Below are positions 1 to 64,000 of a DNA stretch of 64,000 nt, piece by piece. The notes beneath the pieces were generated by a model. It did no database searches and was not told where the DNA came from. It saw only the letters and a list, made by a program, of their open reading frames with translations. The DNA comes from Flavobacteriales bacterium. GTDB lineage: Bacteria; Bacteroidota; Bacteroidia; Flavobacteriales_D; Sanyastnellaceae. A program made the position numbers and the translations under genes. Position 1 is the first letter of the stretch. Each line of letters starts with the position of its first letter. The stretch is taken from the NCBI GenBank assembly GCA_018402085.1, contig JAGYJM010000002.1, positions 496,001 through 560,000 of the forward strand. Direction: 5' to 3'.

Positions 1-132
1 TTGTTTGCGGTCCAATGTATCCTTCAGCGAATCACGCTCCTGCGACAGTGTCTGAAGTTTCTCCCTGAGCGCATCACGATCTTCGATCAGGCGCCTGCTC
101 AGTTCACGGATTTCTTCTATGACGTTCTCCAT
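1..132 (-). CDS. Coiled-coil protein, 5' end only (ZapB-like?)
   Basis: The first 44 codons of a minus-strand gene run off the left edge. The start is the ATG at 132. The peptide begins MENVIEEIRELSRRLIED and continues as a charged, leucine-heptad helix with no signal peptide, so a cytoplasmic coiled coil is likely. In many Bacteroidota a short coiled-coil gene of this kind lies next to zapA and an M23 peptidase gene, which fits the divergent M23 gene here. That assignment is inference from context; the visible fragment is too short to name a family. Confidence 0.6.
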   Translation of the reverse strand, partial: MENVIEEIRELSRRLIEDRDALREKLQTLSQERDSLKDTLDRKQ

Positions 133-294
133 TGCAGTATTGGAACGGTGAGGGTAGAATCTACCTTATCGCAAAAATAAGAACCTTCAGGCAATTGCCG
201 ACAATTGCTTCAAATACTGATAACATTTTTCCGTTCACAAGCTCACCACCTCGCTTGCAGTGCCATGCAGCCGGCGCATTAATTTTACAGTCTC

Positions 295-2022
295 ATGAAT
301 CGTTCGGCCATTTTACTGTTATTCTCCTTCCTTTTCGCCGCGAAAGCGGCGGATGCACAATTCGCATCCCGCAGCGGATTCCATCCTCCCCTGGATCCAC
401 CGCTGAACCTCAGCGGAAACTTTGGTGAGTTCAGAACGAATCACTTTCATACCGGAATCGATCTGAAGACGGGCGGACGTGAAGGTTTGCCGGTGTATGC
501 CGCACAGCGCGGATTTGTCAGCCGCATCAAGATCAGTGCCTACGGCTATGGCAACGCCTTGTACATTGAGCATCCCAACGGATACACCACTGTCTACGCC
601 CACCTGCGAGATTTTAGTCCTGAAATCGAAGCCTTTCTGCATGCGGCCCAATACGAGCTGGAGTCCTGGGAGGTCGACCTCTACCCCGGCCGTGGTCAAC
701 TGCCGGTAGATAGCGCGGCGGTCGTCGCCTGGTCAGGCAATACAGGAAGCAGCGGCGGACCACACCTTCACTTCGAGATCCGTGAAACCGAATCAGAATT
801 CCCGATGAACCCGCTGCTGTGGGATTTCCCCGTAGCCGATACCCGCGCACCGCTGTTGAAAGGCATTCAGGTTGTACCACTCACTGACACTTCTGCCGTG
901 CTCGGCAGCACACGACCGCAGCTATTCGATACACGGGGCAGTTCAGGCAGCGTGAGCCTCTACCGGAATGACCCAATCGAGGTCTTCGGTACGGTGGGCA
1001 TCGGGGTGCATACCATTGACCTGTTAAACGGCAACAGCAATGTGTGTGGCATCTACCGGCTCAAACTTTTTCTTGATGAGCAGCTGATCTACGAACAGCA
1101 GATTGACTCGCTCAACTTCGCAACCAACCGTTTCATGAATGCCCACGCTGATTACGAAGCTTTGCGCAGCAATCGGAAGAGCATTCACAGAACATTCCGC
1201 CTCCCGTACAATCGCCTGCCAATTTATCGCACGGTGTTCAATGAAGGTCGCATCACCTTAACCGATGATGAGGTGCACGATGTGCGTGTGGAGGTATTCG
1301 ATGTACACGGTAACCCGTCTATGGTCACCTTTCAGTTAAAGCGCCGCGCAGCATCTGCTTCGAGCACTTCCGGAACGCTTGATCCGGCCAGCGCTTCCAT
1401 GCAACAAGAGGGAGCTCGACTCTTAAAGTTTGATCAGGTCAACACCCTGCGTACGGATAGCTGCAATGCTTATATTCCCGAAGGACGGCTCTACGACGAT
1501 TGCTACGCAGCCATTTCAAGGCACCAACATCAACAGACCGCCTACAGCGCCTATTACTCCATCGGTAACCCTTTTGAGCCACTTCACGATGCATTGATTC
1601 TCAAGATGAAAGCCAGAGAAGTCGCTGACCCATTAATAGATAAGCTCCTGATCATTAAAATTGACGAATCTCGTAAACGCGTCTATGCCCGCGGGGGACA
1701 GTACAAATTCGGTTGGGTCACCGCCCGTGTCAAAGCGTTTGGCACCTACGCACTTGAATTAGACACCGTACCACCTCTGATCAGCGAGCGTAGCTGCAAC
1801 CGACAGTCGATCTCCTTCACCATCACCGATGACCTCAGTGGCATTGAAGGCTACGAGGCCCGCATAGACGGCCGCTGGGTACGGATGTACTATGAGCCCA
1901 AGCAGGCACGCATCTGGCATGACACCAAAGATGGTGTGATTGACGAAAACAGCCGCCTCTTTGAATTGCGCGTATGGGATGAACGGGGAAATGTTTCTGC
2001 GTTCTCAACCACCTTCGACTGA
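295..2022 (+). CDS. M23 family metallopeptidase, exported
   Basis: A 575-aa exported peptidase. Residues 1-22 form a signal peptide ending ADAQ. The LytM/M23 core spans about residues 45-165, with the zinc ligands visible as HTGID (H52, D56) and HLHFE (H157, H159). Enzymes of this family cut peptide cross-links in peptidoglycan from the periplasm. The remaining 400 residues are a beta-rich tail without recognisable catalytic motifs, a common layout in Bacteroidota. The gene is divergent from the coiled-coil gene at the left edge. One copy of the 20-nt GATG hairpin (336-355) forms the signal-peptide codons for AAKAAD. The 3' end faces the tandem array. Confidence 0.88.
   Translation: MNRSAILLLFSFLFAAKAADAQFASRSGFHPPLDPPLNLSGNFGEFRTNHFHTGIDLKTGGREGLPVYAAQRGFVSRIKISAYGYGNALYIEHPNGYTTVYAHLRDFSPEIEAFLHAAQYELESWEVDLYPGRGQLPVDSAAVVAWSGNTGSSGGPHLHFEIRETESEFPMNPLLWDFPVADTRAPLLKGIQVVPLTDTSAVLGSTRPQLFDTRGSSGSVSLYRNDPIEVFGTVGIGVHTIDLLNGNSNVCGIYRLKLFLDEQLIYEQQIDSLNFATNRFMNAHADYEALRSNRKSIHRTFRLPYNRLPIYRTVFNEGRITLTDDEVHDVRVEVFDVHGNPSMVTFQLKRRAASASSTSGTLDPASASMQQEGARLLKFDQVNTLRTDSCNAYIPEGRLYDDCYAAISRHQHQQTAYSAYYSIGNPFEPLHDALILKMKAREVADPLIDKLLIIKIDESRKRVYARGGQYKFGWVTARVKAFGTYALELDTVPPLISERSCNRQSISFTITDDLSGIEGYEARIDGRWVRMYYEPKQARIWHDTKDGVIDENSRLFELRVWDERGNVSAFSTTFD
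336..355 (+). repeat. GATG hairpin (CGCCGC-GAAA-GCGGCG-GATG)
   Basis: Perfect 6-4-6 hairpin plus GATG, inside the signal-peptide codons of the M23 gene, sense orientation, encoding A-A-K-A-A-D. Confidence 0.8.
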
Positions 2023-2029
2023 AGGTTCC

Positions 2030-3073
2030 CTGACCCAGTTCCCCGATCCTCGGACGCGATCCGCGGACGCGATAAATCGCGTCCCTACAGAACCCCCGCG
2101 TTATGCATCCGCAGCGCAACGATGCGCTGCTCACCAGGCGCCCGACCCCTGACACCCGACCCCCGCCATCGGCGATCCGCGATCCACGATCCGCGGACGC
2201 GATAAATCGCGTCCCTACAGAACCCCGCGTTATGCATCCGCAGCGCAACGATGCGCTGCTCACCAGGCGCCCGACCCCTGACACCCGACCCCCGCCATCG
2301 GCGATCCGCGATCCGCGATCCGCGGACGCGATAAATCGCGTCCCTACAGAACCCCCGCGTTATGCATCCGCAGCGCAACGATGCGCTGCTCACCAGGCGC
2401 CCGACCCCTGACACCCGACCCCCGCCATCGGCGATCCGCGATCCACGATCCGCGGACGCGATAAATCGCGTCCCTACAGAACCCCCGCGTTATGCATCCG
2501 CAGCGCAACGATGCGCTGCTCACCAGGCGCCTGACCCCTGACCCCCGCCATCGGCGATCCGCGATCCGCGGACGCGATAAATCGCGTCCCTACAGAACCC
2601 CCGCGTTATGCATCCGCAGCGCAACGCTGCGCTGCTCACCAGGCGCCCGACCCCTGACCCCCGCCATCGGCGATCCGCGATCCGCGATCCACGATCCGCG
2701 GACGCGATAAATCGCGTCCCTACAGAACCCCCGCGTTATGCATCCGCAGCGCAACGATGCGCTGCTCACCAGGCGCCCGACCCCTGACACCCGACCCCCG
2801 CCATCGGCGATCCGCGATCCGCGATCCGCGGACGCGATAAATCGCGTCCCTACAGAACCCCCGTGTTATGCATCCGCAGCGCAACGATGCGCTGCTCACC
2901 AGGCGCCCGACCCCTTACACCCGACCCCTGACATCGGCGATCCGCGATCCGCGGACGCGATAAATCGCGTCCCTACAGAACCCCCGCGTTATGCATCCGC
3001 AGCGCAACGCTGCGCTGCTCACCAGGCGCCCGACCCCTGACCCCCGCCATCGGCGATCCGCGATCCGCGATCA
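2030..3073. repeat. Tandem array, eight composite units of 116-130 bp
   Basis: Eight near-identical units start at 2065, 2195, 2324, 2454, 2570, 2700, 2830 and 2953 (start of the first palindrome in each). Each unit carries a perfect palindrome, GGACGCGAT-AA-ATCGCGTCC, then CTAC; read on the minus strand this is GTAG followed by the palindrome, the layout of REP sequences. About 40 bp later comes a second hairpin, GCAGCGCA/TGCGCTGC, flanked by CATCC (GGATG on the minus strand). Each unit ends in short repeats of GATCCGC. Units differ by point changes and by deletions within the CCCGACCCCTGACA part. There are no unique spacers, so it is not a CRISPR array. It fills the whole gap between two convergent genes. 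Confidence 0.95.
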
Positions 3074-5620
3074 ATTCTCAATAAACCGCTCACTCCGTTT
3101 AAAATCCATGTAATCGATGAAGTAGAGCAAACGCACGGAGATGCTGTTGCTCTGGGCGGCATCGAAGACACGCTCGAGGTTGTCGTCAAATCGGTCAGGG
3201 ACGATCATGGTGTCATCAATGATCTGGTTCTTCCAGACAATGCGCAACTCAGATCCGGGCGAAAAGACCCAGGTGTAAATCATATCGATATTGAACGCGT
3301 TGTAGCTGCGGTCTCTGGTGGTGCCATTCTCGATAAAGCCATCCGGCGCTTCTGCGCCGCTATCCCATAACTCAAGACCTGTACCAACCGATCCATCTCG
3401 CTGAAGCGCACCAAAGTCTTGATATTCAACCGTACTCCAGTAGTGGCGAAGGCGAAAACTCAATCCCATCCGGTTCGTGAAGATGTAATTAGCCGTGAAC
3501 ACATTGGTGTGCGCAATCACGTCGCGCTCGCCAAAAATGATGCTGCCGTTATCGGCGATATCTGTAAAGCCGTATTCATTGTAAGTATTCATGCGGCTGT
3601 ACACATAGATGAGCATAAGCTTGTCGTTCACCCTGAACCTCGGACTCACTCGCCAGTCGAATGAGTGCCAGTTGGTTCCCGGAACCATGGTGTTCCAGTT
3701 TCCGATATCGATAGCAAGGCGGCGCCGGTAATCGGTAGAGACCCATCCGCCCACCATGTAGTTTTCCGGACGCTGAAAGAACCAGCCATCCACGCGGGGT
3801 TCAAAAAAGTCGCGCTCTCCATCGGGTTGATAGGTAAACTCAAAGTTAAAAGTATCCCAGCTACGGGTGTTGACCCGGACAAAGCCATCAAAGGTGGCTC
3901 CGGTATACGTATTCGGCTGATACAGGTGCTCATAGAACACACCGAGGTTCGAACGCAGCGAGTTGAACGGACCAAAGGGGGTGAAGATGCTGTAGCTCAT
4001 CCACGCGCCGGTTTGCGAGAAATTGTTGGCAGTGAGAAAGCCCAGGTCATTGTGATCGTAGTGCTTGGTCATCACATTGTGCTGTGCACCAAAGTTGAAT
4101 TGGCCGTTGATTTTCTCCAGTGCCAGGTTGTAACGAAAGCCATCGTCTTCTTCGGGTTGATCATAGCCGAATTTCTTGCTGTATGCGCCGCCGCCGGCAA
4201 GCCGAATGCTGTTTTTCTTGCTCCTGACATCAAACTCGGTACCGGTGACATTGGCATCATACGTGTTGCCACTGCGTGTTACGTTGGTATTGATCAATGT
4301 GAAATACGAGTTGTTGCCGAGGTTCTGGTCTGCAACCAGCACGCTGTAATTGGTCAGCGGCTGCGTCTGCACCCGGCGTTCATTGCCTTCGCTGTCGCGC
4401 AATACGGCATCGGTCGAATTGGTTATAGCATTGAATACCCCGATACCAAGACCGTTGGCATTTCGTCCGCTGATTTTACTCGCATTGATCAGTGGGGTCT
4501 CAGTCGGGCTCGAGATGATTTCTTCATCGGCACGCTGCTGCGTGAACGCCCGGCTGTAGTTCACCGGACGTCCGCCGATGCGCCGTGAGTAAAATAGTCC
4601 GCCTTTATTGAATAGTTCGGTACCCTCCGTGAAGAACTGCCGCTGTTCTTCAAAGAAAACCTCGAAAGGGGTAAGGTTCAGCACCTGGTTGTCGCTGCGC
4701 ACCTGTCCGAAATCCGGAATGAGCGCCATATCGAGTGTGAAGGCATCGTTGATTCCGTATTTGAGATCCATACCTCCCACGATGGGTGTAGTGACCTGCA
4801 CCTCGCCGGCATTGTCGCGGTAGATGTCTGCGTACGCAATGGCATAGGGGTAAAGGAAGAGCCGCACCGGCGGCTTGATCCCCCTGATATTGCGCAGGAT
4901 ACCGCTTTGGTTGACTTCTCCTGGTACTTCGGGATCTACTTCCTGCCAGTAACTCAGCTCGCGGTGGCGCCGGATGCTGCGAAAGAAGTTCATATCCCAG
5001 ACCTGTTCGGGTTTTTCCGGGAAACGCAGGGCGCTGAAGGGTATCTTGAATTCTGCAATCCAGCCTTCGTCGGTGATGGCCGTGTTGCACTGCCAGACGG
5101 CATTCCAGGCAAAGTCTTCACCCAGCGCTGATAGTTGCGCGTCGGCCTGTATACCGGAGGGGGTCACAGTGAATTGAAAAGCATTGATGCCGTCTCTGAA
5201 GCACGAGAACCAGACGCCAAAGAAGTCGGTATTGCCCAGTTCATCGCGCACTGTGAGCTGACTGAGCACAGAGTCTGGCGCACTGTCGCGCATGAAAGCC
5301 CCAATGTATAGCGCGTCATTGTCATAAAGTACACGCACTTCTGAAGGCTGCGAAGGAGCACGTCCGGGCATCGGATTGTTCTGCACGAAGTCACTTGCGG
5401 TTTCAGCCTGTTGCCATGCCGCTTCGGTTAATAATCCGTCTACTTTGATGCGCTCTTCTGTGAAGCTTGCGTTAAGTTCTTTGACGAATGCAGGTACGTT
5501 TGACTGCGCAAAAGCGCAGGATGCTAACCAAGTGCTGACCACCGTCAATACTCCTGTTGTAGTGGCCTTCCATCGTTGCGACCACCCCATCCGGCACCTG
5601 CTGGGAATATTCCTTCTCAT
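3071..5620 (-). CDS. DUF5916 outer-membrane protein with CBM9-like N-terminus
   Basis: About 849 aa. The N-terminal region after the signal peptide reads as a CBM9-type domain (IKVDGLLTEAAWQQ, then VRVLYDNDALYIGAFM), followed by the long aromatic-rich beta-barrel region typical of DUF5916 proteins. The role of the family is unknown; an outer-membrane location is inferred. I chose the start at 5620 because a TACCTTTG -7 box lies at 5681-5688 and a signal peptide ending CAFAQ follows; an ATG at 5590 is an alternative. Two GATG hairpins fall in the gene: one in the signal peptide (5504-5523) and one that encodes GAEAPD in a loop near the C-terminus (3340-3359). The stop codon lies in the last bases of the tandem array. 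Confidence 0.82.
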   Translation of the reverse strand: MRRNIPSRCRMGWSQRWKATTTGVLTVVSTWLASCAFAQSNVPAFVKELNASFTEERIKVDGLLTEAAWQQAETASDFVQNNPMPGRAPSQPSEVRVLYDNDALYIGAFMRDSAPDSVLSQLTVRDELGNTDFFGVWFSCFRDGINAFQFTVTPSGIQADAQLSALGEDFAWNAVWQCNTAITDEGWIAEFKIPFSALRFPEKPEQVWDMNFFRSIRRHRELSYWQEVDPEVPGEVNQSGILRNIRGIKPPVRLFLYPYAIAYADIYRDNAGEVQVTTPIVGGMDLKYGINDAFTLDMALIPDFGQVRSDNQVLNLTPFEVFFEEQRQFFTEGTELFNKGGLFYSRRIGGRPVNYSRAFTQQRADEEIISSPTETPLINASKISGRNANGLGIGVFNAITNSTDAVLRDSEGNERRVQTQPLTNYSVLVADQNLGNNSYFTLINTNVTRSGNTYDANVTGTEFDVRSKKNSIRLAGGGAYSKKFGYDQPEEDDGFRYNLALEKINGQFNFGAQHNVMTKHYDHNDLGFLTANNFSQTGAWMSYSIFTPFGPFNSLRSNLGVFYEHLYQPNTYTGATFDGFVRVNTRSWDTFNFEFTYQPDGERDFFEPRVDGWFFQRPENYMVGGWVSTDYRRRLAIDIGNWNTMVPGTNWHSFDWRVSPRFRVNDKLMLIYVYSRMNTYNEYGFTDIADNGSIIFGERDVIAHTNVFTANYIFTNRMGLSFRLRHYWSTVEYQDFGALQRDGSVGTGLELWDSGAEAPDGFIENGTTRDRSYNAFNIDMIYTWVFSPGSELRIVWKNQIIDDTMIVPDRFDDNLERVFDAAQSNSISVRLLYFIDYMDFKRSERFIEN
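3340..3359 (-). repeat. GATG hairpin (CGGCGC-AGAA-GCGCCG-GATG)
   Basis: Perfect copy in sense orientation inside the DUF5916 gene. It encodes GAEAPD in a polar loop (LWDSGAEAPDGFIENG). Confidence 0.9.
5504..5523 (+). repeat. GATG hairpin (CTGCGC-AAAA-GCGCAG-GATG)
   Basis: Perfect copy, antisense to the DUF5916 gene, overlapping the signal-peptide cleavage region (SCAFAQS). Confidence 0.8.
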
Positions 5621-5680
5621 TTCGGCATTGCTCCACTTCCTGTAAGCGCTCTGACAGGGCGCTTTGCTATATTCGCGGCG

Positions 5681-5688
5681 CAAAGGTA
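5681..5688 (-). promoter_or_regulatory. -7 box TACCTTTG of the DUF5916 gene
   Basis: Exact match to the Bacteroidota TAnnTTTG element, about 60 nt upstream of the chosen start. No clear -33 TTG at ideal spacing. Confidence 0.5.
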
Positions 5689-5693
5689 ACCCA

Positions 5694-6743
5694 ATGAAAG
5701 CGCTCAAGTTCATTTTTTCGTCTCTGCTTATGGTGATGCTGTTCGCATGCCAGGAGACCCGAACCACCACGAAAGACGATGTAGGCACTGATTCTCCGCC
5801 CGAAGCAGCGTTTACGGTGATGTTCTACAACGTTGAAAACCTGTTTGATCTGGAAGACGATCCGCAAAAGGCCGATGAAGAGTTTACTCCTCTCGGAAAA
5901 AAGCGGTGGGATGAGCAACGTTATCAGACCAAACTCATGCACCTGAGCAAGGTGATCAGCAGTGCCGGTGCTGAACTTCCTGATGTCATCGGACTGTGCG
6001 AAGTAGAGAACCGTAAGGTGGTGCAAGACCTTGCCAATACTGATAAACTGAAAGGTAAGCCCTATGAAATCATTCACCGCGAGAGTCCTGACGGACGCGG
6101 AATTGACGTTGCACTGCTCTACAATCCGGAGCGCATCAAGCTTCGCGAAGCCGGAGTGATTGAAACGAGCTTGCCGGTCGGAGACCGTCCGAACACCCGT
6201 CTGATTCTGCACGCCTCCGGAAAGGTCAACAAACGCAATGTGCATTTCTTCGTAAATCACTGGCCTTCGCGTTATGGCGGCAAAGAAAAATCAGAGCCCA
6301 ATCGTATGGCGGTTGCACAAAACCTCCGCAACTACCTTGATCAGCTCATCGCCACTGACGCTGACGCTGAAATCGTACTGATGGGAGATTTTAACGACTA
6401 CCCGGTAGACCCGAGTATTACCGAGGTGCTGGGAGCGAAACCTGCCGGACAACAAGGCGAATTGGTGAACCTCATGCACGAAATGCATCGCAAAGGACTC
6501 GGCTCGTATAATTACAAGGGAGAATGGGGAGCACTCGATCAGTTCATCTTATCAGCCACACTGATGGATGGCAAGGGACTGGACGTGAAGCCTGAAAGCG
6601 CGCAGTTCATTCGCCATGATTGGATGATGTACGTGAATGACGAGGGTGAGGCTTACCCCAGCCGCACCTACGGTGGCCCCAATTACTATGGTGGGTATTC
6701 TGATCACCTGCCAATCCTTGCTGAGTTTCTTATATATCCCTGA
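5694..6743 (+). CDS. Endonuclease/exonuclease/phosphatase-family lipoprotein
   Basis: 349 aa. The N-terminus MKALKFIFSS...MLFAC is a lipoprotein signal with the lipobox cysteine at about residue 19. The EEP fold is clear from motifs in order: VMFYNVENLFD, GLCEVENR, FVNHWPSR, MGDFND and SDHLPI, which supply the metal-binding and catalytic residues of this phosphodiesterase superfamily. Substrate cannot be told; periplasmic or outer-membrane nuclease or phosphodiesterase activity is expected. The start at 5694 is preferred over an upstream in-frame codon because it gives the lipoprotein signal. It is divergent from the DUF5916 gene with a 70-bp shared promoter region. Confidence 0.88.
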   Translation: MKALKFIFSSLLMVMLFACQETRTTTKDDVGTDSPPEAAFTVMFYNVENLFDLEDDPQKADEEFTPLGKKRWDEQRYQTKLMHLSKVISSAGAELPDVIGLCEVENRKVVQDLANTDKLKGKPYEIIHRESPDGRGIDVALLYNPERIKLREAGVIETSLPVGDRPNTRLILHASGKVNKRNVHFFVNHWPSRYGGKEKSEPNRMAVAQNLRNYLDQLIATDADAEIVLMGDFNDYPVDPSITEVLGAKPAGQQGELVNLMHEMHRKGLGSYNYKGEWGALDQFILSATLMDGKGLDVKPESAQFIRHDWMMYVNDEGEAYPSRTYGGPNYYGGYSDHLPILAEFLIYP

Positions 6744-6836
6744 TGTCAGATAGCGTCGTACTTTTGAGTACCTTCGGAAAGGTAGTCTCCTGAAATAGGC
6801 GGCGCCGATTACTTAATCTATGGTAAATACTGAATT

Positions 6837-7052
6837 ATGAAATTGAAGTTTATCGCCTTCATGACCTTTGTCGCCTTTTTCGCCGCTTCGTGCGGAGAAT
6901 CTTCTACTAGTGAAAAGGCAGAAGAAAAAGCCAAAGAATTAGAACAAAAGATCGAAGAGCAGGCTGAAAAGGCTGCTAAATCACTTGATCAGGCCATTGA
7001 AAAGCTTGATGAAAAGGAAAAAGAACTGGAAAAAGCACTTGAAGACCTCTGA
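6837..7052 (+). CDS. Small coiled-coil lipoprotein
   Basis: 71 aa. A signal sequence with lipobox (FFAASCGE, Cys at residue 19) is followed only by a charged helix rich in E, K and A with heptads (KAKELEQKIEEQAEKAAK). It is probably anchored in a membrane and oligomeric, loosely like Lpp in size and design, but homology to Lpp cannot be claimed. It ends 1 nt before the start of the next exported coiled-coil gene, so the two are almost certainly co-transcribed. Confidence 0.75.
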   Translation: MKLKFIAFMTFVAFFAASCGESSTSEKAEEKAKELEQKIEEQAEKAAKSLDQAIEKLDEKEKELEKALEDL

Positions 7053-7053
7053 T

Positions 7054-7755
7054 ATGAAATACGCAGCACTACTACTACTGGCACTATTCCTGAGTTCCGG
7101 AATTTCAGCGCAGTCGAAAGACGCTAAAACCCTCCGTAAGGAGATGGAGCAACAACAGGAACAAGGCAAGAAAGAGGCCGCACAGGTCGAGAAGGAGGCA
7201 GCTTCAAAACTGCAATCTGAAGAAAAAACCCTTCGAGAAGAAGCACAACAGGTTGAAGAAGAAACCCGAAAGCTGCGCGACAAAGCGCAGCAGGAAGGCG
7301 ATAACGTCAGTAAAGCTGCAGAAGAAGCGGTTAAGGAAAGAAAAGAGGTGGCCAAGCGCTACGGAACCAACCTCAACCAAGGCAAAGCAGAGGCAGAGAA
7401 GCTCAGAAAACTTTCGATGGAAGAAGTGCGAAAGCTGCCTCCGGTTGAACGCAAAGAAGCCATGGAGGTGAAAACCGCTGATAAGTTGATTGAAGCGCGA
7501 CAACGCATCACCATGGCAGAAGCCCGCATCGCAAAAGCAAAAGAAGAACTCGAACGTCAGCGTGCGGCCGGAGAGCTCAGCGAGGAAGAGGCTGGTGAGC
7601 GCCAGAAACGTATTGATATTGCAAGCAATAAAGCAAAAGAGTTGCGCAAGGTGATGCTAGAGGCCCGCGAAGAGTTTGTGAAGACGACGAACGCCGGGAA
7701 AAATGAAAAACAAGGAGAACCGCAGAAAGGCGAGCAACAAAAAAAGACGAAGTAA
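7054..7755 (+). CDS. Exported coiled-coil protein
   Basis: 233 aa. The start at 7054 gives a clean signal peptide (MKYAALLLLALFLSSGISAQ). The remainder is nearly all charged helix (K, E, A, Q, R) with long heptad stretches and a lysine-rich tail; no catalytic domain is visible. A periplasmic structural or scaffold role is the most that can be said. Only 1 nt separates it from the preceding coiled-coil lipoprotein gene, which suggests that the two helical proteins act together. Low-complexity composition makes distant homology hard to judge. Confidence 0.72.
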   Translation: MKYAALLLLALFLSSGISAQSKDAKTLRKEMEQQQEQGKKEAAQVEKEAASKLQSEEKTLREEAQQVEEETRKLRDKAQQEGDNVSKAAEEAVKERKEVAKRYGTNLNQGKAEAEKLRKLSMEEVRKLPPVERKEAMEVKTADKLIEARQRITMAEARIAKAKEELERQRAAGELSEEEAGERQKRIDIASNKAKELRKVMLEAREEFVKTTNAGKNEKQGEPQKGEQQKKTK

Positions 7756-7879
7756 GCAGAAATCCCCTCTTTTTCGCGCAATCCAGAAGAAGCATTTAAG
7801 CGGAGAATTCTGTGATGTGACGGTTTCGAAATGCTCACAATTCAACGTACATTGCTGCAGAAATTTTAATCTTACCCCG

Positions 7880-8140
7880 ATGGGATACTACAAAACAATT
7901 GACGGCAAGAAATACGATGGTGAAATCATCGAGCTTGCAGAGAAACTTACCTCAGGCGCAGGCGATGGTCGTTTGTCTAAAGATGACGCTGCACAACTCC
8001 TTGAAGCTGTGAAAGACGGCGATTCTTACACAGACATCGAGAAAGATACGATGGCTTACGTGCGTGAGAACTTTAAGTGGACGGATGCTGCAAACGAATG
8101 GTTCCGCACCGAGATCCGCAAGTGGGCAGCTGAAAAGTAA
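7880..8140 (+). CDS. Small conserved-looking soluble protein, unknown function
   Basis: 86 aa, starting MGYYKTIDGKKYDGEII. It lacks a signal peptide or membrane segment. The middle, GAGDGRLSKDDAAQLLEAV, resembles a degenerate EF-hand loop followed by a helix, and the C-terminus is Trp-rich (FKWTDAANEWFRTEIRKWA). I recognise no named family. The ATG at 7880 is chosen because upstream in-frame sequence is basic low-complexity and overlaps the previous gene. It is followed 25 nt later by a strong terminator. Confidence 0.7.
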   Translation: MGYYKTIDGKKYDGEIIELAEKLTSGAGDGRLSKDDAAQLLEAVKDGDSYTDIEKDTMAYVRENFKWTDAANEWFRTEIRKWAAEK

Positions 8141-8165
8141 TTCGCTCACACCTGAAAACACCTTG

Positions 8166-8192
8166 AAAGCCCCGCATTCCGGGGCTTTTTTT
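8166..8192 (+). terminator. Rho-independent terminator
   Basis: AAAGCCCC, 7-nt loop, GGGGCTTT and a run of seven T. It ends the plus-strand gene at 8140; its T-run overlaps the stop codon of the convergent minus-strand gene. Confidence 0.9.
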
Positions 8193-9108
8193 ATCGCAGT
8201 CCGCCAATGATGCGACCGTTGCTATCTATGCCAATGGCCGGAGCCGGAATTTTTATGAAGGCGAAGACATTTCTAAAGGCCCTGAACCAGGCCCGTCGTG
8301 CAGGCAGCGCATGCAGGTTCAGGTCAAGAGAGAGGTAGTATTGTCGAACCCTCGTAACATCCGGCGCTTCTGCGCCGTTATTCAATAAAGGAAAGGCATT
8401 TTCAGTACCGCCTGTCATACCCGAAGCGCTGTAGCCCAGCGCAAGGTCAAGCCACTTAGGCCATTCTCCTCCGTTCATCCAGTCATGCGGATTGCTGCAC
8501 AGCCAGTAAGCTTGTCCGTTGTAATCTTTCAGCATTTGCGCCGCAAATCCCACGCCGAGAAGGTCAGGTCGGTACTGGGCGTAGGGCGAAGGTAAAAAAT
8601 TGAATTTCATGCGAAGACGTTGCTCTTGCCACAAGATCTCCTGGCTGATGTAGAGCCCGCAACCTGCAGCATTTGCAATCGCATCGCCCGTTGAAAAGCC
8701 CCACCCTACTGAATATGCATCCATGAGTTCGATGGTCGTCAGGTAGGCGAGACTCGTCGCACTGCCAATCCACATGGCTTTACGAGGTGCAAGACCTGAC
8801 CAGCGTAAACTGCGGTCGCAGAAAGCGGAGACTTGATAAGCGGTAAGTGTGTGACCGAGCTTATCCATCTGGAGCCACTGCCTGTTGTCATTAAAAAAAG
8901 TGAACGGTTGACGCTCGTAATTGGCATACCACATGAAGTGCAGAGCTGTTAGTGAGCCTCCTGCGAGTACCGCTTCACCGATCATCAACGGAACAAGGCG
9001 ATCTTTTCGGATCAAGGTGGTATCGGCTCGCTCTTGCCCGTTCAGAGAAGTACACAGGAGCAAAGCAATGCAGACAGAAATCAGGCGTTCATGAAGAGAA
9101 ACAGACAT
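8191..9108 (-). CDS. DUF2279 family exported protein
   Basis: About 305 aa. The start at 9108 gives a signal peptide ending SLNGQ; the open frame extends further upstream to 9147. The conserved DUF2279 core is visible as KLGHTLTAYQVS, then helices with LMDAYSVGWGFSTGDAIANA and a terminal NPHDWMNGGEWPKWLDLALG segment. The family is predicted to be membrane associated and has no known activity. A GATG hairpin at 8358-8377 encodes GAEAPD in a linker (LLNNGAEAPDVTRV). A TATCTTCG box lies at about 9131-9138. Confidence 0.82.
   Translation of the reverse strand: MSVSLHERLISVCIALLLCTSLNGQERADTTLIRKDRLVPLMIGEAVLAGGSLTALHFMWYANYERQPFTFFNDNRQWLQMDKLGHTLTAYQVSAFCDRSLRWSGLAPRKAMWIGSATSLAYLTTIELMDAYSVGWGFSTGDAIANAAGCGLYISQEILWQEQRLRMKFNFLPSPYAQYRPDLLGVGFAAQMLKDYNGQAYWLCSNPHDWMNGGEWPKWLDLALGYSASGMTGGTENAFPLLNNGAEAPDVTRVRQYYLSLDLNLHALPARRAWFRAFRNVFAFIKIPAPAIGIDSNGRIIGGLR
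8358..8377 (-). repeat. GATG hairpin (CGGCGC-AGAA-GCGCCG-GATG)
   Basis: Perfect copy, sense orientation in the DUF2279 gene, identical over 20 nt to those at 3340 and 38676; encodes GAEAPD. Confidence 0.9.
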
Positions 9109-9190
9109 GCGTAACTGAGCCCGGTTGGAGGCCGTTCGAAGATACACATTTAAGCTTGCGGCGCAGCGGTGCAGGTCTTATGATTTCGAG

Positions 9191-9198
9191 TACATTTG
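9191..9198 (+). promoter_or_regulatory. -7 box TACATTTG of the hybrid kinase gene
   Basis: Exact TAnnTTTG match 18 nt upstream of the ATG at 9217, implying a leader of about a dozen nucleotides. Confidence 0.55.
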
Positions 9199-9216
9199 TT
9201 TGGCTGAGACTTAAAA

Positions 9217-11427
9217 ATGCTGAAACGCGAAGCTTATTCACGGAGTTATTTATTATTTCTGACCACGGCGTTCGTTCTGATGATCGTGAGCCAGGGGGTG
9301 ATTCATTTTTTACTCTCAGACCAGGAAGACGCGGGGCGTGAAATCAATGTAGCCAGTCGCCAACGCACACTTGTGCAGCAGATCGCGAAGCTCTCATTGG
9401 AGATTCGCGATAAAAACGAGCGAGGAGTCACCGTAAAAGAAGAGGTGAAAGAGCTCAAAGTGCTCTACAGTCGCTGGGAATCTAGCCAGCGGGCACTCTT
9501 GCAAGGCAGTGATTTCTACAAGATTGACGGCGATAAAAGCGCCCGTATCGAAGAACTCTATAAAAATGTAAATCCACTCTACTTTGATATTAAAGAGCAG
9601 GTCACGGAGGTGATCAAAAAAGAAGGTGAAGAATGTGATACGGCCATTGAGGTGATTCTGCAAAAAGATGACCCCTACCTCGAAGCAATGAATGCCGTAG
9701 TGCATGCCTATACCACGGAGCAATCAGAAAAAGTGCGGAGCCTGCGGCTCATTGGCTGGGGGTTAACAACCATTACCTTGCTGGCGCTCGTGGTTGCTCT
9801 GCGTTTTATTATTCGTCCGGTGCTTCAGCGCCTGAGAGAGCAGAACGAAGAACTGGTTGAACTGAATGCAAATCTTGAAAAAGCCGGGCGTATCAAGTCT
9901 GATTTTCTCGCCAATATGAGCCATGAGGTGCGCACACCGCTTAACGGAATAGTAGGGATGGCGGATGTACTCAACCACACCGTGCTCTCGGATGAGCAAC
10001 GAGAGTATGTGCAAACGATTCAACGCTCAGGATCAACGCTCATGCATACGCTCAATGATATTCTGGACTATTCGCGCATAAAGAGCGGACAACTGGAATT
10101 GGTAAATGAAGCCTTTGATCTCTACACGACCCTCGATGAGGTGATAGACATGATGCGGCCGCTGGCGGTAGAAAAGAAACTTGAACTGATGCTCTACGTT
10201 GACCCCGCTGTACCGGTTGGGTTGAGCGGTGATGGCACAAGGCTTAAACAGGTGTTGATCAACCTGTTGAATAACGCCATTAAATTCACCGAGAAAGGCG
10301 AAGTTGTGGTGAAAGTAGAGCACGTTTTAAAGGAAGAAGAATTTCATCAACTCCGGTTTTCCATTGCAGATACAGGCATCGGATTACCAAAAGATGAAGT
10401 GGAGCAGCTCTTTCAGTCATTCACACAAGCCGATACATCCAATAGCCGCAAGTACGGAGGAGCCGGGCTGGGGCTTGCCATCTGCAAGCAGATTGTTCAA
10501 TTGATGGGCGGGCGAATCTGGGCTGAAAGTGAAGAGGGGAAAGGCAGTACTTTCTGCTTTACGTTTGTTGCCGAGCAACTCGAGGCCGATGGCACATCGC
10601 TCGATATAGGAGGTGTTCAGGGCATGAAAGCTCTGATCGTTGACGACAATACCACCAACCTGAAGATTCTCGTAAAGCAACTGGGTCACTGGGGGGTTCA
10701 GGCGACACCGTTCAACAGTCCTGAACTCGTGATAGAAGTACTCGACAGTCTCGCAAAATTCGATTTTTGTATTCTCGATATGCAGATGCCGGGTATTGAT
10801 GGAGTAGAGCTCACGCGGCGCATTCGTGCGCACTACACCGATAGTGATCTGCCCATTATTGTGCTGAGCAGTGTGGGAGACGGAATAGCCTCTGATGCTA
10901 AAGGGAGCTGGAACCACTACCTGGTGAAACCTGTTCAGCCAAAACGTCTGCTTTCGGTGCTTTCTGAGATAGCCGGAAGGGAAGGAGCGCGAAGCAATCG
11001 AAGCAAACAGCGTGTGTCGGGAACCGCGGGTTCAGTCAAAGACCGGAAGCTTGATATTCTGCTGGCAGAAGACAATGAGATGAACCAGGCCGTGCTCAAG
11101 CGTAACCTGCGCAATAACGGCTACCGCCATGTGACGGTACGCAGCGGCGCAGAGGTTTTGGAAAAGCTCGCCGGACAAACCTTTGATGTCATCTTGCTCG
11201 ACCTTGACGGGGAGGCCACCCGCAGCATTGAAACGGTGGCAAAGATCCGCAAGTTGCTGAATGAAGAAAAGCTGCCATTGCTGGTTGGAATGTCGGCTGA
11301 TCAAAGCGCGTCACTGCGGCAACAGTGTTTCAGGGCAGGCTTTGATGACGTGCTGCATCTGCCTGTTGACCAGGAAGCCTTCAATGCCTTTCTCATGGAG
11401 TGGTTTCCGAAGCTGGAAGACTCCTGA
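9217..11427 (+). CDS. Hybrid sensor histidine kinase with two receiver domains
   Basis: 736 aa. TM1 is at about 11-33, then a periplasmic helical sensor starting INVASRQRTLVQQIAKLS, which resembles the PilJ/NarX-type N-terminal sensor, then TM2 at about 178-198. HisKA follows with the phospho-accepting His236 (NMSHEVRTPLNG), then HATPase_c (N-box NLLNNAIKF, G1 DTGIGL, G2 GGAGLGL). The first receiver starts near residue 470 (ALIVDDN) with its Asp in CILDMQMPG. The second receiver starts near 612 (LLAEDNEMNQ) with LLDLDGEA, so the acceptor Asp is kept but the usual following MPxMDG is lost. It is a single-gene unit; its partner is not adjacent. Confidence 0.9.
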   Translation: MLKREAYSRSYLLFLTTAFVLMIVSQGVIHFLLSDQEDAGREINVASRQRTLVQQIAKLSLEIRDKNERGVTVKEEVKELKVLYSRWESSQRALLQGSDFYKIDGDKSARIEELYKNVNPLYFDIKEQVTEVIKKEGEECDTAIEVILQKDDPYLEAMNAVVHAYTTEQSEKVRSLRLIGWGLTTITLLALVVALRFIIRPVLQRLREQNEELVELNANLEKAGRIKSDFLANMSHEVRTPLNGIVGMADVLNHTVLSDEQREYVQTIQRSGSTLMHTLNDILDYSRIKSGQLELVNEAFDLYTTLDEVIDMMRPLAVEKKLELMLYVDPAVPVGLSGDGTRLKQVLINLLNNAIKFTEKGEVVVKVEHVLKEEEFHQLRFSIADTGIGLPKDEVEQLFQSFTQADTSNSRKYGGAGLGLAICKQIVQLMGGRIWAESEEGKGSTFCFTFVAEQLEADGTSLDIGGVQGMKALIVDDNTTNLKILVKQLGHWGVQATPFNSPELVIEVLDSLAKFDFCILDMQMPGIDGVELTRRIRAHYTDSDLPIIVLSSVGDGIASDAKGSWNHYLVKPVQPKRLLSVLSEIAGREGARSNRSKQRVSGTAGSVKDRKLDILLAEDNEMNQAVLKRNLRNNGYRHVTVRSGAEVLEKLAGQTFDVILLDLDGEATRSIETVAKIRKLLNEEKLPLLVGMSADQSASLRQQCFRAGFDDVLHLPVDQEAFNAFLMEWFPKLEDS

Positions 11428-11726
11428 TCGGAAGGAGACTGACGCGCTCCTCCGCTGCCTTGTTCAGATGGGCTGCCGCATTCTTCAGGTCGCTTTCGAA
11501 GATTACATACCTCCATGCATCAGCATGTAATAACAGCTTAACTCGTTCGCAGCCGAGAAACCTCCGGAAGCCCGGAGAAAGATATCACTCATTTGGCTTT
11601 TTTATTATCCAAAGCCGGAATCACAGTTTGTCTACCGATCATCAGACTTCAGTGCCGCTTAACATTTTTTGAACATCGGCCGGGATTTGTCCGTTTGAAA
11701 GAAGCTACATTTAGCGATTGGGTGAT
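11428..11726. other. Intergenic region before the exporter operon
   Basis: No gene seen. It holds a 6-4-6 hairpin at 11562-11577 (CTCCGG-AAGC-CCGGAG) without a T-run and without GATG, and a weak promoter-like TACATTTAG at 11706-11714 just upstream of the exporter operon. Confidence 0.5.
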
Positions 11727-12422
11727 ATGATAGAGCTGAAGCAAATTCGAAAGTCGTACAAGGTAGGCAGCGGTCAACTGGAAGTGCTCAAAGGCATTGA
11801 TCTGAAGATCGATAAAGGCGAACTGGTATCCATTATGGGGTCTTCCGGTTCCGGTAAGTCCACCTTGCTCAACATACTCGGGCTCCTCGATAGCTTCGAT
11901 CAGGGAAGCTACCACATAGACGGTATGTCGATGGCAGGATTGAGCGAGACTCAAGCCGCACGCTATAGAAGTCGTTACCTCGGGTTTGTGTTTCAGAGTT
12001 TCAATCTGATCAATTTCAAAAATGCCGTCGAGAACGTAGCATTGCCGCTGTATTACCAGAAGGTGCCTCGTAAAGAACGCAACGCAAAAGCGTTGGAATA
12101 TCTTGACCAGGTCGGGCTTGCTGATTGGGCGACCCACCTGCCAACGGAGATGTCAGGCGGACAAAAACAGCGGGTGGCGATTGCACGTGCCCTGATCACC
12201 GAGCCACGTCTTATCCTTGCAGATGAACCTACCGGTGCGCTCGATTCTAAAACGAGCGACGAAGTCATGAATGTGCTTCAGAAAGTCAATGATACCGGAA
12301 TGACGGTCATTATTGTTACACATGAAAACGAAGTGGCGGCGCGCACTCAAAGGGTAATCAGGCTTCGCGACGGGCTGATTGAGTCTACCGGACGTGAAGC
12401 AGAAGTCACTAAAAGAGTCTGA
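11727..12422 (+). CDS. MacB-type ABC transporter ATP-binding protein
   Basis: 231 aa, soluble nucleotide-binding subunit of a MacB/LolD-type mechanotransmission ABC system. Walker A is GSSGSGKST, the signature is MSGGQKQR, Walker B is [12 protein letters not shown] and the H-loop is IIVTHE, so it should be active. The start at 11727 (MIELKQIRK) is preferred; an in-frame TTG lies 9 nt upstream. It is the first gene of a four-gene operon with two FtsX-type permeases and a periplasmic adaptor. Such systems move substrates from the periplasm or inner membrane outward; the substrate here is unknown. Confidence 0.92.
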
Positions 12423-12424
12423 GT

Positions 12425-13651
12425 ATGTTCGATAAGGATAAGTGGCTCGAAATATTTCATACCATCCTGAAGAATCCGCTTCGAACGATTCTTACAGGTA
12501 CCAGTGTGGCGCTCGGGCTCTTTATTCTTGTAGTGATGCAAGGTCTGGGCTTCGGACTCCAGAAAGGGGTGTTTGAAACCATTGAAGATGACGCCATCAA
12601 TTCGATCTGGGTACGAAGTGGTCGAACCAGTATCGGTTACAAAGGACTGACGCCCAATCGCAGCATCGATTACCAGAACCGCGACCTCGAATGGACCGTC
12701 GATAATCAGGAAGACGCTCCAGCCTTCACCGGAAGGGTAGGCTTCTGGAGTGCCCAAATGGTATATGGAAGCGAGTCGATGAGTTTTGGCATTCGTGGTG
12801 TTCACCCGGGTCACCAGGTGCTTGAGCGCACCACCCTGGTGGCAGGGCGCTATATTAATGAAGGAGACATGCTCGATGACCGAAAAGTAGCCGTGCTTGG
12901 TCAAACAATTGTAGATGACCTCTTCAAAGGAAAAAGTCCTGTGGGAGAATACCTGTCGATCATGGGGGTGCAGTTCAGAGTCGTTGGTTTCTACGATGAC
13001 AAAAACAGCCGCTGGGAGAACAGACTGGCGATCGTGCCCATATCATCGGCACAGAAACTCTTTGGTAAACGCGATGAACTCGATATGTTCATGATCTCTA
13101 CCGGAACGGCGAGCCTCGAAGAAACCCAGGAGATGGCACAAGAAATTGAAGCTCATCTGAAAAACGTACACCGTGTGCATCCGGAAGATAACAGGGCAAT
13201 CCGAATCCGGAACAACAACGAAGAGTTCAAGCAGTTTATGGATGTATTTTTCGGCATCCGTCTCTTCATTTGGGCCATCGGGTCGTTCACCCTCCTCGCA
13301 GGGGTCATCGGCGTAGCGAATATCATGTCAATTGTCGTCAAGGAACGCACCAAAGAGATTGGCATCCGAAAGGCACTTGGCGCCACTCCTATGACCATCC
13401 TCAGCCTGATCATTCAGGAGGCCGTGTTTCTTACCTTCGTTGCAGGGTGCCTCGGATTGCTGGCAGGGGTGCTCACGCTCGAGTATTCTGCAGGAATGAT
13501 CGAACACGAGTTTTTCAAAGATCCCGAAGTTGATTTTAAAGTTTGCCTTATCGCGATGATCATATTGACTGTCGCCGGGGCCTTGTCAGGTCTGATTCCT
13601 GCGCTTCGCGCAGTGAGTATTCGCCCCGTAGAAGCACTAAGAGATGAATAA
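12425..13651 (+). CDS. MacB/FtsX-type ABC permease 1
   Basis: 408 aa. TM1 is at about 19-42, followed by a MacB periplasmic core domain of about 220 residues, then three C-terminal TM helices of the FtsX domain, with the conserved VKERTKEIGIRKALGATP coupling segment. It begins 2 nt after the ATPase gene and ends 2 nt before a second, similar permease. The N-termini of the two (MFDKDKWLEIFHTILKNP and MFDRDRWLEILQVVLRNP) show a tandem duplication. A heterodimeric permease is inferred, instead of the MacB homodimer with a fused ATPase. Confidence 0.9.
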   Translation: MFDKDKWLEIFHTILKNPLRTILTGTSVALGLFILVVMQGLGFGLQKGVFETIEDDAINSIWVRSGRTSIGYKGLTPNRSIDYQNRDLEWTVDNQEDAPAFTGRVGFWSAQMVYGSESMSFGIRGVHPGHQVLERTTLVAGRYINEGDMLDDRKVAVLGQTIVDDLFKGKSPVGEYLSIMGVQFRVVGFYDDKNSRWENRLAIVPISSAQKLFGKRDELDMFMISTGTASLEETQEMAQEIEAHLKNVHRVHPEDNRAIRIRNNNEEFKQFMDVFFGIRLFIWAIGSFTLLAGVIGVANIMSIVVKERTKEIGIRKALGATPMTILSLIIQEAVFLTFVAGCLGLLAGVLTLEYSAGMIEHEFFKDPEVDFKVCLIAMIILTVAGALSGLIPALRAVSIRPVEALRDE

Positions 13652-13653
13652 GA

Positions 13654-14913
13654 ATGTTTGATCGCGATCGCTGGCTTGAAATATTACAAGTAGTACTCCG
13701 GAATCCTGTGCGTGCAGTGCTTTCAGGCCTCGGCGTGAGCTGGGGAATTTTCATGCTCATCATTACCATCGGTTCTACCAACGGACTTCAGAACGGTATC
13801 AAAGCCGATATGAGCAACCGCGCCGAAAACAGTATGTTTCTCTGGACCATGCGCACCAGTATGGCACACAAAGGATACAAGAAAGGACGAAGGTTCGAGC
13901 TGGATAACAGCGATGTCAGGTACCTGAAGCAAAATGTGACCACCATTGAAACCGTGTCACCTCGTATTCAATTAGGCGGTTACAGAGGTTCCAATAATGT
14001 AGTTCGCGGCGTCAATACCGGCGCTTTCAATATTTATGGAGATACTCCTGCGTACATCAATATTGAACCGATTGATTTATACAACGGTCGCTACCTTAAT
14101 CAGGCTGACCTCGATAAAGAGCGGAAGATTTGCGTGATTGGCCAGAGATGCTACGAAGTACTCTTTCCTGATGGCGAAGATGCGGTTGGTGAATACATCC
14201 GTATCAATGGTGTGAGTTTCATGGTGGTGGGCGTTTATAAGTCGTATCGCACCGGGGAAGATGCAGAAGAATCAACCCAAAGTATTTTCGTGCCACTCAC
14301 CACCTTCCAGAAAGCATTTCATTACGGAGACGAAATTGGATGGCTCTCTATTCTCATCAAAGATGGAATGAATGCAGATGTGGCCTCAAATGAAGTCGTC
14401 TCTGTGCTCAAAGAACGCAAAAGCGTTCACCCGGATGACCCGCGCGCATTCGGACACTGGTCAATGGCCGAAGAAATCGAAGAAATGGATCAGATTTTTA
14501 CCGGCTTTGATTATGTTTCTGTTGTTTTTGGCGGACTTGTACTGCTTGCAGGGGTGATTGGTATAGTGAACATCATGTTGATCACTGTGAAAGAGCGAAC
14601 AAAGGAGATCGGTATTCGACGTGGTATCGGGGCAACCCCAATGGCTGTGATCGGTCAGATCGTGGCTGAAACCGTTTTTCTCACCGTGACGGCCGGATTT
14701 GCAGGCATGATCATTGGCGTGGGAGCGCTTGAAGCTGTCAGCGCACTGCTCGCATCTTCCGGAGACGCAGGGTCGTTCCGAAATCCCGAAATCGATGCTC
14801 TATCGGTTCTGCTGATTCTGTTGATTATGATTATTATGGGGGCCTTCGCCGGATTATTGCCTGCTTCGCGCGCCGTATCTATAAAACCTGTTGATGCCCT
14901 GAGGGCCGAATAA
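13654..14913 (+). CDS. MacB/FtsX-type ABC permease 2
   Basis: 419 aa paralogue of the permease just upstream, with the same layout: N-terminal TM, MacB-like periplasmic domain and a three-helix FtsX domain (VKERTKEIGIRRGIGATP). It differs most in the periplasmic region, as expected if the two form a heterodimer with unequal contacts to the adaptor. The stop is 10 nt before the adaptor gene. Confidence 0.9.
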   Translation: MFDRDRWLEILQVVLRNPVRAVLSGLGVSWGIFMLIITIGSTNGLQNGIKADMSNRAENSMFLWTMRTSMAHKGYKKGRRFELDNSDVRYLKQNVTTIETVSPRIQLGGYRGSNNVVRGVNTGAFNIYGDTPAYINIEPIDLYNGRYLNQADLDKERKICVIGQRCYEVLFPDGEDAVGEYIRINGVSFMVVGVYKSYRTGEDAEESTQSIFVPLTTFQKAFHYGDEIGWLSILIKDGMNADVASNEVVSVLKERKSVHPDDPRAFGHWSMAEEIEEMDQIFTGFDYVSVVFGGLVLLAGVIGIVNIMLITVKERTKEIGIRRGIGATPMAVIGQIVAETVFLTVTAGFAGMIIGVGALEAVSALLASSGDAGSFRNPEIDALSVLLILLIMIIMGAFAGLLPASRAVSIKPVDALRAE

Positions 14914-14923
14914 TTTTGAAACT

Positions 14924-16036
14924 ATGAATAAAGGCTGTTTATATGCCCTGATCATCTTTGTGGTGCTCGTTCTGGCCGGTGCGGGAGCAACGCTCTATTA
15001 CTTGAAAGCCAAAGAAAACCAAGGGCCACAGAAGTTTGAAACTGAACAACCGGAGGTTCGCAATGTGGTGCTTAAAACCGTCGCAAATGGCAGTGTGCAA
15101 CCCCGCCAGGAGGTAGAGATCAAACCACAGATTAGCGGAATCATTTCTGAGATTTTCGTAGAAGCCGGTGACATAATAGATGAAGATCAACTCATCGCAC
15201 AAGTAAAGGTAGTGCCCAATATGGTCAGCCTCAGCAACGCTGAAAACCGAATGGAACGCGCTAAAATTGCCCTTGATAATGCAACGATGGATTACGATCG
15301 CAACAAACAACTGCTCGATAAAGGTGTGATCGCTCCCGCTGAGTTTCAACAGTTCGAAATCGCCCGACGACAGTCTCTTGAAGAACTGAATGCTGCAGAA
15401 GACAACCTGTTGATCGTTAAAGAGGGCGTCGCACGCCGGTCTGGTGGCAGCACCCTTACTAAGATTCGCTCAACGGTTTCCGGAATGGTGCTCGATGTGC
15501 CCGTAAAAAAAGGAAACTCGGTTATTGAAGCCAATAATTTCAATGACGGTACCACGATCGCATCCGTAGCTGATATGAATGACCTCATTTTTGAAGGAAA
15601 ACTAGATGAATCTGAAGTAGAAAAGCTCAGCCAGGGCATGGATCTCATCCTGACCATTGGTGCCATCGAAGGCAAAAACTTTAATGCCGAACTTGAGTAC
15701 ATCTCACCCAAAGGTGTGGAAGAAAATGGAGCGATCCAATTCCAGATTCGCGCTGCAGTCAAACTGAAAGAAGATGAGTTTATTCGCGCAGGCTATAGCG
15801 CAAATGCGGATGTCGTACTCGATAGACGAGATTCTGTGCTGACCATTAGCGAAAGTGTGGTGCAGTACAACCAACAACAAAAACCCTTCATTGAGGTCGA
15901 AATTGGCGAGAATCAGTACGAAAAACGCGACGTTGAACTGGGGCTTTCTGATGGCCTCTTTGTTGAAGTGCTCAGTGGAGTTGGCAAAGAAGATAAGATC
16001 AAACAATGGAACCGACCGACAAGAGAACGACCATGA
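14924..16036 (+). CDS. MacA/HlyD-type periplasmic adaptor
   Basis: 370 aa. A single N-terminal membrane anchor (about 5-27) is followed by a lipoyl half-domain (VQPRQEVEIKPQISGIISEI), a coiled-coil hairpin (about 100-165), the second lipoyl half (KIRSTVSGMVLDVPVKKG) and a beta-barrel domain. This is the MacA-like membrane-fusion subunit that would link the two permeases to an outer-membrane channel. No TolC gene is in this operon; the nearest, at 16922-18334, is on the other strand with a different transporter. Confidence 0.9.
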   Translation: MNKGCLYALIIFVVLVLAGAGATLYYLKAKENQGPQKFETEQPEVRNVVLKTVANGSVQPRQEVEIKPQISGIISEIFVEAGDIIDEDQLIAQVKVVPNMVSLSNAENRMERAKIALDNATMDYDRNKQLLDKGVIAPAEFQQFEIARRQSLEELNAAEDNLLIVKEGVARRSGGSTLTKIRSTVSGMVLDVPVKKGNSVIEANNFNDGTTIASVADMNDLIFEGKLDESEVEKLSQGMDLILTIGAIEGKNFNAELEYISPKGVEENGAIQFQIRAAVKLKEDEFIRAGYSANADVVLDRRDSVLTISESVVQYNQQQKPFIEVEIGENQYEKRDVELGLSDGLFVEVLSGVGKEDKIKQWNRPTRERP

Positions 16037-16048
16037 CCCGGGTTTTCC

Positions 16049-16056
16049 TACTTTTG
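16049..16056 (+). promoter_or_regulatory. -7 box TACTTTTG, leaderless-type promoter
   Basis: Exact TAnnTTTG match ending 5 nt before the ATG at 16062. The start of transcription would fall at or within a base or two of the start codon. Confidence 0.55.
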
Positions 16057-16061
16057 CCGCT

Positions 16062-16823
16062 ATGGCTTTGATAGAAGAAATGGAGCGCTCCGGAAACTGG
16101 TTGTTTCGCTGGAGAAGCTTTTTACCCCTGATCCTGTATGTGCTTGCACTGGTCGTTATGATCGGAGGCTGGGATCGCCACATGAACCACGCTGAATTAG
16201 GCTGGATCATCACTTGCCTCGTCGTGAGCTTTTTCGGACTGCTCATTAGGGCGCTGACCATCGGCTTCACCCCAAAAGGAACCTCAGGAAGAAATACGTC
16301 AGAAGGACAAGTCGCTGAAAGCCTCAATACTCGAGGGGTCTACTCATTGGTGCGCCACCCGCTTTATCTCGGTAATTTCTTTATGTGGCTCGGCATCATT
16401 ATGTATACGGGCAACTGGTGGTTTACAAGCGTTTGCACCCTCCTCTTCTGGGTCTACTATGAGCGCATCATGTTCGCCGAAGAAGCGTTTCTCAGAAAGA
16501 AATTCGGGGGCGACTATCTGCGCTGGTCAAAAGATACCCCGGCGTTTTTCCCAAATTTCAAGTCTTATCGAAACGCCGGTATTCCGTTCTCTTTTAAAAA
16601 TGTGCTGAAGCGCGAATACAATGGCTTCTTCGCCGTTTTCGTCAGTTTCACATTTATCAACGCGGTCAAAAACTACCTCGATTATCAGGTCTTCGAACTC
16701 GATTTCATCCTTGACCGCTTCTGGCAATATGCACTCCCCGTAGCTTTTATCATTTTCATTACCCTCCGCACTTTGAAGAAGCGCACCAATGTGCTTGATG
16801 TGGAAGGTCGTGAGTATGTATGA
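16062..16823 (+). CDS. Integral-membrane methyltransferase (isoprenylcysteine/phospholipid MT type)
   Basis: 253 aa with about five to six membrane helices. The C-terminal half has the ICMT/PEMT-type SAM-binding signature: YSLVRHPLYLGNFFMWLG, then YYERIMFAEEAFLRKKFG. Relatives methylate lipids or lipid A phosphate, or prenylcysteine; the substrate cannot be told here. A start at 16062 is supported by its own TACTTTTG -7 box 5 nt upstream, so it may be transcribed apart from the exporter operon that ends 25 nt earlier. Confidence 0.8.
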   Translation: MALIEEMERSGNWLFRWRSFLPLILYVLALVVMIGGWDRHMNHAELGWIITCLVVSFFGLLIRALTIGFTPKGTSGRNTSEGQVAESLNTRGVYSLVRHPLYLGNFFMWLGIIMYTGNWWFTSVCTLLFWVYYERIMFAEEAFLRKKFGGDYLRWSKDTPAFFPNFKSYRNAGIPFSFKNVLKREYNGFFAVFVSFTFINAVKNYLDYQVFELDFILDRFWQYALPVAFIIFITLRTLKKRTNVLDVEGREYV

Positions 16824-16837
16824 TGTGTTTTTTTCTA

Positions 16838-16878
16838 CCGCGCGAAACCTGTCCCGATTTATCGGGAAGCGCGGGATG
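16838..16878 (+). repeat. Compound GATG hairpin with nested stem
   Basis: Outer arms CCGCGC/GCGCGG followed by GATG, as in the 20-nt family, but the loop is expanded to 25 nt and carries its own palindrome, CCCGAT-TT-ATCGGG. It lies between two convergent genes. Confidence 0.7.
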
Positions 16879-16921
16879 GATAATGATCGCTTGAACTTAT
16901 CAGAACTGATACCTGAGAACG

Positions 16922-18334
16922 CTAGAATAAGAGTTCATCAGGACTAAAAGTCAACATGTACAACTTCCACTTCAGAATGCGCAGTTTGCGACGCACATCG
17001 ATGAGTTTCAGCTCTGCATCAAGGTAACTGCTTTCGCGGCGGTTGACCAGAAAGAGCGTGCTCTCGCCGAAAAGAAGTCTGCGATTTTCAAGATATAGCA
17101 GGCGTGAACTGTTATCGGCAGCCTGCTGGGCAATGTCAAGCATCTCGGTGGTCACCGCGAGCTGTTGCTCAAATTGATCGAACTTCTGAAGCAGCTCGCG
17201 CTCCTTTAAGCTTATCTTCAGTCCTACTTGCGCCTGTTTAATTTTCGCTTTATCAATCTTGGCCCGTTCTTTCCGACTGAGTATCGGAATTTTCGCAGAG
17301 ATTCCTAGCACTGCAGAATTGGTTGAAATATTAACGGTTTGAGGTATGGTAATCGCTTTTGCGCTGAGGTCTATGTCAGGCTTGATTTGTTCTCGAGCCA
17401 ATCGCAGATCCAGCTCAGCAACATCAAGGTCGAGGTCGAGGGCCTCAAGCGCCGGGTGAAGTAGCGGACTTCTGTTTTCATTGTTCAGCTGCATCAACCT
17501 GCTGTCTGGCACAGATTGCCAGGTTGAATCAGGTATAACCGTTCCTGAACGAAAAGAAGGAAAGAGCTGGTCTTCCCAAACCATTGTTCCTACGAGCTGG
17601 TACCACTCTTGATAGTTGTTTACCGCATTCAAGCGCTGCGTCTCCCGCTTCACATATGTGTTATACGCTTCAAGTGTATCCATGGCGGTTGCAAGGCCTT
17701 CTTCGTAGCGTCGCACCGTTTGTTCATAGCGCACATACGAAAGATCGCTGATTCGATCCAGCAGAATCACGGTTTCGTTACTGGCCGTCCAGTTCCAGTA
17801 AACCTCTGATGCGAAAACGATAAAGTCGCGTTGAAAGGCCTCAAGATCGCGGAGTGAGCGTTGACTCAATAATCGGGTTTGTTGCAGCCTGGTCTGATCA
17901 GGAGTTCGGAAGAGGCCATCACCAATCGGAACTCGCAACTCCGCAAATGCGAGCCCGTCAGCAGGGGTGTTGAGTTCCGGATTGATGAAGTCACCGCGGT
18001 TACGTTCGCCACCAATCTTAAGGTTCACTCCTGGCGGAAGTTGCCACTCAACCGAAGTTTGCTGATAATCGTAGTAGGGCTTGCCTTCGAATTCTTTCGA
18101 AGCATAATCGCTCTTCCATATAGGATCAAAAGCTGCACGCGCAATCTGAACCTCGGCCTCTGCACCTGCTACATTGAGCTGTTGTGTGCGCATCGCCGGG
18201 TGGTAAAGCAGCACCTGACGAAGGAAAGCACCTTCGCTCAACAGCAAAGAGTCAGGATTCTGAGCGTGAAGCAAAGACGCACACAGCAAGAATGCCAACA
18301 TTAGCACCGGGAAGTGAATCCTACTTTTTCTCAC
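16922..18334 (-). CDS. TolC-family outer-membrane efflux protein
   Basis: About 470 aa with a GTG start at 18334 (signal peptide ending LLHAQ). The mature part has the two OEP repeats of long coiled helices (AEAEVQIARAAFDPIW; KIKQAQVGLKISLKEREL) that form the periplasmic tunnel, plus beta strands for the outer-membrane barrel. An alternative ATG at 18301 gives a shorter signal sequence. The start overlaps the end of the upstream HlyD gene by 14 nt, so it is the last gene of a three-gene transporter unit. Confidence 0.88.
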   Translation of the reverse strand: MRKSRIHFPVLMLAFLLCASLLHAQNPDSLLLSEGAFLRQVLLYHPAMRTQQLNVAGAEAEVQIARAAFDPIWKSDYASKEFEGKPYYDYQQTSVEWQLPPGVNLKIGGERNRGDFINPELNTPADGLAFAELRVPIGDGLFRTPDQTRLQQTRLLSQRSLRDLEAFQRDFIVFASEVYWNWTASNETVILLDRISDLSYVRYEQTVRRYEEGLATAMDTLEAYNTYVKRETQRLNAVNNYQEWYQLVGTMVWEDQLFPSFRSGTVIPDSTWQSVPDSRLMQLNNENRSPLLHPALEALDLDLDVAELDLRLAREQIKPDIDLSAKAITIPQTVNISTNSAVLGISAKIPILSRKERAKIDKAKIKQAQVGLKISLKERELLQKFDQFEQQLAVTTEMLDIAQQAADNSSRLLYLENRRLLFGESTLFLVNRRESSYLDAELKLIDVRRKLRILKWKLYMLTFSPDELLF

Positions 18335-19685
18335 CCTTATCGCCTTTTGCTTGCTGAGGTGTGTAGAATTCCGGCGGGAATCCATTCAATTGTCGCCACA
18401 GCTCGTAACCGAGCGGTACATTCTGAAGCATAATCATTCCGAAGGCACCTGAACCGATGCTCAGCGGACGTGGCCAGTGGCCGTCACCTTCTGTAGAGTC
18501 TGGCACTACGATCACTCGGTACTTACCTCTATCATTGATGACCTGATCAACACTTACTACCTGGCCTGCAAAGGTGCCCACAGATGCACTGGGCCAACCA
18601 CTAAAGACGAGAGCGGGCCAGCCGTCAAACTGAAGGCGCACATGCGCACCCCTGTGCATGAGTGGCACATCCATAGCTTCTACATAGAGCTCACAGGCCT
18701 CCACAAAGTCAAGTGGTTGAATGGTGGCGATGGCAGTGCCTGATTTGACAATCTCCCCAACTCCACTCGAAAGCGTCTGAATCACACGGCCACCTTGCGG
18801 AGCCAACACTGTTTGACCGGTTTGCCGGCGTTCATAGTTCGCGAGGGTATTTTCGAGTTTTGTTTTTTCGGCAATGGCATCCTGGATGTTCGCTGCGGTG
18901 GTCGCCTGATCACTGCTGTTCTTGGCGATTTTATCAGCAAACTCGGCAGCTTTACGGTTTACCTCAATCACGGCCATTTCGAATGATTGACCGCTCGATG
19001 CAAGGTCGTTGTTGGCTTTCACTAGTTTGGCATCTGCTTCCTGACGCTTGAGGCTGCGGCTCTCAAAGTCGGTCGTAGTTAATAGACCGTCACCATAGTA
19101 AAGTTCTTCTGCGCGCTCTAAACGCTGTTGTGCGATTTTCACATCAAGCTCAGCCTGGGCAACGCCAGCGCTGTCAGCTGATACTTTTTGGCGTGACTGG
19201 CGAATTTTCAGACGGGCCTGGGCGAGCTCAAAATCACGACTTTGTATGAGCGCCTCCTCCTGTTGTTGAAGGGCGATAAGTTTATCGCGGTAGGCCTGAA
19301 TTGACAAACTCTTCGCCTCTATCAGCGTCTTGGTTCGCGATACAAGCTGTGGATCCAGATACTCCGGCTTGACCTCTTCTAGCTGAAGAAGGGTGTCGCC
19401 GACCTCGATCACCTGGCCTTCATAAACATGCCATTTGGCTATGCGGCCATCGATCATGATGTTCACCTGTTGAGGCTTTTTGTCAGGAAAACGGCTGATA
19501 ACCATACCGTCGGCAGACACGTTCTGCGTCCAGGGTAGCAGAAGAATGCCGATCAAAACGATGATTCCGATAAAAAAGTTGCGAATGAGCTTACGTCCGC
19601 GTTGCTCCGGACGTAGTCGAATCATCGAGTTGGAAGCGTTTGAACGCTCTTCAAAGTTTTTAGGAAACGGACTAATGTTAAGCAT
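18321..19685 (-). CDS. HlyD-family membrane-fusion protein
   Basis: 454 aa. A TM helix at about 35-55 is followed by a lipoyl half (PQQVNIMIDGRIAKWHVYEG), a very long coiled-coil hairpin (about 100-290) and the second lipoyl half (TVLAPQGGRVIQTLSSGVG), then a beta-barrel domain. This is the adaptor of a type I-like system between the ABC protein upstream and TolC downstream. The ATG at 19685 overlaps the ABC gene by 8 nt, so translation is probably coupled. Confidence 0.9.
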   Translation of the reverse strand: MLNISPFPKNFEERSNASNSMIRLRPEQRGRKLIRNFFIGIIVLIGILLLPWTQNVSADGMVISRFPDKKPQQVNIMIDGRIAKWHVYEGQVIEVGDTLLQLEEVKPEYLDPQLVSRTKTLIEAKSLSIQAYRDKLIALQQQEEALIQSRDFELAQARLKIRQSRQKVSADSAGVAQAELDVKIAQQRLERAEELYYGDGLLTTTDFESRSLKRQEADAKLVKANNDLASSGQSFEMAVIEVNRKAAEFADKIAKNSSDQATTAANIQDAIAEKTKLENTLANYERRQTGQTVLAPQGGRVIQTLSSGVGEIVKSGTAIATIQPLDFVEACELYVEAMDVPLMHRGAHVRLQFDGWPALVFSGWPSASVGTFAGQVVSVDQVINDRGKYRVIVVPDSTEGDGHWPRPLSIGSGAFGMIMLQNVPLGYELWRQLNGFPPEFYTPQQAKGDKGEKK

Positions 19686-21387
19686 CGCCGTCAAGTTTAG
19701 GGTCACCTAATTCACTCGCTTCACAGGCTTTCAGGTGTTCTGCGTCATAGCGGTAGTAGCGATCAAAGAAGCGGGTTTCTGGGCGGCTTTCACTAAAGAA
19801 TATCACCGACCATGAATGGAATGGATCCAGTAAGTATTCGAGCATCTGCTTGTACCGTATAGGATCAGATGGAAGTTGCTCGGCATCGATCAATAGAAGA
19901 TCGGGTTCGTCAACAACATTACGGGCGAGTAAAATACCTTTCACAATTACGGGTGACACAAGGTTACTAAAGGGCTGAACCTTTGTGTTTTCTGCTTCAG
20001 GCAACAACCTGATTTCTTTAAGTAGACCAATGTTCTCGAGCACTTGCTCAATTTCATCGTTCGTGATTTCTTTACGCCCCAGACGAACGTTATCAAGCAA
20101 GGTGCCACTGAAAAGCTCATCACGTCCCCATAATTCTCCCAGCTTGGTGCGGTAGTGGGAGCGGTTCAGTGATTTTACCGAACGCCCGCGAAAGGTAACA
20201 TGACCCCGGTAGTCATCTTTTCGTCCGGTTACCAATTGCACCATGGTTCGCACAAAGAAGGGATGAGCGTACTGAATGAATACACGCTCCCCCTCATTGA
20301 CCTCGAAATGCCCAACGGAAATAGGAGCCTGGTAGGTGTCTGCTTCTGTACGAAGCCCATCCATCTCAAACAACGTGGCGTCTTTATTGTAGTTCTCAAG
20401 CTCTCCATCTTCTTCAAGATTGAGGTCAGTCACTGACCCGATCTTTTCAAGTGCCGTGAGTACGTCATAAACAGTCTCCAGGTTGAGAATGATCTTTTCC
20501 ACTGAGCTGGTAATCAATAGAATGACGATCTCTGCAGCGACGAACTGTCCGATGCCAATCTGATTCTCAATCACCAGGATACTACCCAGTACCAATAGAC
20601 CGGCGGCGATGAGTAGTTTGAAAATCAGAAGGGCGATGTAGTGACCCACCAGCACCTTGAAGTGCTCTCTTCGGGCACTCACATAGTTTTCTGTGAGTGC
20701 ATCTGTAGTCTCTACCGCCATGTCAGATTTAGGAGTCATCCTGAATGACTCGAGGTTGACGGCGACTTCTTCCAGCCAGCGAACTACCGAATACTTCCAG
20801 GTAGACTCACGAATACTGGTCTCCAGGCCGCGCCCCATCGCCATCCGGATAAGCAATATTACAAGCGCAATGATGAGTATATCGAAAAGGATAAAGAATG
20901 GGTGGTACAAGGCCAGTAGAATCAAACCGAAAATGACCTGAAGCACTGCGGTAGAAAAATCGATGATCAGTTTGCTCACTCCTTTCTGTACCGAGAGCAC
21001 ATCAAAGAAACGGTTCATTAACTCTGCAGGGTTGCGCTTGTCTAGCTCTGCAAACATCAACTTGGGAAGTCTCATCGCAAATTCAAGCGATGCCTTGGCG
21101 AAAATCCGCTGCTGAAAATACTCCACTAGCCACTGTTGGCGAATCTGAAGCCAACCGCTCAGAAAGATGCCCATCAATACGAATGAGACCAACACGATCC
21201 AGGATGTGCTGATGCGACCAACCTGAATGAAGTTGATGATTGCCTGAATACCCAATGGAAGCGACAAACCAATCAATCCACCAAATGCCGCAATGAGCAA
21301 CACGCGACCCAGAAGTTGGCGCTCAGCTGTAAGCAGTCTGACCAATCGTTGCCAGGGAGTATATAGTCGTGTTCCGGTTTGGCCCAT
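19678..21387 (-). CDS. ABC transporter protein with a degenerate ATPase domain
   Basis: 569 aa. The N-terminal 300 residues are a type I exporter membrane domain with about six TM helices. The C-terminal part follows the NBD pattern but has lost its motifs. The Walker A place reads NEGERVFIQYAHPFFVRTM with no GxxGxGKS; the signature place reads PFSNLVSPVIVKGILLARN instead of LSGGQ; Walker B is LLLIDAEQ with the catalytic Glu replaced; the H-loop is FFSESRP with no His. The fold-level match (LFSGTLLDNVRLG) is still clear. ATP hydrolysis by this chain is unlikely. It is first in the unit with HlyD and TolC genes. Confidence 0.88.
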   Translation of the reverse strand: MGQTGTRLYTPWQRLVRLLTAERQLLGRVLLIAAFGGLIGLSLPLGIQAIINFIQVGRISTSWIVLVSFVLMGIFLSGWLQIRQQWLVEYFQQRIFAKASLEFAMRLPKLMFAELDKRNPAELMNRFFDVLSVQKGVSKLIIDFSTAVLQVIFGLILLALYHPFFILFDILIIALVILLIRMAMGRGLETSIRESTWKYSVVRWLEEVAVNLESFRMTPKSDMAVETTDALTENYVSARREHFKVLVGHYIALLIFKLLIAAGLLVLGSILVIENQIGIGQFVAAEIVILLITSSVEKIILNLETVYDVLTALEKIGSVTDLNLEEDGELENYNKDATLFEMDGLRTEADTYQAPISVGHFEVNEGERVFIQYAHPFFVRTMVQLVTGRKDDYRGHVTFRGRSVKSLNRSHYRTKLGELWGRDELFSGTLLDNVRLGRKEITNDEIEQVLENIGLLKEIRLLPEAENTKVQPFSNLVSPVIVKGILLARNVVDEPDLLLIDAEQLPSDPIRYKQMLEYLLDPFHSWSVIFFSESRPETRFFDRYYRYDAEHLKACEASELGDPKLDGDA

Positions 21388-21412
21388 GTGTTCAGGTCTG
21401 TTAATTGGCTCG

Positions 21413-21420
21413 CAAAGATA
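21413..21420 (-). promoter_or_regulatory. -7 box TATCTTTG of the ABC/HlyD/TolC unit
   Basis: Exact TAnnTTTG match 25 nt upstream of the ABC start at 21387. It probably drives the three overlapping genes. Confidence 0.6.
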
Positions 21421-21472
21421 ATAGCATTACTATCAAATCATCGTTTTCTTAACGCATTTTAGCATGAAAAGA

Positions 21473-22273
21473 TTAAGTAACCTTAGCCTTTGGTAGCATT
21501 CTGCGCAAAAGCGCAGGAAAGAATCGGTGCACATATACCCCCAAAATCTCCTTGCCTCCAATGTAAACTTCAGCTTTCTTCCTTTCGATAGCCCGAAGCA
21601 TTTTTTTTGCACACTCCTCAGGTGAGATCCCCTTATTGGTGGCATCATCCATGCTGTTCTGTGCGCTGCCATCGCCTGTCAGAGCGTTCTGTGAAATATT
21701 CGTCCTGACGAATCCCGGACAAACCATGGTCACTTTGATACCGTCTTCAACATGCTCAGCCCGCAAGGAGTCAAAGAATCCATGCAAGGCATGCTTTGCT
21801 GCGCAATACCCTGATCGCATCGGAGAAGAAAACTTACCCATAAGGCTGGTAACCACCACAAAATGACCACCATTCTCTTCAATGAAGTGCGGTAGCAGAC
21901 CTTTCGTCAGTGCCACTGTACCGAAAAAGTCAATTTCCATAACCCTCCGGTCAACACTCAGGGCGGTCTCTGAAGCTAGAGAGCGCTGGGAGATGCCCCC
22001 ACAATGCACCATTACGTCGATACGTCCGCCGGCCATCCCGATGGCCATGGGTACTGTTTCGGGCAATTCATCAGCACGCCCAAGGTCAAGTGGCAATATG
22101 ATAACCCGCTCAGGAAAAGCGCAAACTTCCCGAACTGCTTTGAGCGACTCTTCTTTTCGCGAAGAAAGCACAAGCTGGTGCCCCTGTCTCGAGGCTTCAA
22201 TTGCAAAAGCCCTCCCAATACCGGAAGATGCCCCTGTGATCCAATAAGTTTTTCGTTCCGGGGTGTTTTCCAT
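21473..22273 (-). CDS. Short-chain dehydrogenase/reductase
   Basis: 266 aa classical SDR. The cofactor motif TGASSGIGRAFA is at residues 14-25, the NAG-like segment reads VHCGGIS, and the catalytic Tyr-Lys pair is YCAAKHA with an upstream Ser (VVVTSLMG). R39 after the second strand (SSRKEE) fits NADP(H) use. The C-terminal extension is hydrophobic and basic (VHRFFPALLRRMLPKAKV), as in DltE/DHRS7-like membrane-associated members. It starts 2 nt after the HMA-MauE gene. A GGAAA-type variant of the hairpin (21501-21520) lies antisense in its last codons. Confidence 0.9.
   Translation of the reverse strand: MENTPERKTYWITGASSGIGRAFAIEASRQGHQLVLSSRKEESLKAVREVCAFPERVIILPLDLGRADELPETVPMAIGMAGGRIDVMVHCGGISQRSLASETALSVDRRVMEIDFFGTVALTKGLLPHFIEENGGHFVVVTSLMGKFSSPMRSGYCAAKHALHGFFDSLRAEHVEDGIKVTMVCPGFVRTNISQNALTGDGSAQNSMDDATNKGISPEECAKKMLRAIERKKAEVYIGGKEILGVYVHRFFPALLRRMLPKAKVT
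21501..21520 (+). repeat. Variant hairpin (CTGCGC-AAAA-GCGCAG-GAAA)
   Basis: Same arms and loop as the copy at 5504 but followed by GAAA in place of GATG; antisense in the SDR gene. Confidence 0.5.
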
Positions 22274-22275
22274 GT

Positions 22276-23010
22276 TCAGTTCATTACGAGCATCGCCGCT
22301 GCCATTGCTACCATACCGGTATCTTCAATGATAGTTACAGTGCTCATTGGAAGGTTAAACACAGTTCCGAGACATGCGCACCGAATTTCACGCTTATGGA
22401 GCACACTTCTGATCACGCCAATACTGCTGAAGCCCATCACAATGATGGTGGCGGCATTTACATAGGTCGGGTACATGCCTGAGGTATAGGCCAAACCGAG
22501 TACCAGTTCAATAAACGGATACATAAAGGCGTAAGGCAGCCACACGGAAGCAAGCAGATCGTACCCAGAATAGGCACTGGCAAATCCCCGAAGATCGAGC
22601 AATTTGAAAAAGGAAAAAGACAGAAAAAATCCGGCCATGAAGGTGCGCATACCGAGATAAAATCCGTTTTCTTCGCCAATGGCAACGGTCACTGATACCA
22701 GCAACAAAAGTCCCACCAGGATCAACAAGGGCTTGTATTGCTCCCAGAAGCTTTTCGCATCGTCTTGAACCGCATCGAGTGAAGCGGATGCGGCTTCGTG
22801 TTTGTTTGTGATCAACTTGTAGCTTCCGGCTGCAGCTACTGCTTTCTCCAGCAAACCCTCATCAACCACGCGGTTCATTTCTATGGTGGCCTCTGGTGGG
22901 GTCAGTGAGACCTCGGCAGCGCTTACTCCGTCAACTTGTTCTAAGGCTTTTTTGACAGATTTAACGCAACCGCCACAAGTCATTCCTTTAATGGTGTATG
23001 TATGTTTCAT
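22276..23010 (-). CDS. HMA domain fused to a MauE/DoxX-like membrane protein
   Basis: 244 aa. Residues 1-65 are a heavy-metal-associated domain with the metal-binding motif GMTCGGC. After a short linker come four TM helices of the MauE/DoxX type (about 90-240), with a CAC motif near the end (REIRCACLGTVFNLP) that could be redox active or metal binding. Copper or another soft metal is the likely ligand, by analogy with HMA domains. A role in metal handling or in periplasmic redox work is inferred. It is co-transcribed with the SDR gene. Confidence 0.82.
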   Translation of the reverse strand: MKHTYTIKGMTCGGCVKSVKKALEQVDGVSAAEVSLTPPEATIEMNRVVDEGLLEKAVAAAGSYKLITNKHEAASASLDAVQDDAKSFWEQYKPLLILVGLLLLVSVTVAIGEENGFYLGMRTFMAGFFLSFSFFKLLDLRGFASAYSGYDLLASVWLPYAFMYPFIELVLGLAYTSGMYPTYVNAATIIVMGFSSIGVIRSVLHKREIRCACLGTVFNLPMSTVTIIEDTGMVAMAAAMLVMN

Positions 23011-23046
23011 TACGTTTATGTTTTAAATGGAGCAGATCAGGGTATC

Positions 23047-23076
23047 CGCCGCTTCCTGACTTGTCGGGAAGCGGCG
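23047..23076 (-). repeat. Compound hairpin with 10-bp stem followed by GATA
   Basis: On the minus strand: CGCCGCTTCC, 10-nt loop, GGAAGCGGCG, GATA. Layout matches the GATG family with longer arms and recalls the nested element at 16838. It sits just past the gyrB terminator, ahead of the HMA gene. Confidence 0.65.
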
Positions 23077-23077
23077 C

Positions 23078-23105
23078 AAAGAAAAAGGCAAGCCTCGGCC
23101 TGCCT
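23078..23105 (-). terminator. Terminator of gyrB
   Basis: On the minus strand a 9-bp stem (AGGCAGGCC/GGCTTGCCT, one mismatch) is followed by TTTTTC, 31 nt after the gyrB stop. Confidence 0.75.
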
Positions 23106-23135
23106 CTTTCATTATGTGAAATACGCTCAAAACGC

Positions 23136-25091
<1,956 letters not shown>

Positions 25092-25153
25092 TTATCTCCA
25101 AATCGCGCTACGCCTTGTGTGGCAAATGATTCAGAGCAATTGTGATCAATTCT

Positions 25154-25161
25154 CAAAGATA
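25154..25161 (-). promoter_or_regulatory. -7 box TATCTTTG upstream of gyrB
   Basis: Exact TAnnTTTG match 71 nt upstream of the gyrB ATG. Confidence 0.5.
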
Positions 25162-25196
25162 CGGATTTTCACGCGCTCTTTGGGCCTGAAAGCACT

Positions 25197-25358
25197 ATGA
25201 ATACTGAACTTTTTCCACAATTGACCCCGGGTTTATCAACGGGTCGGGAGATTGTAGGCTTCAGCATGGTCAGCGCAGGCAAAATGCAACACCTGCAAAG
25301 GAGGTATGCAATAAGTTCAGTACCTTTTCCTGAAGTTATCTCAACTGAAATAATTTGA
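25197..25358 (+). CDS. Possible 53-aa leader ORF overlapping the kinase start
   Basis: An ATG-initiated frame of 53 codons (begins MNTELFPQLTPGLSTG) ends in a TGA that overlaps the TTG start of the kinase gene as TTGA. It lacks a signal peptide or recognisable domain. The overlap would allow translational coupling, which could explain how a TTG start works without a ribosome binding site. It may equally be a chance frame; only the overlap supports it. Confidence 0.35.
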   Translation: MNTELFPQLTPGLSTGREIVGFSMVSAGKMQHLQRRYAISSVPFPEVISTEII

Positions 25359-27319
25359 AGCAATATCAATCTGATCTCGACTGGCTCGGAGATTACGCCA
25401 ATGGTATCAGCAAGGTGCAGTCTATAGAAGAAATTCTATGGGTCACCGCTGAAACCGTGGTTGACCGTCTGGCACTCGAAGATTGTGTTATCTATATCGT
25501 TGATGAGGTGCGGAATTTGCTTGTGCAACGCTCAGCAGCAGGGCCAAAAGCGCGCATTGATCGCACCATCGTTAACCCGATTGAGATCCCTTTCGGAAGC
25601 GGTATCGTAGGCGCTGCTTTCAGAGAAAACCGCTCTATCCTGGTTGAGAATACCTCCGCCGATGAACGCTACGTGCAAGATGATGAACAACGTTTAAGCG
25701 AGCTGTCAGTTCCGGTGCGAATTCACGGAAGCACCCACGGTGTCATAGACTCAGAATACACTGAAATAGGTTTCTTTACGGCATACCACCAGTCTGCCTT
25801 TGAATTGGTTGCATCCATACTCGGTATGCGAATCGGACAATTGAAAAGCGAACATGAACGCAATGAACATGCGATCTTCCATCGCCTGAATCCTAACCCC
25901 GTATTCCGGCTCGGAAAAAATGGTGAACTACTCAACGCAAATGACGCATCGTATCCGCTGCTCCGCGATCTTATGGTAAGTGACGCGCCTGAAAAGCATG
26001 CGCAACTTCACCTCCATATTGAAGCCGCCATCGCTGATAACCGCTACCGTGAATTCAATATAGAGGCGAAAAGGCGAACGTTTAAGGTGCAGATCGTACC
26101 GGTGAGTGACTTCAATTATGTTAACCTCTATGCCACCGATGTCAGTGATCTCAGTGAGGCAAGACGCATTGCACAGGAAGCGAATGATGCCAAGGCTGAA
26201 TTTCTCAGCGTGATCAGCCATGAATTGCGCACCCCCTTGAATGCTGTACAAGGTATCATCGGACTGTTGAATCGCACTCCGCTGAGTGCAGAACAAAAAG
26301 CATATATCGATACGCTCTCGCAATCATCCCGTAACCTTACGATGCTCGTGAATGACATTCTCGATTTCGAACGACTGGAGGCAGGAAAGTTATCACTGGT
26401 TGAAACCACTTTTGATCCGGTAGCTTCGCTGCGTACAAATCTTTCATCTTTCCGCGCAGAAGCGCGGGATAAAGGAGTTGGATTTGGCATTGAACTCCAC
26501 TTTCCTGATGGAGCTCATATCGTTTCAGATGAGTTGCGCTTCTTGCAGGTCGTGAATAACCTCGTGGGGAATGCAGTCAAGTACACCGATGAAGGACAGG
26601 TTTCTGTTTTTGCGAAAATTGAATCCAGTGGCGCAGGTGAGCCAGTGCTGCTTTTTGCTGTGAAAGATACCGGAAGAGGCATCAAATCATCAGATAGAGA
26701 TCGGATCTTTGAACCATTCACACAACTGAATGCGAACGCTTACAGACCCAAAGCCGGCACTGGGCTCGGACTTGCGATTACTTCAAAGCTGACCAACCTG
26801 CTCAAAGGCGAACTCTCCCTTGAGAGTGCCGAAGGGCAGGGGAGTACCTTCTCTGTGCGAATTCCTGTCACGCTCGCTGAACCAAACGCGAAGACCAGCA
26901 ACAGAGCTCATGATGCCATTCCGGAAAAAATTGATCTCGAGAAATTGAAAGTGCTGGTGGTTGATGATAATGAAGTCAATGTCAAAGTCATCGAGGCTTA
27001 CCTCCAAATATGGAATGCTGAGGTCCATTCGGCACGTAACGGACAAGAGGCGATTGTGCATCTTCAGCATGCACGGGCAGATATCGTGATTATGGATATT
27101 CAGATGCCTGTCATGGACGGTTTTGAGACCACCCGAATACTTCGGCAGACTGATATAGGTAAGACGTTGCCGATACTTGGGCTCACAGCCGATGTCACTC
27201 CGGGTACCGAAGCCATGGCCTATGAGGTTGGCATGGATATCTTGCTAACCAAGCCGTTTGACCCACAAAAACTGTCGCGCCTTTTGCGTTCATATCAACT
27301 GGGAACAAGAGCTCGCTAA
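25355..27319 (+). CDS. Soluble hybrid histidine kinase (GAF-PAS-HisKA-HATPase-REC)
   Basis: 654 aa, no TM segment. A GAF domain spans about 20-165 (NPIEIPFGSGIVGAAFREN; ADERYVQDD), a degenerate PAS about 170-275, HisKA with phospho-accepting His288 (SVISHELRTPLNA), HATPase_c (NNLVGNAVKY, DTGRGI, GTGLGLAI) and a C-terminal receiver from about 530 (VLVVDDNEVN) with its Asp in VIMDIQMPVMDG. It would phosphorelay to an unlinked partner. The start is TTG at 25355; no ATG is available before residue 150. A GATA-type hairpin (26452-26471) encodes RAEARD between HisKA and HATPase. Confidence 0.88.
   Translation: MKQYQSDLDWLGDYANGISKVQSIEEILWVTAETVVDRLALEDCVIYIVDEVRNLLVQRSAAGPKARIDRTIVNPIEIPFGSGIVGAAFRENRSILVENTSADERYVQDDEQRLSELSVPVRIHGSTHGVIDSEYTEIGFFTAYHQSAFELVASILGMRIGQLKSEHERNEHAIFHRLNPNPVFRLGKNGELLNANDASYPLLRDLMVSDAPEKHAQLHLHIEAAIADNRYREFNIEAKRRTFKVQIVPVSDFNYVNLYATDVSDLSEARRIAQEANDAKAEFLSVISHELRTPLNAVQGIIGLLNRTPLSAEQKAYIDTLSQSSRNLTMLVNDILDFERLEAGKLSLVETTFDPVASLRTNLSSFRAEARDKGVGFGIELHFPDGAHIVSDELRFLQVVNNLVGNAVKYTDEGQVSVFAKIESSGAGEPVLLFAVKDTGRGIKSSDRDRIFEPFTQLNANAYRPKAGTGLGLAITSKLTNLLKGELSLESAEGQGSTFSVRIPVTLAEPNAKTSNRAHDAIPEKIDLEKLKVLVVDDNEVNVKVIEAYLQIWNAEVHSARNGQEAIVHLQHARADIVIMDIQMPVMDGFETTRILRQTDIGKTLPILGLTADVTPGTEAMAYEVGMDILLTKPFDPQKLSRLLRSYQLGTRAR
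26452..26471 (+). repeat. Variant hairpin (CCGCGC-AGAA-GCGCGG-GATA)
   Basis: Perfect arms with the last base changed from GATG to GATA. Sense orientation in the kinase gene, same codon phase as the other sense copies, encoding RAEARD. Confidence 0.6.
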
Positions 27320-27627
27320 CAAACGCCGGATAGACGTACTCGTTGAAAGTTACTTTCCTGAGAACATCGGGATCGATCGTGTTTTGATCATAACCCGCTG
27401 GTTTTTGATGGCTTCACGATCTTTTGATGTAAACGCTTGAGACAAAGTGCGGTTGGTTGTCTGAATTCACAAGGAAATAAGTCATGCCTTAGCTACCACG
27501 TCCCTTGCCGCGATATCGGATCTTCAGATCAAGCTAGCGCGCTGCTAATTAAGGGTTAAAACGTTTCTGTGAAGGGGCTCAATAACAGTTGATCAAGTTT
27601 CTGGTTTTGTCCTTTTGTAGCGTTCAT
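27320..27627. other. Convergent intergenic region
   Basis: About 308 bp between two convergent genes. No reading frame of interest, no clear terminator stem with a T-run and no repeat was found. Confidence 0.5.
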
Positions 27628-29352
27628 CTAAAAAGCGTAGGTAGCCCCCATCATAGCTGTAAATCGCTGGATATTATAGAGGTTCCATCGTTGGTAGCGA
27701 CTTGCGAGCAGGTTGTTCAGGCGCACCCAACCACTTAGACGCTTGGTGTAACGGTATTCTACACCAAGATTTGCGTCAGCATAGCCACGTAGATCCACGG
27801 TGTAACTTCCGTCTGCCGCAGTTTCTCCATCCCGCATCTGAACCAATGACTTGGCTTTTCGCTGACCCTCTGTGAAAATATCAAGGTTCACTACCAGACG
27901 ATCTTGCAGGTCATAACTCGTGGTAAGTGTTAAACGTGTGGTTGGTTGATACCAGGGATGCTCTTCTACATCCGTGCCATAGAGAAAGTAGTCGCCTCGA
28001 ATGAACATATTGAGTGATTCATTGGCATGAATGCTGACCTCACCCCGAAGGTTGAAGACATTGAGGCCGTCATATAAGGCAATAAAACGATTTCCGGGGC
28101 CCGTGGCAGAGTCATTGACGAAGTACAAAAAGTCTTCGTAGCTCGTTTGTGAAACCTGTGCATTGAAGCTGGTAGTTGATGAAAGTGTACCACGAATACC
28201 ACCGTAAAATTGCAAACGCTGGTTGGTGTTGCGCAATTCGATATCACTCACGATAAACGGATTGTTCTGCGCTACGCTGTGGTAGGTATTCAGCTGCATT
28301 TGTCCTCGCACACCGGCATACGGAATAAAGAGATCATCAAGAATGCTGTACGAAGCTTCTGCGAGTGGGTAAAAGTGAAAAGGTCGGGTGCCACGTGCAT
28401 CGATCCAAATTCCGGCACCTACATTCACAGAAAGGTTACCCACACGGGTTTCTACGGTTGGGGCTACCTGAAGCAGGAAGTTGGAATAATTGTCTTGAAC
28501 ATCCTTTGCATTCGTCAGCAAGTAAGTGAAGTCATTGTAGTTCGCGGTTACATCGAGGTGATACAATTCAGAGCCTACATGTTTGCGAGCATGGGCATCA
28601 ATCTGAACGTTGTTCTCTATACCTTCATTGAGGTCACGAAAATTTCGGAAGGCGACTCCACCAGTGTAGTTCACCTTGCTGGAGTCACGGTAATAGCTGG
28701 TGAGTTCAACCTCTCCGGAGACCGCGTTAAAGCGTTGGCGAATATCATCCGTTGTCGCATCAAAGTAAAGTTGAGGGTCGAAACCGTAATAGTGTACCAC
28801 GTCGCGGTCCCATTCGAACGTACCTTCGAGGCTGTGCTTCTTCAGAAATCGTCGTCCCCACAAACGAATGTTGTTATTCGAAAATTCATCGGGTATGCTG
28901 TCTTCCAGAGCGACTCCGCCCGAACTGCTCAGGTGGTTGTAATGCACGCCCCACGTACCGTTGCGGTTGCGTTCATCAGTGTAGAAAACGTCAAGCAGTG
29001 CAGTATTGTATACGCCATACCCCCCTTTTACATACCCTCTGTAAAGGCGCTGTATGCGCTCTTCTACATTTATTTTTGCGGGTTCAATTAGTGCAGGTTC
29101 GATGTCTACCTGCTGCTTGTTCGGGATCAGTGTGTAACGTATGGAGGGTATTTCAACAACGGAGGTTTTCACTTGTGGCCATGATGAAATTTTCGCCGCA
29201 TTTTTCAGGAAGAGCTCCTGGGTGCCGGTGAAGGTAACGTCCATTTGCAAAGTGTCTTCCTGTGCATACAGTCGCCCTGTCATGATGGCGAATAAAAGAA
29301 CCATACAGGTATGCAAGATCAGACCGGAAAAGTGCGATGTAGTGCGTATCAT
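27628..29352 (-). CDS. Outer-membrane beta-barrel protein
   Basis: 574 aa. The signal peptide ends GRLYAQ. The mature protein is a run of amphipathic strands with aromatic girdles (VKGGYGVYNTALLDVFYTD; YRYTKRLSGWVRLNNLLASRYQRW) and ends in a terminal Phe (ATYAF), the usual BamA recognition signal. It resembles the barrel part of a TonB-dependent receptor without a plug. The ATG overlaps the stop of the upstream TPR gene as ATGA, so the two are translationally coupled; this TPR/barrel pair recurs in Bacteroidota. Function unknown. Confidence 0.82.
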   Translation of the reverse strand: MIRTTSHFSGLILHTCMVLLFAIMTGRLYAQEDTLQMDVTFTGTQELFLKNAAKISSWPQVKTSVVEIPSIRYTLIPNKQQVDIEPALIEPAKINVEERIQRLYRGYVKGGYGVYNTALLDVFYTDERNRNGTWGVHYNHLSSSGGVALEDSIPDEFSNNNIRLWGRRFLKKHSLEGTFEWDRDVVHYYGFDPQLYFDATTDDIRQRFNAVSGEVELTSYYRDSSKVNYTGGVAFRNFRDLNEGIENNVQIDAHARKHVGSELYHLDVTANYNDFTYLLTNAKDVQDNYSNFLLQVAPTVETRVGNLSVNVGAGIWIDARGTRPFHFYPLAEASYSILDDLFIPYAGVRGQMQLNTYHSVAQNNPFIVSDIELRNTNQRLQFYGGIRGTLSSTTSFNAQVSQTSYEDFLYFVNDSATGPGNRFIALYDGLNVFNLRGEVSIHANESLNMFIRGDYFLYGTDVEEHPWYQPTTRLTLTTSYDLQDRLVVNLDIFTEGQRKAKSLVQMRDGETAADGSYTVDLRGYADANLGVEYRYTKRLSGWVRLNNLLASRYQRWNLYNIQRFTAMMGATYAF

Positions 29353-32300
29353 TCTTCTTCCTGGTTCAAGTCAATTTCAATTTCTTCTTTCGCCTCCTCT
29401 TCAGCTTCAGGATTCTCCAACTGCTCAAGACGTTCGAGTTTTGACGCTGCTTCGAGTCGTACCCAGGATTCTTGAACATTGTCTAGAATAGTTTGCAGGG
29501 TCACCCGCGCCTGAAAGAAATCTTCGAGCCCAACGTACACGTCTGAAAGCAGTAAGAACCCTTTATAGCGCCAATCAGTGAATGCGGAGAAGTCTTCTAT
29601 CAATTCGAAAATCTCAGTTTCAGCTGCTTTGAAGGCCTCTTTGAGGTAGGCTATTTCGGCCATGTGATACTTGGCTTCAGCACCATTTTTACCTCCTCGT
29701 TTGACGACTTCTGCAAAATCATAGTAGGCGTCATCGTAATTACCTTCTTCTTTAAGCATGCGCCCTTTCCAAAGCTGCGCCACGGTCTTGATGTCTTCCG
29801 GGGTGTTCGGGTTAGCGACAACTTTTTCAGCGTATTCTTTGGCATACTGAGGCTGCTCAAGGAAATAATAGCAGCGCATTTGACCAATTTGTGCTTCGAG
29901 CAGGTTCTGTTCATTTCCTGCGATCGTCTCAAGTTCAATGTAGTGATTGAGCGCCTGCTGGTAGTTTTGACGATTGTAATTGATGGTGGCAGCAGCGATA
30001 AGCGATTGCTCAGTGAAATCGCTGGCCGGTTGACTGATCACGTAATTGAACGCATTCAATGCTGCCTCGGTATTTTCGTTCTCAAAATAGCAGTTTGCCA
30101 GGTAAAAGTTAGCGGGAGTGGCAAAAAGACCGGGTTGATATTTGCGGAGGTACTCTTCAAGTTTAGGAATGGCCTTACCGCATTCACCTGTGATCGCAAA
30201 GTCTGCTGCGGCGGCATAGACCCGCTCTTCAATGTCAGAGTCGCTTAATCCGAGGTTCTCAGGGAGCTGATCCATCATACCTTCCTCCAGCAGAACTTCT
30301 TCTACGAGATTAAAGGCGTCAACAGTAACCTTGTCGTTCGGATATTCAGTTTTAATGCGATTCCACAGCTCAATAACTTCCTTGTTGTTTCCTTTTTTCA
30401 AGTAAACAAGACAAAGGTCGAGAAGGCTGTATTTGATATACGGACTATTAGGGTGCTCGTTCAGTACATTTTCAAACCAGACAAGGGCATTGTCGGGTTG
30501 ATCCATCTGGAGATAGGTCTTTCCAAGCTCATATTTCGCTTCTACAGTGTAGCGTGAGTCTAGCTGCGTATCGATCAGGGTGTTGAGTACCTCAATTTCA
30601 CGCTGAGGATCCCCTTTCAACCCGTAACAGATTGCTTTCTGAAACATAGCATAGTCTGCCATTTGCTGCCCGAGTTGAATAGCTTCATCATAGTAGCCGA
30701 TCGCCCTGTCGTATTCTTTATTCACGTAATAACAGTCTCCAATGCGCAGGTAGGCGTCAGTCTTTTTCTTGAGATCGTCACCTTGAAAGCTGTCAACGTA
30801 CTTGCGAAATGCAGTTGCTGCGCTTATGTATTTTTTCTGATTGAACAGTGCATAGCCAGCACCGTAGTGGGCGTCATTATAGAATGCACTCTGGTAGCCG
30901 CCCGGCTGCTTTAAAAAGCTGTTGTAGAGCGCGGCGGCCTTTGAGTAGTCTTTTTTACGATAGGCGAGTTCTGCTTTCCAGTAAGAAGCTTCGGCAGATA
31001 TTGCCGGGTTTACCGGGTAGGTATCTACCTTATTGAAGAACGATTCACTTCGCTCGTATTCTCCGGCTTGAAATAATTCTACAGCGCGATTGTATGCGAC
31101 AATCTGATAAGCTTCTTTTGTGCGGGTGTCTTTGTTCTGGATTTTATCTAAAGAAACCAGTGCTTTTTCATAAGACCGTGTCTTCATGTACACGTTCAGG
31201 AGAAACTCGTATGCTTCATCCCGTCGTGGAGAATCCGGATAGTCTTCGAGGTACTGTTCAAATGCGGTGATGGCTTCATTAAATGGATTGTAAGACAATT
31301 CGAAAGCAAGCTTCGCATAATTAAAGAGGGCATCTTCTTTGATTTCGCGATTGTAATCAGCCTCTGAAGCTTCTCGAAAAGCACTACGCGCATAGGCTTT
31401 CTGGTCGAGCTTCAGGTAACAATCAGCCATGTGGTAAGTGGCACTCTGCGCGAGCTCGTCATCTTCTTTCGACGCTTCATTGAGGTAATCAAGTGCTTTG
31501 GTGTATTCACCGGTCTGGTAGTAGCAATATCCAAGTTGAAAGAAGTCTTTCCGCGAGCGTTCTTTTTTCAGGGTCTCATCGTGGAAACGCTCGAGATAGG
31601 GGATGGCTTCGTCATAGTGATTTCTCCGGTAATGCGCATCTCCTATGAGTCTCGAGATTTCAGGCAGACGCTTGACCTGCTGTTCATCGGTTGAATCAAT
31701 GAAGGCTGTGGCGTATTCAAGTACTTCGTCGTACCGCTCCTGGAAATAAAGAATCTGGGTAATGTAGTAGGGTACAACCGGCTTGAAGCTTTCATTCTGG
31801 TCAAGTTGACGAAAGCCTTTTAGTGCTGTTTCGTAATCACCATCGCGGTATGCGATATGGCTGTAGTAGTAAAGTGAAGGAATCGCGAATTCGCCTTCTC
31901 CATCTTTCAAATCATAAAAGCCCGTTCGTGCGTCTTCGAAATTCTCCTTCTCAAAATTTGAGTGCGCCAGCTTGAAGGTATACGCTTCTTTTTGATTCGC
32001 TTGAAGGTAACTTACATCTGTCTTGGAGAACCATTCGAGCGCTTTGCGGTAGTTGCGGCGTTGGTAATTATAGGTGGCAAGTTCGAAGTAGACTTGACGA
32101 ACCCAGGGGCTTTCAGGGTGTTCATCAACGAAGGTCTCGAGGCGGTACTCAGCGTCTTTATGAAAAAGGTACATGGCACATAGACCCGCGAGGTACTCAG
32201 CTGTGACCGCACGCTCAGAATTCGGGCGGTCTGTTTCAGATATGTAATGCTCGAATTTCTCCTGTGCGGCGGCATACTTCTCTTTGTCGTAGAGTTCAAG

Positions 32301-32429
32301 CCCCTGTCGGTAGAAGCGGTCATCAGCCGTGAATGTGGCTGTTTGCTGAGCAGTAACGGATCCAATAAGGAGAACGAACAGCAAGGACGCTGTAAATGAA
32401 AAGCCGGACAATAAAAAGGATGCCTTCAT
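29349..32429 (-). CDS. Large exported TPR protein
   Basis: 1026 aa from the ATG at 32429, which gives a signal peptide ending VTAQ. The whole mature chain is TPR-like helical hairpins (for example EKYAAAQEKFEHYI, GDYETALKGFRQLDQ, KEYDRAIGYYDEAIQ), about 25 repeats in all, with an acidic C-terminus (EEEAKEEIEIDLNQEEE). Scaffold proteins of this design serve periplasmic or outer-membrane machines. It is coupled to the barrel gene by an ATGA overlap. A PorW-like or receptor-partner role is possible but not shown. Confidence 0.82.
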   Translation of the reverse strand: MKASFLLSGFSFTASLLFVLLIGSVTAQQTATFTADDRFYRQGLELYDKEKYAAAQEKFEHYISETDRPNSERAVTAEYLAGLCAMYLFHKDAEYRLETFVDEHPESPWVRQVYFELATYNYQRRNYRKALEWFSKTDVSYLQANQKEAYTFKLAHSNFEKENFEDARTGFYDLKDGEGEFAIPSLYYYSHIAYRDGDYETALKGFRQLDQNESFKPVVPYYITQILYFQERYDEVLEYATAFIDSTDEQQVKRLPEISRLIGDAHYRRNHYDEAIPYLERFHDETLKKERSRKDFFQLGYCYYQTGEYTKALDYLNEASKEDDELAQSATYHMADCYLKLDQKAYARSAFREASEADYNREIKEDALFNYAKLAFELSYNPFNEAITAFEQYLEDYPDSPRRDEAYEFLLNVYMKTRSYEKALVSLDKIQNKDTRTKEAYQIVAYNRAVELFQAGEYERSESFFNKVDTYPVNPAISAEASYWKAELAYRKKDYSKAAALYNSFLKQPGGYQSAFYNDAHYGAGYALFNQKKYISAATAFRKYVDSFQGDDLKKKTDAYLRIGDCYYVNKEYDRAIGYYDEAIQLGQQMADYAMFQKAICYGLKGDPQREIEVLNTLIDTQLDSRYTVEAKYELGKTYLQMDQPDNALVWFENVLNEHPNSPYIKYSLLDLCLVYLKKGNNKEVIELWNRIKTEYPNDKVTVDAFNLVEEVLLEEGMMDQLPENLGLSDSDIEERVYAAAADFAITGECGKAIPKLEEYLRKYQPGLFATPANFYLANCYFENENTEAALNAFNYVISQPASDFTEQSLIAAATINYNRQNYQQALNHYIELETIAGNEQNLLEAQIGQMRCYYFLEQPQYAKEYAEKVVANPNTPEDIKTVAQLWKGRMLKEEGNYDDAYYDFAEVVKRGGKNGAEAKYHMAEIAYLKEAFKAAETEIFELIEDFSAFTDWRYKGFLLLSDVYVGLEDFFQARVTLQTILDNVQESWVRLEAASKLERLEQLENPEAEEEAKEEIEIDLNQEEE

Positions 32430-32560
32430 AGGTGTGTGATCAGCAATATCTGTTCCAAAACGCAGCAAAGCGGGTTTTCCCATTCTCCGCTAAATTAGTT
32501 TTGTTGTCTGGGTCCGGTACTACCAGAACGGCTTAGTTATTAACGGTATTATGTGCGTGC

Positions 32561-32596
32561 AAACAAAGAAAGGCGCGTCTTCATGACGCACCTTTC
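32561..32596 (-). terminator. Terminator of the LamG/SprB-like gene
   Basis: 12-bp stem (GAAAGGTGCGTC/GACGCGCCTTTC, one mismatch), 5-nt loop, followed on the minus strand by TTTGTTTG; 26 nt past the stop. Confidence 0.75.
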
Positions 32597-32621
32597 TGAA
32601 AGTAGAGTAGTTGAATTTCAA

Positions 32622-34553
32622 TTATTCACAAACTGACCCGAATGTGCCGAGAAAGAAGAGAAGGTCTGATGAATTGATGAGGTTATCCCCATTTGAATCG
32701 CCGAAGCAGTCAAAGGTGCAACTGCCGTCTTCGCGCGTTGCAGACGGGTCGAAATTGCTGGCGTTGTCGTAGGTACAACCGCAAGTTTCCTCCGATTCCG
32801 CCACAGTGACCGAAAGGTTGAGTGTACAGCCTTCTTCATCCGTAATCTCTACAGGGTAAACACCCGCGGCTACCGCGTTCGGATCAATACCTGACCAGTC
32901 AAAACTCAGTGTGCCGCTTCCACCTGAGGCTGAAAGTAAAATTCGACCGTCATTTCCTGAGGTACATTGAGGAGAAATGGCCTCAGAAAAGGCTCTGAGT
33001 TCAGATGGGCCGTTGACAACTACCAATTCTTCAGCATGGCAGCCGTCAGTACTTGATACTCGAATCAGGTAGGTGCCCGGTGAAACTGTGCTCAGGAAGT
33101 CTGCCTGAGGACTCGTTGATATAGAAGCGCCCGTTGCGGTCAGTTCAATACTGCCTGTTGCGCCGAAGCACGATGGCTCGGTGACATCAAACTCAAACTG
33201 GAATGGAAGCACGGTGACGCTGATACTGTCTGTGCATTGGGCACCCTGAGAGCTGAACACCGCAGTAAAGACAGAGTCGGCTGCCGGACTTACCCACTGG
33301 CCCGCTTCGGTTGATCCGTTATTCCATAATACGTCGCTATTTCCAGAGTTGCTAAGAAGGATACTATCTCCTTCACAAAGGTTCAGGGTTGAGTATGCAA
33401 TGGTATCATTCAAGGTTTGCACATTAATGCTGTCGCGGTTGGTGCATCCGAGGTCATCAGCAACGTCTACCCAGAATACTCCGGGAGTAGTAACTTCAAT
33501 GGATGAGCTTGTCTCGCCGGTGCTCCATTCGAATGAGGTGAAGGTTGTTCCAGGAGAGAGGCTGGTGCCTGCCCCACCGCAGAGGGTGAGTGAATCAGTG
33601 CCCAGCTCAGGATTGGGTGAGCTGGTGATGATGTGAACGGTATCTGCGCAAGTCGCAAGAGGCGTGTCAAAACTGACAGAAACGGTACTGTCTTGGTCAG
33701 CGAGAATACTAACCGCATCGGCAGCGCTTCCGGTTGACCATTGAATATTGGAGTACGATTGATCACAGGTTTGGTAATGGGATGCATCTGGGGGGGTAAA
33801 GCTGTTTCCACCGGGATACCTGCATACACCATTGGTGATCCGAACCCCATCTATCAGACCGTCAAAGGCTGAGTTTCCTGCGGGCAAAAAGACGCGACTG
33901 GGAATGTTAAGATTGACATTGTTGGGCACCGACAGCACCTGATTGCCATTGCGGTAAAAACGCCAGGTATTGCCGTCACGCGCAAGAGCAAGATGCTCCC
34001 ACGCGCCTTGCGTAAATTCCCCAGCATCGAAAAGGTCGTCTTTCCATTGAAAGCCAATTTTATTACCAAAAGAACCTAATCCCGAACGGTAAAGGGTAAT
34101 CATGACGTAATTGTCATTCGGGAAATCATTGCCATTTCCGAAGCGAATAAGATGACGGTGCTGGTTTATGGCTCCCTGATCAACCTTGTACCACAGTTCC
34201 ATGGTGAAGTCGCCGCTTACAGCCATTTCACTCTGAATGTTTGTAGAAACATCTTCATTCGCATTGAACTCAAGCGACTCGTCTCCGATAAGGCCATCGG
34301 GATTCAGTGTGGGAGTTCCGTTACTGTTCAGTGACCACTGATAGCAGCTTTCATCAGCAATTTGGCCACTGGCGCCGGTTGTTTGAAAAACGACATCATC
34401 GAAATGAGGGTCATTGTTCACTGCAGGTACAATCAGTTCAACGTTTTCATTGACGCAAACATTGATGGTCTCAGGCAATACATCCGGGCATTCTTGCCCG
34501 AAAGAAATTGCAGAAGCACCTACGGCAAGGGCACAAAGCATTAGAGGTTTCAT
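32622..34553 (-). CDS. Secreted LamG/SprB-like surface protein
   Basis: 643 aa. Signal peptide about 1-19. A LamG/concanavalin-like domain covers roughly 85-230 (FTMELWYKVDQGAIN; WEHLALARDGNTWRFYRNG), then Ig-like repeats with FEWSTGETSSSIEV, then SprB-type repeats (PSCFGATGSIELTATGA; QCTSGNDGRILLSASGGSG). The end has a GCTYDNASNFDPSA motif, common in Flavobacteriales surface proteins, and a dockerin-like Ca-binding loop (DSNGDNLINSSDLLFFLG). No typical type IX C-terminal sorting domain is visible. It is predicted to be cell-surface or secreted; a -7 box is at 34574-34581. Confidence 0.82.
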   Translation of the reverse strand: MKPLMLCALAVGASAISFGQECPDVLPETINVCVNENVELIVPAVNNDPHFDDVVFQTTGASGQIADESCYQWSLNSNGTPTLNPDGLIGDESLEFNANEDVSTNIQSEMAVSGDFTMELWYKVDQGAINQHRHLIRFGNGNDFPNDNYVMITLYRSGLGSFGNKIGFQWKDDLFDAGEFTQGAWEHLALARDGNTWRFYRNGNQVLSVPNNVNLNIPSRVFLPAGNSAFDGLIDGVRITNGVCRYPGGNSFTPPDASHYQTCDQSYSNIQWSTGSAADAVSILADQDSTVSVSFDTPLATCADTVHIITSSPNPELGTDSLTLCGGAGTSLSPGTTFTSFEWSTGETSSSIEVTTPGVFWVDVADDLGCTNRDSINVQTLNDTIAYSTLNLCEGDSILLSNSGNSDVLWNNGSTEAGQWVSPAADSVFTAVFSSQGAQCTDSISVTVLPFQFEFDVTEPSCFGATGSIELTATGASISTSPQADFLSTVSPGTYLIRVSSTDGCHAEELVVVNGPSELRAFSEAISPQCTSGNDGRILLSASGGSGTLSFDWSGIDPNAVAAGVYPVEITDEEGCTLNLSVTVAESEETCGCTYDNASNFDPSATREDGSCTFDCFGDSNGDNLINSSDLLFFLGTFGSVCE

Positions 34554-34573
34554 GATAAGTCATTTAGGTTCAA

Positions 34574-34581
34574 CAAAGGTA
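34574..34581 (-). promoter_or_regulatory. -7 box TACCTTTG of the LamG/SprB-like gene
   Basis: Exact TAnnTTTG match 20 nt upstream of the ATG at 34553. Confidence 0.55.
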
Positions 34582-34625
34582 ACTCCTGAATCGACCGGAT
34601 TCTTTGAGTTGACTTTAAGCCAACA

Positions 34626-34655
34626 TTAAAAAGCCACCCCTGAAGGAGTGGCTTT
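34626..34655 (-). terminator. Terminator of the DUF4920 gene
   Basis: Stem AAAGCCAC(TCC)/(GGG)GTGGCTTT with a TTCA loop, followed by TTTAATG on the minus strand; the T-run includes the stem end. 25 nt past the DUF4920 stop. Confidence 0.8.
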
Positions 34656-34679
34656 GAAATTTCTTTTCATAAAAATCAG

Positions 34680-35357
<678 letters not shown>

Positions 35358-35366
35358 TATTTGCGA

Positions 35367-35374
35367 CAAAGATA
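35367..35374 (-). promoter_or_regulatory. -7 box TATCTTTG of the DUF4920 gene
   Basis: Exact TAnnTTTG match ending 9 nt before the ATG at 35357, implying a leader of only a few nucleotides. Confidence 0.6.
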
Positions 35375-35395
35375 AGATACTGCTCAGATTAACTC

Positions 35396-37423
35396 TTACA
35401 TTTTAAGTATTCGAAATTCCGTGCGCCTGTTCTGAGCACGACCTTCTTCAGTATCGTTTTCTGCGATAGGCTTTGTTTCACCATAACCTTTTGCTTTGAT
35501 CCTTGAACCATCAATGCCGGCGTTCTCGAGATATCCTTTGACTTCAAAGGCGCGATCCATTGATAGTGCAAGGTTGTTTGCATCACTGCCCTGATCATCG
35601 GTATGTCCGCCGATTTCTACCACAAGACCCGGGTTTTCATTGAGGTAGATTGCGAATTCATCAAGAATCAGCTTTGATTCCCTATTGATGTCAGCTGAAC
35701 TGGTAGCATACCGGATATCAGGAATAATGAAGCCTTTTGAGGGTTTGATGACCGCGGTTTCAACCGTCATCTTAATCACACTCGGTGGTGTTTTCTCCAT
35801 GCGGTCAACGACCATTCGTGAATTAAAGGCCTGAGCAGCACCTTTCACATTCATCACGACGTCATTTCCCCCTTCTACATTCACCACTGCTGCGTAGTTA
35901 CCGTCTTCTTCGTCAACTTCTACCGTTTGTACTTCTTTTGACTGTACATATTTCAACTCGATGCTGGCCTCTTTGGGTACCTTGCCGCCTTCATCTTTAA
36001 GCGTGCCTTTAAGGATCACAACTCTTTCAGGGCGTGCGTCTTCTGGCAATTCAAAGCTGTAGATGTCCAGGCCTCTCGCGCCTTTCAAGCGATTTGATGC
36101 GAAATAAGCCTCTTGTCCGTCGGCACTGACAATCATACCGTGTTCGTCGCCGTCGCTGTTGATGGGTGCACCGATGTTTCGCGGTTGCTCCCAGGTGCCA
36201 TCTGCTTTCTGACAGGTGTACCAGATATCGTATCCTCCGCCCCCGGGTTTGCGGTCACTGGCAAAGTAGAGTGTCTTACTGTCAGAATGCATGAAAGGTG
36301 CCTTGTCATTGAAGGGTGTATTGATTTCACCCGTTAAGGGTTGTGCATTTGACCATGTACCGTCAGTGTTGCGTGTGCTGAAGTAGATGTCAGTAGATGG
36401 GTTTCCGTTGAGGTCAGGGGTTGAATTTTCTCGAACGGTTGCGAAAAAGAGGGTTTTGCCATCACCACTCAGCGAAGGCTGGCTTTCCCAGCCCATTTCG
36501 GTATTGATTGCATCACCGAGGTTTTCCAGTGTGCTCCAGCGGTATTCTGATTTCCCCGTTTGAGGGTTGGTGCCCCTGGAATAGCGCGCCACGTAGAGGT
36601 CAATGTTCTGAGGGTTTCCGGCTACCGGATTTTTCTTGGCAATGAAGAGCTCACGATTGTCTACAGAAATGGTTGCCCCACCATAATTGTCACCCTTGTT
36701 GAACGGTTCGGGCAGGGCCATCCCATTGTCGAAGGTTTCGTTAATGTCTGCGCGTGAGCTGACGGTAAATTCTTCAACCTGTCGGCCTACGAGGTCACCT
36801 TTGGCTTTTTTCGTCATTCGCCTCGTGAAGAACATCAATTCGCCATCGGGCGAAAGAGCCGGAAGGTAGTCGTCTGCATCTGACGAAACGCCGTCTACGA
36901 GCGTCGCGTCAAGCGCACCTTCATGCCGGTAATAGTCTCGATAGAACGAGACGTAGGGCATGGCTTCCTGCACCTCTTCGTATTTTTTGTCGTAGTCACG
37001 ATCAAGTTTATCCGGGTTGTCGTCAGGGAAATGAATGAAGCGCTCGAAGGCCTCGAGCGCTTGTTCATAGCGTTGTTCGGCGTAGGCGATGGCTCCCAGA
37101 AAGTACCACATTCTGCTGTGGTATTCCGGACAGGCTTCTGCGACGGTACGAAGGTAAGATTCTGCTTGTCCGAAGCCCCTTTGGTCACGCTTCGCACGCT
37201 TAAATGACGATTCGCCCAGTTCGAGCAGCGCCGGATAACAGGCTTCGTCTTCTTCGATGGCTTCTAACAAGAATTCGTAGCGCTTATCGCTGTCATATTT
37301 CTTTTTATCAGCGGCTTTTTCGAGGAGTTTAGCCACTTTTCCTTCTGCTTCGTAATCACATTCCTGGGCTGCCAGGGGCTGCCACATCAGTGCGGTTATT
37401 ACGATGATCCAAATACTTCTCAT
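35396..37423 (-). CDS. OmpA-family protein with TPR and PD40 repeats (PorE-like layout)
   Basis: 675 aa. Signal peptide ending PLAAQ; TPR-like helices at about 25-140; WD40-like PD40 beta-propeller repeats at about 155-430 (DADDYLPALSPDGELMFFTRR; DSKTLYFASDRKPGGGGYDI); a carboxypeptidase-regulatory-like beta domain at about 440-530; and a C-terminal OmpA peptidoglycan-binding domain (IGGHTDDQGSDANNLALSMDRA; KGYGETKPIAENDTEEGRAQNRR). This order matches PorE of the type IX secretion system, but many Bacteroidota carry several such proteins, so the name is not assigned. It follows the AsmA gene by 26 nt and is likely co-transcribed. Confidence 0.85.
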   Translation of the reverse strand: MRSIWIIVITALMWQPLAAQECDYEAEGKVAKLLEKAADKKKYDSDKRYEFLLEAIEEDEACYPALLELGESSFKRAKRDQRGFGQAESYLRTVAEACPEYHSRMWYFLGAIAYAEQRYEQALEAFERFIHFPDDNPDKLDRDYDKKYEEVQEAMPYVSFYRDYYRHEGALDATLVDGVSSDADDYLPALSPDGELMFFTRRMTKKAKGDLVGRQVEEFTVSSRADINETFDNGMALPEPFNKGDNYGGATISVDNRELFIAKKNPVAGNPQNIDLYVARYSRGTNPQTGKSEYRWSTLENLGDAINTEMGWESQPSLSGDGKTLFFATVRENSTPDLNGNPSTDIYFSTRNTDGTWSNAQPLTGEINTPFNDKAPFMHSDSKTLYFASDRKPGGGGYDIWYTCQKADGTWEQPRNIGAPINSDGDEHGMIVSADGQEAYFASNRLKGARGLDIYSFELPEDARPERVVILKGTLKDEGGKVPKEASIELKYVQSKEVQTVEVDEEDGNYAAVVNVEGGNDVVMNVKGAAQAFNSRMVVDRMEKTPPSVIKMTVETAVIKPSKGFIIPDIRYATSSADINRESKLILDEFAIYLNENPGLVVEIGGHTDDQGSDANNLALSMDRAFEVKGYLENAGIDGSRIKAKGYGETKPIAENDTEEGRAQNRRTEFRILKM

Positions 37424-37449
37424 TTTCGGTATCTAATCGCTGCCTTAGG

Positions 37450-40290
37450 TTAACGTTCTTCTGCTTCTTTTATGCGGTCATCGGCGCGTTTTTGCGCCTC
37501 GGCCAGAATGTCATCAGCCTTTTTTCTCGCGGCTTCCATAGCTTTGGCGTGCGCTTCATCCGCTTCTTTGCGTATCTTATCGGCAGCCACTTTTTTAGCG
37601 GCCTTTTCAAGTGGGTTTTTGGCACTGTCTTCCACCTTTTTCGCTTCGTTATACGCTTTGTCGTGAAGCGCGTCGGCATTCTTCCGTGCTTCTTCGAGCA
37701 GGCGGTCAGACTCTGCCCGCGCATCAGTCATGATCTTGTCAGCTTCTTCGCGTGCTTTGGCCAGGGCGTCTTCTTTCACTTCTTCTACTTTTTCCTCAAT
37801 GGCTTCTTTTACTTCTTCTTTTACTTGCTCTTTGAGGTCTTCTTTAGACTCTTGCAATACCTCACCATAATTGCCCGTCACTTTGGGTTCTGTGACGGTT
37901 CCGGTGATCGCCAGGCTGACAGGGATTCTACTTCCCACAGACAGGTTACTCCCCAGTTTGTTGTTGATGTCAGCCAGCAGGTCAGATGCTTGTCCGGTCA
38001 GGTTATTCGGAAGCTTACTCATTGGTACATCCATGCGCGCTTCATAGTCAATGCTCTGGTCGAAACCGGTGCTTCCCGAAAGGGTAGCGGGCATGCCGTC
38101 GAGTTTCACTTCAAAGGGGTCCGTTTCTACGCGTCCGTTTTCAAACCGATAGGTGAGGTTCACATCTTTGATGGTTTGCTTTGCCAACCTTTCTATGCCG
38201 AGCTCTCCTGCAAGTTTATTGAGGGGTTCGAATTTCTCAATGTATACTGAGCCTGTCTGTAGGCTACCCCCACCCGTCATTGATGATTCTACCGGTATCA
38301 TGCTTTGGTCGAGGCGACACTCCATCGTAAGATCGGTACTGAACCTTCCGGTGCAACTGCTCGCAATCGGGGCCAGCTTTTCAATGGTATTAAAGGTAGA
38401 AGCCATTTGCCGGATGTCTGCGTTCTCAATGTCAAAGGTCATGTCTACCATAGGCTCGTTCTCCCGACTGTCATACAGACCGTTCATCTGAATGCTCCCA
38501 CCGAGCGTATTCAGCTTGAGTTGGTTCAGGTAAGCAACCTGGTCTCGCAGAACGATGGTGCCTGTGGCATCTTCAATTTCGAGGTCATCGTATAGCATTC
38601 GGTCAAATGCTGCCTGAAGTGAAAAATCGATATTGGCCGGCAGCACAATCACACCGAGTGAATCAGTCGATTCTGCATCCGGCGCTTCTGCGCCGTTATC
38701 TCCATCCGGCGCTTCTGCGTCGCCCATCAAATCATTAAGGTCAAGCAGCGATGACTGCACACTAAACGTTCCGGTGAGTAGTGAATCGCTCAATGCGTAA
38801 TGCATGTAATCAGTGATTCTACCGTTTGCTTTGAGGTCAGAGTGGCCAATTTGGGCGTCAAAATTGTCAACGGCGATAAACGCAGGAGAGAAGGTAAGGT
38901 ATGCAGACTTCATCAGGATGTTGTAAGGCAGGCTGTCACTGGTATACGCCACGTTGAGCATAACCACTTCTCCGCGCGCATCGAAATCTTCATAGCGCTC
39001 TTCGTCAATGGCTGACATGCGCCCGTTAAGCGAAACGTCAGCATTTACTGATCCATCGAGTGCGTCGCCTGCTTCGAGCGGCAAGGCATCTTTCAGACTG
39101 GCAAACACGACTTTTGCCTGCAAACTGGCATCAACCAGAGGATCTGTATACGGATTGCGCAATTTGAGCTTGAGGTCAATGGGGTTCTCAGCCATTTCGA
39201 GGTAGAAGCGGTTTACATCTATTTTCATGGCATCACTGTCAATGCCATCTGCAGCGTCTATTTCAGCGTCAATCACAATATTCTCCACTGAACGGGGCAG
39301 GTCGGGATATTGAAAACGCCCCTTATCTACCCTTAAATCTAGACCGAAACCAGGCATTTTCACGTCGGTATAGCTGCCACGCACGTAGCCGTTCAGCGCC
39401 ATACTTCCGCTGGCCTGCACCCCCTCGAGATCTGCAGCAAATGCAGCCGGAACCACAGAAAGCAGGTGAAGAATATCACTCTCAATGGTAGAGAAGCGGA
39501 TATCCATATCAATCGATTCCCCCGGCATGGCTAGCCAACCATCAGCACTCAGCGCAAGTTGGTGCATCCTGATCACGTTGTCTTTAAACGTATACCGTGC
39601 CTGTTCATTGTCAACTTCAATGGTGGCGTCAAGCTTTATAGGTGCTTCCCGCACGTAGCGCACACCATCGTAAATGACATTCAAGGCCTCGGCACGTGAT
39701 GTAGTGACCAGATTAAAAACGGTCGCAGTAAAATCTCCTGAACCACTGTGGTTGAACCCTTCGAGCTCAAGCTCCATAGGCAGGGTCGCATCCGCATAGC
39801 TTATGCGGGCATTGTTCAGTGCGTACGCCTGTAGGTTCAGGGAAAACCCACCCGTAGCTGCGGCATCTTCATCTTTCGTTTTGGCCACAGAGGTATCAGT
39901 TTTGGCGATGTCGTAATTGGCCTGGCCGTTGGCCAGCACGCGGATATCTATGCGTGCATCATCAAGTCGGATTTCACGCACAGCGATGGTGTCACCGAAG
40001 ATGCTCATCAGGTCAATGGTAGCGCTGAGTTGTCTGCTCCCGAACAACTCAACTCCCTTGAATTCGTTCACGCCCGTGAGTGCAAGCTCGTTGATTTGAA
40101 GCGTCAGGTCAGGAAAGTTACTAAAGAGCGAAAGCCCCACATCACTGAAAGCCAGTTCAGCATTCAGGTTGTCATTGGCAGCCTTCTTGATTTCTTCTTG
40201 AATACGACCCTGAAAGAGGAAGGGCAAAATGAATACGGCTGCGATCAGTAAGACCACGAGAATAAGCAGAATGCGAATGATTTTTTTCAT
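37450..40290 (-). CDS. AsmA-family protein with C-terminal coiled coil
   Basis: 946 aa. One N-terminal TM helix (about 5-26), then the AsmA domain (PDLTLQINELALTGVNEF) and long beta-rich repeats of the AsmA/TamB superfamily, thought to bridge the periplasm in lipid transport. The last 150 residues change to a charged Ala/Glu/Lys helix (EADKIMTDARAESDRLLEEA) like the stalk of ATP synthase subunit b. A linker near residue 535 is built from two adjacent GATG hairpins and reads DAEAPDGDNGAEAPDAE. A TAACTTTG -7 box is at 40310-40317. It leads the unit with the OmpA-like gene. Confidence 0.85.
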   Translation of the reverse strand: MKKIIRILLILVVLLIAAVFILPFLFQGRIQEEIKKAANDNLNAELAFSDVGLSLFSNFPDLTLQINELALTGVNEFKGVELFGSRQLSATIDLMSIFGDTIAVREIRLDDARIDIRVLANGQANYDIAKTDTSVAKTKDEDAAATGGFSLNLQAYALNNARISYADATLPMELELEGFNHSGSGDFTATVFNLVTTSRAEALNVIYDGVRYVREAPIKLDATIEVDNEQARYTFKDNVIRMHQLALSADGWLAMPGESIDMDIRFSTIESDILHLLSVVPAAFAADLEGVQASGSMALNGYVRGSYTDVKMPGFGLDLRVDKGRFQYPDLPRSVENIVIDAEIDAADGIDSDAMKIDVNRFYLEMAENPIDLKLKLRNPYTDPLVDASLQAKVVFASLKDALPLEAGDALDGSVNADVSLNGRMSAIDEERYEDFDARGEVVMLNVAYTSDSLPYNILMKSAYLTFSPAFIAVDNFDAQIGHSDLKANGRITDYMHYALSDSLLTGTFSVQSSLLDLNDLMGDAEAPDGDNGAEAPDAESTDSLGVIVLPANIDFSLQAAFDRMLYDDLEIEDATGTIVLRDQVAYLNQLKLNTLGGSIQMNGLYDSRENEPMVDMTFDIENADIRQMASTFNTIEKLAPIASSCTGRFSTDLTMECRLDQSMIPVESSMTGGGSLQTGSVYIEKFEPLNKLAGELGIERLAKQTIKDVNLTYRFENGRVETDPFEVKLDGMPATLSGSTGFDQSIDYEARMDVPMSKLPNNLTGQASDLLADINNKLGSNLSVGSRIPVSLAITGTVTEPKVTGNYGEVLQESKEDLKEQVKEEVKEAIEEKVEEVKEDALAKAREEADKIMTDARAESDRLLEEARKNADALHDKAYNEAKKVEDSAKNPLEKAAKKVAADKIRKEADEAHAKAMEAARKKADDILAEAQKRADDRIKEAEER
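38676..38695 (-). repeat. GATG hairpin (CGGCGC-AGAA-GCGCCG-GATG)
   Basis: Perfect copy, sense orientation in the AsmA gene, encoding GAEAPD; 8 nt from a second copy. Confidence 0.9.
38703..38722 (-). repeat. GATG hairpin, one mismatch
   Basis: Second copy of a doublet. One arm has T for C (encodes D-A-E-A-P-D in place of G-A-E-A-P-D); same phase and orientation. Confidence 0.85.
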
Positions 40291-40309
40291 AGTAGTGCAG
40301 GGTAGATCC

Positions 40310-40317
40310 CAAAGTTA
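40310..40317 (-). promoter_or_regulatory. -7 box TAACTTTG of the AsmA/OmpA unit
   Basis: Exact TAnnTTTG match 19 nt upstream of the AsmA ATG. Confidence 0.6.
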
Positions 40318-40407
40318 CGATTCGCCGGCGCTTCTGCACATGTATGGCGCATGACCTTTCACAGAATTTATCGTTTCTCCTTCGATCTGCGTTGCCCAGC
40401 TTCTGTG

Positions 40408-40415
40408 TAGCTTTG
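40408..40415 (+). promoter_or_regulatory. -7 box TAGCTTTG, leaderless-type promoter
   Basis: Exact TAnnTTTG match ending 4 nt before the ATG at 40420. Divergent from the AsmA promoter about 90 bp away. Confidence 0.6.
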
Positions 40416-40419
40416 TACC

Positions 40420-41985
40420 ATGCCGAAAAGGGTGACCCTCAGACTTGAACCGGAACGCGTGCAGGATGCGTCTTTTGTGCGTACTGCTGCATTGCAAGCT
40501 GCAGGAGTGAGCGAGGCAAAAGCCTCGGATGTTCAGGTAGTCAAGCGCTCCGTAGATGCCCGACAGCGCCGAGTGATGTACCAACTTCAAGTGGATATTT
40601 ACCTTCACGAGGAGGTGTTTCGGCCGGTCGACTATTCAATCTCCTACCCGGATGTACACAACTCACCCGCCGTTGCGGTAGTGGGAATGGGACCTGCAGG
40701 TCTCTTTGCGGCTCTGCGATTGATCGAACGTGGATTTCGGCCGGTCATCTTTGAGCGCGGAAAAGATGTGCGAGCCCGCAGGCGAGACCTGGCGAAACTT
40801 TCGCGTGAGCATCTGGTAAACCCTGACTCAAACTACTGCTTCGGAGAAGGGGGAGCGGGAACGTATTCAGACGGAAAGCTCTACACCAGAAGCGGAAAAC
40901 GCGGCAATATCCGTGAAGTGCTCCACACCCTTGTCGCACATGGCGCTTCCGAAGATATTCTGGTGGATGCCCACCCACATATCGGAACCAATAAACTCCC
41001 CGGTATCATCACCAATATGCGGGAGACCGTCATCAATGCAGGAGGGGAGGTGCGCTTTGATACCCGTGTTACTGATTTTATCATCGAAGACCGTCGGATA
41101 GCGGGAGTGGAAACGGCGAGCGGAAGTTTTCGCGCAGAGGCGGTGATATTGGCGACCGGACATAGCGCACGCGACATTTTTCACCTCTTGCACCGAAAGC
41201 GTATTGCCATTGAAGCAAAGCCCTTTGCACTCGGTGTGCGTGTAGAACATCCTCAAAGGCTCATTGATCAGATTCAGTATCACGGTGATCGTGGCGAGGT
41301 GTTGCCGCCGGCGTCATATGCACTCGTTTGTCAGGTAGGCGACAAAGGAGTGTACTCCTTCTGCATGTGTCCGGGCGGCATTATAGCCCCTTGTGCCACT
41401 TCTCCCGGAGAAATCGTCACCAACGGATGGTCACCTTCGAAACGCAACAATCCATTTGCGAATTCAGGTATTGTGGTAAGCATTGAAGAAGATGACCTGA
41501 AGTCATCCGGTTTTGAAGGTCCCCTTGCGGCATTGCACTATCAATCGATGGTAGAGCAAAAGTGCTGTGAAGCGGCAGGTAGCACACAGACAGCACCTGC
41601 ACAGCGCCTGATCGATTTTATCGAGAACCGGCCCTCCACTGATTTGCCAAATTGCTCATATCAACCCGGAGTCACTGCCGTTAACCTCAGGGAGGTATTA
41701 CCGCCAAAAGTAGGTGACAGGCTTGCAGCCGCATTTGTTGAATTCGGTAAAAAGATGCGCGGGTACCTCACCAATGAGGCCGTCGTTGTAGCTCCGGAGA
41801 GCAGAACTTCTTCGCCGGTGCGTATACCGCGTGACAGTAATACCTTGTGTCATCCTGAAGTCAGTGGCTTATACCCCTGCGGCGAAGGTGCCGGTTATGC
41901 AGGAGGGATTGTTTCAGCAGCGATGGATGGTCAAAAAGTAGCCGAAGCTATTGCCATCAACAGCAAGTCAGCCGTTCAGTCTTGA
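40420..41985 (+). CDS. FAD-dependent oxidoreductase, COG2509-like
   Basis: 521 aa, cytoplasmic. An N-terminal domain of about 90 residues precedes the Rossmann motif VVGMGPAGLFAALRLIERG. Other FAD-dependent family marks are NYCFGEGGAGTYSDGKLYTR, VILATGHSARD and GLYPCGEGAGYAGGIVSAA. Proteins of this type are annotated as FAD-dependent dehydrogenases of unknown substrate. Several Cys residues in the middle (SFCMCPGGIIAPCATSPG) are typical of the family. The start is supported by a -7 box 4 nt upstream. The 3' end overlaps the convergent gene by 10 bp. Confidence 0.88.
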   Translation: MPKRVTLRLEPERVQDASFVRTAALQAAGVSEAKASDVQVVKRSVDARQRRVMYQLQVDIYLHEEVFRPVDYSISYPDVHNSPAVAVVGMGPAGLFAALRLIERGFRPVIFERGKDVRARRRDLAKLSREHLVNPDSNYCFGEGGAGTYSDGKLYTRSGKRGNIREVLHTLVAHGASEDILVDAHPHIGTNKLPGIITNMRETVINAGGEVRFDTRVTDFIIEDRRIAGVETASGSFRAEAVILATGHSARDIFHLLHRKRIAIEAKPFALGVRVEHPQRLIDQIQYHGDRGEVLPPASYALVCQVGDKGVYSFCMCPGGIIAPCATSPGEIVTNGWSPSKRNNPFANSGIVVSIEEDDLKSSGFEGPLAALHYQSMVEQKCCEAAGSTQTAPAQRLIDFIENRPSTDLPNCSYQPGVTAVNLREVLPPKVGDRLAAAFVEFGKKMRGYLTNEAVVVAPESRTSSPVRIPRDSNTLCHPEVSGLYPCGEGAGYAGGIVSAAMDGQKVAEAIAINSKSAVQS

Positions 41986-44096
41986 AAGTACACTTGCTCA
42001 GCGCCAACCTCTTTGAAGCGGCGCGCCTCTTCTTCTGTGAGAAACTGCCCGTTGAACTCGCCCACCACCTGGGGCTGGTCAATACCCAGTTCAAATGCAT
42101 GTTCGAGCATTTCGAGGGCTTCGCGGTGGCTTTTTACCGGTTCGCTCATAAATGAGGTGCTGCCGTCTGGGTTGCGTCGCGGACGAACGTCGCCGAAGGT
42201 CAGCATTTGATCGAGCACTTTGGTAGGGATGTCACCATTGAAGGTGCCAAGCCGGATGCGGAAAAAGACTGCGTCAGGGTCAATTGAATTGTTCTCGGAG
42301 TCTACAAGCACATCCTTGCTGTTGTCATGAACCTGCATACCTGCCTGCTGAAGTGTGATGCGGTCGCCTGACTCGTAAGCGGTGATAAACGCACCATCGA
42401 AACCAAGTAGCAGAAGCTCGATACGACGTTCAGCCGCTGCTTCCATGCTTTGGTAGCTGCGGGTCATGTAGCGGATCAACCCGTCGCTCCCTTTTACCTT
42501 GATCACATCGTTCATGCCTGCAAAGATTTGCTCAGGTACTTCGCGACTAAATGCGCCCACCTGAACACGGAAATGCAGCCCCTCTACATGATCAGGTGTT
42601 TCAGCAGCCGCCTCAGCCTGCATCTTATCGCGCACCTGTGCTTCAACTTCTTCAGTGTTTTCAACCTGTGCATAGCCTTCGTCATCATTACCACTAACAA
42701 CGTCAGGTGCGAAGCCGCTTTCGAGCAGTTCAAGCTTTTCGCGCACGGCCTCCGGCAGATTGTCAAAATCGCCGACCAGAAAGTAACGATCTCCGTCGTC
42801 TTCGGTTGTATGCACATCCTCAAAGGCCAGCAGTGCATTGATTTCTTCTTGCGAAAGAACAGCGTCACGTGGTATTCGAACACGATAGCTCATCTTGGCT
42901 TTGCTGGCATCTGCCAATACCTGGGCGTAATCTTCTGAGAAAACAGAGCCTTTCCATGGAATCGAATCATTCCACATCAGGTAGCGCTCGTAGATTTCAT
43001 CGTCATCCAGTGCGACGCCTTCTGCGTCTACATAAGTATGGGCAGATTGAGGCTCCTCATCAAGGTAGTCTGGAAAACCGTCTCCATCGCTGTCAAGCGG
43101 ACAACCTTTGGCGTCAACAGGGGCATTTTCAGGTGTGCCCGGACATTCATCGATTACGTCTGCTATCCCATCGAGGTCAGTATCATCGAGTCCGGCGAGA
43201 AGGTTGCCTGCATCATCGAAGAACTCAGGGTTTATCTTCGGTTTTTTGATTTGCAGGGGATTCAGGTCGTAATTGATGCTGACGCTGCTGAAGAGAAAGC
43301 GGTCGTTGCGGGCATTCCCCTGGCGATTTCCGGCGCTTTGCGCCGAAACATTATCGACCAGATCGGTGAGAGTGAACAAATAGGTGGCTGCAAGGCGGGC
43401 ATTGAAACGATCTGTAACTTTAAACTGCACACCTGCACTTACCGGTATCGCAAAATTTCTTTCCGGGTACGCACCAAATCCGTCGCGATTGAGCTCGCGA
43501 AGATCTGTCTCATACACGTAATCACGCTGAAGCATCACGGCTTCATTGGCATTTCCGGCGTTCTCTGCAATGCTTCTGATTGAGCCGTCAGACCAGTAAT
43601 GATAGCGCATGCCGTTGGCATCGTACAAATCTGTTTTTGAAAGAAACTCAAAAGCTTCAAAGCCCATACCTATGAAAGGCTCAGCTCCCCTTGTTTCAGG
43701 CAGAAAATGGTCAAAATTGTAAGAGACCAGGGCTCCGCCTGAGCGCACTTGTGACTGCATATTCAGGCGGCGATCTGAATTCATTTCGTTTACTGTCAAG
43801 GTGCTGAAGACCGTGTAAAGCCTTAAATCGAGGTATGAAGTCAGCTCATTTGTTATGTCTAAGGTGTAGCCGAGATCTGCCGTGCCGGGATGGTAGCCCG
43901 CGTTATCTCGACCGATATCACCGTAGAACATCATGGTTCCGATGCCAAGACCAAGCCGGGGCTTCAGTTTCAGACCTTTAACACGGTCAAATTCGTCAAC
44001 CGGAGTCTTGCCGGTATCTGTGGAGTCTTCTTGTGCAGTAGCAGTGCCGACGCATAGGGTGTACAGCATCACCAGTATGTAAATCACGTATCGCAT
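41976..44096 (-). CDS. Outer-membrane protein with TSP3 repeat and SPOR-like tail
   Basis: 706 aa from the ATG at 44096 (signal peptide ending TATAQ). An N-terminal barrel region (about 30-290) is followed by a thrombospondin type 3 Ca-binding stretch (DDTDLDGIADVIDECPG, PLDSDGDGFPDYLDEEP), then two SPOR-like modules near the C-terminus (LHFRVQVGAFSREVPEQIF; VFFRIRLGTFNGDIPTKVL), which in other proteins bind denuded peptidoglycan. The usual OmpA domain after TSP3 repeats is absent; the SPOR-like part may take its place as the wall anchor. A variant hairpin with a 3-nt loop is at 43331-43345. Confidence 0.8.
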   Translation of the reverse strand: MRYVIYILVMLYTLCVGTATAQEDSTDTGKTPVDEFDRVKGLKLKPRLGLGIGTMMFYGDIGRDNAGYHPGTADLGYTLDITNELTSYLDLRLYTVFSTLTVNEMNSDRRLNMQSQVRSGGALVSYNFDHFLPETRGAEPFIGMGFEAFEFLSKTDLYDANGMRYHYWSDGSIRSIAENAGNANEAVMLQRDYVYETDLRELNRDGFGAYPERNFAIPVSAGVQFKVTDRFNARLAATYLFTLTDLVDNVSAQSAGNRQGNARNDRFLFSSVSINYDLNPLQIKKPKINPEFFDDAGNLLAGLDDTDLDGIADVIDECPGTPENAPVDAKGCPLDSDGDGFPDYLDEEPQSAHTYVDAEGVALDDDEIYERYLMWNDSIPWKGSVFSEDYAQVLADASKAKMSYRVRIPRDAVLSQEEINALLAFEDVHTTEDDGDRYFLVGDFDNLPEAVREKLELLESGFAPDVVSGNDDEGYAQVENTEEVEAQVRDKMQAEAAAETPDHVEGLHFRVQVGAFSREVPEQIFAGMNDVIKVKGSDGLIRYMTRSYQSMEAAAERRIELLLLGFDGAFITAYESGDRITLQQAGMQVHDNSKDVLVDSENNSIDPDAVFFRIRLGTFNGDIPTKVLDQMLTFGDVRPRRNPDGSTSFMSEPVKSHREALEMLEHAFELGIDQPQVVGEFNGQFLTEEEARRFKEVGAEQVYFQD
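43331..43345 (-). repeat. Variant hairpin with 3-nt loop (CGGCGC-AAA-GCGCCG)
   Basis: Perfect 6-bp arms, loop one base short and followed by GAAA in place of GATG; sense in the barrel region of the outer-membrane protein gene. Distant or decayed family member. Confidence 0.4.
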
Positions 44097-44147
44097 TCGG
44101 TGAAAATTGCTCACCTAATGTTTACGGAGGCTTTAGAAAAAGGTTCG

Positions 44148-45278
44148 CTAATCGATCATATCTGCGAGGGCTGAACCGGCCGCATTTCCAATGGCTACGC
44201 CCATCCCCCCCATGCGAACAGTGTAGCCTACCCTGGGAGACAGTTTTCCGCTCAGTATTGTTTTCTTCATGCCAATTCCGAGGTAGCCCATCCAGCTATG
44301 TGTGATTTTTGCTGCCCGAAAGGGCAGGATGTTTCGGTTTAGCAGTGATTCAAGGTGGGCGCGTACTTCTGACGGGGGCGAGCTGCTCGTGTCATTCCAC
44401 GATGCATCAAGATGCCGGGCACCGCCGATCAGAATGCGGTTCTCTACATTACGGAAGTACACATAGCCTTCTTGCATGTGAAAGGTGCCTTCCCACTGTA
44501 GTTCAGGAATGGGCTCAGTAAGCAAGACCAGATTGCGCCCCGGAGAAACATCAAGTTCAGGAAGCAGTTCGCGTGCGAATCCATTGGTGCTGATAAGCAG
44601 CCTCGAGGCTCGAAGGCTACCTGAATCAGTGTGTAATTCTACGTCGTCTCCTTCGAGTGAAAACCCCGTTGCAGTAAGTCCGTTTAAAATGAGTACGCCC
44701 GCTTCAAGAGCCATACTGCGCAATGTGGAATACATCTTTCCGGTGTTGATCGAGCCTTCAAGGGTGTTGTTGATGGCGACGCTGAAACCTTGAAAACCAA
44801 AGTGTTCAAGCTCTTCAGGGGCCAAGGTCTCAAAGGGTGATTGTCCGATGGCATCTTCCATCAAGCTGTTCAGCTCGACAATTGATTCAAGACACGCGCT
44901 TGACAGGGCATCCTCTTCGCTGCGAAATAGTTCAATGCCACCGGTTAAGCGGTAGTCCATTTCGCGGTCACCTACCAACTTGCGAAGCCCTTGCAGACCT
45001 CTCCAGCGCTTCCGAATAAGCTCAATCACCTCGTCGCGCGACATTTGCCGGAGGTCGCTCAATAGTTCAGACGGACTCCCAAAGCAGGCGAAGCCGGCAT
45101 TTTTAGTGCTGCCGCCACCACTCAAGGCGTCACGTTCAACAATCACGACGCGTTCATTTGAATCCATCTCGCACCGGCGCAATGCCGCAGAAAGACCCAC
45201 AATACCGCCGCCAACAATCAGCGTGTCAATCGGCCCGATGACATGCGCTGACTCCCAGTAACTGAATGCTCTCTTCAT
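44148..45278 (-). CDS. FAD-dependent oxidoreductase, DAO family
   Basis: 376 aa. The Rossmann FAD motif is DTLIVGGGIVGLSAALR near the N-terminus, followed by VVIVERDALSGGGSTKNAG, and the C-terminal FAD-contact segment is YTVRMGGMGVAIGNAAGSALAD. This is the DAO fold shared by D-amino-acid and glycine/sarcosine oxidases; the substrate cannot be told. The YFRNVENRILIGGARH segment is typical of the family. A GATG hairpin lies antisense in the codons for NILPFRAAK (44312-44331). Confidence 0.86.
   Translation of the reverse strand: MKRAFSYWESAHVIGPIDTLIVGGGIVGLSAALRRCEMDSNERVVIVERDALSGGGSTKNAGFACFGSPSELLSDLRQMSRDEVIELIRKRWRGLQGLRKLVGDREMDYRLTGGIELFRSEEDALSSACLESIVELNSLMEDAIGQSPFETLAPEELEHFGFQGFSVAINNTLEGSINTGKMYSTLRSMALEAGVLILNGLTATGFSLEGDDVELHTDSGSLRASRLLISTNGFARELLPELDVSPGRNLVLLTEPIPELQWEGTFHMQEGYVYFRNVENRILIGGARHLDASWNDTSSSPPSEVRAHLESLLNRNILPFRAAKITHSWMGYLGIGMKKTILSGKLSPRVGYTVRMGGMGVAIGNAAGSALADMID
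44312..44331 (+). repeat. GATG hairpin (CTGCCC-GAAA-GGGCAG-GATG)
   Basis: Perfect copy, antisense within the DAO gene; the sense strand reads I-L-P-F-R-A. Confidence 0.8.
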
Positions 45279-45454
45279 CGTGGCGAAAAATAAGGATTGA
45301 ATGCATCCCCTGCTATATCCGAAAGTGGAGAAGTATAGGATGGCAACCCATCGCCTTGCATATCTTTTTCGCTATTTTTACGTTTTATACACAAGCGAAC
45401 CCCTTTACGCTCGTGACGCATAGAAAATACCGTACGCTGAATCTCCTCAACCGC

Positions 45455-48400
45455 ATGCTGCTTGGCGTGTTGGTTTGCTGTGCACTTTCTTTAACAACTT
45501 CCGCTCAAGACGGCATCCTCGATGTTTACGGCACTGTTAAAGATGACGCAACCATGAAAAAGATGGAAGGGGCCGTCATTAAAGTGCTTCAGAACGCCTC
45601 CGAATACGACACTTTCACCACTGCGGGTAACGGTAAGTACGAATTTGAACTGCCTCTCGGGTATTCTTACAAACTGTCTTTCTCAAAAGGTGATTATATC
45701 AGTAAATCTGTAGAGATCAATACGAAGGGAATTCCTGAAGAAGACATGGCAGGCGGCTTTCAGCTAAACATGGATATGTCGCTCTTCAATGATGACGGTT
45801 GCTTTGATCCGGCAGTACTCAACAAACCCATTGGTAAGGCAGCCTTTGACCCGGTGCGCAATGCTGTTGAGTTCGACTTTGACTATACCGCAGGTGTGCA
45901 ACGTGAAATTGAAGCTGAATTTGCACGCTGTGAAGAGCTCGAAGAGAAAATGGATGAAATGCTCGAGGAGTTTGCCGAGCTGATCGCAAAGGGTGACGAA
46001 AAAATGGGCAAAGAGGCTTATGCCGATGCGGTTGACCTCTTCCAGCAAGCCCTCGATATCTTTCCAGACAAAGAACCGGCACCTGAAAAGCTTGAGGCGG
46101 CCAAAAAAGCACTGGCCGAGCAGGAAGCAGCCGCAGAACTTGAGCGCCGATATGCAGAATTGCTCGATAATGCCAGGGCCGACATTAAAAAAGAACAATT
46201 CGAAGATGCCCGAGATGCCTTAAATGAGGCTCTTACGCTCAAGCCTGATGAGCGAGAGCCTAAAGATATGCTTGCTGAAATCGCAGATAAACTCGCAGAG
46301 ATCGAAAAGCGCCAGCAGTATGAAGGCATCATCGCACGGGCAGATGACCTCTTCAAAAAGGAGTCTTTTGAAGATGCCGTTGCTGAATATGAGTCGGCCC
46401 TCGACCTGTTTCCGGCTGAAAAATATCCTTCAGAACAGATTTCTGAAGCACGCCGTATTATGGAAGAGCGCGCTGCGCAGGCAGAGGCAGAAGCAGAAAT
46501 TGAAGCAGAGTATCAGCGCCTGATGGATCTCGGTGACAACAACATTCAAGGCGAAAATTACGATGCGGCGATTCGCAATTTTGAAGAGGCGGCGAAGGTA
46601 AAGCCAGATGAGCAAGAGCCGGAAAAAAAGATCGAAGAGGTACGCCGCTTGATCCGGGAGCGAGAAGATCGCCTGGCGCGAGAAGCTGAACAGGCCGCAG
46701 ATGCCGAGGCCGCCGCCATTGACAGAGCGTATGACGATAAAGTGCGCGAGGCCGATGACTTGTTCAGCGCAGAAGCGCTGGATGAAGCGAAGCGCACCTA
46801 TCAGGAAGCACTGAAAATCAAGCCTGATGAGAAATACCCGAAGTCGCGAATTGATAAAATCGAAGAGCTGAAGGTAGCACTCGCTCAGAAACGAGAAGCG
46901 GAGGCCGATAATGACGCCGCAGCGGCTGAAGCAGCCAGGCTAGACCGTGAATATGAAGATAAGGTTCGAGAGGCCGATGAGCATTTCAGCGCAGAAGCGC
47001 TGGAAGATGCGAAAAGCTCCTACCAGGAAGCGCTAAAGCTCAAACCCCAGGAAAAGTATCCCAAATCGCGTATTCAACGCATCGATGAAATGATCGCCGA
47101 GCTCGCGGCGCAAGCAGAGGCCGAAAGACTTGCCCAACTCGAAAATGAACAAGATGCTGAAAGGCTGGCAAGAGAAGAAGAAGAACGCCTTGAACGTGAA
47201 CGCCAGCGCGAAGAAGAACGCCGTCGCCGCGAAGAAGAGGAGCGCAGAAGAAGAGAAGAAGAAGCCGCGCGCCGAGAACAAGAATCAGAAGAAGAGCGGA
47301 TACGCAATGAAAACTTCGCCAATAATGCGAACGCATCAACCGAAGATGAAGCCGAACGCTATTACCGCGAAGCCCGTGTCAGTGAAGAGCGTGCCAAAAC
47401 AAAAGCGATTGAAGCCAGAAAAGACAAGCAGCAAGATTTCCTGAGCGACAAAGAAGCAGATGCCAGAGATCGCGCAGACCAACAGGTAGAGCAATCAGAA
47501 CAAATCAGCGCAGAACTCGAACGTATCTATCGCGATGGTGATCGCCAGCGAGAAGAGAGAACACGTCAGGTAGACCGCGAAAAAGACAAGGTCAATGACC
47601 GTCAGGGCGATTACGCGTCTCGTGCAGATGAAATTCGTGCCGCGTACATAGAGGATGTTGACGATAAAGAAGAAGCGCTGGCTTCCCTGAGCGATGGCGA
47701 CGTGCACCGTCAAGGGCGCGTGCAGAACGTTGAAGTGCGCAAAGAGGTGATCCGTGAAAGCCAGCGTGACTATGTAGCCAAAGGAACCAGCCTGCGCTCT
47801 GCGAATGACTTTGAAGTGAAGCGTTCAAAAGAACGCCAACTCGATATGCAGGCAGAAGGAGAAAATGTGCGCCTTGACAACGTTGAACGCACCGATGAGG
47901 TGAAAGAGCGACGCATAAAATTTGAAGAAGATCTGCAGCAGGCTGCTCAAGAGATGAAGGCCATCAATAGTGCCGATATCGAAAATAAGAAAGAACAGCT
48001 TCGCGAAATCGGCGAAGGAAAAGAAGAATTGCGCCAGGAGAACGAAGAAAAGGTTGACGGGCAGAAAGAACAAGCCGCAGATCTCAATCGTGATCGCAGC
48101 CGTGATGCCCGCATACGCACCGAAGACAAACGTGATGAACTCTTCGATAAATACCGCGGCGCAGAAAAAGACCCCAAAGACTATATCCTTCCCGAAGGTG
48201 CTGAAGACCTCGAAGAAGGGGTGCAGGAGCGCTCGTATGAAGAAGGAAATAAAATGGTTATCGAACGTATCGTGAAGCGCGACAATAAAGTTGATACCTA
48301 CAGGAAGGTGATCTCCAAAACCGGAATCTACTACTTCAAAAACAACCGATCGATCACCGAAATCACCTGGAAGCGCGAAACCCTTGAGGTGACTGACTGA
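45455..48400 (+). CDS. Long exported protein of repeats and coiled coil
   Basis: About 981 aa from the ATG at 45455 (signal peptide ending TTSAQ); the open frame reaches further upstream to 45266. Residues 20-110 form a carboxypeptidase-regulatory-like beta domain (LDVYGTVKDDATMKKMEGAVIKV). Then come six to seven TPR-like repeats of about 70 residues, each ending in a phrase like YQEALKIKPDEKYP, joined by charged helices. Residues from about 560 to 900 are nearly pure R/E/D/K coiled coil (EEERRRREEEERRRREEE). The end is a small folded tail. Two copies of the hairpin occur in adjacent repeats (46765, 46987). A periplasmic scaffold role is inferred. Confidence 0.8.
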   Translation: MLLGVLVCCALSLTTSAQDGILDVYGTVKDDATMKKMEGAVIKVLQNASEYDTFTTAGNGKYEFELPLGYSYKLSFSKGDYISKSVEINTKGIPEEDMAGGFQLNMDMSLFNDDGCFDPAVLNKPIGKAAFDPVRNAVEFDFDYTAGVQREIEAEFARCEELEEKMDEMLEEFAELIAKGDEKMGKEAYADAVDLFQQALDIFPDKEPAPEKLEAAKKALAEQEAAAELERRYAELLDNARADIKKEQFEDARDALNEALTLKPDEREPKDMLAEIADKLAEIEKRQQYEGIIARADDLFKKESFEDAVAEYESALDLFPAEKYPSEQISEARRIMEERAAQAEAEAEIEAEYQRLMDLGDNNIQGENYDAAIRNFEEAAKVKPDEQEPEKKIEEVRRLIREREDRLAREAEQAADAEAAAIDRAYDDKVREADDLFSAEALDEAKRTYQEALKIKPDEKYPKSRIDKIEELKVALAQKREAEADNDAAAAEAARLDREYEDKVREADEHFSAEALEDAKSSYQEALKLKPQEKYPKSRIQRIDEMIAELAAQAEAERLAQLENEQDAERLAREEEERLERERQREEERRRREEEERRRREEEAARREQESEEERIRNENFANNANASTEDEAERYYREARVSEERAKTKAIEARKDKQQDFLSDKEADARDRADQQVEQSEQISAELERIYRDGDRQREERTRQVDREKDKVNDRQGDYASRADEIRAAYIEDVDDKEEALASLSDGDVHRQGRVQNVEVRKEVIRESQRDYVAKGTSLRSANDFEVKRSKERQLDMQAEGENVRLDNVERTDEVKERRIKFEEDLQQAAQEMKAINSADIENKKEQLREIGEGKEELRQENEEKVDGQKEQAADLNRDRSRDARIRTEDKRDELFDKYRGAEKDPKDYILPEGAEDLEEGVQERSYEEGNKMVIERIVKRDNKVDTYRKVISKTGIYYFKNNRSITEITWKRETLEVTD
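46765..46784 (+). repeat. GATG hairpin (CAGCGC-AGAA-GCGCTG-GATG)
   Basis: Perfect copy, sense, encoding S-A-E-A-L-D inside a TPR-like repeat. Confidence 0.75.
46987..47006 (+). repeat. Variant hairpin (CAGCGC-AGAA-GCGCTG-GAAG)
   Basis: Duplicate of the copy 222 bp upstream, spread with the protein repeat; flank is GAAG, encoding S-A-E-A-L-E. Confidence 0.6.
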
Positions 48401-48424
48401 TTTCTCGCTCCCACCTGCGCATTT

Positions 48425-48850
48425 ATGCCTACCATAGCTCTAGTGAACGGACCCAATCTCAATCTGCTCGGACAGCGAGAACCCGGCATGTATGGCGCAC
48501 GTACCCTTCAGCAAATCATAGAGGGGATACAACAGGCGTTTCCTGACCATCACTTCCCACATTTTCAAAGCAATCACGAAGGCGAATTGGTAGATGCCAT
48601 CCAGCGCTTTGGCGCTGAAAGCAAGGGTATAGTGATCAATCCGGCAGCCTACGGGCACACCTCTGTAGCGCTGCGCGATGCGATCGCGGCCGTGCGGGTG
48701 CCGGTTATCGAAGTACATCTTTCAAACATCTATGCACGCGAGGGCTTCAGACATACGTCTATTACCGGAGGAGCCTGCGCAGGAGTGATCAGTGGCTTTG
48801 GAGAAGAGGGGTACCATATGGCAGTTGGCCACCTCCTGTTTCATCACTGA
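48425..48850 (+). CDS. aroQ: Type II 3-dehydroquinate dehydratase
   Basis: 141 aa, normal length. It shows the family motifs GPNLNLLGQREPGMYG (catalytic Tyr in MYG), FQSNHEGELVDAI, INPAAYGHTS and EVHLSNIYAREGFRH with the catalytic His. It converts 3-dehydroquinate to 3-dehydroshikimate in the shikimate pathway, working as a dodecamer. It lies 24 nt after the coiled-coil gene, and its stop overlaps the convergent gene by 7 bp. A GATG hairpin lies antisense at 48598-48617 without changing the protein length expected for the family. Confidence 0.96.
   Translation: MPTIALVNGPNLNLLGQREPGMYGARTLQQIIEGIQQAFPDHHFPHFQSNHEGELVDAIQRFGAESKGIVINPAAYGHTSVALRDAIAAVRVPVIEVHLSNIYAREGFRHTSITGGACAGVISGFGEEGYHMAVGHLLFHH
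48598..48617 (-). repeat. GATG hairpin (CAGCGC-CAAA-GCGCTG-GATG)
   Basis: Perfect copy, antisense in aroQ; the coding strand reads I-Q-R-F-G-A, in the same phase as the antisense copies at 44312 and 52347. Confidence 0.75.
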
Positions 48851-49464
48851 TCGCTGCTTTCTGAGACTTTCAGTGCTGCTTTTTGCTGCTTTCGGTGAAG
48901 CTTTGGGATTTCGCGCAAGCCTTTGTCAATAACGCGTGCAAGACGTTCAGCTTCACGCTCATCAAGCTGCTTGCCGAATCGGTACTTCTTGCCGCCGTGT
49001 TCAAACCCCAGTGTTTCACCCCCCATTTCCCAGAACGCACGATCCATAAATTGGCCGAATTTGGTGAAGTCATAGGGGATCACTCCGAAGCGGTGAATGT
49101 TATTCGTATTGAAGAACTGCGCCCTGCCATAGGTGCCAAAGGCGTTTTTAATCGACATCTCTTCGCCTTTTATCCGAATCATCTCCCTTCCGATTTTTCT
49201 CCACAGAAAGACCTTGCCGTAGCGCACCAGAAAAAAGGTGATAAAGGCGGTGCAAATCATGAAAAATACGCGGTCGCTGCTTCCTGCCGGATTGTTGATC
49301 CAATAGAAAATGAAGGCTCCACCGGCAACAAGTAACGCAAGCAGCCACAAGAGAAAGAGGGTCTCTTTCTTTCGGGAAATCTGCTGTGTGATTACAACGG
49401 TCAGTTCATGAGAAGAGCGCTGAATGGAGACGCGGTCTCCAATGGTTTGCGTATGTTCAGGCAT
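48844..49464 (-). CDS. Membrane protein with PH-like C-terminal part, unknown
   Basis: 206 aa. Two TM helices at about 38-55 and 68-85 are followed by a basic, beta-rich cytoplasmic region (IGREMIRIKGEEMSIKNAFG; YRFGKQLDEREAERLARVI) that resembles bacterial PH-like domains. There is no signal peptide. The start overlaps the end of bshA by 8 bp and the stop overlaps the convergent aroQ by 7 bp. The overlap with bshA suggests co-transcription. I do not recognise a named family. Confidence 0.75.
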   Translation of the reverse strand: MPEHTQTIGDRVSIQRSSHELTVVITQQISRKKETLFLLWLLALLVAGGAFIFYWINNPAGSSDRVFFMICTAFITFFLVRYGKVFLWRKIGREMIRIKGEEMSIKNAFGTYGRAQFFNTNNIHRFGVIPYDFTKFGQFMDRAFWEMGGETLGFEHGGKKYRFGKQLDEREAERLARVIDKGLREIPKLHRKQQKAALKVSESSDQ

Positions 49465-50599
49465 TGTTGAGGGTCACTTTCGAAAGAACGCGCTCATAAA
49501 GTGCTTCGTACTGTGGCAAGATGCGGGTGAGGTCGAATTGCTCAGCCCGGGTTCGCGCTTGTTTCTTGAATCGGGCCAGAATTTCGGGTTGCTCAAGCAA
49601 ATAGAGCGTGTTTTTGACAAGGTCTTCTACATCGCCTACATCGCTCATCATACCGGTTACGCCATGCCGATTAACCTCCGGCAAGCCGCCTGCATTTGTT
49701 GAAATTACAGGCACACCCGCAGCCATAGCTTCAAGAGCCGCAAGCCCGAAACTCTCAGATTCAGAAGGAAGCATAAAAAGGTCTGCAATCGCCAGCACTT
49801 CTGTTGGGTTCTTCAATTTACCGATCATAATGACATCTTCGCAGGTGCGAAGTTCACGACAGAGGTTTTCAATACGGTTTCGATCAGGACCATCACCGAC
49901 AAGAAGCAGTTTACTGGGCACCTTTTTTCGCACTTCAGCGAAGACGCGAACGATGTCGTCTACCCTTTTGACCGGTCTGAAGTTAGATATGTGCGTAAGG
50001 ATGCGTTCTCCGTTGGGTGCATGCGCCTCTCGCAGTTCTTCATTTGGTTTGAAATTGAACTGCTCTATGCATACAAAGTTGGGAATCACCTCGATTTCTT
50101 TGTTGACCCCAAAAAGTTTGTAGGTATCGTTTTTCAGGCTGTTCGATACGGCTGTTACCGCGTCACTGTTGTTAATAGCATACGAAATCACAGGCTCAAA
50201 GCTCGCGTCTTTACCAAGCAGGGTAATATCTGTACCGTGCAAGGTCGTGATCACCGGCAGGTCAATACCTTGTTCTTTCAGTATAGTCTTGGCCGTCAGC
50301 GCTGCTGAGGCATGCGGAATGGCATAGTGTACATGAAGTAAGTCGAGCTTTTCATAGCGGGCAACATCTACCATTTTGCTTGCAAGCACCAGCTCGTAGG
50401 GAGGGTAATCGAAGAGCGGATATTCGCTTACAGCAACTTCGTGGTAGAAAATATTTTTTCGGAAGCTACCCAGCCGAACCGGCTGATTGTAGGTGATAAA
50501 GTGAATGGAATGCCCCTTGTCAGCCAGGGCCTTGCCTAATTCTGTGGCCACTACTCCACTTCCTCCAAAAGTCGGATAACAAACGATTCCGATTTTCAT
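49457..50599 (-). CDS. bshA: N-acetyl-alpha-D-glucosaminyl L-malate synthase
   Basis: 380 aa GT4 retaining glycosyltransferase, full length. The N-terminal loop MKIGIVCYPTFGGSGVVATE, the malate-site region HVHYAIPHASAALTAK and TTLHGTDITLLG, and the donor-site E-x7-E motif ESFGLAALE are typical of BshA. It joins GlcNAc from UDP-GlcNAc to L-malate, the first step of bacillithiol synthesis. Its ATG overlaps the stop of the GH3/beta-lactamase gene (ATGA), so it is translated in the same operon. The other bsh genes are not in the window. Confidence 0.93.
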   Translation of the reverse strand: MKIGIVCYPTFGGSGVVATELGKALADKGHSIHFITYNQPVRLGSFRKNIFYHEVAVSEYPLFDYPPYELVLASKMVDVARYEKLDLLHVHYAIPHASAALTAKTILKEQGIDLPVITTLHGTDITLLGKDASFEPVISYAINNSDAVTAVSNSLKNDTYKLFGVNKEIEVIPNFVCIEQFNFKPNEELREAHAPNGERILTHISNFRPVKRVDDIVRVFAEVRKKVPSKLLLVGDGPDRNRIENLCRELRTCEDVIMIGKLKNPTEVLAIADLFMLPSESESFGLAALEAMAAGVPVISTNAGGLPEVNRHGVTGMMSDVGDVEDLVKNTLYLLEQPEILARFKKQARTRAEQFDLTRILPQYEALYERVLSKVTLNNA

Positions 50600-53500
50600 T
50601 TTGTGCTCCGGGCACCCGATTGACCGATGTCACCCAGGAGTCTTTGCGAGTCACGCATTTCTTTTGCGCGAATCGCATCGTAAATCACCTGCTGTATATC
50701 GGTGCGGATATTCATTTTAACCAACTTCCAGTTCTCCGCATTGGGGTAAACCCGGTTCGACAAAAATACGTAAACCAAATCTTCCGCGGGGTCAGCCCAG
50801 GCGAGTGTTCCGGTGAAGCCGGAATGCCCGAAACTTAAGGGTGAGGCGTCATTGCAGGCAGGACCGCTGTTAGGCTCAGAAGAGGGTTTGTCAAAACCTA
50901 CGCCCCTGCGGTTGTCACGGTCACAATAATGACAGGTGGTGTATTCGGTCAGGGTACCATCTGAAAGGTACTGTTGGCCGCCATAGTCGCCACCATTCAG
51001 GAACATCTGCATCATCTCGGCGAGGTCACCCGCTGTAGAGAAGACCCCGGCATGTCCGCCCACACCTCCCATCATGGCCGCCCCGGGATCATGCACGTGT
51101 CCTTGTACCAACTGCTTCCTGAAGAGCATATCATATTCCGTAGGTGCAATATCCTCAAGCGGCACACGATTCAGCGGATGATACCCCATAGAGCGAAGTC
51201 CCATTGGCGTGTAAAACACCGAATCAACATATTCTTCCAGCGGTTTTCCGCTGAGCCGTTCAATCATCCGCTGAATAAAATAGTAACCGAGATCGCTGTA
51301 ACGGTATTCTTGATCAGCGCGCAGAGCCGTATTTGCAATAGTGGTGAACATCGTATCTGCATAAGAGTCACGAATGTAGAGTGCGTCAGCGACCTGGGTG
51401 GTGAAACCTCGGGTGGGCTGTTTACGGTAGAGCGACGGGTCGGGCTCTCCGTTATGAATGGTTTCTGCGTAGAACGGAATCCATGCCGGCAGTCGCGCAT
51501 AATGGCTGAGCATTTCGCGCATATTCATATTGAAGCAAGATGAAGTGTCAGGCACATCAAGATAGTCGCAGATATTGTAATCGAGCGAGAATCTACCTTC
51601 ATCCTGGAGGTGCATAAGCGCCGCCGTAGAGGCCACAATTTTGGTGATCGAAGCGAGGTCGTATACTGTCTGGCTATTGACAGGCGTCTTCTCTTTGTAA
51701 GTCTGGTGCCCGAATGATCGATCGTAGATGATGCTGCCTTCTTTAGCCACCAGTATGCGGCAACCCGGATAGGCCTGCTCGCTCAATCCGGCAAGCGCAA
51801 TACTGTCAATTCGGTTAAAGTCATCACTTTCGAGCCCTACAAACTCCGGCACAGTATTGCGCAATCGCACCGCTTTTTCTACCAAGAGTCCTTCGCCAGG
51901 CTTGAAATATCCACACTGTACAGGCAGTCGTCCTTTTGCAGCGGCCCTTCCGGCAATCACTTCAGCAACAATTTGCTGTGTGCGAGCATCGTCATGATAA
52001 GCGATCATAAGTCCGTCAACTTTCTCCACTCCTCGCATGGAGGTGAGGCAGTACGGGTTGGTAAAGACGTTCAGCTGCACCTTTGTCTTGGCATTGATCG
52101 CATTGATGATACGTACACTTTGGTTGCTGACGCCCCAGTTTCGCGACGGACTGTTGCTGGCGTCAAGAAGGTTGATGATGACCAGGTCGTAATCAGCGAG
52201 TTCTTGTTCAAGTCGCTGACTGGTGCTGAATGAAGGGTTTTTCGGCGAGCTGTACGTATCAATCTGGTAGTAACTTCTCAGTGCTTTTGTGAAGGGTACC
52301 TCTTCATCTTCGCCGATGTTCAGCACGGCAATGGTTTCATTTTTGACTGCCGAAAACGGCAGGATGCGATCATTGCGGAGCACCGTCAAGGCACCTTCCG
52401 TAACTTTTCTGAAGAGTGCCTTCGCCCGGTTGTTGAAGAGGTCTGTATACAAACCATCGGTGAGCACAGTATCCGCCCGATGAAAGGCACCGCACCATTC
52501 TTTTGCTCTCAATATGCGCAGGCAGTGATGGTCAAGTTGTGTTTGAGACAACTGCCCGCTTTTAAGCGCTGCTTCGATACGTTGCACGGCCGTGGGAACA
52601 TCGCCGGCAAACAAGAGGATATCATTGCCGGCAAGCAATGATAAAAATTCAGCATCCCCGGGCTCCGCGTAGTCACTGATGCCGCGCATATTCAAGGCGT
52701 CAGTGAAAACGAGTCCGTCAAAGCCCATTTCGTCGCGGAGCAACTCAGTGACAACTTGTTCTGACAGGGTGGTTGGCCGGCCGCTGCTGTCAAGCGCGGG
52801 AATGTTCAGGTGGGCAACCATGACACTGCCTGCACCCCGTCGAAAGAGTTCATGATAAGGGTAGAGCTCGATGCTATCAAGGCGCTCACGACTGTGCAAA
52901 ACGGAGGGTAAGGTTTTGTGCGAATCTGCATCGGTGTCACCGTGACCCGGAAAGTGTTTGACATTGGCGAGTACTCCACCGTCTTGGAGTCCTTCCATGT
53001 AGGCTGCGCCGAGACGGGTGACCCACTCTCGGTCTTCACCAAAACTGCGATTTCCGATCACCGGGTTCGCAGTATTACTGTTTACATCCACCACAGGAGC
53101 GAAGCTGACGTGCACGCCGAGGCGTTTTAGCTGACGCGCCTGCTCGAGCCCGAATTCGTACACCAGCTCATCGTCATAACTCGCACCAAGGCTCAGTTGC
53201 CGTGGGAAATCGGGAATACTGTCAAGGCGCATTCCAAGGCCCCATTCTGCGTCCATGGCTATCAGCAGTGGGTATTTGCTGCGTTCTTGGTAGGTATTGG
53301 TCAGGTGAGCCTGTCGGAGAGGACCTCCCTGCATAAAGATCAATCCCCCAATGCCATAGTCATCAATGAGCTGCTCGATTTCACGCTGGTGATCGTTGCC
53401 TTTGTTCGAGTATGCCGCCACCATGAATAGTTGTCCGATCTTCTCACGCATGCTCATAGTTTGCAGCAGCGAGTCAGCCACGGGCGTAGGATGGTGTAGA

Positions 53501-53601
53501 AATACCGGCTTAAGGTCATCGGCAGCAGAAGCTCGCTGAGCCGTGAGTGAATGAGACAGTAGAAGTGCACAAATTCCGAAGAGGAGACGAGTCAATTTCA
53601 T
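50596..53601 (-). CDS. GH3 beta-N-acetylglucosaminidase-like protein fused to a class C beta-lactamase-like domain
   Basis: 1001 aa from the ATG at 53601 (signal peptide ending SLTAQ). Residues about 45-380 are a GH3 domain of the NagZ type, with NVKHFPGHGDTDADSH and the nucleophile Asp in VFTDALNMRG. A GH3 C-terminal-like domain follows (about 395-570). Residues about 600-980 are a serine beta-lactamase/penicillin-binding fold: LASITKIVAST (SxxK), a YSDLGYYFIQ segment (YxN-like with Asp) and a later HSGFTG (K/HxG). Periplasmic muropeptide or wall processing is inferred. A GATG hairpin lies antisense at 52347-52366. Its stop overlaps the bshA start. Confidence 0.9.
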   Translation of the reverse strand: MKLTRLLFGICALLLSHSLTAQRASAADDLKPVFLHHPTPVADSLLQTMSMREKIGQLFMVAAYSNKGNDHQREIEQLIDDYGIGGLIFMQGGPLRQAHLTNTYQERSKYPLLIAMDAEWGLGMRLDSIPDFPRQLSLGASYDDELVYEFGLEQARQLKRLGVHVSFAPVVDVNSNTANPVIGNRSFGEDREWVTRLGAAYMEGLQDGGVLANVKHFPGHGDTDADSHKTLPSVLHSRERLDSIELYPYHELFRRGAGSVMVAHLNIPALDSSGRPTTLSEQVVTELLRDEMGFDGLVFTDALNMRGISDYAEPGDAEFLSLLAGNDILLFAGDVPTAVQRIEAALKSGQLSQTQLDHHCLRILRAKEWCGAFHRADTVLTDGLYTDLFNNRAKALFRKVTEGALTVLRNDRILPFSAVKNETIAVLNIGEDEEVPFTKALRSYYQIDTYSSPKNPSFSTSQRLEQELADYDLVIINLLDASNSPSRNWGVSNQSVRIINAINAKTKVQLNVFTNPYCLTSMRGVEKVDGLMIAYHDDARTQQIVAEVIAGRAAAKGRLPVQCGYFKPGEGLLVEKAVRLRNTVPEFVGLESDDFNRIDSIALAGLSEQAYPGCRILVAKEGSIIYDRSFGHQTYKEKTPVNSQTVYDLASITKIVASTAALMHLQDEGRFSLDYNICDYLDVPDTSSCFNMNMREMLSHYARLPAWIPFYAETIHNGEPDPSLYRKQPTRGFTTQVADALYIRDSYADTMFTTIANTALRADQEYRYSDLGYYFIQRMIERLSGKPLEEYVDSVFYTPMGLRSMGYHPLNRVPLEDIAPTEYDMLFRKQLVQGHVHDPGAAMMGGVGGHAGVFSTAGDLAEMMQMFLNGGDYGGQQYLSDGTLTEYTTCHYCDRDNRRGVGFDKPSSEPNSGPACNDASPLSFGHSGFTGTLAWADPAEDLVYVFLSNRVYPNAENWKLVKMNIRTDIQQVIYDAIRAKEMRDSQRLLGDIGQSGARSTK
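52347..52366 (+). repeat. GATG hairpin (CTGCCG-AAAA-CGGCAG-GATG)
   Basis: Perfect copy, antisense in the GH3 gene; the coding strand reads I-L-P-F-S-A, like the copy at 44312. Confidence 0.8.
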
Positions 53602-53720
53602 AAGCACAGTGCGGTTCCCGATCATGCGAAGTTAGCCATTCAATCAGGCGGCATCCTTTGATATAACGGCAATTTTCAACAGTTGTGATATAACAACCGT
53701 GACAGGTATGAGATCATTTT

Positions 53721-53740
53721 CCGGCAGAAATGCCGGGATG
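53721..53740 (+). repeat. GATG hairpin (CCGGCA-GAAA-TGCCGG-GATG)
   Basis: Perfect intergenic copy, 1 nt past the cmk stop, between cmk and the GH3 gene. Confidence 0.85.
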
Positions 53741-53741
53741 C

Positions 53742-54443
53742 TTATTTGGCGGTAGCGTGCACCAGTTTGTGTGCATGGTTCATGACGAAAATGAACTGCT
53801 CGTCAATGGTGAGATCGGTATTATCAAGGGCGATAGCATCATCGGCTCGACGTAGTGGGTCGTGGGTGCGGTTGGAGTCGAGGTCATCGCGATGACGGAT
53901 GTTTTCACGAACCTCTTCGAAGGTGGTTTCAGTGCCTTTCTCTTTGAGCTCATTGTAGCGTCGTTTGGCACGAACTTCAGGATCAGCTGTCATGAAGAAT
54001 TTCAATTCAGCATCAGGCAAGACTACCGTACCAATATCACGTCCATCCATGACGACTCCTTTCGATTCGGCCATCCGTTGCTGCAGGCGAACCAGTTTTC
54101 GACGTACCTGAGGTTCTGCGGCAATGAGGCTTACGTATTTTGACACCTGCATAGAGCGTATTTCATTCTCTACTTTCGTGCCGTTGAGGTAGGTTTCTGT
54201 GCGCTTCAGATCGGTGTTGTACTTGAAAGTGATAAAAACCTTGTCAAGGAGATCGCCTAGTTTTTCACGATCGATGCTTTCAGCTTTTATCAGCTTTTGC
54301 TGCAGCGCAAAGAGCGTCATGGCCCTGTACATGGCACCTGTATCGATGTAGATATAGTTCAACTCTTTGGCTACTGCTTTGGCCAGTGTGCTCTTTCCGC
54401 AGGAAGAAAACCCGTCGATTGCAATATTGATCTTTCGTGACAC
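53742..54443 (-). CDS. cmk: Cytidylate kinase
   Basis: 233 aa with a GTG start at 54443, which places the start of homology (KINIAIDGFSSCGKST) at the N-terminus; the longer open frame overlaps porQ and is not used. The P-loop is GFSSCGKST, followed by YIDTGAMYRAMT, the NMP-binding part with DGRDIGTVVLPDAELKFFMTA, and the RADDAIALDNTDLTIDE end. It phosphorylates CMP and dCMP. It lies 49 nt after porQ, a pairing seen in many type IX-secreting Bacteroidota. Confidence 0.94.
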   Translation of the reverse strand: MSRKINIAIDGFSSCGKSTLAKAVAKELNYIYIDTGAMYRAMTLFALQQKLIKAESIDREKLGDLLDKVFITFKYNTDLKRTETYLNGTKVENEIRSMQVSKYVSLIAAEPQVRRKLVRLQQRMAESKGVVMDGRDIGTVVLPDAELKFFMTADPEVRAKRRYNELKEKGTETTFEEVRENIRHRDDLDSNRTHDPLRRADDAIALDNTDLTIDEQFIFVMNHAHKLVHATAK

Positions 54444-54492
54444 CGTTGAGACTTTGCCGCGAATATAGCCTATTTGAAAAGGAAATCTGTGC

Positions 54493-55542
54493 TCACCAGT
54501 CGCTGAGTCTTGTGCGGACAGTAAAGTGGTTCGAAGGACCGGCCTGGTGATAGATCGCGCGACCGTAGTTAATGGAGAACCGCTTGATACGTGCTCCAAT
54601 GCCCCATGAGAAACCCGCAGTACCCGGGCGGTCAGCAAGTTTGAGTTCTTGTCTTCTGCGGTAGTTGTAACCCACCTGAAGGTTGAAGTTTTCGCCGAGC
54701 AGCACCTCTGCTCCGAGAATGACATGCCGCATCAAGAGGTCACCAAATTCAAATGAGCTGTCTTCGATGATCTCTCCTGTAATCGGGTCAGTGACCACCT
54801 GGTTTTCTTCAGGCGGGCGCAGGTCCCATTGCTGCATCTGATCAAAGACTACTGAAAAACGGAAGGGTGCATGCCTGAGACGTTTTGAGAAGCCAAACTG
54901 CAGGTTTACAGGCAAGGTGTCTTGCACATTGTCAGTATAGCCGTCAACTTGGCGACCGAGGTTGCGAAGCACAAGTGAAGCCGTAAGCTGGCGTTTTGGA
55001 TTGTGATAGGTGACTCCTCCATCGAGTGCGACTCCCCATGCATCGTACACCGAAAGATTGCTGTAAATCGTTTTGAGGTTAGCACCTATGGTGAACAATG
55101 AATCAACACGGTAACCAGCACCCAGCACCAGCGCGTAGTCGCCCGCTCTGAATTCTCCGGTTTCAACTCCGGCAGCATCGCGTTCTGTGAAAGCGCCGTA
55201 ATCTACATATTGCATGGTGGCAGATACCGTCACGCCTATGCTGTCAAGGTGGTGTGCGTATGAGGCAAACCCAAGATTCACTCCGCTGAAATAGTTCACA
55301 TAGCTCAGGGCGACCTGTTGATCCATGGTGGAGTCAAGCAATGACGGGTTGTAAAGTGCCAGATTCAGGTCGCCATCGGTCACAGCAGGAAGGGCACCAC
55401 CCATTGCTGCGATTCTTGCGGATGCAGGTATGTCAAGCGTATTGAAGACAGATTGCCCTCCCAGTTGTGCGGTCAACTGCAGTGAATAAAGGGTCGATAA
55501 GAAAACAAGAGCTACAATTCTCACATTGAAAAGATCACGCAT
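54493..55542 (-). CDS. porQ: Type IX secretion system protein PorQ
   Basis: 349 aa from the ATG at 55542 (signal peptide ending LQLTAQ). The mature N-terminus LGGQSVFNTLDIPASARIAAMGG is the hallmark of PorQ, and the rest is a PorV/FadL-like outer-membrane barrel. In the type IX system PorQ works with PorZ, PorU and PorV in the surface attachment complex. It is immediately upstream of cmk, the usual arrangement. A TATCTTCG box at 55549-55556 supports the chosen start. The open frame extends 18 codons further upstream but adds nothing signal-like. Confidence 0.9.
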   Translation of the reverse strand: MRDLFNVRIVALVFLSTLYSLQLTAQLGGQSVFNTLDIPASARIAAMGGALPAVTDGDLNLALYNPSLLDSTMDQQVALSYVNYFSGVNLGFASYAHHLDSIGVTVSATMQYVDYGAFTERDAAGVETGEFRAGDYALVLGAGYRVDSLFTIGANLKTIYSNLSVYDAWGVALDGGVTYHNPKRQLTASLVLRNLGRQVDGYTDNVQDTLPVNLQFGFSKRLRHAPFRFSVVFDQMQQWDLRPPEENQVVTDPITGEIIEDSSFEFGDLLMRHVILGAEVLLGENFNLQVGYNYRRRQELKLADRPGTAGFSWGIGARIKRFSINYGRAIYHQAGPSNHFTVRTRLSDW

Positions 55543-55548
55543 CTGAAA

Positions 55549-55556
55549 CGAAGATA
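55549..55556 (-). promoter_or_regulatory. -7-like box TATCTTCG of porQ
   Basis: One mismatch to TAnnTTTG; ends 6 nt before the porQ ATG, so the leader would be very short. Confidence 0.4.
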
Positions 55557-55800
55557 TACCGAGCATATTGTCTGGTTGCTTTCGTGAGGCTGACAAATAT
55601 CACCTTTCGATTTGACAGGAGTCATCTGGTTTCTCTTTTTCTTTCTACAGCTTTGAATTGGTATAACGATTCGGTCATTTGCCTCACACTTCCACGACCT
55701 CGTCAGGAGGTTTACAATTCATCCATCCTCGGTGAATGACCCACACGAAGTTTAAGCACAGGGGGTCGGTTTCACTACTATGGAAACCGGCCTCTTGTTT
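55557..55800. other. Intergenic region between lon and porQ
   Basis: About 240 bp. It contains a 10-bp hairpin at 55764-55792 (GGTCGGTTTC/GAAACCGGCC) just past the lon stop. On the lon strand no T-run follows the stem, so it is a weak terminator candidate. No gene is seen. Confidence 0.45.
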
Positions 55801-58248
55801 TTAGGCGACTTTCAGAGGGTTTACCACCTTCTCCTTCAACAGCGCCTGATCAATCACTTCAATCATTTCATTCACATAGTGAAATTTCAACCCCTTCAAA
55901 TAGCGTTCATTAATTTCGGCAATGTCTTTTTCATTTCGTTCTGAGAGTATGATTTCCTTTATGCCTGCGCGTTTTGCGGCAAGAATTTTCTCCTTGATGC
56001 CTCCAACCGGAAGCACCTTGCCGCGCAGTGTGATCTCTCCGGTCATGGCCACATACTTTTTCACCTTCTTTTGAGTGAAGGCTGAAGCTAAGGCGGTTAG
56101 GAGGGTGATACCTGCTGAAGGACCGTCTTTCGGAATGGCGCCTTGAGGAACGTGAATGTGCACGTTCCACTTGTCAAAGACTTCCTGCTCGAGACCGAGG
56201 TGATCGGAGTGTGCCTTGAGGTACTCCAGAGCGAGCATTGCAGATTCTTTCATAACATCGCCAAGATTACCGGTCAATGTCAGTTTGCCTTTACCTCTGG
56301 TCAGTGAGGTTTCAATGAATAGGATGTCACCACCTGTGGGGGTCCATGCAAGGCCGGTAACCACACCTGCCTTGTCGTTGTCTTGGTACTTATCTTTCTC
56401 GCGGCTGGCGCCAAGTACATCCTGAAGGTGTTCAGGTTGGATTTCTACTTCATAAGGCTCGTTCAGCGCAATTTGCTTTGCACGGTTTCGGATCAGCTTT
56501 CCTACCCGCTTCTCAAGTCCGCGAACCCCTGACTCGTTGGTGTATTCTTCTACGGTTTTCTCGATCGCTTCGCGGGTGATCCGCACACGATCGCCATCAA
56601 GACCGGTGTCTTTAAGGTGTTTTGGAATAAGGTGCCTCCGGGCAATTTCTGTTTTCTCCTCCACGGTGTAACCGGTGACTTCAATGATTTCCATGCGGTC
56701 ACGGAGGGCCGGCTGTATTGAACTGAGGTTGTTGCAAGTGGCAATGAACATTACCTTACTAAGGTCGTAGTCTACTTCGAGGTAATTATCATGGAAAGTG
56801 CTGTTCTGCTCCGGATCGAGTACTTCGAGCAGAGCCGAAGAAGGGTCTCCATGCATATCGCGGTTCAGCTTGTCAATCTCGTCAAGCACAAAAAGAGGGT
56901 TACCGGTACCCACCTTCTTGATGCTCTTAATAATGCGCCCCGGCATAGCTCCGATATAAGTTTTCCGGTGTCCGCGAATCTCCGCTTCGTCGCGCAGGCC
57001 TCCGAGACTCATGCGCACATATTTGCGACCCAGAGCTTCTGCAATGCTTTTTCCTAGGGAGGTCTTGCCTACACCAGGAGGTCCGTAAAGACAGATAATC
57101 GGAGCTTTCAGGTCACCCTTGATTTTCAGCACTGCAAGGTGCTCAATGATGCGTTCTTTGACTTTTTCAAGTCCGTAGTGATCACGATCAAGAATCTCGC
57201 TGGCGTGCTTCAAGTCGAAGTTGTCTTCTGAATAGTGGTTCCAGGGCAGATCGAGAAGCGTGTCGATGTAGTTGGTTTGAACAGAGTACTCTGCGCTTTG
57301 CGGATTCATCCGTTCGAGTTTGCGCAACTCTTTCAGAAACACTGTTTCTACTTCTGCGGGCCATTTTTTCTCCTTTCCGCGCTTCTTTTTTTCTTCAATT
57401 TCGTCTTGAACCGGGTTATTTCCGAGTTCTTCCTGAATTTGCTTCATCTGCTGGTGCAGAAAGTATTCACGCTGTTGTTTATCGATATCCACCTTGACTT
57501 TGGTCTGGATATCGTTTTTAAGCTCCAGCATTTGGAGTTCCCGGGTGAGCAATTCAAGTGCGCGCTCTGCCCGCACTTTCAAATCAGTAATTTCAAGCAG
57601 CCGCTGCTTTTCACCTACATCGATATTCATGTTTGAACTGATGAAGTTGACGAGAAAACTCAGGCTTTCAATGTTGCGAATGGCAAACCCTGCTTCTGTG
57701 GGGATGTTTGGCGACTGGTTGATGATTTTCAGTGCGAGTTCTTTCAGACTGTCATGCAGCGCTGTTTTCTCTTCTGGTGTGGCACCGGAGAGCGTTTCAT
57801 CAAATTCGCGGATCTTCGCTTTAAAGAAGGGGTTCTCTTCAACCATCTCAAGCCATTCGAACCGTTTTTTTCCTTGAATAATCACGGTTGTGCTGCCGTC
57901 AGGCATGCGGAGCAGTTTTACAATACTTGCTACGGTGCCGACCTTGTGCAGGTCATCAGCGGAGGGTTCTTCGATGTCTCCGTCTTTTTGAGCGACCACA
58001 CCAATGATTTTATCTTTTTTATAAGCTTCATTGATCAGGCGAATAGACCGGTCACGGCCAACCGTGATCGGAATGACCACTCCGGGAAAGAGCACCGTAT
58101 TGCGAAGGGGGAGCATCGGAATCACTTCCGGGGCTTTTTCCTTGTGCATTGCTTCCTCATCTTCCTGAGAGATGAGCGGAATGAAATCGTGATCTTGAAT
58201 ATCAGATAATTGGTAGAAGAGGTCGTCAAACATAGGATCAAACGTCAT
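55801..58248 (-). CDS. lon: ATP-dependent protease La
   Basis: 815 aa, full-length bacterial LonA. The N-terminal substrate domain starts [17 protein letters not shown]; the AAA+ module has Walker [10 protein letters not shown] near residue 390 and Walker [12 protein letters not shown]; the protease has catalytic Ser711 ([12 protein letters not shown]) and a Lys in [14 protein letters not shown]. It degrades damaged and regulatory proteins in the cytoplasm. It lies downstream of the GlmU-like gene, with a GATG hairpin in the 95-bp gap between them. Confidence 0.97.
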
Positions 58249-58267
58249 AATGTCAGTATCGCTTTCG

Positions 58268-58287
58268 CATCCGCCGTTTTTACGGCG
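58268..58287 (-). repeat. GATG hairpin (CGCCGT-AAAA-ACGGCG-GATG)
   Basis: Perfect intergenic copy, 20 nt upstream of the lon start and on the same strand as lon. Confidence 0.85.
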
Positions 58288-58343
58288 TCAAAAAGAGGAT
58301 GCAAAGCTTGTGCCAAGAGAGAAAATCAGCAAATCTGACGCAA

Positions 58344-59537
58344 TTAACCGCGAAAATCTGCCGTAAGGGTAAAAATGTGGCGCAACATCTGTTCGGTGTC
58401 AGTATCGAGCTCCACATTACGGCGCCCCATCATGCGATGAGCCGTTTCCAATGATTTTTCAAGGTCATAAGTAGTCAGTCCGTCACCACCTCCCCATGAC
58501 CAGGAAGGAATGAACCCTGGTGGGAAACCACCGCCGAAAACATTGGCGCTTACACCACAAACGGTACCGGTGTTGAACATGGTATTGATAGCGCTCTTGC
58601 TGTGATCACCCATCAGTAATCCGCAGAAAGTCAGTCCGGTATTTACCGGCTTGCGCTCCTGATAATTAAAGATAGAAATGGGGCCGTAGTTATTTTTAAG
58701 GTTCGAGGTGTTCGTGTCAGCACCGAGGTTACACCATTCCCCGATGATCGAGTTGCCTACATAACCGTCATGCCCTTTATTGCTGTAGCCTTGAAAAATG
58801 CTGTTGGATACCTCTCCGCCAATTTTACACCACGGACCAATCGTGCTTGCACCTCCCACTCGGGTGAGCGGTTTGACCGTGGTGTGAGCACCAATGGTGC
58901 AAGGACCTATAACGGTTGATCCTTCTTGAACGTGCGCACCTTGACCGATGTAGACCGGGCCTTTGCGCACATTCAGCCAGGCACCTTCGACAATGGCTTC
59001 TTCAGCGATAAACACATCTTCGGGGTCTCCAATAACAGTGTTGGTGGGGTCAATTGCTGCGGAGATCATACCGTAAGTGACACGTTTGATTTCTTCATGA
59101 ATCGCGCCTTCGTTGAAGCGGAAGAGGTCAGTCAAGTGTTGCAGAAAGGAAAACTGAAGGTCGTTTTCAGGTGCCGTTGCGGGATAATCAAGCAGGGCGT
59201 GATAATCCGGCACATCTTCATTGGCAGGCACTTTTACAGCGAGCAATTGATCGCCTGCACGCAGCGCCATACGATCTGCGATCTGACGCAATTCACCGGC
59301 AAGGCGGTAATCTGGAATGAGCCGCGCATTGATGAAAAGACGCTCTTTTTGTTGGTCTTGCGCCTGAAAACAAGAATAGAGGTAAGGCTCGGTTAAAAAC
59401 GCCTGGTCACCACCAAGCATATCCATCCATTGCTCGCTCAACGTTCTGATGCCAAAGCGAAGTTCAGCCAGAGGGCGCGTATAAACGAGTGGGAGAAAGG
59501 CAGACCGAAGGTGGTCATCAAAGAGAACGACTTGCAT
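58344..59537 (-). CDS. GlmU-like nucleotidyltransferase/acyltransferase protein
   Basis: 397 aa from the ATG at 59537. The N-terminus (VVLFDDHLRSAFLPLVYTRPLAELRFGIRTL) is the variant nucleotidyltransferase domain characteristic of the Bacteroidota GlmU-like family. The C-terminal half is a left-handed beta-helix of hexapeptide repeats (TVIGPCTIGAHTTVKPLTRVGG; GYVGNSIIGEWCNLGADT). It is annotated in related genomes as UDP-GlcNAc pyrophosphorylase/GlcN-1-P acetyltransferase, but the usual GlmU N-terminal Gly-rich loop is absent, so the reaction is not certain. A TATATTTG box ends 4 nt before the start. Confidence 0.85.
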   Translation of the reverse strand: MQVVLFDDHLRSAFLPLVYTRPLAELRFGIRTLSEQWMDMLGGDQAFLTEPYLYSCFQAQDQQKERLFINARLIPDYRLAGELRQIADRMALRAGDQLLAVKVPANEDVPDYHALLDYPATAPENDLQFSFLQHLTDLFRFNEGAIHEEIKRVTYGMISAAIDPTNTVIGDPEDVFIAEEAIVEGAWLNVRKGPVYIGQGAHVQEGSTVIGPCTIGAHTTVKPLTRVGGASTIGPWCKIGGEVSNSIFQGYSNKGHDGYVGNSIIGEWCNLGADTNTSNLKNNYGPISIFNYQERKPVNTGLTFCGLLMGDHSKSAINTMFNTGTVCGVSANVFGGGFPPGFIPSWSWGGGDGLTTYDLEKSLETAHRMMGRRNVELDTDTEQMLRHIFTLTADFRG

Positions 59538-59541
59538 AACA

Positions 59542-59549
59542 CAAATATA
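59542..59549 (-). promoter_or_regulatory. -7 box TATATTTG, leaderless-type promoter
   Basis: Exact TAnnTTTG match ending 4 nt before the ATG of the GlmU-like gene, the same geometry as at 40408. Confidence 0.65.
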
Positions 59550-59668
59550 GGAGCGAACGGTCACGTTCTGTGACGCTGTAAAGGTACTTCATCCCGAATT
59601 AACCAATCAAAGTACAAGTGCGTAAACATTCAAGGGTAAAGCGTGTTTAAAAGGTCGATTACGAGTCT

Positions 59669-60556
59669 ATGCAGGAGTTTTCAATTAAAGATCTTGAGAC
59701 ATTTACGGGTATCAAGGCCCATACGATCCGTGCATGGGAGCAGCGCTATGGAATCCTTGAGCCGCAAAGAACCTCGACCAATATTCGTTTCTACACGGAT
59801 AGTGACCTGAAGCGCTTGCTCAATATTAGCATGCTGAACGAGCTTGGCTATAAGATTTCTCGCATCGCTGAAATGAGTGAAGAAGAGATCGAAGCGGTTA
59901 TTCGTGAAGAAAGCTCCGTAGAGACTAAAGAGCAGCATTATCTCAACATGTTGAAGATAAGCATGCTCAACTACGACGAAGAACTTTTTTACAGCGTTAC
60001 CAATACGTACATCGCAGAACACGGGGTTGAAACTACTTTCGTGAAGCTATTCTTGCCCTTTATGACCCAGGTGGGCATCTTGTGGCTCACCAGTGCGATT
60101 TGTCCGGCGCAAGAACACTTTATCTCGAATCTCATTCGCCAGAAACTCTTCGCTTTGGTAGACGAACGTGAAGGGAAAAGTCAGAACAACGACGTTCCGT
60201 TTGTCATGTACCTGCCGCAAGGAGAAATACACGACATCAGTTTGCTCCTCGTGCACTACATGGCTAAAATAAGGGGATACCGGAGCATTTTTCTTGGTCA
60301 AAGCGTGCCGTTTGACGACTTGCTTCAGATTGTAAAGAAATTTCCGAAAGTAAACTTTGTGTCGTACTCAACTACGAGTCCTTCTCAGAAGCATGCGCGT
60401 CAGTATCTCGACAAAATTAAGCGCGAGTTCGGGCAGTATAACTGCGAATTCTTTCTGGCAGGAAGGGTGCTCGAAGGCGTAGAAAGTCCGGATGACCAGA
60501 TGATCCATGTCTTCACCCAGGGAGGACCGCTGATTGCTTCCATCTTTCATTCATAG
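59669..60556 (+). CDS. MerR-family regulator with cobalamin-binding domain (CarH/LitR-like)
   Basis: 295 aa. Residues 1-70 are a MerR winged helix (SIKDLETFTGIKAHTIRAWE, QRYGILEP). Residues about 85-165 form the helical B12 cap with the CarH motif W-x9-EH (W139, E149, H150). The cobalamin domain follows with E186-I-H188-D-I-S191, so the lower-ligand His of ExHxxG is kept but Gly is Ser. CarH-type proteins bind adenosylcobalamin, repress in the dark and release DNA in light, often over carotenoid genes. Light or B12 sensing here is inferred. It lies upstream of an ECF sigma gene on the same strand. Confidence 0.85.
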   Translation: MQEFSIKDLETFTGIKAHTIRAWEQRYGILEPQRTSTNIRFYTDSDLKRLLNISMLNELGYKISRIAEMSEEEIEAVIREESSVETKEQHYLNMLKISMLNYDEELFYSVTNTYIAEHGVETTFVKLFLPFMTQVGILWLTSAICPAQEHFISNLIRQKLFALVDEREGKSQNNDVPFVMYLPQGEIHDISLLLVHYMAKIRGYRSIFLGQSVPFDDLLQIVKKFPKVNFVSYSTTSPSQKHARQYLDKIKREFGQYNCEFFLAGRVLEGVESPDDQMIHVFTQGGPLIASIFHS

Positions 60557-61077
60557 CTCCCGGCCCTTTTCTGTGTTTCATTTTGCAGCGGGTTCATCTG
60601 CAGAAGAAGTGCTCAACTCCTTGACCTAATCCTTCTGCATCCTCGAAGCCGCCAATTACTTTCCGATCTTCTGAGTTGTATCCAAGGGCCGGTGGCGAAA
60701 GCGATCGGATTGGGTTGTTTTTGCTCTTTGAATGACGTCTTAGCCTGCAGGAGGAATTCACGACAGGAATTTCGTTGAGCATCTTGTCAATACGCTTCTG
60801 AAGTTTTTTGATGCTCTTGTACGCGTGAATCCAACAATGATTTAGCTAAAGCTGCGCTGGTTCAGGAGGTCAGGTGATGAGGCCGTCAAAAGGCTTCAAA
60901 GGATTTTGTTTCACCTGTTCGTTCAAAGCTTGAACGAATTGGCAGAGGCACCACGCGTTTGTGATTTCTTCACAATTCGCTTGTTGCCCGGTATAAGTAA
61001 TCTCATTACCCTTATGTGACGCTTGATTCCTTGAAAAAGTTCATTCAGGCTTCTGGCTGGAATTCGGCACCGCGGTC

Positions 61078-61169
61078 TTTTTGTTTAAGCGTTCAAGAAT
61101 AAAGTTGAACAAAAATTTGGCGCTTGTTGAATTTTGTCTAATCTTTGCATCGAGACGTTAAACAAAAAA
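61078..61169. promoter_or_regulatory. Inverted repeats around the sigma promoter (candidate operator)
   Basis: An 11-bp inverted repeat, TTTTTGTTTAA (61078-61088) and TTAAACAAAAA (61159-61169), brackets the promoter. Inside it lies a second one, GTTCAA-N8-TTGAAC (61091-61110), just upstream of the -33 element. Two-fold sites over and beside a promoter fit binding by a dimeric or tetrameric regulator such as the neighbouring MerR/B12 protein. Confidence 0.55.
61117..61147 (+). promoter_or_regulatory. Promoter of the ECF sigma gene
   Basis: TTG at 61117-61119, 19-nt spacer, TAATCTTTG at 61139-61147 (one extra base relative to TAnnTTTG). The only promoter in the window where a -33 TTG has good spacing; leader about 27 nt. 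Confidence 0.6.
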
Positions 61170-61179
61170 CACGCCACTT

Positions 61180-61686
61180 ATGTCAACCGTAGAATTCAAC
61201 AACCTGCTGACCAGTCACCGGGAATTTCTGAGAGGTTTTGCATTCAGCTTTACAAAAGACTCAGAAGACGCGGATGACCTCATTCAGGATACTTTTCTGA
61301 AGGCTCTTCGCTACAAAGACAACTTTCGCGAAGGAACCAATATCAAAGGATGGCTGTTTACCATTATGCGAAACATCTTCATCAATAATTACAAGCGGAA
61401 GAAGTTTCAGAACACCATTACAGATAGCACTGACAACAACTATTTCATCAACGCGTCACAAGATTACAGTTTTGATTCTGTGACGACGAAGATCAGTGAG
61501 AAAGACATTCGAAGCGCGATATCTTCATTGAATAAAGAGTTTCGCGTTCCGTTTACCATGTTTGTAGAGGGGTACCATTACGACGAGATTGCCGATACGC
61601 TCGGTATTCCGATGGGTACAGTGAAAAGTCGCATTTTCCATGCAAGGAAGAAGCTTGCCACCAGGTTGAGCGACTACAAGCGATGA
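61180..61686 (+). CDS. ECF RNA polymerase sigma factor
   Basis: 168 aa. Region 2 includes FAFSFTKDSEDADDLIQDTF and NIKGWLFTIMRNIFINNY; region 4 includes VPFTMFVEGYHYDEIADTLG and GTVKSRIFHARKKL. It lacks a signal or membrane segment, and no anti-sigma gene follows. In many Bacteroidota a sigma factor of this type follows a MerR/B12 regulator and precedes carotenoid genes; here no carotenoid gene follows. Control by the CarH-like protein through the inverted repeats upstream is inferred. Confidence 0.92.
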   Translation: MSTVEFNNLLTSHREFLRGFAFSFTKDSEDADDLIQDTFLKALRYKDNFREGTNIKGWLFTIMRNIFINNYKRKKFQNTITDSTDNNYFINASQDYSFDSVTTKISEKDIRSAISSLNKEFRVPFTMFVEGYHYDEIADTLGIPMGTVKSRIFHARKKLATRLSDYKR

Positions 61687-61697
61687 GTTGCTTGATT

Positions 61698-61717
61698 CGG
61701 CCTGAAAAGGCCGGATG
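61698..61717 (+). repeat. GATG hairpin (CGGCCT-GAAA-AGGCCG-GATG)
   Basis: Perfect intergenic copy, 11 nt past the sigma factor stop, well before the true terminator at 61790. Confidence 0.85.
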
Positions 61718-61789
61718 CGGCATTCCAGACAAGGAAGTAAGGCCATTTTACATTCAGTGAAATGGGCTATTCCATAGTAGTGATCGATT

Positions 61790-61824
61790 GAGGGTTGTAA
61801 CGACAACCCTCTTTCTTTTTCTTG
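61790..61824 (+). terminator. Terminator of the sigma factor gene
   Basis: 9-bp perfect stem GAGGGTTGT/ACAACCCTC, loop AACG, followed by TTTCTTTTTCTT. Confidence 0.9.
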
Positions 61825-61924
61825 TTAATTTGCATTTTAAACGACCTGAACGCTGACTTTACTGCCTGAAGCAACCATCTTGGTGGATGCGCTGTCTACT
61901 ATAAGGTATAAGGATACACTCACT

Positions 61925-64000
61925 ATGATCACACGCATAAGCTACTACGTGCTGCTGATGTTGTTGCCTTGCGGCATGCTGGCTCAACCAACCGTCACCA
62001 CCGGATTGACTCTTGAGGAGTACGTCAACGAGATTCTTTTAGGTTCAGGTGTTGAGGCCTTTAATATCACGTACACCGGAACCGACATACAGTTGGGTTA
62101 CCTTCAGAATGCTGATGACACCGATTTTCCGATTGCTAATGGGTTGGTGCTTTCAACTGCTGCTGCGACCAATTTTGCATCTGAAGGATGTGCAGGTTTT
62201 GATGATGTTCCTTTCGGTGAGTCTGCTACAGGTGATGCCGACCTTCTCGCCATCGCGAATTCAGTTCCGGGGCAGATCGGTCAGAACTTCAATGTGAGTT
62301 CAGTGAATGATATGTGTATTCTCGAATTCGATTTCGTAGCCACAGGAGATACCGTCAAATTTAACTATGCCTTCGGATCAGATGAATACCTTGAATGGGT
62401 CAACTCTTCGTTTAACGACGTGTTTGCCTTTTTCCTGAGTGGCCCGGGTATAAATGGTCCTTATGACAGTCCTGCAGGTTTCCCTGACGGCGCTGTGAAC
62501 ATCGCGGGCGTGCCCAACACTGATCCGCCGTTGCCCATTACAGTTTCGTCTGTAAATGATGTGTTGAACAGCGACCTGTATATTGACAACGTCAATAATG
62601 AGGGCGTCTGTCAAGACGGCTACACCGTTACCCTTGAAGCGGCCTATGAGGTAGAGTGCGGCGAGACCTATCACATCAAACTGGCCATCGCTGACGGCAC
62701 AGATACTGCACTTGAATCGATCGTTGTACTCGAAGCAGGGTCTTTCAGCAGTAACTCAGTGGTTCAGGTTGACCTTTCAATTGACGTGGGCGGTCCTGAT
62801 AACGACACGATGTATGAAGATTGCGGAGAGGCCATCCTTACCTTTACGCGTCCGATTGAAACCGTGCTTGAGATCGAAGAAATGGTCGTAATTGAATACC
62901 TCGGTGAGGGAGAGAATGGAGTTGACTATTCTTTCCTTCCAGATACCGTGGTTTTTCCGCCCGGGGTGGAGAGCGTGAGTTTTGCCATTGACGCTTTCGA
63001 AGATGGCATCGATGAAGGCATAGAACTGGTGCAGTTTGAAATATTGAACCTTGCGGCTTGCAATGGTGCATCGTTAACCAGTTACTTCGAGTTTTTCATC
63101 GCGGATGAACCCGAGCCCCTCGTCGTTGATGGCTATACTACTGATGTATGTGTAGGCGCTGAAGAGGTACTTGAACCTATCATTACCGGAGGTTATGGTA
63201 ACTTCACCTATGACTGGTCAACAGGCGAGACCACCTCAACAATAACCGTGACCCCAATTGAAAGTGAAATCTACAGTGTGATTGTGGGTGACACGTGTGG
63301 CATGTTGCCGGATGATGCCGATATCAGCATTAATATTCTGGATTTTCCTCCGCTCGAGGCAAGCATCAACAATGGCGACCTGACACTGGGCTGTAACGAG
63401 TTCATTAACATTACTGCTACGGCTTCAGGTGGTGATGGCATGTATTCTTTCAGTTGGACAGATCAAGATGGCAACGGACTCGGCGGCTTTGGCAATAGCC
63501 TGTTTTACAGCTCCGGACAAGGTGCAGAGCAGATTATAGTGACCGTTGAAGACGGATGCAATTTCGTGGCCACAGATACAATTGATGTTGAACTGACCAT
63601 TCCTGAGCTTTCGGTAAGCCTGGAACCTGAAACCACCGTTCTGTGTGGTGAAAACTTTACCATCATCCCTGAGACGGAGGGCGGACAGGCACCACTTTTT
63701 TACACATGGTTGGTAGATGGTGCCTGGAATGGTTTTGATCAAAACTTTACATACAGTACTGAGTCTGACGTTACCATCACAGTAGAGGTCAGTGATAACT
63801 GCGGACAGATGGCGGAAGCTGTGACCGAAGTGGTGGTTGAAAGTCCGCCGGTGGAACTCACTACGCCTGACTTTGTAGAAGGACCATGTACTGAAGTTTT
63901 TGACCTCGAAGCCACCCTTGATGGAGGCAGTGGTGGATTTCAATACACATGGTTATTGAACGGTGAATTCTACGACGACTCTCAATCGATTGATTTTCAA
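61925..64000 (+). CDS. Choice-of-anchor L surface protein, 5' part
   Basis: 692 codons in frame to the right edge, no stop. A signal peptide ends PCGMLAQ. Residues about 25-270 are the choice-of-anchor L domain (LTLEEYVNEILLGSGVEAFN; LEFDFVATGDTVKFNYAFGSDEY; FFLSGPGINGPY). A Calx-beta-like domain follows (about 280-390), then SprB/PKD-like Ig repeats (PIITGGYGNFTYDWSTGET). Such proteins are large surface adhesins of Bacteroidota, normally exported by the type IX system through a C-terminal domain that would lie outside the window. Export by that system is inferred. Confidence 0.85.
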   Translation, partial: MITRISYYVLLMLLPCGMLAQPTVTTGLTLEEYVNEILLGSGVEAFNITYTGTDIQLGYLQNADDTDFPIANGLVLSTAAATNFASEGCAGFDDVPFGESATGDADLLAIANSVPGQIGQNFNVSSVNDMCILEFDFVATGDTVKFNYAFGSDEYLEWVNSSFNDVFAFFLSGPGINGPYDSPAGFPDGAVNIAGVPNTDPPLPITVSSVNDVLNSDLYIDNVNNEGVCQDGYTVTLEAAYEVECGETYHIKLAIADGTDTALESIVVLEAGSFSSNSVVQVDLSIDVGGPDNDTMYEDCGEAILTFTRPIETVLEIEEMVVIEYLGEGENGVDYSFLPDTVVFPPGVESVSFAIDAFEDGIDEGIELVQFEILNLAACNGASLTSYFEFFIADEPEPLVVDGYTTDVCVGAEEVLEPIITGGYGNFTYDWSTGETTSTITVTPIESEIYSVIVGDTCGMLPDDADISINILDFPPLEASINNGDLTLGCNEFINITATASGGDGMYSFSWTDQDGNGLGGFGNSLFYSSGQGAEQIIVTVEDGCNFVATDTIDVELTIPELSVSLEPETTVLCGENFTIIPETEGGQAPLFYTWLVDGAWNGFDQNFTYSTESDVTITVEVSDNCGQMAEAVTEVVVESPPVELTTPDFVEGPCTEVFDLEATLDGGSGGFQYTWLLNGEFYDDSQSIDFQ

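Follow-up and report, generated by a model that had tools for sequence, protein, structure and literature searches.

In the window, the 64,000-nucleotide stretch of Flavobacteriales DNA analysed here, a pseudo-ABC exporter gene is followed on the same strand by genes for an HlyD-family adaptor and a TolC-family outer membrane factor, with overlapping ORFs. The features are as follows, with their basis in brackets.

19678..21387 (-): pseudo-ABC exporter gene, 569 aa, with an ABC-exporter membrane domain and a degenerate NBD-like domain (ORF, Pfam ABC_membrane, AF2, structural match to HlyB)
20413..21387 (-): transmembrane domain (TMD), residues 1-325, six long helices, TM6 = residues 279-320 (DSSP of the AF2 model; conservation over 220 rows)
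19753..20412 (-): NBD-like domain, residues 326-545, without an intact catalytic motif (alignments, dN/dS)
20242..20277 (-): former Walker A, residues 371-382, IQYAHPFFVRTM; Lys position = V379 (alignment)
20125..20127 (-): former Q-loop Gln position = G421 (alignment)
19945..19959 (-): former signature motif, residues 477-481, VSPVI for LSGGQ (alignment)
19882..19887 (-): end of Walker B, D501 kept, catalytic Glu position = A502 (alignment)
19789..19791 (-): former H-loop His position = E533 (alignment)
18321..19706 (-): HlyD-family adaptor with PWTQN motif, adjoining or fused to the pseudo-ABC protein in nearly all rows (Pfam HlyD_3; family alignment A2)
16922..18385 (-): TolC-family outer membrane factor (Pfam OEP 3.5e-33; profile match)

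An exporter fold without catalytic motifs

The pseudo-ABC ORF begins with ATG and encodes 569 aa with 0 internal stops, in agreement with the intact 569-codon gene of a preliminary description of this DNA. That description had also called the membrane domain intact and the NBD fold traceable, and both points hold. The protein matches Pfam ABC_membrane above the cut-off (30.6 vs 28 bits), while its Pfam NBD match stays below (20.9 vs 25 bits). AF2 models a complete type IV exporter (mean pLDDT 88.5, pTM 0.81), whose top structural match is HlyB in the HlyB/HlyD complex 8dck (Z 27.1 over 556 residues, rmsd 3.0); nine other entries lie within 1 Z unit of this match. By the Pfam match and the modelled fold, the protein has the architecture of a type IV ABC exporter, a six-helix membrane domain followed by an NBD fold. 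The tight coupling to HlyD and TolC genes described earlier is borne out by the shared strand and the overlapping ORFs. Because homologues of the adaptor begin MLNIS, its true start is likely near 19685, which would leave an 8-base overlap with the pseudo-ABC gene. The locus thus encodes the HlyD-type adaptor and the TolC protein of a tripartite or Type I secretion system, and judging from its sequence the inner-membrane unit would not hydrolyse ATP.

Motif positions were read from an alignment with canonical exporters of the same genome and of relatives. Where Walker A demands GxxxxGK[ST], the window protein has IQYAHPFFVRTM, and the motif is lost in 5/5 rows of the window clade; VSPVI stands for the signature LSGGQ, and A502 and E533 occupy the places of the catalytic Glu and the H-loop His. 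The preliminary description was therefore right that Walker A (V379), signature, Walker B Glu and H-loop His are replaced. Its wider statement that all catalytic motifs are lost applies to the window clade except for the retained Walker B Asp (D501), and not to the family, in which loss is stepwise. The comparison of homologues that it had proposed revealed the same replacements in four relatives with 65-68% identity to the window protein. A recent mutation confined to the window gene is ruled out, as the loss is common to the window clade.

In one well-measured pair of genomes (G001 vs G002), the TMD gave a dN/dS of 0.007 and the NBD-like part one of 0.029. The NBD-like domain of the window clade is under purifying selection. 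Because the same replacements occur in four relatives and dN/dS is low, they reflect neither chance nor a recent lesion. A decaying pseudogene, which the preliminary description had already denied, might be suspected from one lower-quality relative genome (G026), in which the gene is split over two overlapping frames; yet the window ORF is intact and many genera share the same architecture, and because of the dN/dS values we reject this explanation with near certainty.

Stepwise erosion and loss of the NBD in the family

The pseudo-ABC family is present in 197 of 395 sampled genomes of the source organism's class, usually with HlyD and TolC genes after it. Before counting, we removed duplicates (L005, L006), fragments (L026, L045, L046, L048, L049), two sequences truncated at contig ends (L113 and a 512-aa ORF in L118) and identical membrane-domain rows; synteny counts predate the removal of L113. 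A few genomes are represented by two locus ids. The 80 named loci are biased toward NBD-bearing forms because they were chosen as the best matches to the window. Among the 186 NBD-bearing rows of the main group, Walker A is full in 156, partial in 14 and lost in 16, Walker B Asp-Glu remains in four and the H-loop His in two; none combines catalytic Glu and H-loop His, and none has LSGG[QE]. This signature is absent from all 201 NBD-bearing rows of the family, four of which keep SGG. Because the majority of NBD-bearing members retain Walker A, binding of nucleotide is probably important to many of them. A group of 15 rows from other classes has Walker A and Walker B Asp-Glu throughout and the His in 12, and because of this an ATP-using form of the family may still exist. 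We dropped this Glu + His group as the family root because two trees disagree, the FastTree tree having it apart from the main group and the IQ-TREE tree among the extended forms, and because the outgroup branches are very long.

Compared with a small canonical control of five proteins, conservation in the family is inverted. Mean identity is 53% for the TMD vs 33% for the NBD, and the TMD is the more conserved part in 17847 of 17955 pairs; the control gave 24% and 50%, with a higher TMD value in 0 of 10 pairs. The family HlyD was found in 193 genomes, and in 192 of them the search, at its cut-off, detected the ABC-like gene as well. The lone candidate for an HlyD without this partner (G435) proved to be a fusion. 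The NBD is fully degenerate as well in three members from Sphingomonadaceae plasmids, and one further Sphingomonas plasmid record, read for gene order only, has the order ABC, HlyD, TolC. In Novosphingobium aromaticivorans DSM 12444, an environmental strain, plasmid pNL2 encodes a fully degenerate member (L249) together with HlyD and TolC. Annotation of the Sphingomonadaceae plasmid members, if any, is mostly plain ABC transporter. Some relatives have an N-terminal extension, in which Pfam recognised neither a C39 peptidase nor any other known domain. Our search of the full-text literature, which covers few subscription journals, found no paper on the family.

Several members have no NBD. Seven TMD-only genes, encoding proteins of about 335 aa, abut HlyD at distances from an 8-base overlap to a 66-base gap; nine members are TMD-HlyD fusions, one of them truncated by a contig end, and there is one further NBD-less form. 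L126 (G283), TMD-only by profile match, is not counted among the seven because the ORF caller lost its gene. NBD presence changes three times on two trees, and a single NBD-less clade was rejected (p-AU 0.00014). According to these trees, the whole NBD is missing in three separate branches of the family.

In the membrane domain, K135, S195, K198 and K315 are kept in 220/220 rows, whether or not an NBD is present, and E286 in 217/220; all five are absent from 5/5 canonical exporters. The window protein further carries K139, E297 and K298. Sphingomonadaceae members have no counterparts of E297, K298, K139 and K315, and most of the TMD-HlyD fusions lack E304, E194 and H162. The fusions also have shortened and rewritten cytoplasmic loops for NBD docking, while the first coupling loop is largely intact in TMD-only proteins. 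F215 in coupling loop 2 is a weaker indicator of NBD docking than it might seem, because Sphingomonadaceae proteins bearing an NBD-like domain also have Tyr there.

Energy source and role of the membrane domain

Our preferred reading, to which we assign a probability of about 0.6, is that the product of the window gene serves an HlyD-TolC tripartite conduit as an inner-membrane unit that works without ATP and is possibly proton-driven. The dimeric membrane domain would anchor the HlyD/TolC duct and move substrate by alternating access without ATP. The TM6 acids E286, E297 and D308 together with the Lys set could form a proton or anion path, and the system would therefore be secondary-active, by analogy with SbmA and with laboratory-made NBD-less MsbA and LmrA. 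In the window clade, the degenerate NBD may be retained for a structural role on the cytoplasmic face. This reading is favored by the persistence of membrane domain, HlyD and TolC together while the NBD erodes or vanishes, by the inverted conservation, by the membrane-domain Lys, Glu and Ser residues that remain whether or not an NBD is present, and by the precedents of MsbA, LmrA and SbmA. Against it stands the largely intact first coupling loop of TMD-only proteins, which would be superfluous in a purely ATP-free unit. So do the Walker A motif of most NBD-bearing members, the 15 rows from other classes with their possible ATP-using form, the ABC ATPase ORFs near a few loci, and the lack of several membrane-domain residues in the fusions and the Sphingomonadaceae members. 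The non-hydrolysing membrane unit for the adaptor that the preliminary description had offered as one option gains support from the family-wide motif loss, the three separate NBD losses and the fusion to HlyD. More tentatively, an ATP-driven tripartite exporter may have turned several times into a secondary-active, ion-driven one with intermediates still alive, losing first signature and Q-loop, next His and Glu, later Walker A and finally the whole NBD, with a TMD fused to its own adaptor as the end point; we regard this history as possible rather than probable.

The other option of the preliminary description, a borrowed motor, would have the protein work together with a separate ATPase or with an ABC subunit that is still active, as the degenerate half of TM287/288 or CydDC does with its active partner. 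Heterodimers with one degenerate half are well documented (PMC12038006 and PMC9541285), the source genome has four other ABC exporters, and coupling loop 1 is retained in TMD-only proteins. Within 6 kb, 7/160 loci have an ORF for another ABC ATPase; the one at L050 is 84 bases upstream in the same orientation. These neighbors, however, are few, unrelated-looking and of differing kinds, two of them beginning like UvrA by eye. By motif pattern, 0/12 NBD-less loci have a nearby ABC ATPase, although the pattern missed one at the TMD-only locus L122, a 282-aa NBD-type ORF beyond TolC. All four other exporters lack HlyD/TolC genes of the same kind nearby, and the 12 kb around each has no HlyD, TolC or TetR profile match; the second active copy with the same neighbors, for which the preliminary description had suggested a search, was thus not found around them. 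Nor did the stretches of the window clade or the surroundings of these four exporters encode an active partner half. In 19 NBD-less relatives, no orphan NBD of the family occurs among the matches listed, the best of which reach at most 190.5 bits and are mostly whole exporters, while two genomes with a family NBD score 264 and 308 bits, above all NBD-less genomes among these matches. In NBD-less genomes, one NBD match falls in a 324-aa frame (122 bits) and another in a 358-aa frame close to the beginning of its contig (177 bits). Together with the eroded docking loops of the TMD-HlyD fusions, these results weaken the borrowed ATPase, and we consider it improbable.

The membrane domain could instead be a static scaffold that just holds HlyD and TolC, as a tether or pore base, and moves nothing. 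HlyD fusion and NBD loss fit such a role, and the conserved residues might make contacts within the dimer or to HlyD instead of lining a transport path. Yet a purely structural part would have little use for invariant Lys and Ser in its helices, and a TetR-type regulator upstream in 111/177 TMD-NBD rows hints at regulated transport; on these indirect arguments we judge this role unlikely, if somewhat less so than a borrowed motor. Walker A-bearing NBDs with Glu and His mostly gone might also bind ATP without turnover and act as a regulatory switch, as the many full Walker A motifs would allow. This would leave the clades without Walker A or NBD unexplained, including the window clade, which would have lost even that switch, and it is a very improbable account of the family.

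An ABC-exporter membrane domain working without an ATPase has so far been argued from truncated MsbA and LmrA and from SbmA. The family, with members in roughly half of the class's sampled genomes and on Sphingomonadaceae plasmids, seems to show this change as a natural series within an HlyD-TolC system. Its fully degenerate and NBD-less proteins, with known partners, offer direct test material for ATP-free, ion-driven tripartite export. The label 'ABC transporter ATP-binding protein' can mislead about the energy source.

Comparison with known systems

The system resembles HlyB/HlyD/TolC type I secretion in fold, with 8dck as top match, and in the gene order ABC-HlyD-TolC. It differs from type I secretion exporters in that the family has no complete ATPase motif set, that its NBD is sometimes absent and that its membrane domain is sometimes fused to HlyD. 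Among its best NCBIfam profiles are the NHLP bacteriocin exporters TIGR03796 and TIGR03797 (81.4 and 68.6 bits), but the scores are far under the cut-offs of 853.3 and 709.4 bits and do not place it there. The same applies to CydC (TIGR02868, 80.2 bits, cut-off 329) and to the peptide cleavage/export ABC proteins (TIGR01193, 77.1 bits, cut-off 524). The heterodimers TM287/288, TmrAB, CydDC and MsRv1273c/72c likewise contain a half with replaced catalytic residues and give similar structural matches, but they have an active partner half, whereas no partner gene was found for the window protein.

A study of SbmA, a member of the SLiPT family (SbmA/BacA), describes this transporter as driven by protons and proposes its descent from an ABC exporter that shed NBD and coupling helices; HlyD occurs 0 times in the paper (PMC13316013). 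According to two further reports, MsbA without its NBD transports with a pH gradient (PMC4979069), and E314 in TM6 of LmrA is needed for proton-coupled drug transport (PMC6155054). Both SLiPT and the present family have an ABC-exporter membrane domain without a working NBD, and coupling-loop features lost in NBD-less forms. The conserved membrane glutamates of the family, E89, E286 and E297, may correspond to the glutamate ladder of SbmA. The window protein has no Pfam SbmA_BacA match at E up to 1. SbmA imports peptides, whereas the window family sits with HlyD; the window protein retains an NBD-like domain, NBD absence being confined to some relatives, and the family, in contrast to SLiPT, has surviving intermediates from NBD-bearing to NBD-less forms.

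The window gene and its replaced motifs

The degenerate exporter, which we term pseudo-ABC, and its partners form an operon on the minus strand:

19678-21387, minus strand: pseudo-ABC exporter, 569 aa, with membrane domain (TMD, residues 1-325) and NBD-like domain (residues 326-545)
18321-19706, minus strand: HlyD gene
16922-18385, minus strand: TolC gene

The preliminary description of an intact ABC transporter gene was borne out, as the ORF is present with 569 aa. Its claim that all ATPase motifs are replaced held with one small correction. Aligned with the genome's own canonical exporters, the protein has V379 at the position of the Walker A Lys, G421 at that of the Q-loop Gln, VSPVI as its signature, A502 at the catalytic Glu of Walker B and E533 at the H-loop His, whereas the Walker B Asp is retained. 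Pfam placed the TMD above and the NBD under its cut-off. An AlphaFold2 model based on 46 aligned sequences was confident (pLDDT 88.5, pTM 0.81), and the closest structure to it was the HlyB subunit of the HlyB/HlyD complex (8dck; Z 27.1 over 556 residues, with an rmsd of 3.0 and 14% identity), with nine more type IV exporter entries within one Z unit.

Consistent motif loss among homologues, proposed earlier as a check, was indeed observed: four relatives (loci L007-L010, 65-68% identity) carry identical replacements, and their former pocket has conserved residues of its own, e.g. WGRD and DAEQLPSDP. By this comparison, the motif loss in the window gene is not a recent lesion. Between the genomes G001 and G002, dN/dS was 0.007 for the TMD and 0.029 for the NBD-like domain; between the window and these genomes, the NBD-like domain gave 0.298 (G001) and 0.196 (G002) at dS values of 1.4 and 2.0, which are near saturation, and the remaining comparisons were all saturated. 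The low dN/dS argues that selection maintains the degenerate domain, less strictly than the TMD. In one lower-quality genome (G026, locus L240), the pseudo-ABC gene consists of two overlapping frames. The TolC gene there is likewise split into two overlapping frames, by assembly error or decay.

Motif states and architectures across the family

Among the main group's 186 rows that have an NBD, Walker A, scored by a pattern search around the alignment column, was full in 156, partial in 14 and lost in 16; alignment columns are unsure where degeneration is greatest (L036-L039, L117, L131). The H-loop His occurred in two rows (L096, L111), Walker B Asp-Glu in four and Gln at the Q-loop column in six; LSGG[QE] was found in none, with SGG kept in four, and no row had Glu and His together or all five motifs. 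A second group of 15 rows from other classes had Walker A and Asp-Glu in all rows and His in 12, with Gln and LSGG[QE] in none. A complete catalytic set is therefore present in no family row examined; ATPase activity could still be possible in the second group.

Architectures of the pseudo-ABC family
TMD-NBD: about 555 aa
Extended TMD-NBD: about 130-185 or more additional residues at the N-terminus
TMD alone: 332-339 aa; 7 genes; directly next to HlyD, with anything between an 8-base overlap and a 66-base gap
TMD-HlyD fusion: one frame of 742-781 aa in 8 rows; a ninth, L040, is truncated by the contig end
Further TMD-HlyD fusion: genome G435, 741 aa

These are the four architectures of the family; L113, cut by a contig end, was removed from the TMD-alone count. 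The N-terminal extension, present in some relatives (e.g. L076, L088, L098, L124, L117) and longer in the second group, matched no Pfam family. TMD-alone and fusion genes retain no NBD, and none lies in the interval up to HlyD; the NBD is dispensable in this family.

State changes were counted for 222 of the 224 TMD sequences in a FastTree tree, and an IQ-TREE tree was built from 102 of these sequences. Both trees require three changes for NBD absence alone and eleven when Walker A loss is scored together with it. A single NBD-less clade, obtained by constraining the 13 NBD-less IQ-TREE rows together, was rejected (p-AU 0.00014). Two losses plus a regain would in principle also give three changes; we treated the NBD-bearing state as ancestral, since an NBD is present in canonical exporters. 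The two trees disagree on the place of the Glu and His group, and the branches to the canonical outgroup are very long; the order of losses was therefore based on motif states and not on the root.

Gene neighbourhood and spread

In profile searches, 197/395 genomes sampled from the class had the family at E values up to 1e-60, as did 97/395 of a phylum sample at E values up to 1e-55; the two samples share part of their genomes. A scan of named genomes yielded at least 594 candidate stretches, 551 of them encoding relatives; among the best 80 of these 551, which were retained, every organism named in the titles belongs to Bacteroidota (Flavobacterium, Polaribacter, Tenacibaculum, Pontibacter, Lewinella and others).

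HlyD adjoins the pseudo-ABC gene in 173/177 TMD-NBD rows (two without, two cut off) and in 27/29 extended rows; TolC is present in 136/177 (34 undecidable, seven not found) and 27/29, respectively. An unusual, distinct TetR-type gene family lies upstream in 111/177 TMD-NBD rows (46 without, 20 undecidable; e.g. L119, L133, L160), and in just 4/29 extended rows. It was not found in the window-clade stretches read, where gyrB and a short-chain dehydrogenase gene lie upstream. Of 193 genomes (among 390) with the family HlyD, 192 likewise passed the cut-off for the ABC-like gene; the one that did not (G435) carries a fusion. Five genomes with pseudo-ABC were absent from the HlyD list; a direct search of two of them found HlyD in G480 and not in G461. 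TMD and HlyD are rarely, if ever, separate.

Other genes flank the operon in the window:

22276-23010, minus strand: 244-aa protein with an HMA (heavy-metal-associated) and a MauE-like membrane domain, beside gyrB; missing at that place in 5/5 window-clade relatives read
11718-16036, plus strand: ORFs convergent with TolC, one ABC ATPase-like, two for MacB-like permeases and one for a MacA-like adaptor; the MacB-like permease and adaptor part is beside the operon in 4/5 relatives read (L236, L237, L239, L240)
15855-16823, plus strand: membrane methyltransferase-like ORF (by eye), between the MacA-like gene and TolC; kept there in 4/5 relatives read

In a plasmid collection, 12 records matched the window protein (Persicobacter, Aureibacter, Riemerella, Sphingomonadaceae), and a Novosphingobium member as query matched 15, all from Novosphingobium, Sphingobium, Sphingomonas, Croceicoccus or Sphingopyxis. 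The three Sphingomonadaceae members read (L249, L250, L252) have lost Walker A, the Walker B Glu and the His; they keep the counterparts of K135, S195, K198, E286 and D308 (window protein numbering) and not those of K139, E297, K298 and K315. HlyD and then TolC genes follow the ABC gene in L249, L250 (adaptor annotated as a biotin/lipoyl-binding protein) and one further plasmid record, and the ORFs of the unannotated L252 match in size and order. Walker A is also lost in the Aureibacter member (L251). On the Sphingobium plasmid, a DUF2309 gene (L250:1362-3914) has the pseudo-ABC operon directly behind it. Four Riemerella anatipestifer plasmids, NZ_CP081938.1 among them, carry members that share 31.7% identity with the query across 72% of its length and are annotated as ABC transporter ATP-binding protein.

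A membrane unit and its energy source

Mean identity in the main group was 53% for the TMD and 33% for the NBD (TMD higher in 17847/17955 pairs); the corresponding second-group values were 49% and 41% (82/105 pairs). A canonical control was reversed, with 24% and 50% (0/10 pairs), although it comprised only five proteins, mostly paralogues. Across all architectures, K135, S195, K198 and K315 occur in 220/220 rows, E286 in 217, K298 in 214 and E297 in 211; five canonical exporters have none of these residues at those columns, four having a conservative Arg at 315. Many conserved positions of NBD-bearing rows that are lost in fusions lie in two cytoplasmic loops (P108, E122, R126, D129; W204, E207, R210, F215), the second of which is shortened there; others lie elsewhere, and part of the loss may be mere divergence of the fusions. 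TMD-alone proteins keep loop 1, with W204 (kept in 3/7), R210 and F215 changed.

The unit might instead borrow a motor, and looking for a second active ABC subunit with the same neighbours had been proposed as a check. The window genome has four other ABC exporters (PF00664 search), and no HlyD, TolC or TetR profile match, hence no such subunit, was found in the 12 kb around each. The family NBD profile was searched in 23 genomes: the window's own, 19 that are NBD-less, two that carry a family NBD and one that belongs to neither kind. Among the matches listed, the top ones in the NBD-less genomes reached at most 190.5 bits and were mostly whole exporters, and orphan NBDs of other kinds may still exist there; scores of 264 and 308 bits came from the two genomes carrying a family NBD. 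Other ABC ATPases, of several kinds, lay within 6 kb at 7/160 loci with enough flank by motif pattern, including one in L050 that has the same orientation and lies 84 bases upstream. The pattern found none within 6 kb of 12 NBD-less loci, and overlooked one NBD-type ORF beyond TolC in L122.

From sequence, a complete catalytic site is absent and the remaining fold is under selection. The pseudo-ABC unit is probably independent of ATP. Assignment to the ATP-driven exporters was rejected on the replaced motifs, and assignment to SLiPT was rejected, as the window protein does not match that family profile. The membrane unit would transport without ATP, moving substrate by alternating access, and may be coupled to an ion gradient.

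Where a review of tripartite systems mentions degenerate, NBD-lacking or inactive units, at four places, none is such a system (PMC8277102). The HlyD-TolC operon with an ABC unit minus its ATPase is a real and widespread variant. Precedents exist for the proposed mechanism: a pH gradient moves ethidium through NBD-less MsbA (PMC4979069), proton-coupled drug transport by LmrA needs E314 of TM6 (PMC6155054), and SbmA is a proton-driven transporter proposed to stem from an ABC exporter after loss of its NBD and coupling helices (PMC13316013). We hypothesize that the acidic residues of the pseudo-ABC TMD act as in MsbA, LmrA and SbmA.
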